In this document: positions 1 to 64,000 of the stretch, one piece after another
How the letters are laid out: each line of letters opens with the position of its first letter
How positions within the stretch are numbered: position 1 is the stretch's first letter
Assembly: GCF_946892675.1 (NCBI RefSeq)
Contig: NZ_CAMPOV010000001.1
Span: 1,152,033-1,216,032 of the forward strand
Origin: Arthrobacter sp. Marseille-P9274
Lineage (GTDB): Bacteria > Actinomycetota > Actinomycetes > Actinomycetales > Micrococcaceae
DNA: 64,000 bases
Direction: 5' to 3'
The notes under the pieces: generated by a model
The model's database searches: none
Told to the model about the DNA's origin: nothing
What the model saw: the letters and a program-made list of their open reading frames with translations, nothing else
Position numbers and translations under genes: made by a program

Positions 1-544
1 CCATGTTGTGGCGGGAGGCGATGCCGGACAGGGTGTCCCCGGCCTTGACCGTGTAGGTCTTCGACGAGGAGGAAGCCGCGGACGCGGCGGCGGAGCCGCC
101 GGCAGACGAGGAACCGCTGCCCAGCTTAATCTTCTGGCCGGGGTAGATGACTGAGTTGGCCTTCAGGCCGTTCGCGCCGAGGACCTTCGAGACGCTCAGC
201 CCGTACTTGGCCGCGATGCCGCTGACAGTGTCGCCTGCCTTGACGGTGTGCGTCGCAGGCGTCGCCCGCAGTGCGGGCCGGAGCGCTGACGGGAGCTGTA
301 CGGCAACGTCCGAGGCAGGAATCATGGTGCCGCGGTTCACGGGAAGGTCGGGGCCGGCCAGTTTCGGCTGCAGCATCGCCCGGGGCGGCATCTCGGCGGC
401 CTGGGCAGGGACGGCCAAGGCGGCCGAGGAAAGGACGACGGCGGGAATCGCGGCGGTGGCGGCGGCCGATAGGAGCGCGCGCGAGGACTGGGCGGGAGTC
501 CGGCTTTCGGCGCGGTTGCGGGTGAACGGGCGCTGGTCAGTCAT
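1..544 (-). CDS. LysM-domain secreted protein (3' end outside window)
   Basis: Partial gene of which 181 N-terminal residues are visible. A basic N-terminus is followed by an Ala-rich hydrophobic stretch ending near residue 50 (PAQAA), which looks like a signal peptide. LysM domain 1 covers about residues 98-142 (HTVKAGDTVSGIAAKYG, then YPGQKIKL). A Ser/Ala/Gly linker follows, then a second LysM begins near residue 165 (YTVKAGDTLSGIA) and is cut by the window edge. LysM modules bind peptidoglycan, so the protein is probably exported to the cell wall; any catalytic domain would lie outside the window. The ATG at 544 is chosen because GAGGAA lies 6 nt upstream; the in-frame ATG at 550 touches that site. 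It is divergent from the Rv2175c-like gene, and a run of 9-bp repeats lies in between. Confidence 0.85.
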   Translation of the reverse strand, partial: MTDQRPFTRNRAESRTPAQSSRALLSAAATAAIPAVVLSSAALAVPAQAAEMPPRAMLQPKLAGPDLPVNRGTMIPASDVAVQLPSALRPALRATPATHTVKAGDTVSGIAAKYGLSVSKVLGANGLKANSVIYPGQKIKLGSGSSSAGGSAAASAASSSSKTYTVKAGDTLSGIASRHNM

Positions 545-593
545 GGACATTTCCTCATCAGTGGTCAGCGGCATCTGCCGAGGCCCGTAGGCA

Positions 594-656
594 TGTTGTA
601 CGTGGTGCGAATGTGTCGTCTGTTATCTGTGTGAAAACTGTGACTTTTGTGAATCT
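594..656. repeat. Seven 9-bp-phased TG(T) repeats upstream of the LysM gene
   Basis: TG begins a 9-bp unit at 594, 603, 612, 621, 630, 639 and 648; six of the seven start TGT. The best three units are TGTGAAAAC, TGTGACTTT and TGTGAATCT. On the minus strand, the sense strand of the LysM gene, they read as repeated (T/G)TCACA-type hexamers one helical turn apart, about 50-110 nt before the LysM start. MtrA of mycobacteria is known to bind 9-mer direct repeats resembling GTCACA and controls cell wall genes. MtrA binding here is inference. Confidence 0.5.
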
Positions 657-764
657 ACACTAAATCCGCATAACACAACAGCAGATTGCGCACGTCCAAT
701 GGCGGCAGTGGCGTGTCGGCGCCCGATCTGGCAGCAGGACGCCCCGACATGGGAGGCTTGTTCC

Positions 765-1118
765 GTGAGTGAACTTGAATCGTTGATAACCGAATGGCTC
801 CCGCTCCCCGACGTGGCGGAACGCCTGGGCCTGCCCATTAAGAAGGTCCACAGCCTCCTGGAGGAACGCGCGCTAGTAGCCGCCCGCGTCGGGGAGAGGA
901 GCATCAGGTCGGTTCCGGCGGAATTCCTGCTGGAGGACCGGCTAATGGACAGCCTGAAGGGGACCATCTCCGTATTGTCCGACGCCGGGTACAACGACGA
1001 GGAAATCCTCCGCTGGCTCTTCACGGAGGATGACTCCCTGCCGGGCCGGCCGGTGGACGCCCTGCGGCAGGGCCGCAAGACGGAGATCCGCAGGCGAGCA
1101 CAGGCCTTGGGCTGGTAG
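765..1118 (+). CDS. Rv2175c-family DNA-binding protein
   Basis: A protein of 117 residues with an N-terminal helix-turn-helix-like region (about residues 8-45, LPDVAERLGLPIKKVHSLLEE) and a C-terminal helical part containing DEEILRWLF. It matches the actinobacterial Rv2175c family, whose M. tuberculosis member is a DNA-binding substrate of the kinase PknL. The GTG at 765 is chosen because GGGAGG lies 8 nt upstream; an upstream ATG at 699 has no ribosome site. It faces the idsA-type gene convergently with a gap of only 13 nt, and the same two genes are close neighbours in M. tuberculosis. The target DNA cannot be told from sequence. Confidence 0.8.
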   Translation: MSELESLITEWLPLPDVAERLGLPIKKVHSLLEERALVAARVGERSIRSVPAEFLLEDRLMDSLKGTISVLSDAGYNDEEILRWLFTEDDSLPGRPVDALRQGRKTEIRRRAQALGW

Positions 1119-1131
1119 GAGCGGAGCCCTG

Positions 1132-2277
1132 TCAGGACGTGCGCTGCACGGCGCGGTCGGCTAGGGCGCGCAATGCCCCGGCCACCGTGTCCTCCACCGG
1201 TAGCTTTTCCAGCGCGGAATAGGCGTCGGAACTGAAGGCGGAAATCATTGACTCGGCTTCGGCCAGTGCCCCGCAGCTCTCGATAATGGCGCGCAGGCTG
1301 TCGATTTCGCCGTCGCTAAGATCGGGCAAGCCCAGCTTGGCCTGGATGAACTCCGCCTCCGCGGGTGAGCAGCGGTCGACGGCCAGTCCGATCAGGACCG
1401 TGCGCTTGCCTTCGCGCAGGTCGTCGCCGGCGGGCTTGCCGGTGGTGGCAGGGTCGCCGAAGACGCCGAGGACATCGTCGCGGATCTGGAAAGCCTCGCC
1501 GAGCGGAAGGCTGAAGGCGGAGTAGGCGGCGATCAGTTGCGGTCCGGCGCCGGCAAGGGCTCCGCCGAGGCACAGCGGATGCTCGCTGGAGTACTTCGCC
1601 GACTTGTACCGCAGGATCCGAAGGGCCCGGTCCACCGCTTCGCCGGAGGGGCGCCCCGGTCCGGCAACCTCTTCCAGGACGTCGAGGTACTGCCCAGCCA
1701 TGACTTCCGTGCGCATCCGGTTGAAAATCAGTCGCGCGGACCCCGAGGCTGCCGGGATCCCGGCGAACACCTCCTCGCTGAAGGACAGGCAGAGGTCGCC
1801 GGTCAGGATGGCGGCGGCCTGACCGAAGTGGGCCGGGTCGAGCGCCCAGCCCCGCTCAGCGTGGTTGAGCTCGAACCTGCGGTGCACGCTCGGCTTTCCA
1901 CGCCGGGTGGCCGAGCGGTCGATGATGTCGTCGTGGATCAGGGCGGCAGCCTGGAAGAGCTCGATGGCCACGCCGGCCTGCACGGCGTCGTCTGCCAGCC
2001 GGGCACCGCCCGCCCCGCGCCAGCCCCAGTAGGAAAGCAGCGCCCGCAAGCGTTTGCCGCCGTCGGCCAGTTGGGCAATGGCATCCACGAGTTCGGACGC
2101 ATCGCTGGAGACTTCCTGCAGCTGGCCCCGCTGCAGGTCGAGGAACCCGGCCATGCGCTCCGAGAGCAGCGTTCGGTAGCCGTCCTGCTCCGCGGCGGCT
2201 CCGCCAACGCCCGCTACGGCTTCGTCTGCGCCGGCTCCTGCGGCGGCGGGAAGGGACTGCGGGTCGGGCAGCTGCAA
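1132..2277 (-). CDS. idsA: Polyprenyl (geranylgeranyl-type) diphosphate synthase
   Basis: A 381-residue all-helical prenyltransferase that condenses isopentenyl diphosphate with an allylic diphosphate, supplying precursors for menaquinone, carotenoids or undecaprenyl carriers. Both metal-binding aspartate motifs are present: DDIID at residues 116-120 followed by SATRRG, and QIRDDVLGVFGD with DD at 267-268. The TTG at 2277 is preferred because AAGGAG is 6 nt upstream; a TTG at 2313 would add 12 residues without a ribosome site. A -10-like TAGACT lies at 2318-2313 on the minus strand. Chain length of the product cannot be fixed from the motif alone. It is divergent from dinB. Confidence 0.88.
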   Translation of the reverse strand: MQLPDPQSLPAAAGAGADEAVAGVGGAAAEQDGYRTLLSERMAGFLDLQRGQLQEVSSDASELVDAIAQLADGGKRLRALLSYWGWRGAGGARLADDAVQAGVAIELFQAAALIHDDIIDRSATRRGKPSVHRRFELNHAERGWALDPAHFGQAAAILTGDLCLSFSEEVFAGIPAASGSARLIFNRMRTEVMAGQYLDVLEEVAGPGRPSGEAVDRALRILRYKSAKYSSEHPLCLGGALAGAGPQLIAAYSAFSLPLGEAFQIRDDVLGVFGDPATTGKPAGDDLREGKRTVLIGLAVDRCSPAEAEFIQAKLGLPDLSDGEIDSLRAIIESCGALAEAESMISAFSSDAYSALEKLPVEDTVAGALRALADRAVQRTS

Positions 2278-2285
2278 GACATACT

Positions 2286-2340
2286 CCTTAGCGGGTGGTG
2301 CGGTACCCACCAAGTCTAGCCATGGGCCTGCCCGCTAAGG
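2286..2340. repeat. 10-bp perfect inverted repeat between idsA and dinB
   Basis: CCTTAGCGGG at 2286-2295 and its exact complement CCCGCTAAGG at 2331-2340 are separated by 35 nt. The inner arm overlaps the idsA ribosome site (AAGGAG on the minus strand), and the idsA -10-like TAGACT lies between the arms. It could be an operator pair or a chance repeat. Confidence 0.4.
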
Positions 2341-2363
2341 CCTGCCCAGGGCACGGCCGGCCC

Positions 2364-2369
2364 TAGGAT
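2364..2369 (+). promoter_or_regulatory. -10 box of dinB, leaderless arrangement
   Basis: TAGGAT is followed by exactly 6 nt and then the GTG start of dinB, so transcription is expected to start at or within a base of the start codon. AAGGAG at 2371-2376 overlaps the GTG and cannot serve as a normally spaced ribosome site for it. Confidence 0.5.
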
Positions 2370-2375
2370 TAAGGA

Positions 2376-3641
2376 GTGGGTGCAAGCCAGCGGAATGAGC
2401 GCGTCATCATGCATGTAGACATGGACGCGTTCTTCGTCTCTGTCGAATTGCTGGAACGGCCCGACCTGGTGGGCGCACCGGTCATCGTGGGTTCTCCGAC
2501 CGGGCGCTCGGTGGTGCTGTCGGCGTCCTACGAAGCGCGGCGGTACGGAGTGCGCTCCGCCATGCCCATGGCGAGGGCCCAGCAGATGTGTCCGCAGGCC
2601 GAGATCATTGCCCCGCATCACTGGAAGTACCAGGAGGCGTCGGCCCGGATCATGGAGATCTTCCGGACGATGACTCCCGACGTTGAGCAGCTCAGCGTCG
2701 ACGAAGCCTTCCTGGACGTGACCGGGTCCATCCGCAGGCTGGGCCAGCCGCTGGAGATCGGGCGCCTGATCAGGGCAACAATCCGCGGGGAGCTCGGCAT
2801 CCCTGCAACCGTCGGCATCGCCTCCAGCAAGTTCGTGGCCAAGATCGCCTCGACGCATGCAAAGCCCGACGGGCTGCTGCTCGTGCCGCCGGAGCGCACC
2901 GTGCAGTTCCTGCACACCCTGCCTGTGGAAGCGCTCTGGGGCGTGGGAGCGAAGACGAGCGCAGTCCTGGCCCGCCAGGGCATCAGGACCGTTGCGGATC
3001 TCGCCCACACCCCTGAGCAGACTCTCAGGCGGCTGTTGGGCGCCACCGGCGAGCACGTGTTCCGCCTGGCCTGGGGCATTGATGACCGGAAGGTCACGCC
3101 CGAACGGGTGGAAAAGAGCATCGGGGCGGAAGAGACTTTCGCCGAAGACGTGGACGATACGGCCGTGCTGGAGCGCGAACTGCTGCGCCTGGCGCATCGA
3201 ACGGCGGTGCGGCTGAGGTCCGCCGGGCTGCAGTGCAGGGGAGTAGCGCTGAAACTTCGCTACGCGGACTTTACGACGTTGAGCCGCTCGCGCCGCCTGG
3301 TGGAACCGGCGGACAGCGCGCACGAGCTTTATGCCGCCGCGGTGGCCCAGCTCGCCGCACTGGGTACGCGGCCCATGGCGGTGCGGCTCATCGGGCTGCG
3401 TGCGGAGCAACTCGAACCCGCGGCCGGCGGATACCAGCTCAGCATCGACGGCAGCGAGGACAGCTGGCGCAGCGCCGAGGCAGCGCTGGACAAGGTCAAC
3501 AGCAAGTTCGGCAGCGGCGGCGTGCTGCCCGCATCGCTTTTGCCGCAGCCGCACCGTCCTGATCCCGGTGGACGCGGGGCCGTGGAGCCGGCGTCCCGGC
3601 CGACGGAAGCGGCCCGGCGGGGAGAGCCGACGGGGCCCTGA
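2376..3641 (+). CDS. dinB: DNA polymerase IV (Y-family)
   Basis: A 421-residue translesion polymerase. The palm carries the two acidic motifs MHVDMDAFFVSVE (about residues 12-24) and SVDEAFLDVTG, followed by the HhH thumb (VEALWGVGAKTSAVL) and a little-finger domain (EETFAEDV). The C-terminus after about residue 385 is disordered, with no clear beta-clamp motif noticed. A start at the internal ATG (residue 12) is possible and would give the usual MHVDMDAFF beginning. No LexA-type box was seen in the 98-nt upstream gap, so SOS control is not evident. It is divergent from idsA. Confidence 0.92.
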   Translation: MGASQRNERVIMHVDMDAFFVSVELLERPDLVGAPVIVGSPTGRSVVLSASYEARRYGVRSAMPMARAQQMCPQAEIIAPHHWKYQEASARIMEIFRTMTPDVEQLSVDEAFLDVTGSIRRLGQPLEIGRLIRATIRGELGIPATVGIASSKFVAKIASTHAKPDGLLLVPPERTVQFLHTLPVEALWGVGAKTSAVLARQGIRTVADLAHTPEQTLRRLLGATGEHVFRLAWGIDDRKVTPERVEKSIGAEETFAEDVDDTAVLERELLRLAHRTAVRLRSAGLQCRGVALKLRYADFTTLSRSRRLVEPADSAHELYAAAVAQLAALGTRPMAVRLIGLRAEQLEPAAGGYQLSIDGSEDSWRSAEAALDKVNSKFGSGGVLPASLLPQPHRPDPGGRGAVEPASRPTEAARRGEPTGP

Positions 3642-3692
3642 ATCGCCCGCGCGCGCAATCGGCTCTGTGGGCCCTGCAATCACGCTTCCGGC

Positions 3693-3732
3693 TTTCGAAT
3701 GGGGCCCCGGCAATCTATCCTTAGTACTAAGG
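3693..3732 (+). promoter_or_regulatory. Putative promoter and 14-bp palindrome before DUF3040 gene
   Basis: TTTCGA (3693-3698), 17 nt, then TATCCT (3716-3721) form a plausible promoter. A perfect palindrome CCTTAGTACTAAGG (3719-3732) covers the -10 edge and the expected start point, an operator-like position. No regulator is known from the sequence. Confidence 0.4.
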
Positions 3733-3825
3733 CAAAGTCGCCGGAACAACGCGCCTCCGGAACTCTTTGCGGAGGCTGCGCGTTTGACGATATGCGGACG
3801 TGGGGGACGGAAGAAGGAGACTCAG

Positions 3826-4200
3826 ATGCCACTCTCAGAGCATGAGCAGCGGCTGTTGGATCAGTTGGAGCAGCAGCTGCATGCCGACGATCCGAAGTTT
3901 GCCAGCCACATGGAATCGGCATCCGGGCGGTCGCTGTCGACCCGCCAGATTGTGGTTGGGTCGCTTGTCGCCGTGGCCGGAATCCTCATTCTGCTCATTG
4001 GTATTTCCAGCCAGATCATTGCTCTGGGTGTGCTCGGCTTCCTGGTGATGGGCGCCGGCGTGTATTGGGCGACCAGCAGGCGTTCCGGCGGCAAGGCCGG
4101 AACGGGCGGCCGCAAGGCTTCCAAGCAGCCTAAGGGCGGCGGCTTCATGTCGTCGCTCGAAGAGAAGTGGGACGAGCGACGCCAGGGAGAGGACCATTAG
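3826..4200 (+). CDS. DUF3040 membrane protein
   Basis: A 124-residue protein beginning MPLSEHEQRLLDQLEQQL, the conserved N-terminal signature of the actinobacterial DUF3040 family. Two adjacent hydrophobic segments (about residues 43-62 and 66-82) predict a membrane hairpin, followed by a basic Gly-rich tail. The ATG at 3826 has AAGGAG 6 nt upstream; the long in-frame extension upstream overlaps dinB and is not real. The family lies next to the dcw cluster in many actinobacteria but has no established function. A strong terminator follows. Confidence 0.85.
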   Translation: MPLSEHEQRLLDQLEQQLHADDPKFASHMESASGRSLSTRQIVVGSLVAVAGILILLIGISSQIIALGVLGFLVMGAGVYWATSRRSGGKAGTGGRKASKQPKGGGFMSSLEEKWDERRQGEDH

Positions 4201-4249
4201 CAGACCCGCCCCGGCGGCTCCACTTCGCTCCACCGCGTAAGACAAGCTC

Positions 4250-4281
4250 ACGAAAGACCCGTCGAATGACGGGTCTTTCGT
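4250..4281 (+). terminator. Terminator after DUF3040 gene
   Basis: A perfect 14-bp stem, ACGAAAGACCCGTC paired with GACGGGTCTTTCGT, with a GAAT tetraloop, followed by CGTTT. It isolates the DUF3040 gene from the dcw operon. Confidence 0.85.
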
Positions 4282-4425
4282 CGTTTAACTGCGGTTTCAG
4301 CCGGAGCGCGGCCGAACCTGGGCCGATTCCCTCCACTTCCCACCACACCCCGCCCGGCCGCGTCCTTCCAAGGGAGGGCCGGCCAGCCGAATCCAAGTTT
4401 TTCCCAGTGAGAGTGTGTTTTAGGG

Positions 4426-4457
4426 TTGACCGGGGAGTGAAGTGGAGTAAAGTGGAG
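4426..4457 (+). promoter_or_regulatory. mraZ (dcw) promoter with MraZ-type boxes
   Basis: TTGACC (4426-4431), 16 nt, TAAAGT (4448-4453). AAGTGGAG occurs at 4440-4447 and 4450-4457, exactly 10 bp apart, with a further AGTGA at 4436. Repeated GTGG-type boxes before mraZ are the known targets of MraZ. Here they overlap the -10, which fits autorepression. The rest of the 323-nt gap 4201-4523 holds only the terminator and about 70 nt of leader. Confidence 0.7.
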
Positions 4458-4523
4458 GACATCAGAGGGTAGAGGTGGTTGCAGGGGGCTGACGGACTCC
4501 TCCTATCGGCAAGGGCGGTGGCT

Positions 4524-4955
4524 ATGTTCCTCGGAACGCACACCCCCAGGCTCGATGAGAAGGGGCGCCTGATTCTTCCAGCCAAGTTCCGTGAGGAACT
4601 GGCGGACGGCCTGGTCCTGACGAGGGGCCAGGAGCGTTGCATCTACATCTTCAGCCAGCGGGAATTCGAACGGGTGCATGACGAAATGCGGAAGGCGCCC
4701 ATCTCGTCGCGGCAAGCGCGCGACTACATTCGGGTTTTCCTGTCCGGAGCCTCTGATGAGGTACCTGATAAGCAGGGCCGGGTAACGATTCCGCCCGCGC
4801 TCCGCGCTTACGCAGGGCTGGACCGTGAACTGGCAGTGATCGGCGCCGGCACCAGGGCCGAGATCTGGGACGCCCAGGCCTGGTCCGAATACCTCACGGA
4901 GAAGGAAGCAGCCTTCTCCGACACCGATGAAGACGCAATACCCGGAATCTTCTGA
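4524..4955 (+). CDS. mraZ: Transcriptional regulator MraZ
   Basis: A 143-residue protein, the usual family length, with two tandem SpoVT/AbrB-like halves: [24 protein letters not shown] at the start and [23 protein letters not shown] from about residue 75. MraZ forms a ring-shaped oligomer that binds repeated boxes before its own operon and tunes dcw expression. The ATG at 4524 is chosen from family alignment; an in-frame upstream start would add 15 unconserved residues. The ribosome site is weak. It heads the dcw cluster, and 183 nt without a recognisable gene separate it from rsmH. Confidence 0.93.
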
Positions 4956-5138
4956 CACCCGTCAGTACACAGGCAAACGGCAGATTCTTGAATGGGATCT
5001 CCAGCCGCCCAGCATGACCACCTGGCTCACCTTCCCCTGAGCCAGGCGGGGCAGGCCAGGCGCGGATGGGGATCCGATCCAAGAATCGTCGGGTTTAAAG
5101 GACAAGAGCACTTCCTACAGGCATAAGGAGCAAACGGC

Positions 5139-6128
5139 ATGAGCGATGAGCGTCCCACGGAGGACCGCCACATCCCCGTGCTGCGCGATCGCTGCGTCAA
5201 TCTCCTGGCCCCGTCCATCGAACGCGCGATCGAGGCCAACGGCCGCGCCGTCGTCGTTGATGCAACGCTGGGCATGGGCGGTCATTCGGAGGCGCTGCTG
5301 ACCCGGTTCCCGAACCTGCATCTGGTCGGTATCGACCGCGACGAACAGGCCCTCGCCCTCGCCGGGGTTCGCCTGGCGGCTTTCGCGGACCGCACCGATC
5401 TTGTCCACGCGGTCTACGACGAGATCGCCGACGTCGTCCGCGACCTCGGATTCGGCACCGTCGACGGCGTGCTGTTCGACCTGGGCGTGTCATCCCTGCA
5501 GCTCGACGAGCGGGAGCGGGGCTTCGCGTACTCCTACGACGCGCCGCTGGACATGCGCATGGACACCAGTGCGGGACCGACGGCCGCCGATGTGGTGAAC
5601 ACCTACTCCCAGGACGATCTCGTCCGCATCATCCGCAAATGGGGCGAAGAGAAGTTCGCCGGCCGGATCGCGGCAGCCATCGTGCGGGCGCGCGAGGAGG
5701 CGCCCCTGGCGACAACCGGCGAATTGGTGGAGGTAATCCGGGGCGTGGTTCCCGCAGCGGCTGCACGCAGCGGAGGCCATCCTGCCAAGCGGACCTTCCA
5801 GGCCCTCCGGATCGAAGTGAACGAGGAACTGGACGTCCTTGAGCGGGCGATCCCGGCTGCGCTGGAAGTGCTGGCCCTGGGCGGGCGTGTTGTGGTCATG
5901 TCGTACCACTCGCTCGAGGACAAAATCGTGAAAGGTTATTTCGCGGCCGGATCCCGGTCGTCGGCTCCTGTCGGGTTCCCGGTGGAACTCGAGGAGCACA
6001 AGGCCCGGCTCAAGACGCTGACCAAGGGGACGGAAGTGCCGACGGCGGCAGAGATCGAAGAGAATCCGCGGGCGGCATCGGCCAGGCTGCGGGCGGTAGA
6101 GCGTATTCGGAACAGGAGTGCATCATGA
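5139..6128 (+). CDS. rsmH: 16S rRNA (cytosine(1402)-N4)-methyltransferase
   Basis: A 329-residue SAM-dependent enzyme (formerly MraW) that N4-methylates C1402 of 16S rRNA in the ribosomal P site. It begins [14 protein letters not shown] and carries the SAM loop [16 protein letters not shown] (about residues 41-56), GIDRDEQAL, and the family motifs [21 protein letters not shown] and [19 protein letters not shown] lies 8 nt before the ATG. Its stop overlaps the next start (ATGA), implying coupling to ftsL. The length is typical for the family. Confidence 0.95.
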
Positions 6129-6835
6129 GTGCTACAGCGCGCCAGGCGCGGCCGGCCACGGAAACCTACGTGCACGGCAGTACCGCGCAGGTGCTGGAGG
6201 GCAACCATGCCCAGCCCAAGCCAGCCCAGACGCGGCGCACTCCGCTGGCACTCGTACCCTCCGGGCCGGCCCGTCGCCGGGTCCCGTTTGCCGTCTTCTG
6301 CTTCGCCGTGCTGGTGGCGGCACTAGGCAGCGTGCTGATGCTGAACATCTCGGTGTCGGGCGGCCAGTACGAAATCGTGCAGCTGCGCGGGGAGCAAGTG
6401 GCGCTCGCGCAGCAGAACGAAAAACTGACACAGGAGCTCGAGAATCGTCAAGCTCCCCAGAATCTGGCCGCCGAGGCGGCAGAATTGGGCATGGTGGCTT
6501 CTCCTTCGGTTGGTTCCATCGACTTGGAAGCAATGAAGGTGAACGGAAAGCCGCAGGCTGCCCAGGAGAAGGATAGGTCCGCTCCGAAACAGCAGGTGGA
6601 GCGTCCCGAACTTCCGGCCGAGGTGCCCGCCATCCGTCCGGAGGCAAAGACTCCGGCCGAACCGGTGCAGAAGGAGAAGCCGGCAGCCGCGCAGCACAAT
6701 GAGCCTGCACCGGCGGCCGAAAAGAAGCCGACGGCCGAAAATAAGCCGGCTGGCGAACAGAAGGCGGTTGAGTTCAGCGAAGCTGAACTGAACGGCGGAA
6801 CCATTCCGGCTCCGAAGCAGAAAACAGGGCAGTAA
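6125..6835 (+). CDS. ftsL: FtsL-like divisome protein
   Basis: A 236-residue bitopic protein. About 55 cytoplasmic residues are followed by one membrane segment (about residues 57-77, [21 protein letters not shown]) and a coiled-coil stretch ([27 protein letters not shown]), then a long Pro/Ala/Lys/Glu-rich tail. Position between rsmH and ftsI plus this topology identify it as the actinobacterial FtsL equivalent, although its sequence is poorly conserved. FtsL joins FtsQ and FtsB to activate FtsW-FtsI. The charged extracytoplasmic tail of about 110 residues is much longer than in short FtsL proteins. Confidence 0.8.
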
Positions 6836-6870
6836 TACGACAAGCCCGTAAGGACAGGCAAGGATGAGTA

Positions 6871-8649
6871 GTGGCAGCTGGTAAGGCCAACGTCCAAGAC
6901 AGTCAACGGGCACACGCCACAGCCAGGCGGCTGCGGGCAGGGCTGGCCATCGTGATGGTCCTGCTGGTCATCCTCGGTGCGAGGCTGTTCCAGCTGCAAG
7001 GCCTGGATACCGCCGGAATGGCCCAGGCCGCCGTCGACAAGCGACTGCGCACCTCGGAGATTCCCGCGCTGCGCGGCGAGATCCTGGACGCGGACAACAC
7101 GGTGCTCGCGCGCAGCGTGCAGCGCTTCGACATCGTGGTGGACCAGCGGCTGGTCGAGGACTTCGAACGGTTCAATCCCAAGACCAAGCGGCTGGAACAG
7201 GTCAAGATCGACGGGGAAATCAAGAAACTTGCCGGCATCCTTGGCCAGGACGTGGAGACGGTTACCAAGGCCGTCGTCGGCGACCTGCCATTCAACTACG
7301 TGGCCAAGTCGGTGACGCCGGACATCCAGGAGAAGGTGGAAAACCTCGCCTTTCCCGGGCTGCAGTCGCGCGAGACAACAACGCGCAGCTACCCGATGGG
7401 CCAGGTGGCGGGTTCCATCGTCGGCTTCCTCGGTTCCGATGGCAGCCCTTTGGAAGGCATCGAAGCCACCCAGCAGGATCTGCTCGCGGGCACGTCCGGG
7501 GAACGGACCTTCGAGATCGGGGCCGACGGCATCCGTATCCCGGTCGCCACCAATGAGGAAACCCCTGCCGAGGACGGCCAAAGCGTCCGCCTGACGCTGA
7601 ATTCCGATCTGCAGTGGTACGCCCAGGAGGCCATCGCGGCGCAGGTGAAGGAGTACGGCGCGGAGTACGGCACCATCGTGGCGATGAATGCCAAGACCGG
7701 GGACATCATCGCCTTGGCGGACTCGGAAACCGTGGACCCCAACGATCCGGGGGCCACAAAGGACGGCATGCGGCAATCGCTCGCCGCGACCAGGGCCTTC
7801 GAACCCGGATCGACGACGAAGATGATCACCATGGCTGCCGCCATCGAAGAGGGGATCACCACACCGACCACGAAGTACAAGATCCCGCCGAAGTACACGG
7901 TCAACAACGAGACCTTTACCGACGCGCTGCCGCACGGCACGGAGACGCGCACCACGGCGGGCATCTTCGCCAAGTCGCTCAACACCGGCACGGTCATGAT
8001 CGGCGAGCAGCTGACCCGCCAGCAGCGCTACGACTACCTGCGCAGGTTCGGCATCGGCGAAGAGTACGACATCGGTATCCCGGGCACTACGCCGGGCCTG
8101 CTGGCCGCGCCGGAGCAGTGGGACGGCCGGCAGGAATTCACCGTCCTCTTCGGCCAGGGCCTGGCCCAGACGGCGCTGCACACTGCCGCGGCGTATGCCA
8201 CGATCGCCAACGGCGGGGTCCGGATGGAGCCGCGCCTGATCGACGCCTACATCGACCCGGACGGCACCGAGCACGAGGTGCCGCGCGAGGAAGGCTCGCG
8301 CGCGGTATCCAACGAGACGGCGGACCAGGTCCAGGACATGCTCGAGACGATGGCGAACCAGGGCGGCGGGCTGCCGGGTAAGGTTGAGGACTACCGGATG
8401 GGGGCGAAGACGGGCACAGCCGAGGCACCCTCCGACGACGGCGGGTTCAGCGGCTACACCATCTCCTACGCAGGCATTGCCCCGATGGAGGATCCTGAGT
8501 ACGTGGTGGTGGCGACCATCCAGCGCCCCAAGGGCGGCGTTTTCTCGCTGACTGCGGGGCCGGTCTTCAAGAAGGTCATGGGACAGGTGCTCAGCACGTA
8601 CAACGTCCCGCCGTCCGACACCAAGCCGGTCAAACTGCCGCTCGAATAG
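6871..8649 (+). CDS. ftsI: Septal penicillin-binding protein (FtsI/PBP3 type)
   Basis: A 592-residue class B transpeptidase that crosslinks septal peptidoglycan. There is one N-terminal membrane anchor (about residues 23-43), a PBP dimer domain (RGEILDADNTVLARS), and a C-terminal transpeptidase domain with the three catalytic motifs: S314-T-T-K (EPGSTTK), S369-L-N and K513-T-G. The GTG at 6871 follows AAGGATGA. It sits between ftsL and murE in the dcw operon and is expected to pair with FtsW, encoded at 14471. Confidence 0.94.
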   Translation: MAAGKANVQDSQRAHATARRLRAGLAIVMVLLVILGARLFQLQGLDTAGMAQAAVDKRLRTSEIPALRGEILDADNTVLARSVQRFDIVVDQRLVEDFERFNPKTKRLEQVKIDGEIKKLAGILGQDVETVTKAVVGDLPFNYVAKSVTPDIQEKVENLAFPGLQSRETTTRSYPMGQVAGSIVGFLGSDGSPLEGIEATQQDLLAGTSGERTFEIGADGIRIPVATNEETPAEDGQSVRLTLNSDLQWYAQEAIAAQVKEYGAEYGTIVAMNAKTGDIIALADSETVDPNDPGATKDGMRQSLAATRAFEPGSTTKMITMAAAIEEGITTPTTKYKIPPKYTVNNETFTDALPHGTETRTTAGIFAKSLNTGTVMIGEQLTRQQRYDYLRRFGIGEEYDIGIPGTTPGLLAAPEQWDGRQEFTVLFGQGLAQTALHTAAAYATIANGGVRMEPRLIDAYIDPDGTEHEVPREEGSRAVSNETADQVQDMLETMANQGGGLPGKVEDYRMGAKTGTAEAPSDDGGFSGYTISYAGIAPMEDPEYVVVATIQRPKGGVFSLTAGPVFKKVMGQVLSTYNVPPSDTKPVKLPLE

Positions 8650-8667
8650 ATGATTCTGGAGTATTTT

Positions 8668-10305
8668 GTGAGCACCACCCCTCGTCCGCCGCGCCGTTCT
8701 GCCTCGCCCATGAGGCCCGAACTGGTCGAACCGGTCACTTTGCGCACCCTGCGGGAGGCGCTGGCCGATGCGGGATTCCCGCCGCTCGCGGCGGCGGAGG
8801 GCGTCGATTGGGGGACCGAGGTCACGGGCATCTCCATGGACTCGCGCAGCGTCGAGCCGGGGGATCTGTACGTGGCGCTCGGCGGGGCCAACCGCCACGG
8901 GGCGGAGTTTGCCTCACAGGTGGCGGCCGCGGGTGCCGCGGCAGTCCTCACTGACGACGACGGCGTGCGGCTCCTGGCGGCGTCGGACCTGGGCGGTGTC
9001 CCGGTCTTGACCGCTGGCGGGCTCCGGGACCTGGTCGGACCGTTGTCCGCGCGGATCTTCAACAGCCAGCCGGCCGATGCGCCGCGGCCGCAGCTCTTCG
9101 GCGTGACCGGGACCAACGGCAAGACCACGACGACCTACTTCGTCAACTCGCTGCTGAAGTCCCTGGGAAAGACCACCGGGCTGATCGGCACCATCGAGAT
9201 TGTTGCCGGCAATGAGCCGATTCCGAGCGCCCTGACGACGCCGGAGTCACCGCAGGTCCACGGCATCCTCGCCCTGATGCGCGAACGCGGCCTCGACGCG
9301 GCGGCGATGGAGGTATCCTCGCATGCCATCTCCTACCGGCGCGTGGACGGCGTGCGCTATGACGTCGCCGGTTTCACCAACCTCACCCAGGACCATCTGG
9401 ACCTGCACGGCAGCATGGAGGACTATTTCCTCACCAAAGCCAAGCTCTTCACGCCTCAGCGGGCCCGCCGGGCGGTCGTCTGCGTTGACGACGAATGGGG
9501 CCGCCTGCTGGCCGGCCAGTCCGGTATCGAGACCGTGACGTTGGCCACCCAGGGTGGCTTGGAGGCGGACTGGTCGGTCCGCGCGGTCGAACGGGTGGGC
9601 TTGGGGCACAGGTTCGAGCTGCACGGACCCGGGAAGCAGGTGCTGAAGGCCCGTACCGGCCTGCCGGGCAGTTTCAACGTCTCCAACGCGGCGCTGGCCC
9701 TGGTGATGCTGCTGGCCTCCGGGGTCGGGGCCGCGCGGCTGCAGCACGCCCTCGACACAGCCGACCCGCTGACGGTCGAGGTGCCGGGAAGGATGCAGCT
9801 GGTCGGCGACGAACCGGCCGCCATCGTCGACTTCGCGCACAACCCGGACGCCCTGGAACGCACGCTCGCCTCGGTGCGCCGGCCGGAGGAGGGCTCCAGG
9901 GTGATCATCGTGTTCGGGGCCACCGGCGAACGCGACCAGACCAAACGCCCGCTGATGGGCGCGATCGCGGCGCGGCTGGCCGACGTCGTTATTGTCACGG
10001 ACGACGACCCCCACGGCGAGGACGAACAGGCCATCCGGAGCGGGGTGCTGGCGGGGGCTGAGGAGGCCGTCCGGACCGGCGCGCTGGCCACCCAGGTACT
10101 GGAAGTCTTCCCACGTGGAGACGCGATTGACCGGGCCGTGGCGCTGGCTGCGCCGGCGGACACCGTGCTGGTCGCCGGCCGCGGCCACGAGGTGTTCCAG
10201 GAGGTCAAGGGCGTCAACCTGGAACTCGACGACCGGGTGGAACTGCGCCGCGCGTTGCGCCGGCACGGATTCTCTGCCCTCGGCGCCGAGGCGGTAGAGT
10301 CCTAG
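8668..10305 (+). CDS. murE: UDP-MurNAc-tripeptide synthetase (probably L-lysine adding)
   Basis: A 545-residue Mur ligase that adds the third residue to UDP-MurNAc-L-Ala-D-Glu in the cytoplasm. The P-loop [14 protein letters not shown] starts near residue 143. The substrate-selecting loop reads D446-D-P-H449 (VTDDDPHGED), where diaminopimelate enzymes have DNPR. Loss of the Arg argues for L-lysine, as in Micrococcaceae cell walls; this is inference. The GTG at 8668 has TGGAG 6 nt upstream and is preferred to the ATG at 8650, which directly abuts the ftsI stop. Confidence 0.93.
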   Translation: MSTTPRPPRRSASPMRPELVEPVTLRTLREALADAGFPPLAAAEGVDWGTEVTGISMDSRSVEPGDLYVALGGANRHGAEFASQVAAAGAAAVLTDDDGVRLLAASDLGGVPVLTAGGLRDLVGPLSARIFNSQPADAPRPQLFGVTGTNGKTTTTYFVNSLLKSLGKTTGLIGTIEIVAGNEPIPSALTTPESPQVHGILALMRERGLDAAAMEVSSHAISYRRVDGVRYDVAGFTNLTQDHLDLHGSMEDYFLTKAKLFTPQRARRAVVCVDDEWGRLLAGQSGIETVTLATQGGLEADWSVRAVERVGLGHRFELHGPGKQVLKARTGLPGSFNVSNAALALVMLLASGVGAARLQHALDTADPLTVEVPGRMQLVGDEPAAIVDFAHNPDALERTLASVRRPEEGSRVIIVFGATGERDQTKRPLMGAIAARLADVVIVTDDDPHGEDEQAIRSGVLAGAEEAVRTGALATQVLEVFPRGDAIDRAVALAAPADTVLVAGRGHEVFQEVKGVNLELDDRVELRRALRRHGFSALGAEAVES

Positions 10306-10311
10306 ATCGTC

Positions 10312-11814
10312 ATGATTGAACTTACTGCAGCCGAAATCGCGGCAATGACGGGCGGCCGCCTCACGGGCGAGCCGGTGGATGGCTCGGCGGATACCGCGTC
10401 GGTAACGGTGGATTCCGCCGTGACCGATTCGCGCGAGGCCGGCCCCGGAAGCCTGTTCGTAGCCAAGCCAGGGGACAGCACTGACGGCCACCGCTTCGTG
10501 CTGCCCGCCTTCGGCTCCGGAGCCGTGCTGGCCCTGACGGAGCGGGAAGTGACGGACGACGGCGGCCGCATCCTTCCGCAGGTCGTCGTGCCCGACGCGG
10601 TGGAGGCCATGGGGGCCATCGCCGCCGGCATCCTGGAGCGGCTGCGGGCGCATGGCCCGCTGGACATCGTGGGCATCACCGGCAGCGCCGGCAAGACCAC
10701 GACCAAGGACTTGCTGGCCGGCATCCTGGCCCAGGCGGGCCCGACGGTTGCTCCCGTCGGCTCCTACAACGGCGAAGTCGGCGTCCCGCTCACCATCTTC
10801 AACACGGACTTCGACACCCGGTTCCTGGTGGTCGAGATGGGCGCGACCGGAATCGGCCACATCACCTACCTGACGGACATGGTCAAGCCGCACACCGGCG
10901 TCGTTCTCTGCGTCGGTTCGGCCCACGCCGGGGAATTCGGCGGGGTTGAGAACATAGCGCGTGCCAAGGGCGAACTCGTCGAGGCGCTGCAGCCGGAAGG
11001 GACCGCCGTCCTCAACGCGGACGACCAGCGGGTGCGGGCCATGAGCTCCCGGACCTCTGCGCGGCAGCTCTTCTTCACCTCGGACGACGGATTCACCCCT
11101 GAGGCTCCGGAGGCGCAGGTCATCCGGGCAACCGAACTCGGGACCACGGCCGCCGGCCACCCCGAATTCACGCTGGTATTCCCGGACGGGGCGCGCCGTC
11201 ACGTCCGCTCCGGCCTGATCGGCAGCCACCACGTGGCCAACCTGCTCGCGGCCGCCTCGGCCGCCTGGTCGCTGGGCATCAGCGCCGACCTGATCGCCTC
11301 CGGCCTGGAGGGCCGCGGTCCGGCCAGCAGGTGGCGGATGGAACGTACCGAACGCGCCGACGGCGTCACGGTCATCAACGACGCCTACAACGCCAACCCG
11401 GAGTCCATGCGCGCCGCGCTGCGGACCCTCGCCGAGCTGGGGCGCGGCGAAGGCCGGCGGACCTGGGCGGTGCTGGGGGAAATGCTGGAACTCGGCGATG
11501 AGTCCGTGCTCGAGCACGACGCGATCGGCCGCATCGTGGTGCGCCTGAACATCGCCCGCCTGATCGTGGTCGGTTCCGGGGCCAAGGCGATGCACAATGC
11601 GGCGGTGATGGAAGGGTCCTGGGGCGACGAGTCGATGTTCGTCGAGACGCCCGAGGACGCGTACCGGGTGCTGCAGGAAGAACTGCTGCCCGGCGACCTC
11701 GTGCTCTTCAAATCATCCAACGGAGCCGGACTTCGGTTCCTCGGCGACCAAGTGGCCCAGAGCGCCGGTCAGACCGGTTCCCAGCCTGCAGAGGAAGAAG
11801 GCCTGCCCGCATGA
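10312..11814 (+). CDS. murF: UDP-MurNAc-pentapeptide synthetase (D-Ala-D-Ala adding)
   Basis: A 500-residue Mur ligase that adds D-Ala-D-Ala to the UDP-MurNAc-tripeptide. The N-terminal Mur domain ([30 protein letters not shown]) is followed by the ATP-binding loop [14 protein letters not shown] and the C-terminal domain with [16 protein letters not shown] and LGEMLELG. It starts 6 nt after the murE stop, and its own stop overlaps mraY by 4 nt (ATGA), so it is translationally coupled in the dcw operon. The length is slightly above the usual 450-470, from a Gln/Glu-rich tail. Confidence 0.94.
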
Positions 11815-12920
11815 TCGCCCTGCTCATCGGCTCGGCTCTATCACTGGTGCTGGCCCTCGTCGGCACGCCGCTCTTCATCAAGCTGCTGGTGCGCAGGGGC
11901 TACGGCCAGTTCATCCGTGACGATGGACCGACCTCGCACCACACGAAGCGCGGCACCCCCACCATGGGCGGCGCGGTCATCGTGGCGGCAGTGGTTGCCT
12001 CCTACCTGCTGACGCATCTGGCCGAATGGATGATCAGCCCGTCCCATACGGGTCCGACGGCGTCCGGCTGGGTGCTGCTGCTGCTCATGGGCGGCATGGG
12101 CCTGGTCGGCTTCGCGGACGACTTCCTGAAGATTTCGAACCAGCGCAGCCTTGGCCTGCGGGCTTGGCAGAAGATCGTCATGCAGGGCATTGTCGGCGTG
12201 GCCTTCGCCATCCTCGCCCTCAACTTCCCGGACGAGGCAGGGCGGACGCCCGCGTCGATGAAGATCTCGTTCGTGCGGGACATCCCGTGGCTTGACCTGG
12301 CCTTCGCCGGAACCGTGCTCGGCGCCATCCTGTTCGTCATCTGGTCCAACCTGATCGTCACGGGCGCCACCAATGGCGTGAACCTCACGGACGGCCTGGA
12401 CGGGCTGGCCGCGGGTGCCTCCGTCATGGTTTTCGCCGCCTACATGCTGATGGGTATCTGGCAGTTCAACCAGACCTGCGGCTCCGTCAAGGTGCCGGGG
12501 GAGGTCTGCTATGAAGTTCGGGATCCGCTGGACCTGGCGCTCCTGGCCGGTACCTTGATGGGCGCGCTCGTCGGCTTCCTCTGGTGGAACACCTCGCCGG
12601 CCAAGATCTTCATGGGAGACACCGGTTCGCTGGCCATCGGCGGTGCCGTCGCAGGCTTCGCCATCCTCTCCCGCACCGAGCTGCTGCTGGTGGTGCTGGC
12701 AGGCCTGTTCGTGCTGATCAGCCTGTCGGTCATCATCCAGGTGGCCTACTTCAAGCTCAGCGGCGGCAAGCGGGTCTTCAAGATGGCCCCGCTGCAGCAC
12801 CATTTCGAGCTCAAGGGCTGGGCCGAGGTGACCGTGGTCGTCCGCTTCTGGATCATTGCCGGGCTGTGCGTGGCCGCCGGACTGGGCATCTTCTACGCGG
12901 AATGGGTCGTGGGACTATGA
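11811..12920 (+). CDS. mraY: Phospho-MurNAc-pentapeptide translocase (lipid I synthase)
   Basis: A 369-residue polytopic enzyme that transfers phospho-MurNAc-pentapeptide to undecaprenyl phosphate. About ten hydrophobic segments are visible. Family motifs include [14 protein letters not shown] near the N-terminus, the catalytic-region [23 protein letters not shown] and the C-terminal [10 protein letters not shown]. It overlaps murF at its start and murD at its end by 4 nt each. The extended loop with two cysteines (about residues 215-232) between membrane segments is not recognised. Confidence 0.95.
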
Positions 12921-14461
12921 GCGCGCACGGGAGCCAGCTGGATTCCCTGACGACGTGGGACGCCGACTGGGCGGGCCTGCGCGTCGTCGTGACCGGCATC
13001 GGCCTGAGCGGTTTTTCCGCCGCGGACACGCTGATCGAACTCGGCGCCAGGGTCGTCGTCGTTGACGGACGGGATTCGGAGGAAAACCGGGCCAAAGCGG
13101 ACACACTGGACATCGTCGGCGCCCGGCAGGTGCTGCTGGGCGGCTCGGCCGCGGGGACCCTTCCGCTGGTGGACGGTGAGCCGGCCGAACTCGTCGTGAC
13201 CTCGCCGGGCTGGAGCCCGGAGCAACCCCTGCTGGCCGCAGCGGCGGCCGCCGGCATCCCGATCTGGGGGGACGTCGAACTGGCGTGGCGGGTCCGCGAA
13301 AAGGCTGGTCGCAAGACCGCCGAGTGGCTGGCCATCACCGGCACGAACGGCAAGACCACCACGGTGGGGCTGACCGAGTCGATGCTGCAGGCCGCGGGCC
13401 TCAGGGCGATCGCCGCCGGCAATGTGGGCACGCCCATCCTGGATGCCGTCAGGGACCCGGAGGGCTACGATGTGATCGCCGTCGAGCTGTCAAGCTTCCA
13501 GCTGCACTGGTCGCACTCACTCTCGCCGCTGGCCAGCGTCTGCCTCAACGTAGCGCAGGACCACGTGGACTGGCACGGTTCTTACGAGAACTACCTGGCG
13601 GATAAGGCCAAGGTCTACGCGAACACCCGGGTTGCCTGCGTCTACAACGCCGAGCAGCGGGAAACCGAGGCAATGGTCGAAGAGGCCGACGTCGTCGAGG
13701 GTTGCCGAGCCATCGGCTTCACCACCGGCATGCCTGCGATCAGCATGGTGGGAGTCGTGGAGAACCTGCTGGTGGACCGCGCGTTCATCGAGCAGCGCAA
13801 GGACTCTGCCGCCGAACTCGCCGCGATCTCCGATCTGGGTGACGTGGCGCCGCGGCACCTGGTGGCGAACGCCCTGGCCGCGGCGGCGCTGGTGCGGGCC
13901 TACGGCGTCGAGCCCGCAGCGGTGCGGGAAGGAATCCGGAATTTCGACCCCGGCGCACATCGGATCCAGAAGGTCTCCGAACGGCACGGCGTGCTGTGGA
14001 TCAACGATTCCAAGGCCACCAACCCGCATGCCGCGTCCGCCTCCCTGGCGGCCTTCTCGTCGGTCGTCTGGATCGCCGGCGGCTTGTCCAAGGGCGTGGA
14101 CTATGCCGAACTTGTGTCTTTGCACGCCCCCCGGCTGAAGGCCGCCGTCATCATCGGCGTGGACAGCGCGGACCTGCTTGCGGCCCTGGAACGACACGCG
14201 CCCGATGTCCCGGTAATCGCGGTCCCGCCGCGAGAGACTGAAGGCGGGCAGCCTGGCGGGAGCGGACAGGCGCTGGCGGGCGGCGATCGGATCATGGAGC
14301 ACGCGGTCGAGGCCGCGGCGCGGATCGCCTCCGATGGCGACACCGTGCTCATGGCTCCGGCGGCTGCTTCGATGGATCAGTTCAGGTCCTATGCCGACCG
14401 TGGCGACGCGTTCATTGCAGCCGTCCGCGGACTTGGGGAAGGACCGGCACAGACCGGATAA
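12917..14461 (+). CDS. murD: UDP-MurNAc-L-alanine:D-glutamate ligase
   Basis: A 514-residue Mur ligase that adds D-Glu to UDP-MurNAc-L-Ala. The N-terminal Rossmann-like domain ([28 protein letters not shown]) is followed by the ATP loop [20 protein letters not shown], and the C-terminal [11 protein letters not shown]. The ATG at 12917 overlaps the mraY stop; a longer open frame upstream lies inside mraY and is not used. A short Gly/Gln-rich insertion (about residues 440-455) is the only unusual part. A 9-nt gap leads to ftsW, with AAGGAG for the next gene. Confidence 0.94.
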
Positions 14462-14470
14462 GGAGTACTG

Positions 14471-15775
14471 ATGGTCACCACGCCTACCCGGGGCTCGTCC
14501 CGGAAGCCGGCGTCGAAGCCAGCGGCAGGCAATGCCGCGGCGTCGGCCGGCGGGCAGCGGCCTGCGGCTCCGGCCCGGCAGCCGCGCGCGGCGTGGCTGG
14601 TCAAGGCCAAGGCCCTGCTGGACCGGGCGGACGGCGCGGACCGCGAGCCTTCCGGCTTCAGCTATTACCTGATCCTGGGATCGGCGCTGGCTCTGACGGC
14701 GATCGGCCTGCTCATGGTGCTCTCGTCCTCGGCAGTCGAATCGATCGCGGAGGGCGCCTCTCCCTTCGACCTGTTCATGAAGCAGGGTCTGTTCGCCGCG
14801 GGCGGCATCATCCTGATGCTGGTGCTGTCCCGGCTCAGCGTCCCGACGTTCAAAAAGCTCGGCTGGCCCGCGCTGGGGCTTTCGCTCGCGCTGCTGGTGC
14901 TGGTGTTCACGCCGCTCGGCGTCAACGTCAACGGCAACCGGAACTGGATCCAGCTGGCGCCGGGCATCACCGCCCAGCCCTCCGAGGCGGCCAAACTGGC
15001 CCTCGGCCTCTGGATCGCGTGCGTCCTCGTCCGCAAGGGCCCGCTGCTGCACGAGTGGAAGCACCTGGTGGTGCCCGTGCTGCCGGTGGGCGGACTGGTG
15101 GTGCTGCTGGTCCTTGCCGGGAATGACCTCGGCACCGCCATGATCATCATGCTCATCGTCGCCGGCGCCCTGTTCTTCGGCGGAGCCCGGATGAAGCTGT
15201 TCGCCGTCGCCGGCGCAACCGCCGTGGCCGGCGTGCTGCTGCTGGCCATCACCAGCCCCAACCGCGTGGCCCGGATTACCATGTGGCTGGACCAGAGCTG
15301 CGAGGATACCACCGGGCTGAACATGCAGTCCTGCAACGGCCTGTTCGCCCTGGCGTCCGGTGGCTGGTGGGGCGTGGGCCTCGGCCAGAGCCGGCAGAAG
15401 TACAGCTGGATTCCCGAGGCGCACAACGACTACATCTTCGCCATCATCGGCGAGGAGCTGGGACTGCTCGGCACGCTGGTGGTGGTCGCGCTCTTCGGCA
15501 TCCTCGCCGTCGCGATTGTCCGCACGGTGATGCGCCGCGAGGATCCGTTCGTGCGGATCTTCGGCGGGTCCATCATGGTTTGGATCATCGGGCAGGCCTT
15601 CGTCAACATGGGGGTGGTCACGGGACTGCTGCCGGTCATCGGCGTGCCGCTGCCGTTCATCTCCTACGGCGGCTCCGCTTTGACCATCACGCTGGCCGCG
15701 GTGGGGGTACTGTTGTCCTTTGCACGGCCGGACGCCAAACGGGCCGCGAGGGCAAAAAAGGTTCAGCGGGCCTGA
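14471..15775 (+). CDS. ftsW: Septal peptidoglycan polymerase FtsW (SEDS family)
   Basis: A 434-residue SEDS glycosyltransferase that polymerises lipid II at the septum with FtsI. A disordered basic Ala/Pro-rich N-terminus of about 65 residues precedes about ten membrane helices. SEDS motifs include [25 protein letters not shown], the extracellular [19 protein letters not shown] and [13 protein letters not shown] near the C-terminus. AAGGAG lies 5 nt before the ATG. Its product should act with the ftsI product. Confidence 0.94.
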
Positions 15776-15834
15776 ACCCCCTGTGGCCGCACCTCAAGAT
15801 ATTGTCCCGAAACAGAAGGTACCCAAGCTCCAAG

Positions 15835-16944
15835 ATGAACTCCCCGAACCTTTCCGTGGTTCTCGCCGGCGGCGGTACAGCCGGGCATATCAGCCCCCTG
15901 CTCGCTATCGCCCGGGCCATCCGGACCGATGACCCCAATGCGAGAGTGCTCGCGGTCGGCACCGCGGCCGGCATGGAAACCCGCCTGGTCCCCGCGGCAG
16001 GTTTCGAGCTGGCGACCATTGAGCGGGTCCCGCTGCCGCGGCGTCCCTCGCTGGATCTGCTGAAGCTTCCGTTCAAGTTCGCCGCCGCCGTCAGGCAGGC
16101 CCGCGGAATTATCGAACAGGCCGGTGCGGACGTCGTGGTCGGTGTCGGCGGCTACGTCAGCACACCCATGTACATCGCCGCGCGCCGGGCCAAGGTGCCC
16201 ATGGTGATCCACGAGGCGAATGCGCGGCCCGGGCTGGCCAACCGCGTGGGCGCCCGGCTGACCCCGCATGTCGCGGTGGCGTTCCAGAGCACCCGGCTGC
16301 CTCACGCCGCCTGGGTGGGCATGCCCATGCGCACGGAGATCTCCTCGCTGGACCGGGCCGCCCGGCGGCCGGCGGCGCGCGAACGCCTGGGACTGGCGGC
16401 GGACAAGCCCACGCTGATCGTCACCGGCGGCTCCTCCGGGGCCGCCAGCATCAACCGCACGATCGGCGGGGCGCTCCAGGCGCTGGCGGACGCCGGGATC
16501 CAGACCCTGCACATCACGGGGCGGGGCAAGCAGCAGCTGGACGCGGCGGGGGCTCCCCTGAGCGCACCCGGCTACCGGCAGGTCGAGTATGTCGACGGCA
16601 TGGAAGACGTCTACGCCGCGGCGGACCTGCTCCTGGCCCGGGCCGGTGCCGCTACCGTCTGCGAGGTGGCCGCCGTCGGACTGCCCGCAGTGCTCGTTCC
16701 GCTGCCGCACGGCAACGGCGAGCAGGCCCTTAACGCGGCGGACCTGGCCGGGGCCGGAGGAGCCGTCCTCGTCCGGGACCAGGACTTCACCGCGGAATGG
16801 GTCGAGGCCAACGTGCCGGCCCTGCTCAAGGACCCCGCCAGGCTGGAGGCCATGGCTGCGGCCGGACGCGGCCTGGGCATCAGGGATGCCGACCAGCGGA
16901 TGGCAAAGATGGTCTTCGGAGCCGCAGGGGAGGGGAACCGATGA
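15835..16944 (+). CDS. murG: Lipid II synthase (GlcNAc transferase)
   Basis: A 369-residue GT28 glycosyltransferase that transfers GlcNAc from UDP-GlcNAc to lipid I on the inner membrane face. It shows the glycine-rich N-terminal loop [44 protein letters not shown], and the donor-site [12 protein letters not shown] and [25 protein letters not shown]. The ATG at 15835 fits family alignment, but no good ribosome site is within range, so translation may depend on the upstream gene. The murC start overlaps its stop. Confidence 0.94.
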
Positions 16945-18371
16945 AAGCCGCAGACTTCCACACCACCACGAGGCTGGCCTTCGAAGACCTGGGCCGGGTC
17001 CATTTCATCGGCATCGGCGGCGCCGGTATGTCCGCCATCGCCCGGATCCTGCTGGCTCGCGGCGTGGCCGTCTCCGGTTCGGACAGCAAGGACTCGCGCA
17101 CGCTCCGGCAACTGCAGGATCTCGGCGCTACGGTCCACCTTGGCCACGACGCGGGGAACGTCGCCGGCGCGGACACCGTGGTGGTCTCCACCGCCATCCG
17201 GCCGGACAACCCCGAGCTCCAGGCGGCCGTCGCGGGCGGGTTGAACATCATCCACCGCTCCGTCGCGCTGGCGTCCTCCATGGGATCGCAGGAACTGATC
17301 GCCGTCGCCGGAACGCACGGCAAGACAACGACGACGGCGATGGTCACCGTGATGCTGCAAAGCGCCGGGCGCGAGCCGTCCTTCGCCATCGGCGGCGACG
17401 TCGCCGCGCTGGGCGTCAACGCGGCCCGCGGCAGCGGCGGCATCTTCGTGGCCGAAGCGGACGAGTCGGACGGCTCCTTCCTGAACTACCTGCCGAAGAC
17501 CATCATCGTGACGAACGTGGAAGCAGATCATCTCGACCACTACGGCTCGGCCGAATCCGTCTACGCCTCGTTCGACAGCTTCGCCGCGCTCCTGCCGCGG
17601 GATGGCGTGCTGATCATCTGCGTTGATGATCCCGGGGCCCGCGCCTTGGCCGAGCGCTTCCGGGCCCGCAGCACGGGACAGCGGATCGTCGGCTACGGCT
17701 ACGCCGAGGACGCGGACGTGCGCATTCGGGACAGCCGCTTCGATGCTGCCTCGAGCACGAGCACCGTCGACTTCCGCGGCGGTACCCAGGAACTGAGGCT
17801 GCAGGTTCCGGGCGAGCACAACATCCGCAACGCCGCTGCCGCCTTCGCGGCCGGACTGGACGTCGGGCTGGACCCCGCGGCGGCTGCGGCTGGGCTGGCC
17901 GGCTTTACCGGGGCGGCCCGCAGGTTCGAGGCGCGCGGAGAAGCCGGCGGGGTCCGGGTCTTCGACGACTACGCCCACCACCCCACCGAGGTCGCGGCGG
18001 CGCTTCAGGCAGCCCGCCGGGTGGCCCAGGGCCATCAGGTCCATGTGCTGTTCCAGCCCCACCTGTTCTCCCGGACCCGCGAGTTCGCCGCTGACTTCGC
18101 CAGGGCGCTGTCGCTTGCGGACAGCGTGGCCGTGCTGGACATCTACCCGGCCCGCGAGGATCCCATCCCCGGCGTCACCAGCGAGCTGATCACCGAGCGG
18201 CTGGACACATCGGGCGGCTACGAGCCCGATCCGGCCCACGCCGTGCTGGCCGTGGCCGGGCGCGCGCAGCCCGGCGACATCGTGATGACCATCGGGGCGG
18301 GGGACGTCACCCAATACGGCCCGCGGCTTGTGGAGGACCTGGCCCACCGGACAGTGGACGGCCGCCACTGA
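16941..18371 (+). CDS. murC: UDP-N-acetylmuramate:L-alanine ligase
   Basis: A 476-residue Mur ligase that adds L-Ala to UDP-MurNAc, the first committed amino acid step. N-terminal motif [32 protein letters not shown] loop [24 protein letters not shown] and the C-terminal [19 protein letters not shown] are present. The ATG at 16941 overlaps the murG stop (ATGA) and has GGGGAGGGG upstream. Its stop overlaps the ftsQ start by 1 nt. Confidence 0.95.
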
Positions 18372-19615
18372 TGGCCGTCCGGAAGCCGCGCAAGCCCGCC
18401 ACTCCTAAGGGTGCTCCGGGTTCCAACGGCGCCGGCGCCGCGCCGCGGTCGGCCCAGCCGGCTCCGGGGCCCGGCAGCCAGCGGTCCGCCGAGCCCGGGA
18501 AGCGCACCAGCGACGGGCGCCGGATTCCGGAACCCGCGAAGCGCTCCTCCGGCCCGAGCGGGCCCGGACAGGCGCCCTCCGGAGTGGAGCCCGGCAACGT
18601 CCGGGTCAACTCGGGCAAAGTTACGGTCATGAGTATCAAGGGCAGCACGGCGACGAGCGCCACAAAGGCGCTGCCCGAGCCTCCTCAAGGCAGCCGCGGG
18701 AAGACCGGCGGCGGCTGGCGCGCCCTCGTTCGGGGGAAAGCGGCCCGGCAACCGGAGAAGGATGCCGGCGGACGCAGCGGCGGCTCCGGAAGACCGGCGG
18801 CCGACGACGGTCCCGCGCCCGCGCGCACCCGACCGCCCGCCAAGGCCACCAGGCAGCGTAAGGCCGTGACGCCGTCGTCCGTTGACGACGCGGCACGGAC
18901 GGTCGTCGCGTTCCCCGAGTCTCCAAAGCGCAAGCTGCGCCGACGGCTCCTCATCGGCGGCGGCACCGCGGTAGCCCTCTTTGCCGTGCTGCTCGCCGTG
19001 CTGGTCTTTTCGCCGGTGCTGGCGGTCCAGACGGTGAGCGTCAGCGGGACGGACCTGACCCCCACAGCACAGGTCGAGTCCGCCCTGGAGCCGTTGAAGG
19101 GCAAGCCGCTGCCACAGGTCAGCGACAAGGAGGTCAAGGCCCTGCTGACCGGCTTTCCCGCCGTGGAGGATGTCGCCGTCGAGGCGAAGCCGCCGTCGGA
19201 ACTCGGTGTCAAGGTGATCGAGCACCCGCCGGTGGCGCTGCTGGAGACCGGCAAGAAGTTTGCCCTGATCAACGCGGACGGCAAGCGGCTGGCGACGGTG
19301 GGGAAGCGGTCGGATGCCGAACTGCCGCTGATCGACGACAGCACAGCGGCCGACGACCGGGAGATCTTCCGGACGTTGACGACGGTCCTGGGTGCCCTGC
19401 CGCAGGATGTGCTGGCGGAGTTGGAGCACGCCTCCGCCAAAACCGTGGATTCCGTCCAGCTGCAGCTGACCAACGGCAAGAAGGTCATCTGGGGCAACGC
19501 GGACCAGCTGGACTTGAAGGCGAAGGTCTTCGAAGTGCTGCTGAAGGCGGAGGAGCCGGAGGGCGGTATTACGGTGTACGACGTCTCGACACCCACCCGG
19601 CCGGTCACGAAATGA
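18371..19615 (+). CDS. ftsQ: Cell division protein FtsQ/DivIB
   Basis: A 414-residue bitopic divisome protein. About 190 N-terminal residues are low-complexity, basic and rich in Pro, Gly, Ala and Ser, much longer than the cytoplasmic tail of E. coli FtsQ. A membrane segment follows (about residues 194-220, LIGGGTAVALFAVLLAVLVFSP), then a POTRA domain (VQTVSVSGTDLTPTAQVESAL, LTGFPAVEDVAVEAKPPSELGVKVIEHPPVALLETG). It ends the tightly packed part of the dcw operon, since a 209-nt regulatory gap follows before ftsZ. Confidence 0.9.
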   Translation: MAVRKPRKPATPKGAPGSNGAGAAPRSAQPAPGPGSQRSAEPGKRTSDGRRIPEPAKRSSGPSGPGQAPSGVEPGNVRVNSGKVTVMSIKGSTATSATKALPEPPQGSRGKTGGGWRALVRGKAARQPEKDAGGRSGGSGRPAADDGPAPARTRPPAKATRQRKAVTPSSVDDAARTVVAFPESPKRKLRRRLLIGGGTAVALFAVLLAVLVFSPVLAVQTVSVSGTDLTPTAQVESALEPLKGKPLPQVSDKEVKALLTGFPAVEDVAVEAKPPSELGVKVIEHPPVALLETGKKFALINADGKRLATVGKRSDAELPLIDDSTAADDREIFRTLTTVLGALPQDVLAELEHASAKTVDSVQLQLTNGKKVIWGNADQLDLKAKVFEVLLKAEEPEGGITVYDVSTPTRPVTK

Positions 19616-19701
19616 GCAATAGAAAGGGAGTTGGACGACACGCGGAGGCTGGTCATTGCATGAGGGCAGTGATGCCAATAGCGTCTCGGAATAGAAGTAG
19701 C

Positions 19702-19744
19702 TTGACATAACTCTAACCCTCAACCTGAGAGTTAACGTTATGTC
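19702..19744 (+). promoter_or_regulatory. ftsZ upstream element: -35-like box and nested dyads
   Basis: TTGACA at 19702-19707 begins an AT-richer block. TAACCCTCA (19714-19722) and TGAGAGTTA (19726-19734) form a 9-bp dyad with one mismatch around ACC. GACATAAC (19704-19711) and GTTATGTC (19737-19744) are a perfect 8-bp inverted repeat enclosing it. No convincing -10 sits 16-18 nt after TTGACA. The block lies about 80-120 nt before ftsZ in the 209-nt gap after ftsQ. Confidence 0.55.
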
Positions 19745-19824
19745 CAGGTGAACCGATGGGCTGGCGGCTCGATCCGGCCTGGAGGACAAGACCAGAGCAG
19801 AGATTCGAACAAGGGACACAGGAC

Positions 19825-21033
19825 GTGGCAGCACCGCAAAATTACTTGGCCGTCATCAAGGTCGTCGGCATCGGCGGCGGTGGCGTGAACGCCGTCAATC
19901 GGATGATCGAGGTGGGACTCCGCGGAGTCGAGTTCATCGCGATCAATACAGATGCTCAGGCCCTGCTCATGAGCGACGCCGACGTCAAGCTCGACGTCGG
20001 CCGTGAACTTACCCGCGGCCTCGGCGCCGGGGCGGATCCGGAGGTTGGCCGCAAGGCAGCCGAGGACCACGCCGAAGAGATCGAGGAAGTGCTGCGCGGC
20101 GCGGATATGGTGTTCGTGACCGCCGGCGAGGGCGGCGGCACGGGCACCGGCGGAGCACCGGTCGTGGCCCGCATTGCCCGTTCGCTCGGCGCGCTGACCA
20201 TCGGCGTGGTCACCCGGCCGTTCACCTTCGAGGGGCGCCGCCGGTCCAACCAGGCCGAAAGCGGCATCGAGACCCTGCGGGACGAAGTCGATACGCTGAT
20301 CGTCATCCCGAACGACCGGCTGCTCTCCATCAGCGACCGCAATGTCTCCATGCTGGACGCCTTCCGCTCGGCGGACCAGGTCCTGCTCTCCGGTGTCCAG
20401 GGCATTACTGACTTGATCACCACGCCCGGCCTGATCAACCTCGACTTTGCCGACGTCAAGTCCGTCATGCAGGGCGCAGGCTCGGCGCTGATGGGGATCG
20501 GCTCGGCGCGCGGGGAGGACCGCGCGGTCAAGGCGGCGGAGCTGGCCATTGCCTCGCCGCTGCTCGAGGCCTCCATCGACGGCGCGCACGGCGTGCTGCT
20601 GTCGATCCAGGGCGGCTCGGATCTCGGCCTGTTCGAGATCAACGAAGCGGCCCGCCTGGTCCAGGAGGTTGCGCACCCGGAGGCGAACATTATCTTCGGT
20701 GCCGTGATCGACGACGCGCTCGGAGACGAAGCGCGCGTGACCGTCATCGCCGCCGGCTTCGACCAGGTGGACGTCACCTCCGCGGCCCAGCCCGCCCACA
20801 AGCCGGCTGCCGCCGCCCCTGCTGCTCCCTCCGTGCCGCCGTCGCAGCCCGCTGCTGAGCCGGTCCAAGCGCAGGCCGCGTCCAGCGCGGCCAGGTCGTG
20901 GGGGCACGGCGGCTCGCGTGGCTACGACCTGCCGGCCGACGCCGGATTCGACGTTGACCTTCCGGCCGTCGTCGAGCCGGACCTGGCCGCCGGCCGTGCC
21001 GACGACCTGGACGTTCCCGACTTCCTGAAGTAG
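19825..21033 (+). CDS. ftsZ: Cell division GTPase FtsZ
   Basis: A 402-residue tubulin homologue forming the Z-ring. The N-terminal [21 protein letters not shown] and the tubulin signature [11 protein letters not shown] (residues 103-113) bind GTP. The T7 loop [22 protein letters not shown] provides catalytic acids. A Pro/Ala-rich linker of about 70 residues ends in the conserved C-terminal peptide [10 protein letters not shown], which binds partners such as SepF. The GTG at 19825 ([12 protein letters not shown]) is chosen by alignment. No ftsA is present, as usual for actinobacteria, and SepF is encoded four genes on. Confidence 0.97.
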
Positions 21034-21059
21034 GAGGTCTGCAGGGAGGAGGGCCGGCA

Positions 21060-21764
21060 ATGTTTTGGTGGCGGGAACAGGTCGACGACGGCTTGTGGGT
21101 CGGTTTCACCGACAGCACTGCCGGCAACCTGGCGCTGCATGTCGGCGACGATCCCGAGACCGTGGGGAGGCACCGCCGGGCCCTCGAGTCTGCCTTGGGG
21201 ATCGGCGGTGGCGGGCTGCGGTTCATGAACCAGGTCCATTCGGCGACCGTCGGCACGGTCCGTCCCATGGAGCCGACCGAGGGTCCCGCCGAGCTTGACG
21301 CGTTGGTTGCCCCTGCGGGCGATGTACCGCTGGGGGTCATGGTCGCGGATTGCCTGCCGGTGGTCTTCACGGCTGAGACCGGCCACGGGCATGCCACGGC
21401 CGTGGCCCATGCCGGTCGCCGGGGCCTGCTTGGCGGTGTCCTCGTCAACACCGTCCGGCGACTGGAGGCCGCGGGTGGATCCGGTGTCCGGGCATGGATC
21501 GGCCCGGCCATCTGCGGACGGTGCTACGAGGTTCCTGCCGCCATGCAGGATGAGGCGACGGCGGCCCTGCCCGAGCTTCGCTCCGAAACGTCCTGGGGAA
21601 CACCGGCCCTGGACCTTCCCGCCGGCGCCGACGCCCAGCTGGCCTCCCTGGGCGTCGCGGTGCAGCGGGTCGGCGGGTGCACCCTGGAGCAGCCCGAACT
21701 CTTCTCTTACCGAAGGGACCACGCCACCGGCCGGTTCGCCGGCCTCGTCTGGACGGAAGCATGA
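21060..21764 (+). CDS. pgeF: Peptidoglycan editing factor PgeF (YfiH/laccase-domain)
   Basis: A 234-residue Cu-oxidase_4 family protein. The metal-binding residues are visible in MNQVHSATV, MVADCLPVVF and AVAHAGRRGLLGG, with a further conserved Cys in IGPAICGRCYEV. The E. coli homologue removes misincorporated amino acids from peptidoglycan precursors; a purine nucleoside activity is also reported for the family. GGGAGGAGG precedes the ATG. It overlaps yggS by 4 nt, the standard ftsZ-pgeF-yggS-sepF order of actinobacteria (Rv2149c equivalent). Confidence 0.88.
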   Translation: MFWWREQVDDGLWVGFTDSTAGNLALHVGDDPETVGRHRRALESALGIGGGGLRFMNQVHSATVGTVRPMEPTEGPAELDALVAPAGDVPLGVMVADCLPVVFTAETGHGHATAVAHAGRRGLLGGVLVNTVRRLEAAGGSGVRAWIGPAICGRCYEVPAAMQDEATAALPELRSETSWGTPALDLPAGADAQLASLGVAVQRVGGCTLEQPELFSYRRDHATGRFAGLVWTEA

Positions 21765-22525
21765 CGGACGCAGAACGGAAAGGCCAGCTCGCGGCGAACC
21801 TCATGCGGGTGCGGGAGAGAATTGCGGCGGCCGCTGCCCGGCGGTCCGGTCCGGCCCCCGAACTGATCGTCGTCACGAAGTTCTTCCCGGCGTCGGACGT
21901 TGCCGCGCTGGCGGAACTGGAGGTCCGGGACGTGGGGGAGAACCGGGACCAGGAAGCCGCCGCGAAAGCGGCGGAACTGGAAGCCGTCGCGGCCACGTCC
22001 GGCCTGCGGTGGCACTTCATCGGCCAGCTGCAGACGAATAAGGCGAAGTCGGTCGTGCGGTACGCCTACGCGGTCCACTCCGTCGACCGGTTGTCGCTCG
22101 TCAAGTCGCTCTCCAAGGCGATGGCCGCGGAACAGGCCCGGCGCACGGAACAGGGCGGGCAGCCGCGGGAGGATCTGCTGGTACTGATTCAGGTGGACCT
22201 GGAGAACAGGACGGCTCAGGGCGCTGCCGGCTCCTCAGGGCGAGGCGGAGCCAGCCCTGAGGAAATCGGGGCCCTTGCCGCCGCGGTATCCGAAGCCGAC
22301 GGGCTGGAACTGGGCGGGTTGATGGCCGTCGCGCCGCTGGGCGCGGATCCGGCTGAAGCCTTCTCGCGGCTGATGCAGTATTCGGCCGACCTGCGCCGGG
22401 CGCACCCCTCGGCCGAGATGGTTTCGGCGGGGATGAGCCAGGACCTCGAAGCGGCCGTTGCGGCCGGGGCGACACACCTGCGTGTCGGGTCCGATGTCCT
22501 CGGACCGCGACCGCCCGTGATGTAG
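21761..22525 (+). CDS. yggS: YggS-family pyridoxal phosphate homeostasis protein
   Basis: A 254-residue alanine-racemase-N-type barrel that binds PLP and buffers its level. The PLP lysine lies in ELIVVTKFFP (about residue 37). Other family motifs are DVGENRDQEAAAKA, WHFIGQLQTNKAKSVVRYAYAVHSVDR, GLMAVAPLG and EMVSAGMSQDLEAAVAAGATHLRVGS. The ATG at 21761 overlaps the pgeF stop. A Gly/Ser-rich insertion near residues 150-165 is unusual but does not interrupt a motif. Confidence 0.93.
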   Translation: MTDAERKGQLAANLMRVRERIAAAAARRSGPAPELIVVTKFFPASDVAALAELEVRDVGENRDQEAAAKAAELEAVAATSGLRWHFIGQLQTNKAKSVVRYAYAVHSVDRLSLVKSLSKAMAAEQARRTEQGGQPREDLLVLIQVDLENRTAQGAAGSSGRGGASPEEIGALAAAVSEADGLELGGLMAVAPLGADPAEAFSRLMQYSADLRRAHPSAEMVSAGMSQDLEAAVAAGATHLRVGSDVLGPRPPVM

Positions 22526-22569
22526 CGTTTTGGCAAGAGCAGTGGTGAAGACACGATTAGGAGCAGACC

Positions 22570-23103
22570 ATGGCTGGCGCCTTGCGCAAGACAATGATCT
22601 ACCTCGGGCTCGCCGACGGTGACGAGCAGTATGAGCCCGAGCAGAATGAGCCTGCCAGCAGGGAAGCACCGGCCAGGGAGGAAGTAACTCCCGAGCCCGC
22701 GCGCGAAGAGCGCCGGACCGAGAACCCTCCCGCTCCTGCCAAGCCGGTCGCTGCCGAAGAGTACCGTGCCCCGGTGACGCCAATTAAGCGCGCCCCATCA
22801 TCCCGCGAGGAGTCGAACGTGCTGCGTCAGATCACGACGGTCCATCCCCGCTCCTACAACGATGCCAAGATCATCGGTGAGAGCTTCCGCGACGGGATCC
22901 CCGTGATCATGAATGTTACGGACATGGGGGAGGCGGACGCCAAGCGGCTGGTCGATTTCTCGGCAGGGCTGGTGTTCGGGCTGCACGGCAGCATTGAGCG
23001 GGTAACCAACAAGGTGTTCCTGCTCTCGCCCTCGACCATGGAGGTGCTGGGCGAGGACAAGAAGGCCAGCGAGCAGCAGGCCACCTTCTTCAACCAGAGC
23101 TAG
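22570..23103 (+). CDS. sepF: Cell division protein SepF
   Basis: A 177-residue protein with an N-terminal amphipathic start ([19 protein letters not shown]), expected to touch the membrane, and a Glu/Pro-rich linker up to about residue 75. A C-terminal SepF domain follows ([49 protein letters not shown]). In actinobacteria lacking FtsA, SepF tethers FtsZ to the membrane. TAGGAG lies 7 nt before the ATG. It is followed after 72 nt by yggT and then wag31. Confidence 0.93.
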
Positions 23104-23175
23104 CGCCGGAGGCTGTCGCTGAGGCAGTATTCGTGAAGTACCTGAACCTTCAACGCTAGGAATCGTGGAACCGGC

Positions 23176-23466
23176 GTGTCCATCATTTTTGTTCTGCTCT
23201 ATCTCGTCCTCATGCTGTTCCAGCTGGCGCTGATCATCCGTATCGTCTTCGACGTCGTCCAGACCTTTGCGCGCCAGTGGCGTCCGAGGGGCGTCGCCTT
23301 GGTCACTGCCTCCGGCATCTATGCCGTGACGGACCCGCCGCTGAAGGCGCTGCGCCGGATGATTCCGCCGCTGCGAATCGGCGGTTTTTCGCTGGACCTC
23401 GCATTCCTGGTCCTCTTCATCGTGACCAGTATCGCGCTGGCCATCATTGCCGGTCTGGCGCGCTGA
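23176..23466 (+). CDS. YggT-family membrane protein
   Basis: A 96-residue protein with two membrane segments (about residues 2-24 and 70-93) flanking a short basic loop, VTASGIYAVTDPPLKALRRMIPPLRIGGFSLDLAF, the YggT signature. It begins with GTG at 23176 and the ribosome site is weak. YggT proteins lie between sepF and divIVA across actinobacteria and firmicutes, which suggests a role in division or envelope organisation, though the molecular function is not established. Confidence 0.88.
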   Translation: MSIIFVLLYLVLMLFQLALIIRIVFDVVQTFARQWRPRGVALVTASGIYAVTDPPLKALRRMIPPLRIGGFSLDLAFLVLFIVTSIALAIIAGLAR

Positions 23467-23479
23467 CACGCGGTTATGC

Positions 23480-23514
23480 TTCAGTGCTGAAAAGTTATAC
23501 GCTGACTTTCAGAG
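23480..23514. promoter_or_regulatory. Dyads in the wag31 upstream region
   Basis: TTCAGTGCTGAA (23480-23491) is an interrupted 5-bp dyad. CTGAAAAGT (23487-23495) and ACTTTCAG (23505-23512) form a second, imperfect one around TTATAC, a possible -10. They lie about 100-135 nt before the wag31 start in a 146-nt gap. Function is unknown. Confidence 0.3.
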
Positions 23515-23612
23515 GCAGTGAATGTAACGTGTCAGGGAATCTTTTCGCTACCGTTGTCATGAACGCGTTCGCATGTATTCGTGATCTACAAGAACCAGTA
23601 TGAGGTGACCAC

Positions 23613-24305
23613 ATGGCTCTGACGCCTGAAGACGTTGTCAACAAGAGGTTCCAGCCGACTAAGTTCCGTGAAGGCTATGACCAGGACGAGGTCGACGACT
23701 TCCTTGACGAAATTGTCGTAGAGCTGCGCCGGTTGAACCAGGAAAACGACGAGCTGCGCAAGAAGCTCGCCGAGGCCACCTCAGGCCGGCCGTCGACGGC
23801 CAGCGTCCCCGCGCCGGTTGCCGCCGCGCCGAAGGTCGAAGAGCCGGTGAAGGAAGAGCCGAAGGAGCCGGTCAAGGAAGAAGCCAAGGCCCCGGCGCCC
23901 GCACCTGCACCTGCCCCCGCCACCGCGCCGGCACCGGCGGTATCCGCGCCGGCGGCCGCCGCTGCGCCCTCCGGCCACGCGGCCACGGCCGAGTCTGCCG
24001 CCGGCGTCCTGGCCATGGCCCAGAAACTCCACGACGAGTACGTCAATGCCGGTGTGGAACAGCGCGACAAGATCATCGCGGAAGCGCAGATCGAAGCCAG
24101 CACCCTGGTCAACGACGCGCAGGAGAAGAGCCGCAAGACCCTCGGCGCCCTCGAACAGCAGAAGGCCGTCCTGGAGCGCAAGCTGGAGCAGCTGCGCGGA
24201 TTCGAGCGGGATTACCGTTCGCGCCTGAAGGCTTACATCGAAGGCCAGCTGCGCGACCTCGAGGCACGCGGTTCCTTCGCGACGCCTGACATCAAGGATT
24301 CCTAG
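23613..24305 (+). CDS. wag31: DivIVA/Wag31 polar growth protein
   Basis: A 230-residue coiled-coil protein starting MALTPEDVVNKRFQPTKFREGYDQDEVDDFLDEIVVELRRLNQENDELRKKL, the conserved DivIVA N-terminal domain that senses membrane curvature (residues 1-50). A Pro/Ala/Lys/Glu low-complexity linker covers about residues 55-125, followed by a long C-terminal coiled coil (HDEYVNAGVEQRDKIIAEAQIEAST onward). In actinobacteria it organises polar peptidoglycan synthesis. GAGGTG precedes the ATG. A hairpin terminator follows at 24348. Confidence 0.94.
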   Translation: MALTPEDVVNKRFQPTKFREGYDQDEVDDFLDEIVVELRRLNQENDELRKKLAEATSGRPSTASVPAPVAAAPKVEEPVKEEPKEPVKEEAKAPAPAPAPAPATAPAPAVSAPAAAAAPSGHAATAESAAGVLAMAQKLHDEYVNAGVEQRDKIIAEAQIEASTLVNDAQEKSRKTLGALEQQKAVLERKLEQLRGFERDYRSRLKAYIEGQLRDLEARGSFATPDIKDS

Positions 24306-24347
24306 ACCACTGCGAATGTGAGCGCCGTGCCGCGGGCATGGATGCAA

Positions 24348-24383
24348 ATGGCCGGTGCCGGGGCTGCCCCTGACACCGGCCAT
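24348..24383 (+). terminator. Hairpin after wag31
   Basis: ATGGCCGGTG pairs with CACCGGCCAT, and the interior adds GGGG with CCCC, giving about 14 bp in all. No long U-run follows. It lies in the 130-nt gap before lspA and is probably a terminator or attenuator. Confidence 0.55.
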
Positions 24384-24435
24384 CGCCATACTGCCGCTCC
24401 CATCCCGACCCGCCGCCCTGCCGCTCGAAGGAACC

Positions 24436-25077
24436 ATGTCTGAACCAAACCGCGCCGACCAGCCGCCTGCCGACAGCAGCGGCGGAACCGCCAGCCCGAC
24501 GGCGGGCAAGAGCGGCGCCACTCGTTTCGTGCTGATCCTGGCGGCCTGCGCCGCCCTTGCCTACGGCCTTGACCAACTGACCAAGGCCTGGGTGGTGGGC
24601 ACGATGTCCGAGGGCGACGTCATTCCGGTCATGCCGCCGCTGCTGCACTGGCACTTCATCCGCAACTCGGGGGCGGCCTTCTCGATCGGCGAGGACTACA
24701 CCTGGGTCTTCACGATCATCATGTCGGTGGTCGCAGCCGCCATTGTCTTCTACGCGGGCCGCATCCGGTCGCTCTGGTGGTCCGTGGCACTGGGGTTCCT
24801 GCTGGGCGGGGTGCTCGGCAACCTCACCGATCGGCTGTTCCGGGAACCCGGCTTCGGCGTCGGCCATGTCGTGGACTTCATCGCGCTGCCCAATTTCGCG
24901 ATCTTCAACATCGCCGACGCGGCGATCGTCGGCTCGGTGATCCTGTGGTGCCTGCTGACGTTGCGCGGTATCGGCATGGACGGCCAGCGGGTCGGGAATG
25001 GGAAGCACGAGGCCGGCGTGGACAGAACGGGCCGGGATCGTCCGCAGGAGCCGTCCCAGGGGCAGGACAGTGCCTGA
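24436..25077 (+). CDS. lspA: Lipoprotein signal peptidase (SPase II)
   Basis: A 213-residue inner membrane aspartyl protease that cleaves prolipoprotein signal peptides. Four membrane segments start near residue 33 ([24 protein letters not shown]). Family motifs include [13 protein letters not shown] and the two catalytic Asp regions GNLTDRLFR and FNIADAAI. The ATG at 24436 with GAAGGA upstream is preferred over an in-frame ATG at 24355. A hydrophilic tail of about 35 residues extends past the last helix. It overlaps rluD by 8 nt. Confidence 0.94.
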
Positions 25078-26005
25078 GCAGGTTTCCACATTCACCCTCG
25101 GGCCGGATACCGCCGGCAAACGGGTAGACGCCGCCCTCGCGCAGCTGCTGGGGATCTCCCGCTCCTCGGCTGCGGCCTGGTGCAGCGACGGCCACGTGAC
25201 GATCGCGGGGCGGGTAGTCGGCAAATCCGAGCGGCTCCCGGACCGCGGCGAGCTGCGCGTCAGCCGCCCCGAGGAACGTGACCCGCTGGCCGTCGTCGTT
25301 GAGGACGTGGAGGATATGAAGATACTTGGTGACGAGGACGACTTCGTCGTTATCGACAAGCCTGTCGGGGTCGCGGCACACCCGTCGCCCGGCTGGGTGG
25401 GCCCGACGGTGGTCGGCGTCCTGGCGGCACGCGGGTACCGGATCTCGACTTCCGGGGCCGCCGAACGCGCCGGCATCGTCCATCGCCTCGATGTCGGTAC
25501 CTCCGGGGTCATGGTGGTTGCCAAGACGGAGCACGGCTACAGCCTGCTCAAGCGGGCCTTCAAGGACCGCACAGTGGACAAGGTCTACCATGCCCTGGTC
25601 CAGGGCCTGCCCGATCCGCTGGAGGGGACCATTGACGCCCCCATCGGCAGGCACCCCGGATATGACTGGCGGTTCGCCGTCGTCGAGGACGGACGCCCCT
25701 CGGTGACGCACTATGAGGTTCTGGAGGCCTTTGGGCGAGCCACCCTGGTGGAGGTCCATCTGGAAACCGGGCGGACCCACCAGATCCGCGTGCATTTTTC
25801 CGCCCTGCGCCACCCGTGCGCCGGCGACCTGACCTACGGGGCCGATCCCAAGCTGGCTGCGGAACTTGGCCTGACCAGGCAGTGGCTGCACGCCAGGAGG
25901 CTCGGCTTCACCCACCCTGGCACGGGCGAGTGGGTCGAATACGAAAGCGACTACCCGGCTGATCTGGCCTATGCGGTCGAGGCGCTGGTCGAGCATCGGG
26001 TCTGA
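25070..26005 (+). CDS. rluD: Ribosomal large subunit pseudouridine synthase (RluD type)
   Basis: A 311-residue enzyme with an N-terminal S4 RNA-binding domain ([34 protein letters not shown]) and a catalytic domain carrying [16 protein letters not shown], which includes the catalytic Asp. [18 protein letters not shown] and [11 protein letters not shown] follow. The GTG at 25070 overlaps the end of lspA, the usual arrangement. Most likely it modifies helix 69 of 23S rRNA, although the exact uridines cannot be read from sequence. Confidence 0.92.
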
Positions 26006-26040
26006 TGGCGAGGCGGCTCGGCCCGGCGGGGCGTGCCGCC

Positions 26041-26046
26041 TAGAAT
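26041..26046 (+). promoter_or_regulatory. -10 box of dnaE, leaderless arrangement
   Basis: TAGAAT, then 6 nt (GTTTTG), then the GTG start at 26053. No Shine-Dalgarno sequence precedes the start. Confidence 0.6.
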
Positions 26047-26052
26047 GTTTTG

Positions 26053-29604
<3,552 letters not shown>

Positions 29605-29636
29605 CGCGGTAATCCGGGCCAGGTCCTGCGCTTACG

Positions 29637-29642
29637 TAGAAT
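29637..29642 (+). promoter_or_regulatory. -10 box of hisD, leaderless arrangement
   Basis: TAGAAT, then 6 nt (AGAACC), then the GTG start at 29649, with no ribosome site in between. Confidence 0.6.
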
Positions 29643-29648
29643 AGAACC

Positions 29649-31034
29649 GTGACTGCTGCGACCAACTCCGATTCATCCTTCGCCCTGCCCGTCCTCGACC
29701 TGCGCGGGCGGCGCCTTGGCTCCGCCGAGCTGAAGGCCGCGATGCCGCGAGCCGAGACTACTTTCGATGTGGCCTCGCAGGCGGTGGAGGAGATTATCGG
29801 CAGCGTCCGGAGCCGCGGCTTCGAAGCCCTGGCGGAGCTGGCACAGCGCTTCGACGGCGTCGAGCAGTCGCACCCGAAGGTTCCCGCCGAGGCGCTGGAA
29901 GAGGCCCTGGCGGCACTGGATCCCGCGGTCCGGGCCGGGCTCGAGGAATCGATCGCCCGCGCCAGGACTTTCGCCGAGGCACAGAAGCCGGCGGACGCCG
30001 TCGTCCCCATTGCCGATGAGGCCACGGTCACGCACAAGTGGGTGCCGGTGGCACGCGTCGGACTCTATGTCCCGGGCGGACTGGCAGTCTATCCCTCGTC
30101 GGTCGTGATGAACGTGGTTCCCGCGCTGGCCGCCGGCGTCCGGTCGATCGCCCTCGCCTCGCCTCCGCAGAAGGACTTCGGCGGCCTTCCGCACCCCACG
30201 ATCCTGGCGGCAGCGCGGCTGCTGGGCATCGACGAGGTCTATGCGATCGGCGGAGCCCAGGCGGTCGCGGCCTTCGCGTACGGGGTGCCGGCCAATGACG
30301 CCGGGCCCGCGCTGGAACCCGTGGACGTCGTCACCGGCCCGGGCAACGTCTTCGTCGCCACCGCCAAGCGGCTCGTGAAGTCCGTCGTCGGCATCGACGC
30401 CGAGGCCGGCACAACGGAAATCGCGATTCTCGCGGACGAGACCGCCAACCCGGCCTTCGTCGCCGCGGACATGATCAGCCAGGCGGAGCACGACCCGCAC
30501 GCGGCATCCGTCCTGGTCACCGACTCCGCCGCTCTGGCCGATGCGGTTCGCGCCGAGTTGGCCGTCCAGGCGGCGGCCACCCGGCACGCCGAGCGGGTGG
30601 CGCAGGCGCTGACCGGGCCGCAGTCGGGCATCATCTTCGTGGACGACGTCGAACAGGGCATCGCGGTGTGCGACGCCTACGCTGCCGAACACCTTGAGAT
30701 CCACACGCGGGACGCTGCCGCCGTGGCGGCGCGGATCCGCAACGCCGGTGCGATCTTCGTCGGCGACTACAGCCCGGTCAGCCTCGGCGACTACTGCGCC
30801 GGCTCAAACCATGTGCTGCCCACCAGCGGAACGGCCACGTTCGCCTCCGGCCTGAACGTCACGACCTTCCTCAAGGCGGTGCAGATCATCGATTACGGGC
30901 GCGCCGCGTTGGAGGAGGTCGGCGGGCACATCGTCGCCCTTGCCCAGGCCGAGGACCTGCCGGCCCACGGGGACGCTGTCTCGGTGCGGTTCCGGGACGG
31001 CGCGGCAGGCGCTGCCCAGCCTGCCGGCCGGTGA
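29649..31034 (+). CDS. hisD: Histidinol dehydrogenase
   Basis: A 461-residue zinc enzyme that oxidises L-histidinol to L-histidine in two NAD-dependent steps. Signature stretches are [80 protein letters not shown] and the C-terminal [11 protein letters not shown] with [12 protein letters not shown]. No other his gene is visible downstream; nrdR follows after 82 nt, so the rest of the pathway lies elsewhere or the his operon is split. No His-type attenuator was seen. Confidence 0.95.
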
Positions 31035-31116
31035 GTCACCCAAAGCCTGCCGCTGTTATCTGTGCCAGTGGCTTTAACGATCGATCCGCCAGCGCGGGTC
31101 AGGAAGGGAGTGCGGC

Positions 31117-31617
31117 GTGTACTGTCCGTTCTGCCGCAATGCGGATTCCCGCGTCGTCGACAGCAGGCTGACCGAGGACGGCTCGGCCATCCGCCGGCGC
31201 CGGCAGTGCTCGGAATGCGGCCGCCGTTTCACGACGTTGGAGACGACCAGCCTGAGCGTGGTCAAGCGCTCAGGCGCCGGCGAGCCGTTCTCGCGAACCA
31301 AGGTGATCAACGGCGTGCGCAAGGCGTGCCAGGGCCGGCCGGTGACGGATGACGACCTGGCCCTGCTTGCCCAGGAGGTCGAGGAGACGGTCCGTGCCAG
31401 CGGCGCGGCGGAGATCGATGCGCACCAGGTCGGCCTGGCGATTCTGGGCCCGCTGAAGAAGCTGGACCTGGTGGCGTACCTGAGGTTTGCCAGCGTGTAC
31501 CAGGGGTTCGAGTCGCTCGACGACTTCGAGTCGGCCATCGGGCAGTTGCGGTCGGAGACCGAGGCCGCGGCGAAGGCCGGGCCTTCCGGCAAGCAGCGTC
31601 CGCTCACCGCGCGGTAG
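31117..31617 (+). CDS. nrdR: Transcriptional repressor NrdR
   Basis: A 166-residue repressor of ribonucleotide reductase genes. It begins [17 protein letters not shown], a zinc ribbon with Cys pairs at residues 3/6 and about 31/34 ([10 protein letters not shown]). An ATP-cone domain covers about residues 49-139 ([24 protein letters not shown]), which senses ATP or dATP. The GTG at 31117 has GGAAGGGAG 6 nt upstream. No NrdR box was recognised in the 82-nt gap after hisD, and no nrd genes are in the window. It converges on ppgK. Confidence 0.95.
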
Positions 31618-31728
31618 GCTCCCCGGGGGCGCTGGTGCCCGGAGGGACCTCGAGGCGCCGCACCCGGAGGTGAGGCCGGCCGACGAGCCGACCCGGCCGC
31701 CTAGCGACAGGCCGCTGCGTGGAACCGG

Positions 31729-32544
31729 CTACCCGGGGTACTTGAAATGGTGCGCGGCCTGCAGGGCGGCGCCGACGATGCCCGCGTTGTTCTTGAGTTC
31801 GGCGGGCACGATTTCCGTGGCCAGCTTGAGCTTCGGCAGGAAGTCCACGCTGCGCTTGGAGATTCCGCCGCCCACGATGAAGAGCTCGGGGGAGAAGAGG
31901 AACTCCACGTGGGAAAAGTAGCGCTGCAGGCGCACGGCGTACTCGTCCCAGTCGAGGCCGTCGCGCTCCCGCGCCATGGCGGAGGCCTTGGTCTCGGCGT
32001 CGAAGCCGTCCACCTCGAGGTGCCCCAGCTCGACGTTCGGGACTAGCTGGCCGTTGAAGATGAAGGCCGAACCGATGCCGGTCCCCAGCGTAATCACCAG
32101 CACGGTGCCATCGCGTCCTGCGCCCACCCCGAACCGCGCCTCCGCGAGGCCGGCGGCATCGGCGTCGTTCATGACGTGGACTTCGCGTCCGAGGCGCTCG
32201 GACAGGAGCTTGTCGACATCCGTCCCGACCCAGCTCGGGTCCACGTTTGCGGCTGAGAGCGCGACGCCGTGCCGGATGATGGCCGGGAACGTCACGCCCA
32301 CGGGGGACTGCGGCGGCGGCCCCTCGGGGCGCGCGGAGAGTTCCTCGACGACGGCGGCAACCACCTCGGCGACGGCCTCCGGGGTCGACGGCTTGGGCGT
32401 GTCCAGCCGCAAACGGTCCCCGACCAGCTTGCCCTTCTTCAGGTCGACGATGCCGCCCTTGGTTCCGGTGCCCCCGATATCGATCCCGAGGACGGACCGG
32501 GCAGCCTTCTTTGCGGCCCTCCGGCCATCGTCCATCTCGCCCAT
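31729..32544 (-). CDS. ppgK: Polyphosphate glucokinase
   Basis: A 271-residue ROK-family kinase. The phosphate-binding motif VLGIDIGGTGTKGGIVDLKKGKL lies near the N-terminus, with NDADAAGLAEARFG and the Gly-rich VLVITLGTGIGSAFIFNGQLVPN further on. The GTGTKGG form with the following Lys-rich stretch is typical of actinobacterial enzymes that phosphorylate glucose with polyphosphate (and often ATP). It is read leftward 52 nt after map; a TAGGCT in that gap could be its own -10. The gap to convergent nrdR (31618-31728) holds no gene. Confidence 0.88.
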   Translation of the reverse strand: MGEMDDGRRAAKKAARSVLGIDIGGTGTKGGIVDLKKGKLVGDRLRLDTPKPSTPEAVAEVVAAVVEELSARPEGPPPQSPVGVTFPAIIRHGVALSAANVDPSWVGTDVDKLLSERLGREVHVMNDADAAGLAEARFGVGAGRDGTVLVITLGTGIGSAFIFNGQLVPNVELGHLEVDGFDAETKASAMARERDGLDWDEYAVRLQRYFSHVEFLFSPELFIVGGGISKRSVDFLPKLKLATEIVPAELKNNAGIVGAALQAAHHFKYPG

Positions 32545-32596
32545 GAATGCTCCGTCCGTGGTCCGGGGTCCTGTTTGCCGCCAGCCTACTTGCTGG

Positions 32597-33475
32597 TCAG
32601 GGCAATGTCAGGATTTCGGCTCCGCTTTCGGTGACCAACAGGGTGTGCTCGAACTGTGCGGTCCGCTTGCGGTCCTTCGTGACGACGGTCCAGTCGTCGT
32701 CCCACATGTCCCACTCGACGGTGCCCAGAGTCAGCATCGGCTCGATAGTGAAGACCATGCCGGGCTCGATCAGCCGGCTGTAGGCGGGGGCGGCGTCGTA
32801 ATGGGGGATGATGAGGCCGGTATGGAACGCCTCGCCGACCCCGTGTCCGGTGAAGTCGCGGACCACGCCGTAGCCGAAGCGCTTGGCGTAGGACTCGATC
32901 GCCCGGCCGATCACGTTGATCTCGCGGCCCGGGGCCACCGCGCGGATGGCGCGGTTGAGTGATTCCTGCGTCCGCTCGACGAGCAGGCGGGACTCCTCGT
33001 CCACGTCGCCGACCAGGAAGGTGTAGTTGGTGTCGCCGTGGACACCGTCGACATACGCTGTGATATCGATATTGATGATGTCCCCGTCGCGCAGCTCGGT
33101 GGTGTCCGGGATGCCGTGGCAGATCACCTCGTTGACCGAGGAACACAGGGACTTGGGGAAGCCTCGGTAGCCCAGCGTGGACGGGTAGGCCTGGTGGTCC
33201 AGCAGGAACGCGTGGCCCACCCGGTCCAGCTCGTCCGTCGTCACCCCCGGACGGATATGCTTGCCGACCTCGACGATCGCCTGCGCGGCGATCCGGCTGG
33301 CACGGCGGATCCGCTCGATGGTGTCCGCGTCCTTGACCTCGGAACCCGTGAACTTCGCCGGCGCCGGCTTCCAGGCGTACTCGGGCCGCGGGATCGAAGA
33401 CGGAACCGGGAGGACCGGACTGACGGTGCCTTGGACGAGCGTGCCCAAGGGTGCTGTTGCTGCGATGTGGGGCAT
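32597..33475 (-). CDS. map: Methionine aminopeptidase (type I)
   Basis: A 292-residue metalloprotease that removes the initiator Met. An N-terminal extension of about 45 residues, partly Pro-rich, precedes the catalytic domain. The five metal ligands lie in [37 protein letters not shown] and the C-terminal [14 protein letters not shown]. The extension resembles the longer actinobacterial MetAP1 form. The ATG at 33475 is chosen because TAAGAT lies 7 nt upstream; a longer frame to 33514 would run through that promoter. Confidence 0.94.
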
Positions 33476-33482
33476 AGTATCG

Positions 33483-33488
33483 ATCTTA
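33483..33488 (-). promoter_or_regulatory. -10 box of map, leaderless arrangement
   Basis: On the minus strand TAAGAT is followed by 7 nt (CGATACT) and the ATG at 33475. The block TAAGATCGAT is the same as that before the tricorn gene at 48011. Confidence 0.5.
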
Positions 33489-33552
33489 TAGCCCGGTGCC
33501 GCTGCGGCGGCCAATCAGGCCGGCTTGCGCCGGCCCCAAGGAAGGGACACAT

Positions 33553-33717
33553 ATGCCGGAATACTGGTTCAACGTGGTCACGCACCAGGTCGAGGTGGGC
33601 GCGCAGTCCGACTGGACCCAGCTGATCGGGCCCTACGAGACACAGGCCGAGGCCGAAAAGGCGCTGGAGAAGGTCCGTGAACGCAACGAGGCCTGGGATG
33701 CCCAGGACGAGGACTAA
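33553..33717 (+). CDS. Small SPOR-like conserved protein
   Basis: A 54-residue acidic protein, MPEYWFNVVTHQVEVG followed by a SPOR-like stretch (PYETQAEAEKALEKVRERN). Very similar short proteins are common in Micrococcaceae and are annotated as SPOR-domain proteins from that stretch. No signal peptide or membrane segment is seen, so a cytoplasmic role is likely and peptidoglycan binding is unproven. GAAGGGAC precedes the ATG at 33553. Its stop codon overlaps the stop of the convergent membrane protein gene. Confidence 0.7.
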   Translation: MPEYWFNVVTHQVEVGAQSDWTQLIGPYETQAEAEKALEKVRERNEAWDAQDED

Positions 33718-35072
33718 CCGCCTTCTCCGGCCATGACTGCCTCCCTCTCAACCACAGCCTGGCGCGAGAGCACCTCAATCACGATGACCAGCAGCACAAC
33801 AATGACTGCCAGTGTCAGAACTACCGCTGCGGTTGGGTAGGTCCAGAAGATCAGGACCAGTGCCGCAATGGCGACGACGGCAGCCTCCAGGATGCGCCGG
33901 TGCCGGGCCAGCCAGCGCTGCCACGGTTTGGCCGGCCCGGAGCTGATCTTGCCGGTCACGAAATCGGCACCATTGGTGAACCCCCTGCGTACTGCGCGGG
34001 CAGCGCCCGAGGGGCCGCTCAGGAAGGCAGCAAGCGCAACCACCAGGCCCAGCACGAACACCATCCGCAGCGTGGTCCGCAACGGCACCAGCAGCGTGTC
34101 GATCAGCACCTGTGCGGCGCCGGGAGAGATGGCGTCGGGCGGGATCTGATTGAGCAGGTAGCCCCGTCCGATGGCCAGTCCTATGGCCAGCAGGGCCATG
34201 GCCACGCTGAATGCGAGCCCGGCGAAGATGACCGCCCGCCGCCGGCCGCTGCGAGGCGCGGCGGCCACTGCGCCAGCAGCACAGGCTAACGCCGCCCAGG
34301 GCAACAGCTCAGCTGCCGTGTTGAGCGTGCTGACGGCCCTGTGTGCCCGGACGAGCGCCGGGGCCTGGAAGAGGGTTATCTCAGCGTTGACCTCGAGAAT
34401 GTTGCGGGCGAAGCCCACGCCCTTTTCGAGCAGCACGCTCTTGACCCGCTCAATGATGGGAGCAACGGACAAGGTGACCGTACCGGCTTGATCGATCGTG
34501 ACCGCACCGTCGTTCTCTCTGGTCAGGATCGCGACCAGCCTTTGATGGGCTCTCCGGTTGGCCTGGATCCACAGGTCGTCGAACTGCTCGGTGGCCACCA
34601 GCCTGGCGGTCGTGTCATGAATCAGGGTCGCGGCCTGGTCGGCAATGACGGGCGCCAAACCGGTAACGTACGGAGCCACCCGGGGGGTCGCTTGGGTGAC
34701 GGCGGCCAGAGCCTCCCGGGTGAGCCCCTCGATATCAACCCTGGAGGTGATCTGTTCGGTGACTTGGTCTGCTATTTCTGCCTGGATGACCGGGTCCGAC
34801 GACAGCGGTGCGACGGTGGCCAGGTAACGGTCGGTATCGAGTACTTCGCTGCGCAGGTAGGCTGCGGCCACCGCTGACATGGTGAGCACGCAGGTCAGGA
34901 CCAGCAGGATGGCTGATGCGACCCACCGCCAGACGTGCGAAGTGCGACTAGTCCTGGCCGGTGTGCCGGGCTCCGTCTCCAGGCGCTCTCTTTTCAGCTC
35001 GGCGTTCTCCCGACGCAGCGCCATCAACTCTTCGTATTCTGCAGAAGGCAGCGGTTTGCCAATCTCACTCAT
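33714..35072 (-). CDS. Multi-pass membrane protein of unknown function
   Basis: A 452-residue protein. An N-terminal charged coiled-coil-like stretch (SAEYEELMALRRENAELKRERLE) is followed by one membrane segment (about residues 48-70) and an extracytoplasmic region of about 180 residues with conserved-looking DTDRYLATVAPLSSDPVIQAEIADQVTEQI. Four or five further membrane helices occupy the C-terminal half. The DTDRY.ATV segment recurs in actinobacterial integral membrane proteins of no assigned function. The ATG at 35072 (MSEIGKPLP) is chosen because the coil starts there; the ribosome site is poor. Base composition looks slightly less GC-rich than in the neighbours. Confidence 0.7.
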   Translation of the reverse strand: MSEIGKPLPSAEYEELMALRRENAELKRERLETEPGTPARTSRTSHVWRWVASAILLVLTCVLTMSAVAAAYLRSEVLDTDRYLATVAPLSSDPVIQAEIADQVTEQITSRVDIEGLTREALAAVTQATPRVAPYVTGLAPVIADQAATLIHDTTARLVATEQFDDLWIQANRRAHQRLVAILTRENDGAVTIDQAGTVTLSVAPIIERVKSVLLEKGVGFARNILEVNAEITLFQAPALVRAHRAVSTLNTAAELLPWAALACAAGAVAAAPRSGRRRAVIFAGLAFSVAMALLAIGLAIGRGYLLNQIPPDAISPGAAQVLIDTLLVPLRTTLRMVFVLGLVVALAAFLSGPSGAARAVRRGFTNGADFVTGKISSGPAKPWQRWLARHRRILEAAVVAIAALVLIFWTYPTAAVVLTLAVIVVLLVIVIEVLSRQAVVEREAVMAGEGG

Positions 35073-35337
35073 GGTGGTGTTCCATCCGCTCACCGTCGGC
35101 ATGCCCTGCGGCATGGGACGTTCTTAGCCGGCTGCCCGCTTCCGTCTCCGTGGCAGATGCTCCCTTGCGCCCCATGAGCAGGATGGGCGCCACCGGCGCC
35201 CGACCTGCCGAAAGGACCAGGAAGGCCGCATAGCCCAGCGTCAAGCAGATCGGACCGATCCTGGCCATCTGGATGGCCGGGATGAAAGCCGGGGCTGTAA
35301 TCCGGCTGATCGCTGCACTGGCAAGTTGGGCAACCAT
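35065..35337 (-). CDS. Possible small membrane protein
   Basis: A 90-residue open frame starting MVAQLASAAISRITAPAFIPAIQ with a hydrophobic segment (ARIGPICLTLGYAAFLVLSAGRAP) that could span the membrane, then a His-rich tail ending GERMEHHHE. Its stop overlaps the start of the downstream membrane protein by 8 nt, which would suit coupling. The ribosome site is weak (GGAA) and no family is recognised, so it may be a chance frame. The rest of the 377-nt gap up to panB holds nothing recognisable. Confidence 0.3.
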   Translation of the reverse strand: MVAQLASAAISRITAPAFIPAIQMARIGPICLTLGYAAFLVLSAGRAPVAPILLMGRKGASATETEAGSRLRTSHAAGHADGERMEHHHE

Positions 35338-35449
35338 GACTATTCCAGTGGAGCGCACGCGGTGGCCTCGGGACTCACCCGCCAAGGATGAGATCAAACG
35401 TTAGCCGGCACGAACCGCTACAGCACGATGACGTCAGCCCGCCAGATGG

Positions 35450-36316
35450 CTAAAAACTGTGCTCCCTGCCGGGGAAGGTGCCGCTGCGCACATCGGCGGC
35501 GTACTCACGGGCGGCAGCGCCCAGTACCGTGCGCAGGTCGGCGTACTGCTTGACGAACTTGGCCATCCTGCCCCCGCGGAGGCCAGCCATATCCTGCCAC
35601 ACCAGCACCTGGCCGGTGGTAGCGCTGCCAGCCCCGATGCCGACCGTTGGAATGCGCAGGGCACCATCCACCGCCGCCGCTGTCTCCGCCGGCACCATCT
35701 CCATCAGCACCGCGAAGGCGCCGGCTGCTTCCAGCGCCGTGGCATCCTCGATGAGGCGGTGGGCGGCATCGCCCCGCCCCTGGACCCGATAGCCGCCGAG
35801 GGAGTGTTCGCTCTGCGGGGTGAAGCCGATGTGCCCCATGACCGGGACGCCGGCGTGGACCATGGCGCGGACGGTGTCCGCGTAGTACGCCCCGCCCTCC
35901 ATTTTGACCGCATGCGCGCCGCCTTCCTTGAGGAACCGCACTGAGGTTTCCACTGCTTGGGCGGCGGAGACCTCATAGCTGCCGAACGGCAGGTCGGCGA
36001 GGATGAAGGCGCGCTTGGCGGAGCGGCTCACCGCCCGGCACAGCGGCAGCAGTTCGTCCACCGTGACCGGAAGCGAGGTCTCGTTTCCGTAGACGTTGTT
36101 GGAGGCCGAGTCCCCGATGAGCAGGACCTCGATGCCCGCCTCGTCGAAGATCTCTGCGGCGTACTGCTCGTAGGCGGTCAGCATGGCGAAGCGCCGGCCT
36201 TCATCCTTGGCCTGCTGCAGGTGGTGGATGCGGATCCTGCCGCTGGGCTTGGTCTGCGGGGCCGGGCCGGTGCCGTAGGGGGCGGGCTGTTCTGGCCCGG
36301 AGCTGGGGGACGTCAT
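35450..36316 (-). CDS. panB: 3-methyl-2-oxobutanoate hydroxymethyltransferase
   Basis: A 288-residue enzyme of pantothenate synthesis that transfers a hydroxymethyl group from methylene-THF to 2-oxoisovalerate. About 28 variable residues precede the barrel, RIRIHHLQQAKDEGRRFAMLTAYEQYAAEIFDEAGIEVLLIGDS. It carries AFILADLPFGSYE, VKMEGG, VPVMGHIGFTPQS, MVPAE and VGIGAG. The ATG at 36316 lies 7 nt after a -10-like box on the minus strand. It is divergent from glnA2, as panB is near glnA2 in M. tuberculosis. Confidence 0.94.
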   Translation of the reverse strand: MTSPSSGPEQPAPYGTGPAPQTKPSGRIRIHHLQQAKDEGRRFAMLTAYEQYAAEIFDEAGIEVLLIGDSASNNVYGNETSLPVTVDELLPLCRAVSRSAKRAFILADLPFGSYEVSAAQAVETSVRFLKEGGAHAVKMEGGAYYADTVRAMVHAGVPVMGHIGFTPQSEHSLGGYRVQGRGDAAHRLIEDATALEAAGAFAVLMEMVPAETAAAVDGALRIPTVGIGAGSATTGQVLVWQDMAGLRGGRMAKFVKQYADLRTVLGAAAREYAADVRSGTFPGREHSF

Positions 36317-36323
36317 GGTGTAG

Positions 36324-36329
36324 AGCCTA
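36324..36329 (-). promoter_or_regulatory. -10 box of panB, leaderless arrangement
   Basis: TAGGCT on the minus strand, 7 nt (CTACACC) before the ATG at 36316, with no Shine-Dalgarno sequence. Confidence 0.5.
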
Positions 36330-36387
36330 GTGGGCCGGTGCGCCGCGGCTCCAGAGGACGACGGCGGCGGGGCGGCTCCGTGGGGCA

Positions 36388-36414
36388 GGAAACAAGGGTT
36401 TCCTTCAGTAGAGT
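36388..36414 (+). promoter_or_regulatory. Dyad and -10 of glnA2
   Basis: GGAAAC-AAGG-GTTTCC (36388-36403) is a perfect 6-bp dyad just upstream of TAGAGT (36409-36414), a plausible -10. It covers the -35 region, so it may be an operator. It does not match the spaced four-box GlnR site found before glnA1. Confidence 0.4.
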
Positions 36415-36467
36415 GAGTACTAGCAGGCCGCTTCAAGGCCACGAGGCCAGGCACGGAAAGGGTATCA

Positions 36468-37808
36468 ATGGACCGCCAGCAGGAATTTGTGCTCAGAACC
36501 ATCGAAGAACGGGACGTCCGGTTTGTCCGGCTGTGGTTCACCGACGTTGTCGGATCGCTCAAATCCGTGGCACTGGCCCCGGCCGAGGTCGAGGGCGCCT
36601 TCGAAGAGGGCCTGGGCTTCGACGGCTCGTCCATCGAGGGCCTGGCCCGCGTCTTCGAATCGGACATGCTGGTCCAGCCCGACCCGGCGACCTTCCAGAT
36701 CCTGCCCTGGCGCGGCGAGGCGGAGCAGACCTCGCGGATGTTCTGCGACGTGCTGACGCCGGACGGGGAGCCCTCCGCGGCCGACCCGCGCAACGTGCTC
36801 AAGCGCGCCCTGAGCAAGGCCGCGGACATGGGCTTCACCTGCTATACGCATCCGGAGATCGAGTTCTACCTGCTCAAGTCGCAGGAACTCGGCCCCGACG
36901 GCGTGCCGGTTCCCGTGGACCAGGCCGGCTACTTCGACCATGTGCCCGGCGGCGTGGCCCAGGACTTCCGCCGGACCGCCGTTACGATGCTCGAGAACGT
37001 GGGCATCTCGGTCGAGTTCAGCCACCACGAGGACGGCCCGGGCCAGAACGAGATCGACCTGCGCTACGCCGACGCGCTGCAGACCGCGGACAACATCATG
37101 ACCTTCCGCACGGTGGTCAAGGAGGTGGCGCTGATGGAGGGCATCTACGCCACCTTCATGCCGAAGCCGTTCTCCGAGCACCCCGGTTCCGGCATGCACA
37201 CCCACTTCTCCCTGTTCGAGGGGGATTCCAATGCGTTCTTCGAAGCGGGTGCAGAGTACCAGCTGTCCAAGACCGCCCGGCAGTTCATCGCGGGCCTGCT
37301 CAAACACGCCCCGGAGTTCACGGCCGTCACCAACCAGTTCGTCAATTCGTACAAGCGCCTCTGGGGCGGGGGAGAAGCCCCCAGCTACATCTCTTGGGGC
37401 CACAACAACCGTTCCGCCCTGGTCCGCGTGCCGCTCTACAAGCCCAACAAGGGCCAGTCCGCGCGGATCGAGTACCGCGGCATCGACTCGGCGGCCAACC
37501 CCTACTTGGCCTACGCCGTCCTGCTCGGGGCCGGGCTGAAGGGCATCGAAGAGGGCTACGAGCTGCCGGCGGGCGCCGAGGAAGACGTCTGGAGCCTCAG
37601 CTCGGCCGAGCGCCGGGCCATGGGCCACGACCCGCTGCCGTCCAGCCTGCACGACGCGGTCCGCGTAATGGAGGAATCCGAACTGGTGGCGGAGATCCTC
37701 GGCGAGCAGGTCTTCGAGGTGTTCCTGCGGAACAAGCGGGCGGAATGGCACGACTACCGGATCCAGGTCACGCCGCACGAGCTGCACCGGAACATCGGCA
37801 TCCTGTAG
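36468..37808 (+). CDS. glnA2: Glutamine synthetase type I, GlnA2-like
   Basis: A 446-residue glutamine synthetase that makes glutamine from glutamate, ammonia and ATP. Active-site stretches are GLGFDGSSIEGLARVFESDM, HPEIEFYLL, SHHEDGPGQNEIDLRYADAL, GSGMHTHFSL and SARIEYRGIDSAANPYLAYA. Where adenylylated enzymes have NLYDLPPEE, this one has EGYELPAGAEEDVW, so control by GlnE is less certain. GGAAAGGG precedes the ATG. The order glnA2-glnE with nearby glnA1 is as in M. tuberculosis. The gap to glnE is 11 nt, indicating one transcript. Confidence 0.92.
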   Translation: MDRQQEFVLRTIEERDVRFVRLWFTDVVGSLKSVALAPAEVEGAFEEGLGFDGSSIEGLARVFESDMLVQPDPATFQILPWRGEAEQTSRMFCDVLTPDGEPSAADPRNVLKRALSKAADMGFTCYTHPEIEFYLLKSQELGPDGVPVPVDQAGYFDHVPGGVAQDFRRTAVTMLENVGISVEFSHHEDGPGQNEIDLRYADALQTADNIMTFRTVVKEVALMEGIYATFMPKPFSEHPGSGMHTHFSLFEGDSNAFFEAGAEYQLSKTARQFIAGLLKHAPEFTAVTNQFVNSYKRLWGGGEAPSYISWGHNNRSALVRVPLYKPNKGQSARIEYRGIDSAANPYLAYAVLLGAGLKGIEEGYELPAGAEEDVWSLSSAERRAMGHDPLPSSLHDAVRVMEESELVAEILGEQVFEVFLRNKRAEWHDYRIQVTPHELHRNIGIL

Positions 37809-37819
37809 GTCCGGACCGC

Positions 37820-40800
37820 ATGAGCCTGAACCGGCAGCTGATCGCCAGCGGCTTCAAGGACCTCGAGAAGAGCACGCGCTTCCTGGCCGCCCGCGAACTG
37901 AACGGCCTGGACCGTGACCGCCTCTTCGAGGGATTCAGCCAGGCAGCAGACCCCGACCTTGCACTGGTTTCGCTGGTCAGGCTCCTGGAGCGGCACCCCC
38001 AGCTGGCCGAGCTGGCCTCCGCGGACGCGGACACCAGCGAGGCGATGTTCCGCCTCCTGGGCGCCTCGGAGGCACTGGCCGAGTTCCTGCTGCGCCGGCC
38101 CGAGCATTTGGATGTGCTGCGGACCAAGGCCAGCCCCGAACCGGCCGCCGTTCCGGCGGCGCGGCTGCGCGCATCGCTGCTCGAATCGGTCGGCGCCGAC
38201 CCAGCCTCGGACCAGCCGGTCGCGCGGCAGTCCGGGAAGGACGCGTACAGCCGGCTGCGCAGCCGGTACCGGCGGCACCTGGCAGAGCTCGCGATCAGGG
38301 ACCTCTGCGCGGCTTCGCCCGTGGACTTCATGCCTGCTGCTGGCCGCGAACTCGCGGACCTCGCGGCGGCGGCGATCGAGGCGGGGCTCGCGGTCTCCCG
38401 CGCGGAGCTCGAAGAGCGCTTCGGGGCGGATGAGGCCGGGCGGGTGCGGCTCGCGGTCATCGGGATGGGCAAGTGCGGCGCCGGGGAACTGAACTATATT
38501 TCCGACGTCGACGTGGTCTACGTGGTGGAAGCCGACGGACTCGACGAGGCCCGGGCGGCGGTGATCGGCACGGCGCTTGCCACGGGCATGACGCGGGCGA
38601 TCTCCTCGGCCGGACCGGAGCCCGGGCTCTGGGAGGTTGACGCCAACCTGCGTCCGGAGGGCAAGGACGGCCCGCTGGTGCGGACCCTGGAGTCGCACCT
38701 CAGCTACTACCGGCGCTGGGCCCACACCTGGGAGTTCCAGGCCCTGCTGAAGGCCCGGCACATCGCGGGGGACCGGGACCTCGGCCTGCGCTACGAGGAA
38801 GCGGTGGCGCCGCTGATCTGGAGCTCCTCCGAGCGGGAGGGCTTCGTGGAGTCCGTGCAGGCCATGCGCGGCCGGGTCACCGACAACATTCCGGTGCACG
38901 AGCGCGGGCGGCAGATCAAGCTCGGGCGCGGCGGCCTTCGCGATGTCGAGTTCACCGTCCAGCTGCTGCAGCTGGTCCACGCCCGGGTGGACGAGTCGCT
39001 GCGGGTGCGGGACACGACGTCGGCCATCGCCGCGTTGAGCACGGCCGGCTACATCGGCCGCTCCGACGCCAACGAATTCGACCGCTCCTACCGATACCTG
39101 CGCGTGCTCGAGCACCGCATCCAGCTGGTGCAGCTCCGCCGGACCCACCTGATGCCGCAGGACGAGGCCGCCCTGCGCGCGCTGGCCAAGTCCTCCCTGG
39201 GCTCGCTGGCAATGGGACGGCCGGCCCCGGAGGTGCTGCTGCAGCAATGGCAGCAGACCAAGCGCCGGGTCCGCGAGCTGCACGAGAGCATCTTCTACCG
39301 CCCCCTGCTGGCGACGGCCGCGAACCTCAGCGCCGATGAGGTCAGGCTGTCGCCGGAAGCGGCGCAGGGGCGGCTCGCCGCCTTGGGCTACCTGGATCCC
39401 CGCGGCGCCATGCGGCACATCGAGGCGCTGACGGCGGGTATCCGGCGCCGTGCGCTCCTGCAGCGCCAGCTGCTGCCGGTCCTGCTGGAGTGGATTGCCG
39501 ACGGCGTGGACCCTGATGCCGGCCTGCTCGGCTTCCGCCGGCTCAGCGAAGCTCTGGGGGAGTCCCACTGGTACCTGGGCATGCTCCGTGACTCGAGCTC
39601 TGCGGCCGAGCGGCTGTGCCACGTGCTCTCCAGCAGCCGGTTCATCACCGACCTGCTGGAGGTGTCCCCCGAATCAGCGGCGTGGCTGGGCTCCGACAAG
39701 GAGCTGGCGCCGCGGAGCTTCGAACTGCAGTGGCAGGAAATCCGGCACAAGATGTCCCGCCACCAGGATCCGAAGGCCGCGATGCGGCTCATCCGCCAGA
39801 TCCGCCGACGGGAAATGCTGCGCATCGCCATCGCCGACAGCTCGGGCCTGCTGGACCAGAACCAGGTGGGGATCGCGCTGTCCGATGCGGATCGGGCGGC
39901 GATCCTCGGTGCCTTGCACGTCGCTGAGGGCGTGGTGTTCGAGGAGGACGAGCAGCTGACCAGGGTCCTTGTGGTCGCGATGGGACGCCAGGGCGGCCGC
40001 GAGATCGGCTACGTCTCGGACGCGGACGTCATCTACCTGCACAAGCCGTTGCCGGAGGCGGATCCGGACGCGGCGCAACAGCAGGCGCTGCGGATCGTCT
40101 CACAGCTTTCGTCGCTGCTGCAGCAGCCGTGCAGCCCGCCGGTGCTCGCCGAACGCCCGCTGGAGCTGGATGCCGCGCTGCGCCCCGAGGGCAAGAACGG
40201 CCCGATGGTCCGCTCGCTGGACTCCTACCGGGAGTACTACCAGCGCTGGTCCCTCGTGTGGGAGACCCAGGCGCTGCTCCGCGCCCGGCCGATCGCCGGT
40301 GACGACGAGCTGGCGGCCGAGTTCATCGAGCTCATCGATCCCATCCGCTACGGGCGCGAGGTGGGGCCGGAGGAAGTCCGCGAGATCCGCAGGATCAAGG
40401 CCCGGGTGGAATCGGAACGGCTGCCCCGCGGCGCCGACCCGGCCCGCCACCTAAAACTGGGCCGCGGTGCCCTGAGCGACGTGGAATGGCTGGTCCAGCT
40501 GCTGCAGTTGCTGCACGCCCACGACCATCCGGGCCTGCGCACCACCGGAACCCTGGACGCCCTGGACGCCATCGAGGAGGCCCGCCTGCTGCCGGCCGCC
40601 GACGTCCTGACGCTGCGCCGGAGCTGGTCCCTGGCGAGCCGGATCAGGTCCGCCAACGTCATCTGGAGCGGCAAGAACGCAGACCTGCTGCCGTCCTCCC
40701 GCCGCGATCTGGAGGCGGTGGCCCGCTGGTGCGGCTACCAGCCCGGGCACGGCGGCGCGCTTGAAGAGGACTACCTGAGGCTCACCCGCCGGACACGCGG

Positions 40801-40840
40801 CATCTTCGAACGGTACTTCTACGGCTTCGGCACGGAGTAG
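37820..40840 (+). CDS. glnE: Glutamine synthetase adenylyltransferase/adenylyl-removing enzyme
   Basis: A 1006-residue bifunctional enzyme that adenylylates glutamine synthetase and removes the AMP. Two nucleotidyltransferase domains are seen: the first with GMGKCGAGELNYISDVDVVYV and LRPEGKDGPLVRTL, the second with AMGRQGGREIGYVSDADVIYL and LRPEGKNGPMVRSL. Each has the metal-binding SDxD, and each is followed by a helical GlnE domain (KLGRGGLRDVEF; KLGRGALSDVEW). The ATG at 37820 lies 11 nt after the glnA2 stop; a longer frame upstream overlaps glnA2. The probable target is the glnA1 product. Confidence 0.95.
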   Translation: MSLNRQLIASGFKDLEKSTRFLAARELNGLDRDRLFEGFSQAADPDLALVSLVRLLERHPQLAELASADADTSEAMFRLLGASEALAEFLLRRPEHLDVLRTKASPEPAAVPAARLRASLLESVGADPASDQPVARQSGKDAYSRLRSRYRRHLAELAIRDLCAASPVDFMPAAGRELADLAAAAIEAGLAVSRAELEERFGADEAGRVRLAVIGMGKCGAGELNYISDVDVVYVVEADGLDEARAAVIGTALATGMTRAISSAGPEPGLWEVDANLRPEGKDGPLVRTLESHLSYYRRWAHTWEFQALLKARHIAGDRDLGLRYEEAVAPLIWSSSEREGFVESVQAMRGRVTDNIPVHERGRQIKLGRGGLRDVEFTVQLLQLVHARVDESLRVRDTTSAIAALSTAGYIGRSDANEFDRSYRYLRVLEHRIQLVQLRRTHLMPQDEAALRALAKSSLGSLAMGRPAPEVLLQQWQQTKRRVRELHESIFYRPLLATAANLSADEVRLSPEAAQGRLAALGYLDPRGAMRHIEALTAGIRRRALLQRQLLPVLLEWIADGVDPDAGLLGFRRLSEALGESHWYLGMLRDSSSAAERLCHVLSSSRFITDLLEVSPESAAWLGSDKELAPRSFELQWQEIRHKMSRHQDPKAAMRLIRQIRRREMLRIAIADSSGLLDQNQVGIALSDADRAAILGALHVAEGVVFEEDEQLTRVLVVAMGRQGGREIGYVSDADVIYLHKPLPEADPDAAQQQALRIVSQLSSLLQQPCSPPVLAERPLELDAALRPEGKNGPMVRSLDSYREYYQRWSLVWETQALLRARPIAGDDELAAEFIELIDPIRYGREVGPEEVREIRRIKARVESERLPRGADPARHLKLGRGALSDVEWLVQLLQLLHAHDHPGLRTTGTLDALDAIEEARLLPAADVLTLRRSWSLASRIRSANVIWSGKNADLLPSSRRDLEAVARWCGYQPGHGGALEEDYLRLTRRTRGIFERYFYGFGTE

Positions 40841-40852
40841 CCTCCTAGGTGA

Positions 40853-40903
40853 GGCGGCCAGCAGCAGCGCGTGGCCATCGCACGGTCGCTGGCGATGAGC
40901 CCG
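40853..40903 (+). pseudogene. Ghost of an ABC transporter ATPase signature motif
   Basis: In one frame this stretch reads GGQQQRVAIARSLAMSP, the C-loop of ABC ATPases (normally LSGGQQQRVAIARALAM.P) and closest in style to amino acid importers. The codon before it is TGA where Ser is expected, and homology stops after SP. Nothing else of the gene was found in the 181-nt gap between glnE and the cupin gene, so it seems to be the last scrap of a deleted transporter. Confidence 0.6.
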
Positions 40904-41021
40904 GCGGCTTGCCAACGCGGCCACCGCCGTCGTCCGTCCCCGCACCGGTCGGCCGGTGTTGCCGGCTTCGCGCTCCTGACGGCTAGGCTGGGGCCAGGAC
41001 CTGATGACGAAGGAGCGCAAC

Positions 41022-41354
41022 ATGACCGACATTGAGCTGGTAGCCCGGGAACATCTGGCCGTCGCGGTGGAGGCCCCGCACGGGCGCAGCGCGGCGATGG
41101 TGGCGCAGGAGGGGCCCCTGCGGCAGACGGTGCTGGCGCTGAAAGCCGGCGCCGTGCTGGGCGAGCACAACGCGCCGGTGGCCGGCAGCGTGTATGTGCT
41201 TGAAGGGTCCATCACCCTGGTCTCCGCCAGCGGGAGGGTCGTCGTCAACGAGAACCAATTGGCGCTGGTGCCGCAGGAACGGCATTCCGTCGAGGCGAGC
41301 GAGGACTCGGTCTTCCTGCTGACCGCTGTGACCGAGACGCATCTGCCCGGCTGA
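41022..41354 (+). CDS. Small cupin-domain protein
   Basis: A 110-residue single cupin. The barrel motifs are visible as VLALKAGAVLGEHNAPVAGSVYVLEGSITLVSASGRVVV and QLALVPQERHSVEASEDSVFLLT. Usual metal ligands (HxH..E, then H) are partly present: H in GEHN, E in VLEG and H in ERHS. The substrate is unknown. The ATG at 41022 has AAGGAG upstream; an earlier in-frame ATG at 41004 would overlap it. It lies convergent to glnA1 across a strong terminator. Confidence 0.75.
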   Translation: MTDIELVAREHLAVAVEAPHGRSAAMVAQEGPLRQTVLALKAGAVLGEHNAPVAGSVYVLEGSITLVSASGRVVVNENQLALVPQERHSVEASEDSVFLLTAVTETHLPG

Positions 41355-41394
41355 CCTGCGCCGAGGCATAACAACTAAGGCCAACCAGAGCCAA

Positions 41395-41450
41395 CTACAG
41401 AGGGCCCGTCCGGACTGCCAAGCGGCAGTTCGGACGGGCCCTCTGTAGTC
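41395..41450. terminator. Bidirectional terminator, cupin gene / glnA1
   Basis: A 26-bp stem with one G-U type mismatch and an AAGC loop; the outer arm is ACTACAGAGGGCCCGTCCG. It sits between two convergent genes and can serve both. Confidence 0.85.
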
Positions 41451-41477
41451 GCGGCGCCTGCTTCGCGCCGGCTCCGG

Positions 41478-42902
41478 CTAGATGTGGTAGTAGAGCTCGA
41501 ACTCGTAGGGGTTCGGGCGCAGCAGCAGCGGGGCGATTTCGTTCTCGCGCTTGTAGGCGATCCAGGTGTCGATCAGGTCCTGGGTGAAGACGCCGCCGGC
41601 CTGCAGGAACTCGTTGTCGGCCTCGAGCGCGTCCAGGGCTTCCTCGAGCGTGCCCGGAGCCTTCTGGATGTCCTTGGCTTCCTCGGCGGGCAGCTCGTAC
41701 AGGTCCTTGTCGATCGGGTCAGCCGGCTCGATGCGGTTCTTGATGCCGTCGAGGCCCGCCATCAGCTGGGCGGCGAATGCCAGGTACGGGTTCGAGGAGG
41801 CGTCCGGGGCGCGGAACTCGATGCGCTTGGCCTTCGGGTTGGAGCCGGTGATCGGGATGCGGATACCGGCGGAGCGGTTGCCCTGCGAGTAGACCATGTT
41901 GACCGGAGCCTCGAAGCCCTTGACCAGGCGGCGGTAGGAGTTGACCGTCGGGTTGGTGAAGGCGAGCACGGCGGAGGCGTGCTTGAGCAGGCCGCCGATG
42001 TACCAGCGGGCTGTGTCGGAGAGGCCGGCGTAGCCCTTCTCGTCGTAGAACAGCGGCTCGCCGTTCATCCACAGCGACTGGTGGCAGTGCATGCCCGAGC
42101 CGTTGTCGCCGAAGACCGGCTTCGGCATGAAGGTCGCGGACTTGCCCCAGGCGTCGGCCACGTTCTTGACGATGTACTTGAACTTCAGCAGGTCGTCCGC
42201 GGCGTGGACCATGGTGTCGAACTTGTAGTTGATCTCGGCCTGGCCGGGGGCGCCGACCTCGTGGTGGGAGCGCTCGACCTCGAGGCCGACGGCGTCCAGT
42301 TCCACGCAGATGGCGTCGCGGAGGTCGGCCTGCTTGTCGATCGGCGCGACGGGGAAGTAGCCGCCCTTGACCGGGGTCTTGTAGCCCTGGTTGCCGCCCT
42401 CGTCCTTGCGGCCGGAGTTCCAGTGCGCCTCGATGGAGTCGACGGCGTAGAAGGAGTGCTCCGGGCTGGACTGGAAGCGGACGTCGTCGAAGATGAAGAA
42501 CTCGGCCTCGGGGGCGAAGAACGCGGTATCGGCGATGCCGGTGGAGGCCAGGTAGGCCTCGGCGCGCTCGGCCACGCCGCGGGGATCGCGGTGGTAGGGA
42601 TCGCCGGTGCGCGGGTTCACGATCGAGAAGTTCAGCGCCAGGGTCTTCTCGACGCGGAACGGGTCGATGAACGCGGTGGTGACATCCGGGATGAGCTGCA
42701 TGTCGGATTCGGCGATGCCCTGGAACCCGCGGATGGAGGAGCCGTCGAACAGCTGTCCGTTGACAAAGAAGTCCGCGTCAACGGTCTTGGCCGGCACGTT
42801 GAAGTGCTGCTGGACGCCGGGCAGATCGGTGAAACGGATGTCGATGAACTTAACATCTTCGTCCGCGATGTACTTGAGGACTTCGTCCGCATTGTTGAAC
42901 AT
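41478..42902 (-). CDS. glnA1: Glutamine synthetase type I (main, adenylylated form)
   Basis: A 474-residue glutamine synthetase. Active-site stretches are [63 protein letters not shown] and [28 protein letters not shown]. Tyr402 in [10 protein letters not shown] is at the position adenylylated by GlnE. AAGGAG precedes the ATG, and a four-box GlnR site lies about 85-120 nt upstream. It converges on the cupin gene and lies divergent from the RDD protein gene, with the conserved glnE-glnA1-RDD-DUF4191-lipA-lipB order. Confidence 0.96.
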
Positions 42903-42985
42903 CGGGCATGCTCCTTACGCATTCAGGGGGTAACCGCCGGCAGCGACACAGGCGCCGGCAACAGTGACCAATGTAGAACCACGGA

Positions 42986-43023
42986 ATTTCCCGTTGGTGT
43001 CGCAAATGTTTCCGGCAGGTTAC
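42986..43023 (-). promoter_or_regulatory. GlnR binding site before glnA1
   Basis: On the minus strand the site reads GTAAC-n6-GAAAC-n6-GACAC-n6-GAAAT with all three spacers exactly 6 nt. This fits the actinobacterial GlnR consensus gTnAc-n6-GaAAc repeated twice. It lies 84-121 nt before the glnA1 start, in a position suited to activation under nitrogen limitation. Confidence 0.8.
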
Positions 43024-43131
43024 TTATGGGGTCCGACCCGTCAAGACTAGCGTGCCGCGGGCCGCCGCGCCGACCGCGTTACGCCGGGACGGCAGCAGCC
43101 CTGAGCAGGCGTCCACGCTGCCAAGTGTCGG

Positions 43132-43137
43132 TACCCT
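43132..43137 (+). promoter_or_regulatory. -10 box of RDD gene, leaderless arrangement
   Basis: TACCCT, then 6 nt (TAAGGG), then the GTG at 43144. Confidence 0.45.
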
Positions 43138-43143
43138 TAAGGG

Positions 43144-43581
43144 GTGGTAAGCAGAAGAGACCTTGGCTCCTGGCTCGAAGGGCCGCCCCAATCCAACGAG
43201 CAGAACTGGCCCGGCCAGCGACTGGGCCTGCCCCGGACCGGACCCGGCTCGATCGCCCGGCCGGGCCGCCGTATAGTCGCGCTGATGATCGACTGGGGCC
43301 TGAGCTACCTGATCGCGGGGTGGCTGTTCGGCGGGGCCGAGCTGAGCATCCTGGCAATCTTCGCGGTGGAGCAGCTGCTGCTGGTCGGCACGTTGGGCTA
43401 CAGCATCGGCCACCGGATTATGGGGATCGCGGTGCGGAAACCGGACGGATCGGCGCCCGGCCTCTTGGCCGCCGTCGTCCGCACCGTATTGCTGTGCCTG
43501 GTGATTCCCGCGGTGATCTTCGACCAGGACCAGCGCGGGCTGCATGACCGGGCGATGTCCACCCTCCTGGTCCGGATGTAG
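43144..43581 (+). CDS. RDD-family membrane protein
   Basis: A 145-residue membrane protein. About 37 hydrophilic residues precede the RDD core: RPGRRIVALMIDWGLSYLIAGWLFGG (arginine and aspartates in the first helix), a second helix (AIFAVEQLLLVGTLGYSIGHRIMGIAVRKPDG) and a third before RGLHDRAMSTLLVRM. This is the Rv2219A equivalent, always beside glnA1. RDD proteins have been linked to ion transport in other bacteria, but the role here is unknown. It is convergent to the DUF4191 gene across a long hairpin. Confidence 0.82.
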   Translation: MVSRRDLGSWLEGPPQSNEQNWPGQRLGLPRTGPGSIARPGRRIVALMIDWGLSYLIAGWLFGGAELSILAIFAVEQLLLVGTLGYSIGHRIMGIAVRKPDGSAPGLLAAVVRTVLLCLVIPAVIFDQDQRGLHDRAMSTLLVRM

Positions 43582-43609
43582 GCGCCGCCTCGAACTCTCG
43601 TAAAAAGTC

Positions 43610-43666
43610 CCATAACGACGGCGAAGGCCACCTGGAATTCCCAGGTGGCCTTCGCCGTCGTTATGG
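43610..43666 (-). terminator. Perfect 26-bp hairpin terminator
   Basis: CCATAACGACGGCGAAGGCC plus CACCTGG (43610-43635) pairs without mismatch with 43641-43666 around AATTC. On the minus strand it is followed by ACTTTTTACG, a typical U-run, so it terminates the DUF4191 gene and probably also blocks the RDD transcript. It touches the DUF4191 stop codon. Confidence 0.9.
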
Positions 43667-44425
43667 TTAGCGTCCCCGCATGGCGCGCCGGTCCGGGCGG
43701 GCCTTGAAGGGATCGACACCCTTCGGGATCGGAAGCTTGTTGGTGCCGAGGGCGCTGAGGCGCTTGTCGACGGCCTGCACCTCCTGCTTGGTCAGCTCCT
43801 TCTTGAGCTTCTGGACGTGCTTGGCCACCTTGGACAGCTCCACCTGTCCCTCGCCCCGGCCCGTCTCGATCACGTGGATCTTGACGTTGGGCAGGATGCG
43901 GGCGAGCCGGCGCCGCTCGTTGTCCACCAGCGGCTTGACGCGGTGCGACGGGCCCTCGGTCACCAGGACAATGCCGGGACGGCCGACGGCGCGGAACACG
44001 GCGTCCTGGGTGCGAGGGTTGACCGCGACGGGCTGCTCCTGCAGGATCCACCCGCGGCGTAGCACGCTGAGGGCGGCTCCGGACGCGCCCGGCTGGCCTT
44101 CGATCTGCGCGAAGGCGGCACGCTCGGCGCGCCGGGACAGGATGAACATGGCGGCGAGCAGGCCCAGCGGGATCGCAATGATGAGCAGCGTCACCCAGTT
44201 GTTGATCAACAGGCCAATCAGCAGGCCGACGGCGACGATGCCCAGGAAGGCCAGCAGCATGATCCACACGACGTTGGGGTCGTTGCGCCGGGTCATCTGG
44301 AAGACCTGGCCGATCTGCTTCAGGCGGCCCGGGCCCTTCTTGGCCTTGGCGGGCTTATCGGGCTTGGGCTTGCGCGAGAACAAGGCGCGCTTCGGGGTGG
44401 CGTCGGAACCAGTGCTATTGGACAT
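43667..44425 (-). CDS. DUF4191 membrane protein
   Basis: A 252-residue protein with a basic Lys-rich N-terminus, FQMTRRNDPNVVWIMLLAFLGIVAVGLLIGLLI and a second adjacent membrane segment (about residues 55-95). A cytoplasmic domain with AAFAQIEGQPGASGAALSVLRRGW, GRPGIVLVTEG and KKLKKELTKQEVQAVDKRLSALG follows. This is the actinobacterial DUF4191 family (Rv2219 equivalent), regularly placed downstream of lipA. The function is unknown. It lies 37 nt after lipA on the same strand, so cotranscription with lipB-lipA is likely. Confidence 0.85.
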   Translation of the reverse strand: MSNSTGSDATPKRALFSRKPKPDKPAKAKKGPGRLKQIGQVFQMTRRNDPNVVWIMLLAFLGIVAVGLLIGLLINNWVTLLIIAIPLGLLAAMFILSRRAERAAFAQIEGQPGASGAALSVLRRGWILQEQPVAVNPRTQDAVFRAVGRPGIVLVTEGPSHRVKPLVDNERRRLARILPNVKIHVIETGRGEGQVELSKVAKHVQKLKKELTKQEVQAVDKRLSALGTNKLPIPKGVDPFKARPDRRAMRGR

Positions 44426-44462
44426 AATGAGGCAATTCTACAGTGGCCGGGGACGGTGGATT

Positions 44463-45464
44463 TCAGTGCGCGACAAGGCTGGCGGCTTCCTGCCGCGTGG
44501 AGCCGGAATCGCCGATGTGCGCCAGCTCGGGCGGAAGCTCCCGGCCCTTCTTGCGCATCGCCGTCGCCCAGAGCCGGCCCGCCCGGTAGGAGGACCTCAC
44601 GAGCGGTCCGCTCATGACGCCGAGGAAGCCGATTTCCTCGGCCTCATCGCGCAGCTCGACGAATTCCTCCGGCTTGACCCAGCGGTCCACCGGATGGTGC
44701 CGCTCCGTCGGACGCAGGTACTGCGTGATCGTGATCAGGTCGCAGCCGGCTTCGTGCAGGTCGCGGAGCGCCTCCGAGACCTCTTCCCGGGTTTCGCCCA
44801 TGCCGAGGATGAGGTTGGACTTGGTGACCATGCCGTGCCGCTGGCCCTGGGTGATCACGTCGAGCGACCGTTCGTAGCGGAAGGCCGGCCGGATGCTCTT
44901 GAAGATGCGCGGTACGGTTTCCACGTTGTGCGCGAAGACCTCCGGCGCCGATTCGCAGATGGCGGCGATGTGGTCCGGCTTGCCGGAGAAATCCGGAATC
45001 AGGAGTTCGACGCCGGTGCCCGGGTTCAGTTCGTGGATCTTGCGGACTGTTTCGGCATAGAGCCAGACGCCTTCGTCCTCGAGGTCGTCGCGTGCGACAC
45101 CCGTGACCGTGGCGTACCGCAGGTTCATGCTGGCGACCGACCGGGCGACCTTGGTCGGTTCCATGATGTCGATCGGCGAGGGCTTGCCGGTGTCTATCTG
45201 GCAGAAGTCGCAGCGCCGGGTGCATTCGGAGCCGCCGATCAGGAAGGTGGCTTCCCGGTCCTCCCAGCATTCGAAGATGTTCGGGCATCCGGCCTCTTCG
45301 CAGACCGTGTGGAGGCCTTCTTCCTTGACCAGGTTCTTGAGCTGGACATACTCGGGCCCGATGTTGACCTTGGCCTTGATCCACTCCGGCTTGCGCTCGA
45401 CCGGGGTCGCGGCGTTCCGGGCTTCGATGCGCAGCAGACGGCGGCCTTCGGGGGCAGCACTCAC
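44463..45464 (-). CDS. lipA: Lipoyl synthase
   Basis: A 333-residue radical SAM enzyme that inserts two sulfurs into octanoyl groups on lipoyl domains. The auxiliary cluster motif [13 protein letters not shown] and the radical SAM motif [11 protein letters not shown] are intact, and the C-terminal SSYRAG supplies the cluster Ser ligand. The GTG at 45464 overlaps the lipB stop (GTGA), with AAGGAG upstream. LipB and LipA act in sequence, and the E2 protein encoded at 54198 is the obvious substrate. Confidence 0.96.
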
Positions 45465-46159
45465 AGCAATGCTCCTTCCTGCCGGACGGAGCCGGCTCCG
45501 GTGGCGTCACCGGTTTTGACGAGCGCGGTTTCGAACCGTCGCAGTTCTTCCTCGACCCGGTCGGCGACGTCCGCCGGGGTCACGGGGCGCCCGGTTTCGG
45601 TGCTGATGGTGGTGGTTCCGGCGTCGCTGATCCCGCAGGCGATGATCTGCTCGTAGGGTGCCAGTTCGTTGCTGCAGTTCAGGGCAAAGCCGTGCATCGT
45701 CACGCGGTGCTTGACCCGGATGCCGATCGCCGCGATCTTCCGGTCCTGGCGGCCTCCCTCACCCTCGATCCAGACTCCGGACCGGCCGTCGATGCGCGTG
45801 CCGTTGATGCCGAAGTCCGCCAGGACGTTGATCAGGGCCTGTTCCAGGACATGGACGTAGTCCGCGACCTTGGTTGGTTCGGGCAGCGCGACGATGGGGT
45901 AGCCGACGAGCTGGCCGGGTCCGTGCCACGTCAGCTTGCCGCCCCGGTCAACGTTGACAACGGGGGTGCCGTCCAGGGGACGCTCTTGTTCCTCGGTGCG
46001 TTTGCCGGCCGTATATACAGAGCTGTGCTCGAGGAGCAGGACGGTGCTGGGCGCCTCTCCTGCCAGGACTGCATCGTGGATGCGGCGCTGGAGGTCCCAG
46101 CCCTCCTGGTAGTCGACATAGTCGGGGGCAAACCCGATTCGGGAAAACTCTAGGCTCAT
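45461..46159 (-). CDS. lipB: Octanoyl-[ACP]:protein N-octanoyltransferase
   Basis: A 232-residue enzyme that moves octanoate from acyl carrier protein to a lipoyl-domain lysine. Motifs are [64 protein letters not shown] and ACGISD, with the catalytic Lys and Cys in the last two. The ATG at 46159 follows a -10-like TAGGCT by 7 nt, so an upstream in-frame extension was rejected. It is translationally coupled to lipA and divergent from the kinase gene. Confidence 0.95.
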
Positions 46160-46166
46160 GCGGACC

Positions 46167-46172
46167 AGCCTA
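46167..46172 (-). promoter_or_regulatory. -10 box of lipB-lipA, leaderless arrangement
   Basis: TAGGCT on the minus strand, 7 nt (GGTCCGC) before the ATG at 46159, with no ribosome site. Confidence 0.5.
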
Positions 46173-46277
46173 CGCCGCAGCCCCTCCAACACGTAGTTGT
46201 GTGTCGGCGGCCGGGGAGCCACTGCAGCCTGTGGATAACTCCAGCGCGTGCCGCCCGCCTGTAGTAGATCTGGACAC

Positions 46278-47978
46278 ATGACACAGCCACTGTTACCGGA
46301 TTCCGGGGGCCTGGCCGTCGGCGCCGAGGAGCCACCGCGACCCGTAGCGGAAGGTTTCCGCGTCATCCGCTGGCTCGGCAGCGGAGCAGCCGCCCATGTC
46401 TGGCTGGTCGCCGAGGAACGGGGCGGCGCGGAGTATGCGCTGAAGGTCTTCCGGCCGCAAAACGGTCCTGATCACGCCGATGCTGCCGCCGCGGCGGAGG
46501 CGGACCGGGAGCGGCAGCTACTGGGGGCAGCGGCCCACGACCATCTGGTGACGGCCCTGCGGATGGTTCCGACGGACGCCGGCCCCGGGCTCCTGCTCCA
46601 GCATGCTGCCGGCGGGTCGCTCGGGGCCCTGGTCGCCGCACGGGGGCCGCTCAGCGTCGCCGAGACCGTCACGGTGCTGACGCCGATCGCGCAGGCCCTG
46701 GCGTTCCTGCACGCGCGCGGGATGACCCACGGGGACGTGGCGCCGGGGAACGTGCTCTTCACCGAGCACGGCAAGCCGCTGCTCAGCGACTTCGGCGTCG
46801 CACGTCCCGTCGGCTCGGTCCGCTCCGTTCCGGGAGGCACACCGGGGTTCTTCGCGCCGGAGGCGGCCGCTTCCTCCCGCCCGGACCAAGGACTCGAACC
46901 GGACGCGGATGTGTATGCGCTGGCCGCGCTTGGCTGGTACATGCTGACCGGGCGGGTTCCGGCCCGCACGGCCAAGCGGCCGCCGCTCCGGGTCATGGTG
47001 CCCGACGTGCCGGTGACGCTCGTCGAACTGCTTGAAGCAGGATTGTCGGAGGCGGCCGCCGAGCGCCCCGGTTCTGAAGAGTTCGCCCGCCGTGCCTTCC
47101 GGGCGGCACGGCCCGAGCCGGTGGATCTGGCCGCGGCCGTGCATCCGTCGGTGGCGCCCAAGCTGCTGACCCGGCGGATCGCCACGGGCAAGGACCGCCG
47201 TCCGGTGCTGTCCCAACTACTTGGCCATATCGGCCGTGGCCGGGTGCGCGGGACGACACGCCGGCGCCCCAGCAGGACGCTGAGTCGCTCCCGCTCACTG
47301 CCGAGCAGCCCCCGTGCGGAGCGGAAGCCGCGGCACGAAGCGGCGGCGGCCACCGGAAGGGCCGGGAGGGCCGCCGGCGGGAGAAGGCACGGCGCCGTGC
47401 TCGCCGCCGGCCTGCTGGCAGTGGGACTCGCGGCGGCCGTTCTCGTCGGGGCCGCCATCGCGGGGGCAGGCCGGGGGACGCCCCCGGCGACCGTGCACGC
47501 CGGGCTGGAGGCTTCCCCGGCGGCTCCGGCTTCCCCGGGGCCGGGTGCTCCGGCGCGGGCGACGCCCGGGAAGCATGCCGCCGCCGTCACGGGTGATGAT
47601 CCGGCAGCCGCGGTCGAGGGCCTGACCTGGCTCCGCACGGAAGCGCTGCTGACCAGGGATGCACGACTGCTCGCCCAGGTGAATGCCGAAGGGTCGCCGG
47701 CCATGGCCGCGGACCGGGAGGTCATTGCTGCGCTGGAGGAACGGGAGCATCGGTTCAGCGGCCTGTCCGTGGAAGTGTCGCACGCCGCCGTCGTCAGCCG
47801 TGCCGGCGGGGTCGTTGAGGTTGCCGCGACGGTGACGACATCTGGCTTCGAACAACGCGACGCCGGAGGCCGCGTCGTTGCCGCCGCCGGCGAGCCGAAG
47901 GTACAGCGCCTCGTGCTCGCCCTCGTGCGGGAACGGGGCCGGTGGCTCATCTCTTCACTTCATGATCCGCCGCGGTGA
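46278..47978 (+). CDS. Membrane-anchored Ser/Thr protein kinase
   Basis: A 566-residue kinase. The ATP loop is LGSGAAAHVWLV, the lysine is K56 (YALKVF), and the catalytic loop is H151-G-D153-VAPGN, with Gly in place of the usual Arg of HRD. DFG starts at D171 and FFAPE ends the activation segment, so it should be active but of the non-RD type. After about residue 265 comes a basic linker, a membrane segment (about residues 373-398), then an extracytoplasmic Ala/Pro stretch and a NTF2-like domain (RTEALLTRDARLLAQVN...RGRWLISSLHDPP). The ATG at 46278 lacks a ribosome site. The next gene starts 44 nt later. Confidence 0.82.
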   Translation: MTQPLLPDSGGLAVGAEEPPRPVAEGFRVIRWLGSGAAAHVWLVAEERGGAEYALKVFRPQNGPDHADAAAAAEADRERQLLGAAAHDHLVTALRMVPTDAGPGLLLQHAAGGSLGALVAARGPLSVAETVTVLTPIAQALAFLHARGMTHGDVAPGNVLFTEHGKPLLSDFGVARPVGSVRSVPGGTPGFFAPEAAASSRPDQGLEPDADVYALAALGWYMLTGRVPARTAKRPPLRVMVPDVPVTLVELLEAGLSEAAAERPGSEEFARRAFRAARPEPVDLAAAVHPSVAPKLLTRRIATGKDRRPVLSQLLGHIGRGRVRGTTRRRPSRTLSRSRSLPSSPRAERKPRHEAAAATGRAGRAAGGRRHGAVLAAGLLAVGLAAAVLVGAAIAGAGRGTPPATVHAGLEASPAAPASPGPGAPARATPGKHAAAVTGDDPAAAVEGLTWLRTEALLTRDARLLAQVNAEGSPAMAADREVIAALEEREHRFSGLSVEVSHAAVVSRAGGVVEVAATVTTSGFEQRDAGGRVVAAAGEPKVQRLVLALVRERGRWLISSLHDPPR

Positions 47979-48010
47979 CGGCGGTCCGCGGGCTCGCACC
48001 GCGGCGTGGC

Positions 48011-48016
48011 TAAGAT
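48011..48016 (+). promoter_or_regulatory. -10 box of tricorn gene, leaderless arrangement
   Basis: TAAGAT, then 6 nt (CGATGC), then the ATG at 48023. Confidence 0.55.
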
Positions 48017-48022
48017 CGATGC

Positions 48023-51000
48023 ATGACTTCCTCGAGCTACTTCCGTTACCCGCACCTGCATGCCGGCCTTGTCACGTTCATCGCCGAAGATGATGTCTGG
48101 GTCGCGCCGGTCGACGGAGGACGGGCCTGGCGGGTCTCGTCTTTGCAGCTGCCGGCGAGGAATCCCCGGTTCTCCCCGGACGGCTCGCAGATCGCCTGGA
48201 GCGTGGTGCAGGGGAGCGCCCCGGAAGCAGTCGCGGCATCGACCGACGGCGGCGACTTCCGCCAGCTGACGTACTGGGGCCACCCCACGACCCGGATGAA
48301 GGGCTTCACCGCAGCCGGCGAGGCGATCGTGACCAGCGCCTTCCAGCGCGAAGAGTCGCGCCACACCTGGGCTCACGCCGTGCCGCTCGACGGCGCCGTT
48401 CCCCGCTTGCTGAACTTCGGGCCGCTCGACACGATTGCGTTCGGCCCGTCGGTCGGCGACGAGCGGCCGGTGGTGGTCGGCAGCGTCCTGTCACGGGAAC
48501 CGGCGTGGTGGAAGCGGTACCGCGGCGGAACGGCCGGCAAGCTCTGGATCGACCGGGACGGCTCGGGGCAGTTCGCCCGGCTGGTTCCGCAGCTGAACGG
48601 CAACCTGACGGATCCGATGTGGATCGGCGGCCGGGTGGCTTTCCTCAGCGACCATGAAGGATACGGCAACCTGTACTCGGTGCTGCCCGACGGCAGCGGC
48701 CTCCGCCGCCACACGGACCACGAGGACTTCTACGTCCGGCACGCTGCCACCGACGGACAGCGTGTGGTGTTCGAATCCGCGGGCGAACTGTGGCTGGCCG
48801 AGGATCTGGACGCGGAGCCCCGCAAGCTCGAACTGACACTGGGGTCCGCTTCCACGGGCCGCCGCCGCCGTCCGCTCAACGTCGAACGCCACCTCGCCGC
48901 GGCCGTCCCCAACCGGGACGGTTCTGCCTCCGTGGTGGAGACCCACGGCACCGTCCATTGGCTGACCCACCGGGACGGGCCATCACGGGTCGTCGAGGCG
49001 GCTCCCGGGGTGCGTGCCCGCTTGGCCCGCCCGCTCGGCGACGACGCCGTCATCTACGTGGCGGACCACGGGGGAGCGGAGGCACTCTACGTGCGCCGCG
49101 TCTTCGACGACCTGCCGCTGCAGGACGCCGAGCCACAGGTCGGCGGTGCAGTCCCCGCGTCCGAGGAGGCCAACCCCCTGCCCCAGCCGGTATCGGCTTC
49201 GGCGGTGCTGGGCGGCACCTCGGTCGCCCTGGCTCCGGCGCCGGCCGTAGCAGCCGGATCCGCCGGTCCCCAGTCAGGCCGGTCCTGGTTGGCGGGTGAA
49301 GGAGCCGCCGCCTCCATTCCGGCCCGCAGCGGCGGCGACGGGCCGGTGGCGCCGTCCGGCACCCGGATCGATTTCCCCGAGCGCACGCGTGTCAGCCAGC
49401 TGTGTGCCAGCCCGGACGGCAAGCTTGCGGCCGTGGCAACCGAGTACGGCCAGCTGCTGCTGCTGGACGCGGAGTCCAAGGAGCTGCGGGAACTCGCCTC
49501 CACGGCGCACGGTGCGATCAACGACGTCGTCTTTTCCCCGGACTCGAACTGGGTCCTCTGGAGCGAACCGGTCACCGCCGAGGGGACCCGCACCAGGCTG
49601 CGGATCGGCGCGGCGCGCGGCGGCGACGCCGTCCACGACATCACCGACGGCCGGTTCCGGGACCACTCGCCCGCGTTTACCCCGGACGGGAAGTTCGCCG
49701 CGTTCCTCTCGGAGCGCAGCTTCGACCCGGTCTACGACACCCACAGCTTCGACCTGAGCTTTCCGCAGTCGACCAAACCGTTCCTCGTGGCCCTGGACTC
49801 GACCACGCCCTCGCCCTTTGGCCCGGCGGTCCACGGCACGGTGCCCGAGGCCGAGCCGCGCAACGATGCCGAGGGTGAGGCCGAGGCACAGCCCGCCCGC
49901 ACCGCCGTCGACCCCGTCCAGCTGGCCGGGCGGATCATTCCCATCCCCGTCGCCCAGGGCCGGTACAGCGACTTGAGCGCCGTGGACGGCGCGCTGCTCT
50001 GGCTGGCCAGCGACCTGTCCGGAGTAACCGGCGAGGGCCGCGCCTCCGCGGAGGCACCGGCGGAACCGCACCGGCTCGAACGCTTCGACATCTCCCGGCG
50101 CGAGGTGACCGTGCTGGTGCCTGCGCTCGATTCCTACTTGGTCTCCGGCGACCGCAAGCGCCTGGTCTATGTGAACCAGAAGAAGGTCCGGAGCGTTCCG
50201 GTGGCTGCCAAGGTGGAGGAAGACTCGCCGGAGAACGTCCGGGTGGACCTGAGCCGGATCCGTGTCCAGCTGGAACCGCTGAAGGTCTGGGGGCAGGCCT
50301 TCGACGAGGCCTGGCGGCTGCAGCGCGACTTCTTCTGGGCCGAGGACATGGCCGGCCTGGACTGGGAGCAGGTCTACCGCCGGTACCGGCCGCTCGTCGA
50401 CAGGCTGGGATCGCACGACGACCTCGTGGATCTGCTGTGGGAACTGCACGGCGAACTCGGCACCTCCCACGCCTACGTCACGCCGGCGCCGGCTGCCGAG
50501 GCTGGCGCCGGAAAGCAGGGCCTGCTGGGAGCCGACCTGGCCAGCACACCGGCCGGCTGGGCGGTGCAGCGCATCCTGGCGGGGGAGTCCTCTGATCCGC
50601 TGGCCCGGTCCCCGCTGGCCGCCCCCGGGGCGGGCGTGAAGCCGGGGGATATCGTCGCTGCCGTCGACGGCGTCCCGGTGGACCGCCGCACGGGGCCGGC
50701 CCCGCTGCTGTCCGGGGCGGCCGGCAAGACCGTCGAGCTGACCATCGTCCATGGCCCCGACAGTGCGGAGCCGGGCAGGCAGCGCCGCATCGCCGTCGTG
50801 CCGATCAGTGACGAGGAAAGGCTGCGGTACCAGAACTGGGTCGCCGGCAACCGGCGGATCGTCCAGGAGGCGTCCGAGGGCCGCTTCGGGTACCTGCACA
50901 TTCCGGACATGGTCGCCCGCGGCTGGTCACAGCTGCACCGTGACCTGGATGTGGAGACGGCCCGGGACGCGCTGATCATCGATGTCCGCAGCAACCGCGG

Positions 51001-51520
51001 CGGCCATACCTCGCAGCTGGTGGCGGAGCTGATCGGGCGCAAGGTTACCGCCTGGAACCTCGCGCGCGGGGAACAGCCCGGTACGTATCCGGCCCACGCG
51101 CCACGCGGTCCCGTCGTCATGCTGACCGATGAGTACGCCGGTTCGGACGGCGACATCATCACGCAGGTGGCCAAACTCCGCGGCATCGGGCCGGTCGTCG
51201 GCACACGGACCTGGGGAGGCGTCGTCGGCATCGACGGCCGCTTCTCGCTGGTGGACGGCACCGGGGTCACCCAGCCCCGCTACGCCTTCTGGTTCACCCA
51301 GGGCGTCGGCTGGAGCGTGGAGAATTACGGAGTCGAACCAGACATCGAGGTGCCCTTCCCTCCGCATGCCTATGCCGCCGGCGAGGACCCGCAGCTGGAG
51401 CACGGCGTAGGCATCCTCAAGGAGATGCTCCAGGAACTGCCGACCGACCGGCCCCCGGCGCTGGCGGGCTACCCCGCCCTGCGGACCGCGCCGCTGCCGC
51501 CCCGTCCCCAGGGCAACTGA
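48023..51520 (+). CDS. Tricorn-type serine protease (S41)
   Basis: A 1165-residue homologue of tricorn protease, which cleaves peptides released by the proteasome. N-terminal beta-propeller repeats (HAGLVTFIAEDDVWVAPVDGGRAWRVS, NPRFSPDGSQIAWS) run to about residue 730. The C1 region holds His816 (GTSHAYV), a PDZ-like domain follows (GVKPGDIVAAVDGVPVD), and the C2 region has the nucleophile Ser1041 (YAGSDGD) and TWGGVVG. The catalytic residues are intact. An Ala/Pro/Gly-rich insertion of about 80 residues (about 370-450) interrupts the propeller. No signal peptide is seen. Its terminator is split by the IS element downstream. Confidence 0.88.
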   Translation: MTSSSYFRYPHLHAGLVTFIAEDDVWVAPVDGGRAWRVSSLQLPARNPRFSPDGSQIAWSVVQGSAPEAVAASTDGGDFRQLTYWGHPTTRMKGFTAAGEAIVTSAFQREESRHTWAHAVPLDGAVPRLLNFGPLDTIAFGPSVGDERPVVVGSVLSREPAWWKRYRGGTAGKLWIDRDGSGQFARLVPQLNGNLTDPMWIGGRVAFLSDHEGYGNLYSVLPDGSGLRRHTDHEDFYVRHAATDGQRVVFESAGELWLAEDLDAEPRKLELTLGSASTGRRRRPLNVERHLAAAVPNRDGSASVVETHGTVHWLTHRDGPSRVVEAAPGVRARLARPLGDDAVIYVADHGGAEALYVRRVFDDLPLQDAEPQVGGAVPASEEANPLPQPVSASAVLGGTSVALAPAPAVAAGSAGPQSGRSWLAGEGAAASIPARSGGDGPVAPSGTRIDFPERTRVSQLCASPDGKLAAVATEYGQLLLLDAESKELRELASTAHGAINDVVFSPDSNWVLWSEPVTAEGTRTRLRIGAARGGDAVHDITDGRFRDHSPAFTPDGKFAAFLSERSFDPVYDTHSFDLSFPQSTKPFLVALDSTTPSPFGPAVHGTVPEAEPRNDAEGEAEAQPARTAVDPVQLAGRIIPIPVAQGRYSDLSAVDGALLWLASDLSGVTGEGRASAEAPAEPHRLERFDISRREVTVLVPALDSYLVSGDRKRLVYVNQKKVRSVPVAAKVEEDSPENVRVDLSRIRVQLEPLKVWGQAFDEAWRLQRDFFWAEDMAGLDWEQVYRRYRPLVDRLGSHDDLVDLLWELHGELGTSHAYVTPAPAAEAGAGKQGLLGADLASTPAGWAVQRILAGESSDPLARSPLAAPGAGVKPGDIVAAVDGVPVDRRTGPAPLLSGAAGKTVELTIVHGPDSAEPGRQRRIAVVPISDEERLRYQNWVAGNRRIVQEASEGRFGYLHIPDMVARGWSQLHRDLDVETARDALIIDVRSNRGGHTSQLVAELIGRKVTAWNLARGEQPGTYPAHAPRGPVVMLTDEYAGSDGDIITQVAKLRGIGPVVGTRTWGGVVGIDGRFSLVDGTGVTQPRYAFWFTQGVGWSVENYGVEPDIEVPFPPHAYAAGEDPQLEHGVGILKEMLQELPTDRPPALAGYPALRTAPLPPRPQGN

Positions 51521-51556
51521 GCGTAGCCGCCGCGCCGCAAGCACGCGGCAACACGA

Positions 51557-51570
51557 GAGGGCCCGGCGCA
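51557..51570. terminator. Left half of the split tricorn/OsmC terminator
   Basis: GAGGGCCCGGCGCA, the exact complement of 53020-53033. Removing the IS element and one TCCA copy restores a 14-bp stem with the 6-nt loop ATCCAA between the two convergent genes. Confidence 0.85.
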
Positions 51571-51571
51571 A

Positions 51572-51575
51572 TCCA
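51572..51575. repeat. Target site duplication TCCA, left copy
   Basis: TCCA directly precedes the left inverted repeat and recurs directly after the right one at 53015-53018. Confidence 0.8.
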
Positions 51576-51608
51576 TGAAGTGCTCCCCGGAAGTTGGACT
51601 GAGAAATT
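51576..51608. repeat. IS left inverted repeat
   Basis: It begins TGAAGTGCTCCCCGGAAG and matches the complement of 52982-53014 at 27 of 33 positions. Confidence 0.88.
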
Positions 51609-51635
51609 CAGTTCCGACATCCGGGGAGCACTTTT
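51581..51635 (+). promoter_or_regulatory. Hairpin over the transposase ribosome site
   Basis: TGCTCCCCGG (51581-51590) pairs perfectly with CCGGGGAGCA (51621-51630), and the inner 20 nt pair imperfectly around GAAAT. GGGGAG in the right arm is the ribosome site of orfA, 7 nt before its ATG. CTTTT follows the stem. Transcripts entering from outside would fold it, while transcripts begun inside the left arm would not. Confidence 0.7.
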
Positions 51636-52124
51636 ATGTATGCACGTAGTTCGTTGTCGGTTGTGCAGCGGGAGGCCGCTGTAGCGTGGTTCGAGAAGGG
51701 CATCGCAGATACGGCGACCGCAACCATACTGGGCGTGGCCCGCTGGCCGGTTAGGCACCTTTATCGGCGGTGGAGGATCCATGGTCGAGGAGCGCTCGTG
51801 GGCAAACCGACAAAAAAGGCGTACTCGTTCGAGTTTAAGCTCGCCTTGGTAGAGAAGTTCCTGGCCGGTGAGAGCGCTTCGGACCTCGCGGCTGAGGCGG
51901 ACCTGTCCTCACCTCGTCTGCTCGAGACATGGGTACGGGTATATCACCGCCAGGGCGCGGACGCCCTGCGTCCGAAGCCTAAAGGCAGACCGAGGAAGCC
52001 CGGCGCTCCACCGCCGGCGGAGCCATCTGAACTGGAGCGGCTGCGCCGGGAGAATGAACGGCTGCGGGCGGAAGTGGCCTACCTGGGAAAATTGCGGGCC
52101 TTGAGGGCACCAAAACAACGGTGA
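51636..52124 (+). CDS. IS3-family transposase OrfA
   Basis: A 162-residue protein with a helix-turn-helix in the first half (REAAVAWFEKGIADTATATILGVARWPVRHLYRRW), a second (KLALVEKFLAGESASDLAAEADLSSPRLLETWVRVY), a Pro/Lys-rich hinge and a C-terminal leucine-zipper-like stretch (ELERLRRENERLRAEVAYLGKL). In IS3 elements OrfA binds the ends and regulates. GGGGAG lies 7 nt before the ATG inside a hairpin. Its TGA overlaps the orfB GTG. An AAAA run in CCAAAACAA near the end is a possible -1 slippage point for an OrfAB fusion. Confidence 0.92.
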   Translation: MYARSSLSVVQREAAVAWFEKGIADTATATILGVARWPVRHLYRRWRIHGRGALVGKPTKKAYSFEFKLALVEKFLAGESASDLAAEADLSSPRLLETWVRVYHRQGADALRPKPKGRPRKPGAPPPAEPSELERLRRENERLRAEVAYLGKLRALRAPKQR

Positions 52125-52975
52125 AGGTTCAGGCCATCATCGCCCTCAAGGCCGACTTTTCGCTGCCGGTTCTGCTGCAGGTCGCCGGCTTGGCCCGTTC
52201 GACGTTCTTCTACCACCAGGCCCGACTCAGGGCTCCCGACCCGAAGGAAGCAGTCAAGAGCGCTGCCACGACCATCTTCACAAAGAACCATGGCAGATAC
52301 GGGCACCGCCGCATCCACACTGAACTGACCCGGCAAGGGTGGACGATCGCGAAGAAGACCGTGCTGAAGCTCATGCGTTCCCTGCAGCTCGTCTGCAAGG
52401 TCCGGCAAAGGAAACGCTACAACTCCTACCAAGGCGAACAGGGCAAAACTGCCCCCAATCTGCTGAACCGGGACTTCGATGCCGATGCCCCGAACCAGAA
52501 GTGGGTAACGGATGTGACCGAGTTCAGAGTCGACGGTCGAAAACTCTACCTCTCACCCGTCATGGACCTTTTCGACCGGCAGATCCTCTCCTACACCGTC
52601 GGCCTGTCCCCGAACCTGGCGCTCACCAACACCTCACTGCGTATGGCGCTGGCAACGCTCGAGTATGGGCAGAAACCGATCGTGCACTCAGACCAGGGAT
52701 TCCAATACCAGCACGCCTCATGGCGGAGACTCCTGCAGGGCGCCAACGCCATCCAATCGATGTCCCGCAAGGGCAACTGCTACGACAACGCAGTGATGGA
52801 AAACTTCTTCGGACACCTCAAGGAAGAGCTCTTCCACCATGTCCGATTCCTCAGCACCGGCGCACTCACATCAGCCATCCACGAATACATCCGCTGGTAC
52901 AACACCGAAAGGATCTCCACAAAGCTTGAGGGCCTGAGCCCGGTGCAATACCGTGCTCAGGCCCTCAAGGTTTAG
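52121..52975 (+). CDS. IS3-family transposase OrfB (DDE catalytic part)
   Basis: A 284-residue frame in -1 relative to orfA. It begins with an HTH_21-like stretch (KNHGRYGHRRIHTELTRQG), followed by the rve integrase core. The catalytic acids are visible in WVTDVTEFRVDGRKLYLSPVMDLF, VHSDQGFQYQH and GNCYDNAVMENFFGHLKEEL. No interruption is seen. It could be made from the GTG at 52121 by coupling or as a frameshifted OrfAB protein. A strong hairpin overlaps its last codons. Confidence 0.94.
   Translation: MKVQAIIALKADFSLPVLLQVAGLARSTFFYHQARLRAPDPKEAVKSAATTIFTKNHGRYGHRRIHTELTRQGWTIAKKTVLKLMRSLQLVCKVRQRKRYNSYQGEQGKTAPNLLNRDFDADAPNQKWVTDVTEFRVDGRKLYLSPVMDLFDRQILSYTVGLSPNLALTNTSLRMALATLEYGQKPIVHSDQGFQYQHASWRRLLQGANAIQSMSRKGNCYDNAVMENFFGHLKEELFHHVRFLSTGALTSAIHEYIRWYNTERISTKLEGLSPVQYRAQALKV
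52925..52969 (+). terminator. IS-borne hairpin at the end of orfB
   Basis: CTTGAGGGCCTGAGC and GCTCAGGCCCTCAAG form a perfect 15-bp stem, extended inside by CGGT/ACCG around GCAAT. It lies within the last orfB codons and just before the stop, so it probably acts as the terminator of the element. Confidence 0.65.
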
Positions 52976-52981
52976 GCTCTT

Positions 52982-53014
52982 AATTACCCAGTCCAGCTTC
53001 AGGGGACCAGTTCA
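52982..53014. repeat. IS right inverted repeat
   Basis: It ends GGGGACCAGTTCA; its complement begins TGAACTGGTCCCCTGAAG, matching the left end at 27 of 33 positions. Confidence 0.88.
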
Positions 53015-53018
53015 TCCA
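53015..53018. repeat. Target site duplication TCCA, right copy
   Basis: Second copy of the 4-bp duplication, directly after the right inverted repeat. Confidence 0.8.
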
Positions 53019-53019
53019 A

Positions 53020-53033
53020 TGCGCCGGGCCCTC
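53020..53033. terminator. Right half of the split tricorn/OsmC terminator
   Basis: TGCGCCGGGCCCTC, complementary over all 14 bases to 51557-51570. It lies 23 nt beyond the OsmC stop codon. Confidence 0.85.
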
Positions 53034-53055
53034 GGTCCGTCTAACGGCGGAACCG

Positions 53056-53493
53056 TCAGGAATTCAGCGTCGCGTCGAGCGTGATGCTCGGGACCGAGGC
53101 CAGGGCCTTGGAGACGGGGCAGCCTTCCTTGGCGGCCTGGGCGCTCTTCTGGAAGTCGGCGTCGCTGATGCCGGGGACGGTCGCCTTGACGATCAGGCGG
53201 ATCTCGCTGATCTGCGGCCCGTTCGAGGTGTCGAAATCCACCTCGGCGGCGGTCTCGATGCTCTCCGGTGCGTGGCCGGCCTCCTTGAGGATGTTGCTGA
53301 AGGCCATGGAGAAGCAGGCCGAGTGGGCAGCGGCGATCATCTCCTCCGGGCTGGTCTTGTCCTTGGCGTCCTCGGCGCGGGCCTTCCAGGTGACGTCGTA
53401 GGTGCCCAGGCCGGAAGTATCGAGGGAAGTCTGGCCGGAGCCGGAGAAGAGGTCGCCCTTCCAGACGGTGTGGGCCGAACGTGTTGTAGCCAT
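53056..53493 (-). CDS. OsmC-family peroxiredoxin
   Basis: A 145-residue OsmC/Ohr-fold protein. The two redox cysteines are in AAHSACFSMAF (about residue 60) and KEGCPVSKAL (about residue 126), with SPEEMIAAAHSAC and SGLGTYDVTWKAR typical of the OsmC branch (OsmC-like hydroperoxide reductase rather than Ohr). It should reduce organic hydroperoxides in the cytoplasm. The ATG at 53493 has AAGGAG 5 nt upstream. A 20-bp GC palindrome lies 46-65 nt upstream of the start. Confidence 0.87.
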   Translation of the reverse strand: MATTRSAHTVWKGDLFSGSGQTSLDTSGLGTYDVTWKARAEDAKDKTSPEEMIAAAHSACFSMAFSNILKEAGHAPESIETAAEVDFDTSNGPQISEIRLIVKATVPGISDADFQKSAQAAKEGCPVSKALASVPSITLDATLNS

Positions 53494-53538
53494 GTGCACT
53501 CCTTGCGTAGGAATCGTCCTGTTGTGCTTCTTCCTTCA

Positions 53539-53558
53539 GGCGCCGCCGCGGCGGCGCC
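53539..53558. repeat. 20-bp perfect palindrome upstream of osmC-like gene
   Basis: GGCGCCGCCGCGGCGGCGCC reads the same on both strands and is flanked on each side by purine-rich GGAAGAAG on the minus strand. It lies between the terminator at 53613-53650 and the OsmC start. It could be an operator or a hairpin in the leader; no family of sites was recognised. Confidence 0.5.
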
Positions 53559-53612
53559 TTCTTCCTCATCCTAGGGGCGCGGCTGGGGCAAGGCCACCGG
53601 GGCCCGAACATG

Positions 53613-53650
53613 AAGACGGCCGGCCTCCCGGAGGGGAAGCCGGCCGTCTT
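53613..53650 (-). terminator. Hairpin terminator after the small membrane protein
   Basis: AAGACGGCCGGC pairs with GCCGGCCGTCTT (12 bp) with a CTCCCGGAGGGGAA-type interior, 12 nt beyond the stop of the leftward gene at 53662. Confidence 0.75.
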
Positions 53651-53661
53651 GGGACCAGGGG

Positions 53662-54015
53662 CTACTGCCAGAGCGTGGCTACGGCGATGTTGATCAGGGC
53701 CATGCCGCCGACGGCGTGGGCCAGCCCGGTGGAGACCGGCTCGCCCTTCTTCTGCTTGCGGTAGCCGATCAGGGCCGCCACGAAGACGACCAGGGCGATG
53801 ATCAGCTTGACCGCGACCTTGATGTTGTTGACCTCGGCGAGGTCGCCCATTTCGATCACGCCGACGAGCAGCAGGCCGGTCAGCAGCTGGACCCAGGCGC
53901 CGTGGAACTGCCAGGGGCTGACTCCGGGCCTGCGGAAGTTGGCGAACCAGACGCCGACGATGGCCGCGGCCCCGACGACGTGGACGAAAAGCAAGAGATA
54001 CCGAAGGAATTCCAT
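53662..54015 (-). CDS. Small four-helix membrane protein
   Basis: A 117-residue protein with four hydrophobic segments (about residues 4-24, 38-55, 66-84 and 95-115). Histidines at residue 12 (LFVHVVG) and in PWQFHGAW and GLAHAVGG could bind a cofactor. Similar short integral membrane proteins occur widely in actinobacteria without an assigned function. It has its own hairpin terminator and lies 182 nt downstream of sucB, beyond the sucB terminator, so it is a separate unit. Confidence 0.75.
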   Translation of the reverse strand: MEFLRYLLLFVHVVGAAAIVGVWFANFRRPGVSPWQFHGAWVQLLTGLLLVGVIEMGDLAEVNNIKVAVKLIIALVVFVAALIGYRKQKKGEPVSTGLAHAVGGMALINIAVATLWQ

Positions 54016-54129
54016 ACTGTCGATCCTATCGACAGGGGAACCGCTGTCCCGCTCCCGAACCCGGCGGAGCGGGTAACTTTTCTACAACGCGTAGTACCGT
54101 CGGGGGAGAGGCGCGGAAACAAAGCAAAG

Positions 54130-54177
54130 AGCGACGTCGGGTGCACCCTTGCGAAAAGGAGTGCACCCGACGTCGCT
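54130..54177 (-). terminator. Terminator after sucB
   Basis: A perfect 17-bp stem, AGCGACGTCGGGTGCAC with its complement, and a 14-nt loop; on the minus strand CTTTGCTTTG follows. It ends the sucB transcript. Confidence 0.9.
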
Positions 54178-54197
54178 AATGGCCTGCGGCCGGCGGT

Positions 54198-55937
54198 CTA
54201 GAGCCCGAGGTCCGCCTCGAACGCGCCGCCTTCGAGGCGTGCCTTCATGGTCTGCAGGAACCGTCCCGCGTCCGCGCCGTCGACCAGGCGGTGGTCGTAG
54301 GTCAGGGCGAGGTAGACCATGGAGCGGATGGCAACCGCGTCTTCGCCATCAGGTCCCGTGACGACCACGGGGCGCTTGACGATGGCGCCGACGCCGAGGA
54401 TGCCCACCTGCGGCTGGTTGATGATCGGGGTGTCGAAGAGGGCTCCGACGCTGCCCAGGTTGGTGATGCTGAACGTGCCGCCGGACAGCTCGTCCGGACC
54501 GATCTTGTTGGTCCGGGTGCGGTCTGCCACGTCCGCGATCTTGCCCGCCAGTCCGGCCATGTTCAGGCTGCCCGCGTCACTGATGACGGGGACGAGCAGG
54601 CCCTTCTCCGTATCGACGGCGATCGCCAGGTGCTCGGCGTTGTGGTAGGTGATTTCCTGCTTCTCTTCGTCGTAGGACGCGTTGAGCTTCGGGTGCTGCT
54701 TCAGCGCCTCGGCCACGGCCTTGGCGAAGAAGGGCAGGAAGGTCAGCTTCACACCGTTCTGCTGCTGGAAGGAATTCTTCGCAGCGGCACGGAGTTTGGC
54801 GATCTTGGTGACATCGACCTCGATGACCTGGGTCAGCTGGGTGGAGGTGTCCAGCGACTCGCGCATGCGGCGGGCGATGACCTGGCGGATGCGCGGAGCC
54901 TTCTCCACGGTGCCGCGCTTGGCGGAATCCGCAGGCGCGGCCGGGGCGGCTGCCGCTGCGGGGGCGCTGGCTGCCGGGGCCGAGGAGGCCTTGGCGGCTT
55001 CGGCGGCGGAGAGCACGTCCTGCTTGCGGATGCGGCCACCCACGCCGGTGCCGGTCACGATGGACAGGTCGACGCTGTGCTGGTTGGCGAGCTTGCGCAC
55101 CAGCGGGGTCACGTAGCCGGCCTCGGTGGCCGGGGCCGCTTCGGCTGCCGGAGCGGGCTGGGCCGGTGCGGCGGGGGCTGGAGCCTCCTGCTTCGGCGCC
55201 TCTTCCTTGACCGGTGCCGGTGCCTGGGCGGCCGGCTCCTCTACAGGTGCCGGGCGGTCGCCGGACGGGGCGGCGGCAGTCGGCTCGGCCTTGGCCGGTG
55301 CGGCTTCAGCCGGCGCTGCGGCTCCGGAGCCGATGATGGCGAGCACGGAGCCGACCTCGGCCGTCTCATCTTCGCCGACGCGGATCTCCTGCAGGGTTCC
55401 GGCCACCGGGGAGGGAATCTCGGTGTCGACCTTGTCAGTGGAAACCTCGAGCAGCGGCTCGTCGACCTCGACCGAGTCGCCGACCTGCTTCAGCCAGCGG
55501 GTGACAGTGCCCTCGGTGACGCTCTCGCCCAGCGCGGGCAGTTTGACCTCGGTGCCTTCGCCGGTGCCGGCGGCGGCGGGCTTGGACTCGGGAGCCGGCG
55601 CCGCTGCTTCTTCCTGGGCGGGCTGTTCGGCCGGAGCCTCCTGCGGGGCTTCTTCCTTGGCGGGCGCCTCGGGGGCGGCCTCGGCCGAGCCGGAACCCGA
55701 ACCGTCGCCGATGCGCACCAGCGCAGCTCCGACGTCGGCCGTCTCGTCTTCGGCGACCAGGATCTCCTCGACCACGCCGGCAACCGGGGAAGGAATTTCG
55801 GTGTCGACCTTGTCGGTGGAAACTTCGAGCAGGGGTTCGTCTACTTCGACCCGGTCGCCGACCTGCTTCAGCCAGCGAGTGACGGTGCCTTCGGTGACGC
55901 TTTCACCGAGTGCGGGCAAGTTAACGGTTTCAGACAT
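54198..55937 (-). CDS. sucB: Dihydrolipoamide acyltransferase (E2), two lipoyl domains
   Basis: A 579-residue E2. Two lipoyl domains (starting at residues 1 and about 130) each carry [13 protein letters not shown] with the lipoylated Lys. Ala/Pro/Glu-rich hinges follow, then a peripheral-subunit binding domain ([35 protein letters not shown]) and the catalytic domain ending [16 protein letters not shown] with the active-site DHR..DG. In actinobacteria this protein (DlaT/SucB) serves pyruvate dehydrogenase and may be shared with the 2-oxoglutarate complex, so substrate choice is uncertain. lpdA, for E3, lies just upstream. The repeated lipoyl domains are nearly identical at DNA level in places. 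Confidence 0.93.
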
Positions 55938-56011
55938 GTCGTCCCCGTTCTCCTAATTCTTTGTGTCTAAGGCCCAGGCCGCGCAAAGGGGCCGGGAAGT
56001 CCTGTGATTGA

Positions 56012-56050
56012 GCTTAGTCCACCCGGCCCGTGCGGGCGGGTGGACTAAGC
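56012..56050 (-). terminator. Terminator after lpdA
   Basis: GCTTAGTCCACCCG pairs perfectly with CGGGTGGACTAAGC (14 bp), 12 nt beyond the lpdA stop. It separates lpdA from sucB, so the two are not simply one operon. Confidence 0.75.
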
Positions 56051-56062
56051 AAAGGCGTGTTC

Positions 56063-57445
56063 TTAGCCGTGCAGCGGACGGCCGGCCAGGGCCATGGCCG
56101 CTTCGCCGAGCGATTCGTTCTGCGTCGGGTGGGCGTGGATCAGGGCCGCCACGTCCTCCGGGTAGGCCTCCCAGCTGACGATCAGCTGCGCCTCGCCGAT
56201 CTGCTCGCCGATGCGGCCGCCGATCATGTGCATGCCGACGATGGGGCCGTCTTTCTGGCGGACCATCTTGATGATGCCGCTGGTGCCCAGGATGGAGCTC
56301 TTGCCGTTGCCGGCGAGGTTGTACTCGGCGGTCTCGACGTTCTCCTTGCCGAACTTCTCCTCGGCCTGCGGCTGATTGAGGCCGACGGAGGCGATTTCCG
56401 GCTCGCAGAAGGTCACCTTCGGGATCTTGATGTCCTCGACGACGGCCGGGTTGTTGCCCGCGATTTCCTCGGCAACGAAGATGCCCTGCTGGAAGCCGCG
56501 GTGGGCCAGCTGCACGCCGGGAACGATGTCGCCGACGGCGTAGATGTTGCCGACGCCGGTGTGGCAGCGCTCGTCGGTGATGACAAAGCCCCGGTCAACG
56601 GTGATGCCGTTGTCCTCGAAGCCGAGGCCGGAGGTGGCGGCCCCGCGTCCCACGGCGACCAGCAGCAGGTCCGCGTCGAACGTCTTGCCGTCCGCCAGCG
56701 TGACGACGACGCCGTTCTCGGTCTGCTCGGCCTTCTCGAAGAAGACACCGGTGTTGAACTTGATGCCGCGCTTCTTGAACGCCCGCTCGAGGTTCTTGAT
56801 GATCGCCGGATCCTCGTTCGGGACCAGCGAGGGCAGGCCCTCGACGATGGTCACGTCGACGCCGAAGGACTTCCAGACGGAGGCGAACTCCACGCCGATC
56901 ACGCCGCCGCCGAGGATGACAGCCTTCTCGGGCAGCTCGGTCAGGTCGAGGGCCTCCTCGGAGGTGATGACCTTCCCGCCGATTTCCAGGCCCGGCAGGG
57001 TCTTGGAGTACGAGCCGGTAGCCAGGATGATGTTCTTGCCGGTGTAGGTCGTTCCGTTGACCTCGATGGTGTCCTTGCCGGTCAGCTTGCCTTCACCCTC
57101 GATGACCGTGATGCCGCGCATCTTGATGAGTCCGCTCAGGCCCTTGAACTTGCCGGCGACGATGCCGTCCTTGTAGGCCTTGACCGCGCTCATGTCGATC
57201 GAATCCAGCGTGACGTTGACGCCGTACTTGGAAGACGTCCGGGCGTGGTCGGCCAGCTCGGCCGAGTGCAGCATGGCCTTGGTGGGGATGCAGCCCCAGT
57301 GCAGGCAGGTGCCTCCCAGCTTGCCCTTTTCGACCAGGCCGACGGTGAATCCCAGCTGCACGGCACGCAGCGCCGCGGCGTATCCGCCGCTACCGCCGCC
57401 GAGGATCAGGATGTCGAACTCTTGCGCAGTTGCCGAATCGGCCAC
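56063..57445 (-). CDS. lpdA: Dihydrolipoamide dehydrogenase (E3)
   Basis: A 460-residue flavoprotein disulfide reductase that reoxidises dihydrolipoyl groups with NAD. The FAD loop FDILILGGGSGGYAAALRAVQLG is followed by the redox pair GGTCLHWGCIPTKA, the NAD loop VILGGGVIGVEFASVW, the second FAD site YAVGDIV, and the C-terminal IHAHPTQNESLGEA with the catalytic His-Glu. The GTG at 57445 has GAGGGAGC 6 nt upstream; a longer open frame to 57547 is not supported. The product should serve E2 from sucB. Confidence 0.95.
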   Translation of the reverse strand: MADSATAQEFDILILGGGSGGYAAALRAVQLGFTVGLVEKGKLGGTCLHWGCIPTKAMLHSAELADHARTSSKYGVNVTLDSIDMSAVKAYKDGIVAGKFKGLSGLIKMRGITVIEGEGKLTGKDTIEVNGTTYTGKNIILATGSYSKTLPGLEIGGKVITSEEALDLTELPEKAVILGGGVIGVEFASVWKSFGVDVTIVEGLPSLVPNEDPAIIKNLERAFKKRGIKFNTGVFFEKAEQTENGVVVTLADGKTFDADLLLVAVGRGAATSGLGFEDNGITVDRGFVITDERCHTGVGNIYAVGDIVPGVQLAHRGFQQGIFVAEEIAGNNPAVVEDIKIPKVTFCEPEIASVGLNQPQAEEKFGKENVETAEYNLAGNGKSSILGTSGIIKMVRQKDGPIVGMHMIGGRIGEQIGEAQLIVSWEAYPEDVAALIHAHPTQNESLGEAAMALAGRPLHG

Positions 57446-57644
57446 GTGTACGCTCCCTCGATATTTTTGGACGTGCCGCTGCACGCCTGCTGTTTGATTG
57501 GGTGAAGTGATCTTCGATGTTTTGACTCTCACCTTAGCCCCACCCATATTCCATCATCTACTTGATGAAGGTCCGGCGGGGCCCGTTTGTGCCGGGATTC
57601 ACCCGGTGCTGTGACAGCCGAAACGAGCTTGTGCTGCCCGGCGC

Positions 57645-59162
57645 TCAGCCGGCCCGGGCGACGACGTCCTCGGCGTAGGCGACGAGCGTGCGGACGGCCA
57701 CGCCGGTGCCCTCCTTGGGCGTGTAGCCGTAGGGTGCCCCTTCGTTGAAAGCCGGTCCGGCGATGTCCAGGTGCGCCCACGGGATTTTCCGCCCGTTGCT
57801 TTCGCCGACGAACTCGCGCAGGAAGATGGCCGCCGTGAGCATGCCGCCGAACTTCTCGCCCATGTTCGCCAGGTCCGCCACCTGCGAATCCAGGCTCGGG
57901 CGCAGTTCCTCGGGCAGCGGCATGGGCCAGAACAGTTCGCCCGCCCGGTCGGCCGCCGCCTTGACCGCGTCGCGCACGCCGTCGTCGCCCATCACCGCGG
58001 ACACCCGGCTGCCCAGCGCCACCATCTGCGCGCCGGTGAGCGTGGCGACGTCGATCAGGGCATCCGGTTCCTCGGCACTGGCCGCGGCCAGTCCGTCCGC
58101 CATGACGAGCCGCCCCTCGGCGTCGGTGTTGAGCACCTCGACGGTCTTGCCGCCGAAGATGGTCATAACGTCCGAGGGCCGCTGTGCGTGGCCGGACGGC
58201 ATGTTCTCGGCGAGGCACAGCCAGGCGGTCACCTTGAGCGGCAGGCCCAGTTCGGCGATCGCCAGGAGGGCATTAAGGACGACGGCGGCGCCCGCCATAT
58301 CGCACTTCATCGTCGTCATGCCGGTGGCTGGCTTGAGCGAGAGTCCGCCGGAGTCGAAGGTGATGCCCTTGCCTACGAGGGCCAGCTTCACCTTGGCCCG
58401 CGCCGGAGCGTACTCGACCTTGACCAGCCGCGGCGGCCGGGACGAGCCCTTGCCAACGCCGACCAGCCCGCCGTAGCCGTCGTTGGCAAGCTTCTCCTCG
58501 TCGAGCACCGTGAGCTTGACCGGCAGGTTTTTCGACAGGTCCTGGGCGGCCGCGGCGAACGTCTCGGGGTACAGGTGGCTCGGCGGCCGGTTCACCAGGG
58601 TCCGGGTGGCGTTGACCGCCCGGCCGAGAATGGCGGCGCGCTCGAGGGCTGCCGGCAGCGACTTCTCCCCGGCGGCCGGCGTCACCACGGTGACGGCGGC
58701 GACGACGTCCCCGGCATCCTTCGCGGAGCGGTGTTCGGTGTAGGCGTAGGCCCCGAGGGCCGCGCCTTCGGCCACGGCGGCCGCCGCGCGAACGGACGCC
58801 GCGGGCAGGGCGAGGGCGACGTGGCCCACTCCGCGCAGCTGGCGGACGGCGGAACCGGCGGCCCGGCGAAGCTTCTCCTCTGTCGGGTCGGCGGCGGCGG
58901 AAATTTGGCCGATGCCGACCAGGACGATGACTTCCGCGTGGAACTCGTCGATCCCCGGCAGGCGGCGCACCTCGTCGGCGGCGCCGGTGATGCCGAGGAC
59001 GCCCAGCGACCGGGACAGTGCCTGCAAGGCCTTCCCGCCGAGCGAGCCGTCCACCAGCTCAGGGCCGTCCGGCCCCTGGCCGACCGCGACTACCAGGGCG
59101 TCGCACCGGACCTTGCGGGGATCCTTCGCGGCATTGATCTTGAGCTCGGTGGTCTTGATCAC
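57645..59162 (-). CDS. pepA: Leucyl aminopeptidase (M17)
   Basis: A 505-residue metalloexopeptidase. The N-terminal macro-like domain is followed by the catalytic domain with VGKGSSRPPRL, LVGKGITFDSGGLSLKP, MKCDMAGAA and the signature NTDAEGRLVMADGL, which together provide the zinc ligands and the catalytic Lys and Arg. It removes N-terminal residues in the cytoplasm. The GTG at 59162 follows GAGGA by 9 nt. The pepB-dlaT-lip order matches M. tuberculosis. The 199-nt gap to lpdA holds no recognised gene. Confidence 0.95.
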   Translation of the reverse strand: MIKTTELKINAAKDPRKVRCDALVVAVGQGPDGPELVDGSLGGKALQALSRSLGVLGITGAADEVRRLPGIDEFHAEVIVLVGIGQISAAADPTEEKLRRAAGSAVRQLRGVGHVALALPAASVRAAAAVAEGAALGAYAYTEHRSAKDAGDVVAAVTVVTPAAGEKSLPAALERAAILGRAVNATRTLVNRPPSHLYPETFAAAAQDLSKNLPVKLTVLDEEKLANDGYGGLVGVGKGSSRPPRLVKVEYAPARAKVKLALVGKGITFDSGGLSLKPATGMTTMKCDMAGAAVVLNALLAIAELGLPLKVTAWLCLAENMPSGHAQRPSDVMTIFGGKTVEVLNTDAEGRLVMADGLAAASAEEPDALIDVATLTGAQMVALGSRVSAVMGDDGVRDAVKAAADRAGELFWPMPLPEELRPSLDSQVADLANMGEKFGGMLTAAIFLREFVGESNGRKIPWAHLDIAGPAFNEGAPYGYTPKEGTGVAVRTLVAYAEDVVARAG

Positions 59163-59453
59163 TAAGGGCTGTCCTCACTGTTCGTCTCGGAAGATCCAAC
59201 GGGGCACCGGGACGGTGCGGTCGCCGTCGTCGTTGCCGCTAAATTGCGCCGGGTACGCCGGGCAAGGCCCCGCGCGCAGGCCACCGGCTACAAATCAGAT
59301 CGTAGCTGCTTGGCTGCGGGGCACGGGACAGGCGTGCGGAATTATTTGCCGCGATGCTGCGCTGGTACAAAGGGTAGTTGGCTTGTCCCGTCCTTGAGGG
59401 GAGGGGCCGGCAGGCAGCAGGCGGCATGGATCCGCGCTGACAAGGAGGAAAAG

Positions 59454-60416
59454 TTGCTGGACGCACAGTCGTTGTTCTCGGTGAACGCGGAGCTGATCGA
59501 ATCCGACGAAATGCGGGGGCTCGATCTGCTGATGGGCTTCACCGGCTCGGCCGAGGCAGGACATGTGGTCGCGCAGCTGGGGACGGAGCTGCTCGAGCAG
59601 CTGGACGGCGAGCTCATCGCCTCCTTCGATACCGACCAGCTGATCGACTACCGGGGCCAGCGACCCGTCGTCTCCTTTGTCGGGGACCATTTCACCGATT
59701 ACGAGCGGCCCAAGATTGAGCTGTACCGGCTGCTCGACGGCATGGGAAAGCCGTTCCTGTTCCTCACCGGCGCGGAACCCGACCTGCAGTGGGAGCGGTT
59801 CTGCCGTGCCGTCATTCTCCTGGCCCGGCAGCTGGAGGTCGGGCTGGTGACCTGGGTCCAGGCCCTGCCCATGCCCGTCCCGCACACGCGGCCGATCGGC
59901 GTCACCGTCCACGGCAATCAGCCGGAGCTGATCGACGGCATCACCGCGTGGAAACCGACGGCCCACGTGCAGGCCAGCATCGGAGCGCTGCTCGAGATCC
60001 GCCTGATCGAAGCCGGCCTCCGGGTGGCAGGCTATTCCGTGCACGTGCCCCACTATCTTGCCGAAGCCGAATATCCGCAGGCCGCCGTGGCGGCCATGGA
60101 GTACCTCGGTGCGGCGTCATCCCTGGTGCTGCCGACCGACCGGTTGCGGGCCGCCGGCCTGGACGTCGGCGCCCAGATCGCCAAGCAGGTCAGCGATTCG
60201 GCGGAGGTCCAGCAGGTCGTGACCAAGCTGGAGAAGCGCTATGACGAGTACGCCGGACGGGAGACCAGGCGCTCCCTGCTCACCAAGGACAATGACGAGC
60301 TGCCGGATGCCGACGAGCTCGGCTCAGAGGTGGAGGCCTTCCTCGCGACGCTCCCGGCCAATCCGGAGGCGCCCGGGGCAGGCAGTTCGCCGGGCGGGGG
60401 CGGCGCGGCTGATTAG
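59454..60416 (+). CDS. PAC2-family protein
   Basis: A 320-residue protein of the PAC2 (proteasome assembly chaperone 2-like) family. Recognisable are LLMGFTGSAEAGHVVAQL near the N-terminus, FDTDQLIDYRGQRPVVSF, LFLTGAEPDLQWERF and HVPHYLAEAEYPQAAVAAMEYL. Members in actinobacteria occur beside proteasome and peptidase genes, but the chaperone role is not shown for them. The TTG at 59454 is chosen because AAGGAGG lies 5 nt upstream, a strong site. The 291 nt between pepA and this gene (divergent) hold nothing else recognisable. Confidence 0.83.
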   Translation: MLDAQSLFSVNAELIESDEMRGLDLLMGFTGSAEAGHVVAQLGTELLEQLDGELIASFDTDQLIDYRGQRPVVSFVGDHFTDYERPKIELYRLLDGMGKPFLFLTGAEPDLQWERFCRAVILLARQLEVGLVTWVQALPMPVPHTRPIGVTVHGNQPELIDGITAWKPTAHVQASIGALLEIRLIEAGLRVAGYSVHVPHYLAEAEYPQAAVAAMEYLGAASSLVLPTDRLRAAGLDVGAQIAKQVSDSAEVQQVVTKLEKRYDEYAGRETRRSLLTKDNDELPDADELGSEVEAFLATLPANPEAPGAGSSPGGGGAAD

Positions 60417-60437
60417 AGTTCCGGGCCCAGGCGTGAC

Positions 60438-60443
60438 GATAAT
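60438..60443 (+). promoter_or_regulatory. -10 box of MFS gene, leaderless arrangement
   Basis: GATAAT, then 6 nt (GCTGAT), then the GTG at 60450. Confidence 0.5.
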
Positions 60444-60449
60444 GCTGAT

Positions 60450-61808
60450 GTGGATACGCGGCGGGCATGGTGGGTGTGGGGGATCGGGGTCTTCGCCTAC
60501 CTGGCCGCGATCACCCAACGGACGTCCTTCGGCGTAGCCGGGCTCCATGCCACCGAGCGCTTCGACGCGACGGCGGCCGCACTCTCGGCATTCACCGTCG
60601 TCCAGCTGCTGGTCTACGCCGGGCTCCAGATTCCCGTCGGGCTGATGGTCGACAAGTTCGGTTCGCGCTTCATGATCACCGGCGGGGCCGCCCTGATGTG
60701 TGCCGGACAGGTGCAGCTGGCGTTCGCATCCTCGATTCCCGAGGGCCTGCTGGGCCGCCTGCTGGTGGGGGCCGGCGATGCGATGACGTTCGTCTCGGTG
60801 CTTCGGCTGCTGCCGGCCTGGTTCAGCGGCAAGCGCATCCCGCTGCTGACGCAGCTGACCGGCCAGTTCGGCCAACTGGGCCAGCTGATCAGCACGATTC
60901 CGTTCATCGCCCTGCTCAACCTTCAGGGCTGGACCACGTCTTTCCTCTCTGTGGCCGCCCTGGCGGTGCTGGCCTGCGTGCTCGCGGTCACCGTGATCCG
61001 CGACTTCCCGGGCGGCACCGAGCGGGAGCTGCCGCCGACACTGCGGCAGACGCGGCTTTCGCTGGCGGAGGCCTGGCAAGAGCCGGGTACGCGGCTGGGC
61101 CTGTGGTCGCACTTCACCGTCCAGTTCGCCGGCAACGTCTTCGTCCTGACCTGGGGCTATCCGTTCCTGGTCTCCGCCCAAGGGCAGCCGCCGGCCGTGG
61201 CCTCGGCGTTGATGTCCCTCTTTGTCGTCGTGGCCCTCGTCTCCGGCCCGATGATCGGGCGCCTGGTGGCGCGCCATCCGCTGCGCCGTTCAACGATGGT
61301 GCTGCTGATCGTCGGCGCAACCGCCGTAGCCTGGCTGGCCGTGCTGGCCTATCCCGTACCTGCACCCTTGTGGCTGCTCGTGGCGCTTGTCCTGGTGCTG
61401 GCCGTCGGAGGCCCCGGATCCATGATCGCCTTCGACTTTGCGCGCACCTTCAACCCGATCCGCCGGGCCGGTACCGCGACCGGCATCGTCAACGTCGGGG
61501 GCTTCGTCTCCGCCCTGCTCGTGATGTTCGGCATCGGCCTGACGCTCGATGCGCTGTATTCGAGCGGATTCTCCGGCGCCAATCTCTACGCCCTCGACTC
61601 CTTCCGCATCGCGCTCAGCCTCCAGTTCCTGTTCCTAGCCGGCGGCAGCCTGGCGATGCTCGCCGTGCGCCGGCGGGTCCGCGACCGGCTGGCCGAGCAG
61701 GGTACGGTGGTGCTGCCGCTGCGGACAGCCCTGGCTCGCGAACGTGAGCTGGGCCGGCAGCGCCGCCGGAACCGGGACGTGGGACCCGGCGCCGGCAAGC
61801 AGTCCTGA
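60450..61808 (+). CDS. Major facilitator superfamily transporter
   Basis: A 452-residue protein with about twelve membrane helices, beginning AWWVWGIGVFAYLAAITQRTSFGVAGL. The loop between helices 2 and 3 reads GLMVDKFGSRFMITGG, the MFS motif A (G...D..G.R). A charged hydrophilic tail of about 45 residues, rich in Arg, ends it. The N-terminal ITQRTSFGVAG resembles nitrate/nitrite or sugar-phosphate-type MFS carriers only loosely, so the substrate is left open. It follows the PAC2 gene by 33 nt. Confidence 0.85.
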   Translation: MDTRRAWWVWGIGVFAYLAAITQRTSFGVAGLHATERFDATAAALSAFTVVQLLVYAGLQIPVGLMVDKFGSRFMITGGAALMCAGQVQLAFASSIPEGLLGRLLVGAGDAMTFVSVLRLLPAWFSGKRIPLLTQLTGQFGQLGQLISTIPFIALLNLQGWTTSFLSVAALAVLACVLAVTVIRDFPGGTERELPPTLRQTRLSLAEAWQEPGTRLGLWSHFTVQFAGNVFVLTWGYPFLVSAQGQPPAVASALMSLFVVVALVSGPMIGRLVARHPLRRSTMVLLIVGATAVAWLAVLAYPVPAPLWLLVALVLVLAVGGPGSMIAFDFARTFNPIRRAGTATGIVNVGGFVSALLVMFGIGLTLDALYSSGFSGANLYALDSFRIALSLQFLFLAGGSLAMLAVRRRVRDRLAEQGTVVLPLRTALARERELGRQRRRNRDVGPGAGKQS

Positions 61809-61904
61809 GTACTGCTCCTCCACAGCCGTCGCGCGGACGCCCCGCTTCCACAATGGCTTGGCCGGTGCTGTCGGCCGCGCCGCCCCGCGGCCAGAGTGGT
61901 CCGC

Positions 61905-63122
61905 ATGAAGAACAGAATCAACATCAGGGCCTCCCGTGCCGAAGACGTTCTGGGATATGTGCCGCACCAGCTCACGTTCCACCCGCGCGAGAGCCTGGTG
62001 CTGCTGTCGATGAGGGGCTCCAGCCTCGGGGCCACCCTCCGGCTGGATCTGCCGGAGGCGGGCGACGACGTCCGGCTCGCCGCCTTCGCCGAAACCGCGG
62101 TGTCCTATCTGCGTGCGGATGGGGACGCGGACGGTTCACTGGTGGTGCTCTACACGGATTCTCCGGAGGGGGCAGACCCGACGAATCCGACATCGTTCGC
62201 GTACTGGCCGCTCGCGGTGTTCCTGGAGGACCTGCTCGGAGCCGCCGGCACGCCGGTGCGCGGCGCCTGGGTGGTCGGTCCGGACTCGTTCCGCTGCGTC
62301 CAATGCCGGACGTCGCCATGCTGTCCGCCGCAGGGACATCCCAAGGAGCGGATCACAGAGAGCCATGTGAACCTTGAGCTGATGCTGCTCGGCAGCAGCG
62401 TCGCCGCGACTGCCGGAGAGGCGGCCGTCCTGGTCCGCTCGGGTAGCCTTCCGGACGCCGCGCCCGCGATCCGTTCCCGGGCGCGGGACCTCGCAGCAGG
62501 CTTCGACGGCCAGTGGGAAGCCGGCGGCGTATTCATGCGGCTGCTGGGAAGCTGGGACGAGGCGATCAGTAGCGGCGACGCCGAACCCGGGGTACTGGCC
62601 GTGCTCCTCGCCAGCCTCGAGTCGCACCACGTGCGGGACGCCGTCCTGGTCCTGGCCTGCCTCGATCCGGCGGCCGCCTATTACGGTGCGGCCGCCCACG
62701 GACGGGTGGATCCTCTGCGGCCGGTTCCCCCCGAGCTGGCGGCAGCGCTGCCGTTCGAAGGGTACCTTCCCGGCCGCAGCGGTCCGGAACCCGGGGCCGA
62801 CCTCTTCACGGACATCCTCCTGGGCAGCTACGAGCCGCCGGTCGACCGGGAGCGAATTGCACGGGCATCGGAACTGCTGGCCCTGCTGCACCGGATGGCG
62901 GAAGGAGCCGCCAAACCGGCCGCCGGAACGATGCTCGCGTGGCTGGAATGGGCCCAGGGCCGCAGCTCGCTGGCCCACGAACACCTGCGCACCGTGCTTG
63001 CGGAGTCGCCCGACTACCGGTTGGCAGGACTCCTGGAAAGCTATTTCGGGCTGGGCACCCTGCCGGCCTGGTTGCGCAGGCCTCCCGGGGCGGCAGGACA
63101 GAGCCCGTCGGCGGCGGCCTGA
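61905..63122 (+). CDS. DUF4192 protein
   Basis: A 405-residue soluble protein that starts with the DUF4192 hallmark IRASRAEDVLGYVPHQLTFHPRESLVLLSMRGSSLGATLRLDLP. A Cys-containing segment (RCVQCRTSPCCPPQGHP, about residues 130-146) resembles a small metal site. The C-terminal half is helical and ends with a stretch typical of the family (AWLEWAQGRSSLAHEHLRTVLAESPDYRLAGLLESYF). The family is found across actinobacteria beside sigA and has no known function. An alternative GTG start at 61896 cannot be excluded; neither has a good ribosome site. Confidence 0.8.
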   Translation: MKNRINIRASRAEDVLGYVPHQLTFHPRESLVLLSMRGSSLGATLRLDLPEAGDDVRLAAFAETAVSYLRADGDADGSLVVLYTDSPEGADPTNPTSFAYWPLAVFLEDLLGAAGTPVRGAWVVGPDSFRCVQCRTSPCCPPQGHPKERITESHVNLELMLLGSSVAATAGEAAVLVRSGSLPDAAPAIRSRARDLAAGFDGQWEAGGVFMRLLGSWDEAISSGDAEPGVLAVLLASLESHHVRDAVLVLACLDPAAAYYGAAAHGRVDPLRPVPPELAAALPFEGYLPGRSGPEPGADLFTDILLGSYEPPVDRERIARASELLALLHRMAEGAAKPAAGTMLAWLEWAQGRSSLAHEHLRTVLAESPDYRLAGLLESYFGLGTLPAWLRRPPGAAGQSPSAAA

Positions 63123-63248
63123 CCTCCATGCGCCGGCCCCGGCAGCCGAAGGGACGACCGGCGCAGCGTTCACTTCCCTGGCCAAGTCGTGAGACAATGG
63201 GAGCCAAGACCCGGTCGGGTCCGTGTTTCAAATGTATTCGCCGTAACG

Positions 63249-63275
63249 GGGAATAGGGCTGAGATGGTGAGTGTT
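63249..63275 (+). promoter_or_regulatory. SigR/SigH-like promoter before sigA
   Basis: GGGAAT (63249-63254), exactly 18 nt, then GTT (63273-63275), matching the GGAAT-N18-GTT consensus of actinobacterial SigR/SigH. The hrdB gene of Streptomyces coelicolor has a SigR-dependent promoter, so the arrangement has a precedent. It lies 114 nt before the sigA start in a 266-nt gap. A TTGACA at 63326-63331 lacks a clear -10. Confidence 0.5.
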
Positions 63276-63388
63276 TCCGAAGGGAGACCCTGCACCGTGG
63301 CCTGCGTTTGGAAATCACCACGGACTTGACAGGGTCATAGTGGTGTTACCCGCAGGTAGCACTGCAGACCGGATATGAAAGGTTCTCT

Positions 63389-64000
63389 GTGTCACCTGAC
63401 AAGAAGACTGCTGCAGCGCCCGAAGAGGCAACTGCACCCTCCACGACGCCGTCGGTTGCCAGGGGCGCCAAGGCGAAGACGGCCGCAGACGGTCCGGCCG
63501 CACCGAAGCGCCGCGGCCGCAAGCCCGGCACCGCCACCGCCAAGAAGGCAACCGGCACCAAGAAGACCACCAAAGCCGACGAAGACCAGGTGGACTCCGA
63601 GGTCGAGGACGAGGACATCGAGGCGGAACCCGACCTGACGGACGAGGCCGAACTCGTCGAGGAGGGCGAAGCCCCGGCGGCCAAGCCCGCCAGCGGATCC
63701 GGTTTCGTCTATTCGGACGCCGATGATGACGATGCGCCGGCCCAGCAGGTTGTCAGCGCGGGAGCGACGGCCGACCCGGTCAAGGACTACCTGAAGCAGA
63801 TCGGCAAGGTCGCCCTGCTGAACGCCGAGCAGGAAGTCGACCTGGCCCTGCGGATCGAGGCCGGCCTGTTCGCCGAGGAGAAGCTGGCCAAGGACGACGG
63901 CTCGATGGACACCCGCCTGCGGCGCGACCTGGAGCAGATCGTGCACGACGGCAAGCGCGCCAAGAACCACCTGCTGGAGGCCAACCTCCGCCTGGTGGTC
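63389..64000 (+). CDS. sigA: Primary RNA polymerase sigma factor (5' part)
   Basis: The gene runs off the right edge; 204 residues are visible. The N-terminal 120 residues are a disordered Ala/Lys/Pro then acidic region, as in actinobacterial SigA/HrdB. Region 1.2 follows (DPVKDYLKQIGKVALLNAEQEVDLALRIEAGLFAEEKL), then the start of region 2.1 (LRRDLEQIVHDGKRAKNHLLEANLRLVV). The GTG at 63389 has GAAAGG 6 nt upstream. It recruits RNA polymerase to the -35/-10 promoters of most genes in the window. Confidence 0.95.
   Translation, partial: MSPDKKTAAAPEEATAPSTTPSVARGAKAKTAADGPAAPKRRGRKPGTATAKKATGTKKTTKADEDQVDSEVEDEDIEAEPDLTDEAELVEEGEAPAAKPASGSGFVYSDADDDDAPAQQVVSAGATADPVKDYLKQIGKVALLNAEQEVDLALRIEAGLFAEEKLAKDDGSMDTRLRRDLEQIVHDGKRAKNHLLEANLRLVV

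Follow-up and report, generated by a model that had tools for sequence, protein, structure and literature searches.

Hairpin loops as probable preferred insertion sites of an IS150-like element of the IS3 family and its relatives

The transposition machinery of an IS150-like element of the IS3 family and of its relatives very probably prefers hairpin-forming inverted repeats, joins the element ends in or next to the loop and duplicates 3–4 bases there, with the dyad or the fold being read and not the sequence, and the element's own hairpins probably take over termination. In the window, the whole stretch of 64,000 nucleotides of Arthrobacter sp. Marseille-P9274 DNA that was analysed, an IS3-family element of 1,439 bp occupied positions 51576–53014, with TCCA duplicated on either side (51572–51575 and 53015–53018, from sequence and end analysis). 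Outside the duplications lay the host arms GAGGGCCCGGCGCA (51557–51570, plus strand) and TGCGCCGGGCCCTC (53020–53033, plus strand), and reading and folding of the sequence confirmed the statement of an earlier note on this DNA that the two are exactly complementary. Removal of the element and one TCCA gave a perfect 14-bp stem with the loop ATCCAA, as that note had described, and the insertion was centred on it (dyad offset 0, score 40). The 3′ end of a tricorn-protease-like gene (48023–51520, plus strand; ORF with the Pfam domains PDZ_Tricorn, Tricorn_C1 and Peptidase_S41) points toward the insertion, and the gene on the other side, coding for an OsmC-family peroxiredoxin (53056–53499, minus strand; ORF and OsmC domain), is convergent with it, again in agreement with the note. 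The view that centring in the loop was unlikely by chance was upheld as well: against the score of 40 at the window site, among 6120 random positions in the flanks of related elements, 1.65% had a hairpin that scored at least 20 and was centred within 6 bp.

The element itself showed the organization of the IS3 family, with two overlapping ORFs of the plus strand, orfA (51636–52124, 162 aa, HTH_28 and HTH_Tnp_1 by domain search) and orfB (52121–52975, 284 aa, an IS3-type DDE transposase with rve, rve_2 and HTH_21). End analysis placed the TG...CA terminal inverted repeats (TGAAGTGCTCCCC / GGGGACCAGTTCA) at 51576–51600 and 52990–53014 of the plus strand, and the TCCA duplication is within the 3–5 bp expected for the family. 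OrfB matched the NCBIfam model transpos_IS3 with 322.7 bits (cut-off 160), and the residues D129, D189 and E225, the last two separated by 35 residues, were invariant across 18 aligned OrfB proteins. Folding detected two hairpins on the plus strand of the element. One is terminator-like (51578–51635, 21-bp arms with 2 mismatches) and consists of the left inverted repeat and a second copy further along, with TTTT just before the ATG of orfA; the other is located at the 3′ end of orfB (52921–52973, 24-bp arms with 2 mismatches, loop gcaat). Among 76 distinct elements, internal hairpins scoring at least 24 were present on the left in 27/29, 26/41 and 3/6 elements (shuffles, 0–0.2%) and on the right, at the end of orfB, in 26/29, 21/41 and 4/6 (shuffles, 0.6–2.8%). 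Judged from their sequence, these internal hairpins may terminate transcription, and they may replace the terminator split by the insertion and protect the transposase genes against transcription that enters from outside.

When osmC plus its 3′ end served as the query, the locus was recovered from all 10 genomes of the genus, the own genome included. The earlier note expected the predicted hairpin in a strain with an empty site, and the orthologous hairpin was indeed present in a genome of the same genus (G006, locus L410) that shares 95% identity across osmC and the 3′ end of this gene; the IS is absent there and AGGGCCCGGCGC-atcatggatg-GCGCCGGGCCCT, with a stem of 12 bp, stands at the orthologous place. 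In L411, L412 and L414–L418 a hairpin was seen directly 3′ of osmC, with different stems whose arms vary together, for example GAAGGACCCCGG/CCGGGGTCCTTC in L414 and GAAGAACCCCGG/CCGGGGTTCTTC in L418. These were identified by eye; the automatic scan took only even loops of up to 10 nt and picked the correct hairpin only in L410, and L411 is badly placed in the alignment of the post-osmC terminators. The hairpin after osmC is thus older than the element, and its structure has been maintained in 8 of 9 relatives, L413 being doubtful.

The own genome contained eight copies of the element (five full, two interrupted by a nested element and one internally deleted) and short relics. Eight of the nine assessable copies, that is, the eight and the relic L012, were found in or at the edge of a hairpin loop with scores of 31–53, and the stems were different in every case. 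The duplication of L006 lies at the loop edge and not within the loop, and L005/L011 has an uncertain terminal base at one of its ends. Copy L007 has an intact TAT duplication and showed no strong hairpin. The same foreign element was observed at the same internal position in L004+L010 and in L005+L011, which occupy two different hairpins, and a broken copy therefore seems to have moved via the transposase of intact copies.

For the wider survey we scored each site by an ungapped inverted repeat (G-C 3, A-T 2, mismatch −4.5, loop of at most 16 nt, dyad no more than 6 bp from the centre of the duplication), with a threshold of 20. This score replaced a combination of 60-nt minimum free energy and a count of spanning pairs, which separated sites poorly from background in GC-rich DNA. 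The element ends were called from inverted repeats and duplications while ignoring hairpins. Relatives in Micrococcaceae came from 53 of 395 genomes with a match, with no more than two candidates scored per genome; the named-genome set comprised the best 80 of a list of limited length obtained with an OrfB profile; and the multi-copy set comprised 80 regions from some of 30 named genomes. The limit of two candidates per genome and the choice of the best 80 mean that the sample is not random. We located 206 elements (62 in Micrococcaceae, 68 in named genomes and 76 in the multi-copy set), from which 153 non-redundant sites were retained after removal of 34 that had no 3-bp duplication or lay near the edge of a stretch, 6 with weak inverted repeats, 10 duplicates and 3 of odd length. 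Loci whose ends could not be found never entered the count, among them 12/80 and 4/80 in two of the sets.

The related elements behind the 153 sites came from at least four phyla. A strong hairpin (score of at least 20) centred on the insertion was detected at 118 of these sites, which together with the copies in the own genome bears out the proposal that other copies should sit at dyad-symmetric sites. By set, the numbers were 38/48 in Micrococcaceae, 33/44 in the other named genomes and 47/61 in the multi-copy set, and by host the hairpin sites were 16/19 in Vibrionales, 10/11 in Burkholderia (A-type elements) and 5/10 counted in Pseudomonas. At 35/153 sites, that of copy L007 in the own genome among them, no hairpin reached 20, and 29/153 scored below 16. 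The hairpin rate fell to 0.7% at 15–30 bp from the insertion and was 3.1% at 31–60 bp, 2.4% at 61–100 bp and 1.7% at 101–150 bp. The gene context of the 118 hairpins, assigned with a crude ORF caller, was convergent in 48, codirectional in 26 and divergent in 7, with 36 inside some ORF and 1 unknown. Landing between convergent genes, which the earlier note had proposed as a general strategy, is thus frequent (48 of the 81 intergenic hairpin sites) and is not a rule. Such positions, where insertions should be cheap, are also what would be expected if the elements inserted anywhere and only harmless insertions at gene ends persisted. Harmlessness, however, cannot centre an insertion on a dyad: hairpins were found at only 0.7–3.1% of positions 15–150 bp away, and the distance between the dyad and the centre of the duplication was 1.5 bp or less in 87/118 (3 bp or less in 103/118). 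Moreover, in the same Burkholderia genome that gave 10/11 for A-type elements, an IS407-like element gave 0/9 hairpin sites, of which one is without TG...CA ends and three are without a duplication. We regard persistence of harmless insertions as a scarcely credible explanation of the centring.

The geometry of the sites and their sequences led us to favour recognition of the dyad. The 118 hairpins had a median stem of 14 bp and a median loop of 4 nt, and placement of the insertion was roughly symmetric about the dyad. The duplication overlapped the loop in 102/118 and was entirely inside it in 64/118. A duplication of 3–4 bp was present at 149/153 sites, those without at least 3 bp having been removed beforehand. 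The length of the duplication matched the parity of the loop in 56 of the 77 sites no more than 1 bp from the dyad (p = 8e-5); over all hairpins the match was weak (73/118, p = 0.013). Distinct 12-nt left arms were found at 115 of 118 hairpin sites, with 0.05–0.46 bit per column, so the dyad or the fold, and not the sequence, appears to be read. Accordingly, the part of the earlier expectation that concerned hairpin loops held, and the part that concerned TCCA-like centres did not. It could still be argued that a GC-rich core between A- and T-tracts is recognized and that the hairpin is incidental, as there are weak trends in the arms (the left arm is C-rich close to the loop and A-rich outside) and sites assembled from the left flank of one insertion and the right flank of another reached the threshold in 107/3047 cases, or 3.5%, above the background of 1.65%. 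But 3.5% is far below the 77% at real sites, the arms differ with columns of at most 0.46 bit, 29/38 hairpin sites in Micrococcaceae are without T- or A-runs, and REP-like palindromes are targets as well; recognition of sequence or composition is accordingly very unlikely in our judgement. Insertions are placed symmetrically, duplication length matches loop parity where the centring is good, and the sites share no sequence consensus; together these features point to recognition of the dyad or its folded form.

The earlier note took the target to be an intrinsic terminator. Many sites are terminator-like, and a T-run and/or A-run of at least 4 flanked 74/118 hairpins (9/38 in Micrococcaceae and 65/80 elsewhere); the proposal was too narrow in that hairpins in general are hit, including REP-like palindromes in Pseudomonas, where the copies of one genome (G411) are in or near a shared REP-like palindrome. 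Because no T- or A-run of at least 4 was present at 44/118 hairpins (29/38 in Micrococcaceae), a terminator function at these is presumptive. The 65/80 terminator-like sites outside Micrococcaceae are what one would expect if the transposase followed RNA polymerase during pausing or termination, or the hairpin in the nascent RNA, and not folded DNA. Against such a link to transcription stand the use of REP-like palindromes and of hairpins without T-runs, the roughly symmetric placement about the dyad, and the orientation of the elements relative to the T-run, which showed no clear bias (20 against 9, p = 0.06), although there may be one. We consider targeting through transcription unlikely.

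Our preferred reading remains that the dyad or fold in DNA is recognized. The transposition machinery would pick inverted repeats able to fold, with stems and loops of the median sizes given above, and would join the ends in or beside the loop with duplication of 3–4 bases. With recognition of this kind, intrinsic terminators would be hit often, and REP-like palindromes would be hit in some hosts. The insertion would split the host hairpin, and the left-end hairpin of the element, often followed by T, and the hairpin at the orfB end would probably take over termination, which would make the insertion cheap. We infer that the transposase recognizes DNA that is extruded or folds transiently; from the sequences, cruciform DNA, a hairpin in single-stranded DNA, or help from termination complexes or polymerase would all be compatible with the data. 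A circular intermediate has been reported for IS150, and we speculate that the abutted inverted repeats of such an intermediate would form a dyad similar to the target. A broader reading, which we offer tentatively and which has perhaps one chance in three by our own estimate of its merits, is that a large multi-phylum branch of the IS3 family reads DNA shape and takes almost any short-loop dyad, perhaps as the circular intermediate, its inverted repeats abutted with a 3–4 bp spacer, is such a dyad; symmetric strand transfers would then make the duplication length follow loop parity at well-centred sites, and the host terminator would be replaced by the element's own.

As controls in silico we took 40 regions that encode other IS3-family transposases, drawn from genomes of the same kind, and 39 of them gave a row. 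With the same requirement of TG...CA ends and a duplication of at least 3 bp, 0/16 sites of the other IS3 elements scored 20 or more, these controls being few and from a small number of genomes. When the end criteria were waived, 3/39 rows reached 20 (L391, L393 and L406); all three are without TG...CA ends, and their ends are therefore doubtful. In the OrfB tree, IS2, IS3, the IS407-like elements and B-type elements formed a separate branch, on which a second terminator-associated group was also placed, and the IS150 clade had a support of 80/69; the loop-hitting elements were spread over the A-type side of this tree, whose root is arbitrary and in which L071, L094 and L100 are artefactual long branches. 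The hosts in the tree were Actinomycetota, Bacillota, Bacteroidota and Pseudomonadota. IS150 of E. coli is like the A-type elements in falling on the same side of the OrfB tree, in its similar ends and in its 3-bp duplication at most sites examined. Unlike them, it showed a strong hairpin at 0/11 distinct sites, in a test set consisting of E. coli records, and was often found at toxin-antitoxin loci; the loop habit is therefore not universal on the A-type side of the tree. A search of Enterobacteriaceae (0/149 genomes, with no more than two candidates each) was uninformative. As a separate observation, 15 of the 18 fetched regions with E. coli IS150 were at type I toxin-antitoxin loci (hokA, hokB, plasmid hok/mok and ibs) in different strains and plasmids (L208, L211, L213, L214, L357–L363 and L365–L368), several being the same site in different strains.

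Several variants and other modes of insertion were recorded during this work. In the 2.77-kb relatives L098 and L101, genes for an ArsR-type regulator and for cation efflux lie between the inverted repeats (by Pfam in L098 and by ORF similarity in L101), and the relatives L074, L075 and L089 (1.93–2.04 kb) have extra DNA after orfB. A hairpin AAGAAGGCTCCGTCCCA..TGGGACGGAGCCTTCTT is located near the right end of L074 and L075, and a 103-aa ORF of L075 had no Pfam match. The longer variants L098, L101, L074 and L075 were also in hairpin loops, with 3-bp duplications in L098 and L101. The extra ORF beside L063, considered as a possible passenger, proved to be a mutator-type transposase, and L063, L069, L073 and L077 were left uncounted. 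L106 and L107 of one genome (G131) are two copies in two members of a long inverted repeat, the arms of which differ by a compensatory change. Elements of another subgroup of the IS3 family, with ends such as TGACCCGTCCTGA / TGTC..GTCCTGA (L383, L384, L386–L389 and L399–L401), were found 7–10 nt after an intrinsic-terminator hairpin at 9/9 sites, with the same end always facing the hairpin and a 3-bp duplication in 8/9. A tenth member, L422 from Acinetobacter, was 11 nt after an intrinsic-terminator hairpin. Placement 7–10 nt after a terminator hairpin is a second terminator-targeting mode. In Cupriavidus (G403), an IS3 relative with the ends TGTAGTGGTC (L369–L371) was positioned at the base of a REP-like palindrome and not in its loop.

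Elements of the IS3 family rank with the most common ones in bacteria. Homing of an entire branch of the family to hairpin loops, if confirmed, would explain how its members multiply with little gene damage and would make insertion sites predictable from sequence. It may also unify the reports of REP targeting, and it would raise the testable question of how a DDE transposase recognizes a fold in duplex DNA. Homing to loops would also matter for how 3′ ends and terminators are interpreted where a genome contains many of these elements. In the papers searched we found neither an account of IS150-like elements that target terminator loops nor one of loop targeting throughout a subgroup, which is weak evidence of novelty. 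Among known systems, the insertion of group IIC introns is guided by terminator stem-loops; these are retroelements that insert beside the hairpin, whereas the element described here relies on a DDE transposase.

Within the IS3 family, the earlier note cited IS1397 and ISKpn1 as REP-targeting precedents, in line with PMC1525189, where IS1397, ISKpn1 and ISPsy8 are associated with REP sequences that have a consensus. The same paper describes the insertion point of ISPsy8 as coinciding with the symmetry axis of a predicted REP hairpin, with what appears to be a 3-bp duplication. By comparison with these consensus REP targets, the elements studied here use unrelated stems (115/118 distinct 12-nt left arms, at most 0.46 bit per column, which is not the REP-specific restriction of the IS1397 type), and REP-like palindromes are one case, that of Pseudomonas G411. 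In our reading, ISPsy8 and the IS3 elements that target REP sequences look like special cases of the loop habit. The closest system in terms of target is that of IS1272 and TnSha1 in staphylococci, for which PMC4923244 and PMC5678879 describe hairpin targets, several of them confirmed transcription terminators, with little conservation of primary sequence, as we observed here. Attack on the loop with duplication of the loop appears in PMC5678879 as a hypothetical pathway. In those accounts IS1272 and TnSha1 insert without target duplication and the hairpin is partly deleted or replaced, whereas the insertions reported here preserve both arms, fall in the loop region and duplicate 3–4 bp; at the window site both arms were retained beside a 4-bp duplication, and the hairpin was present also in the empty-site relative, unlike a stem-loop replacement of the IS1272 type.
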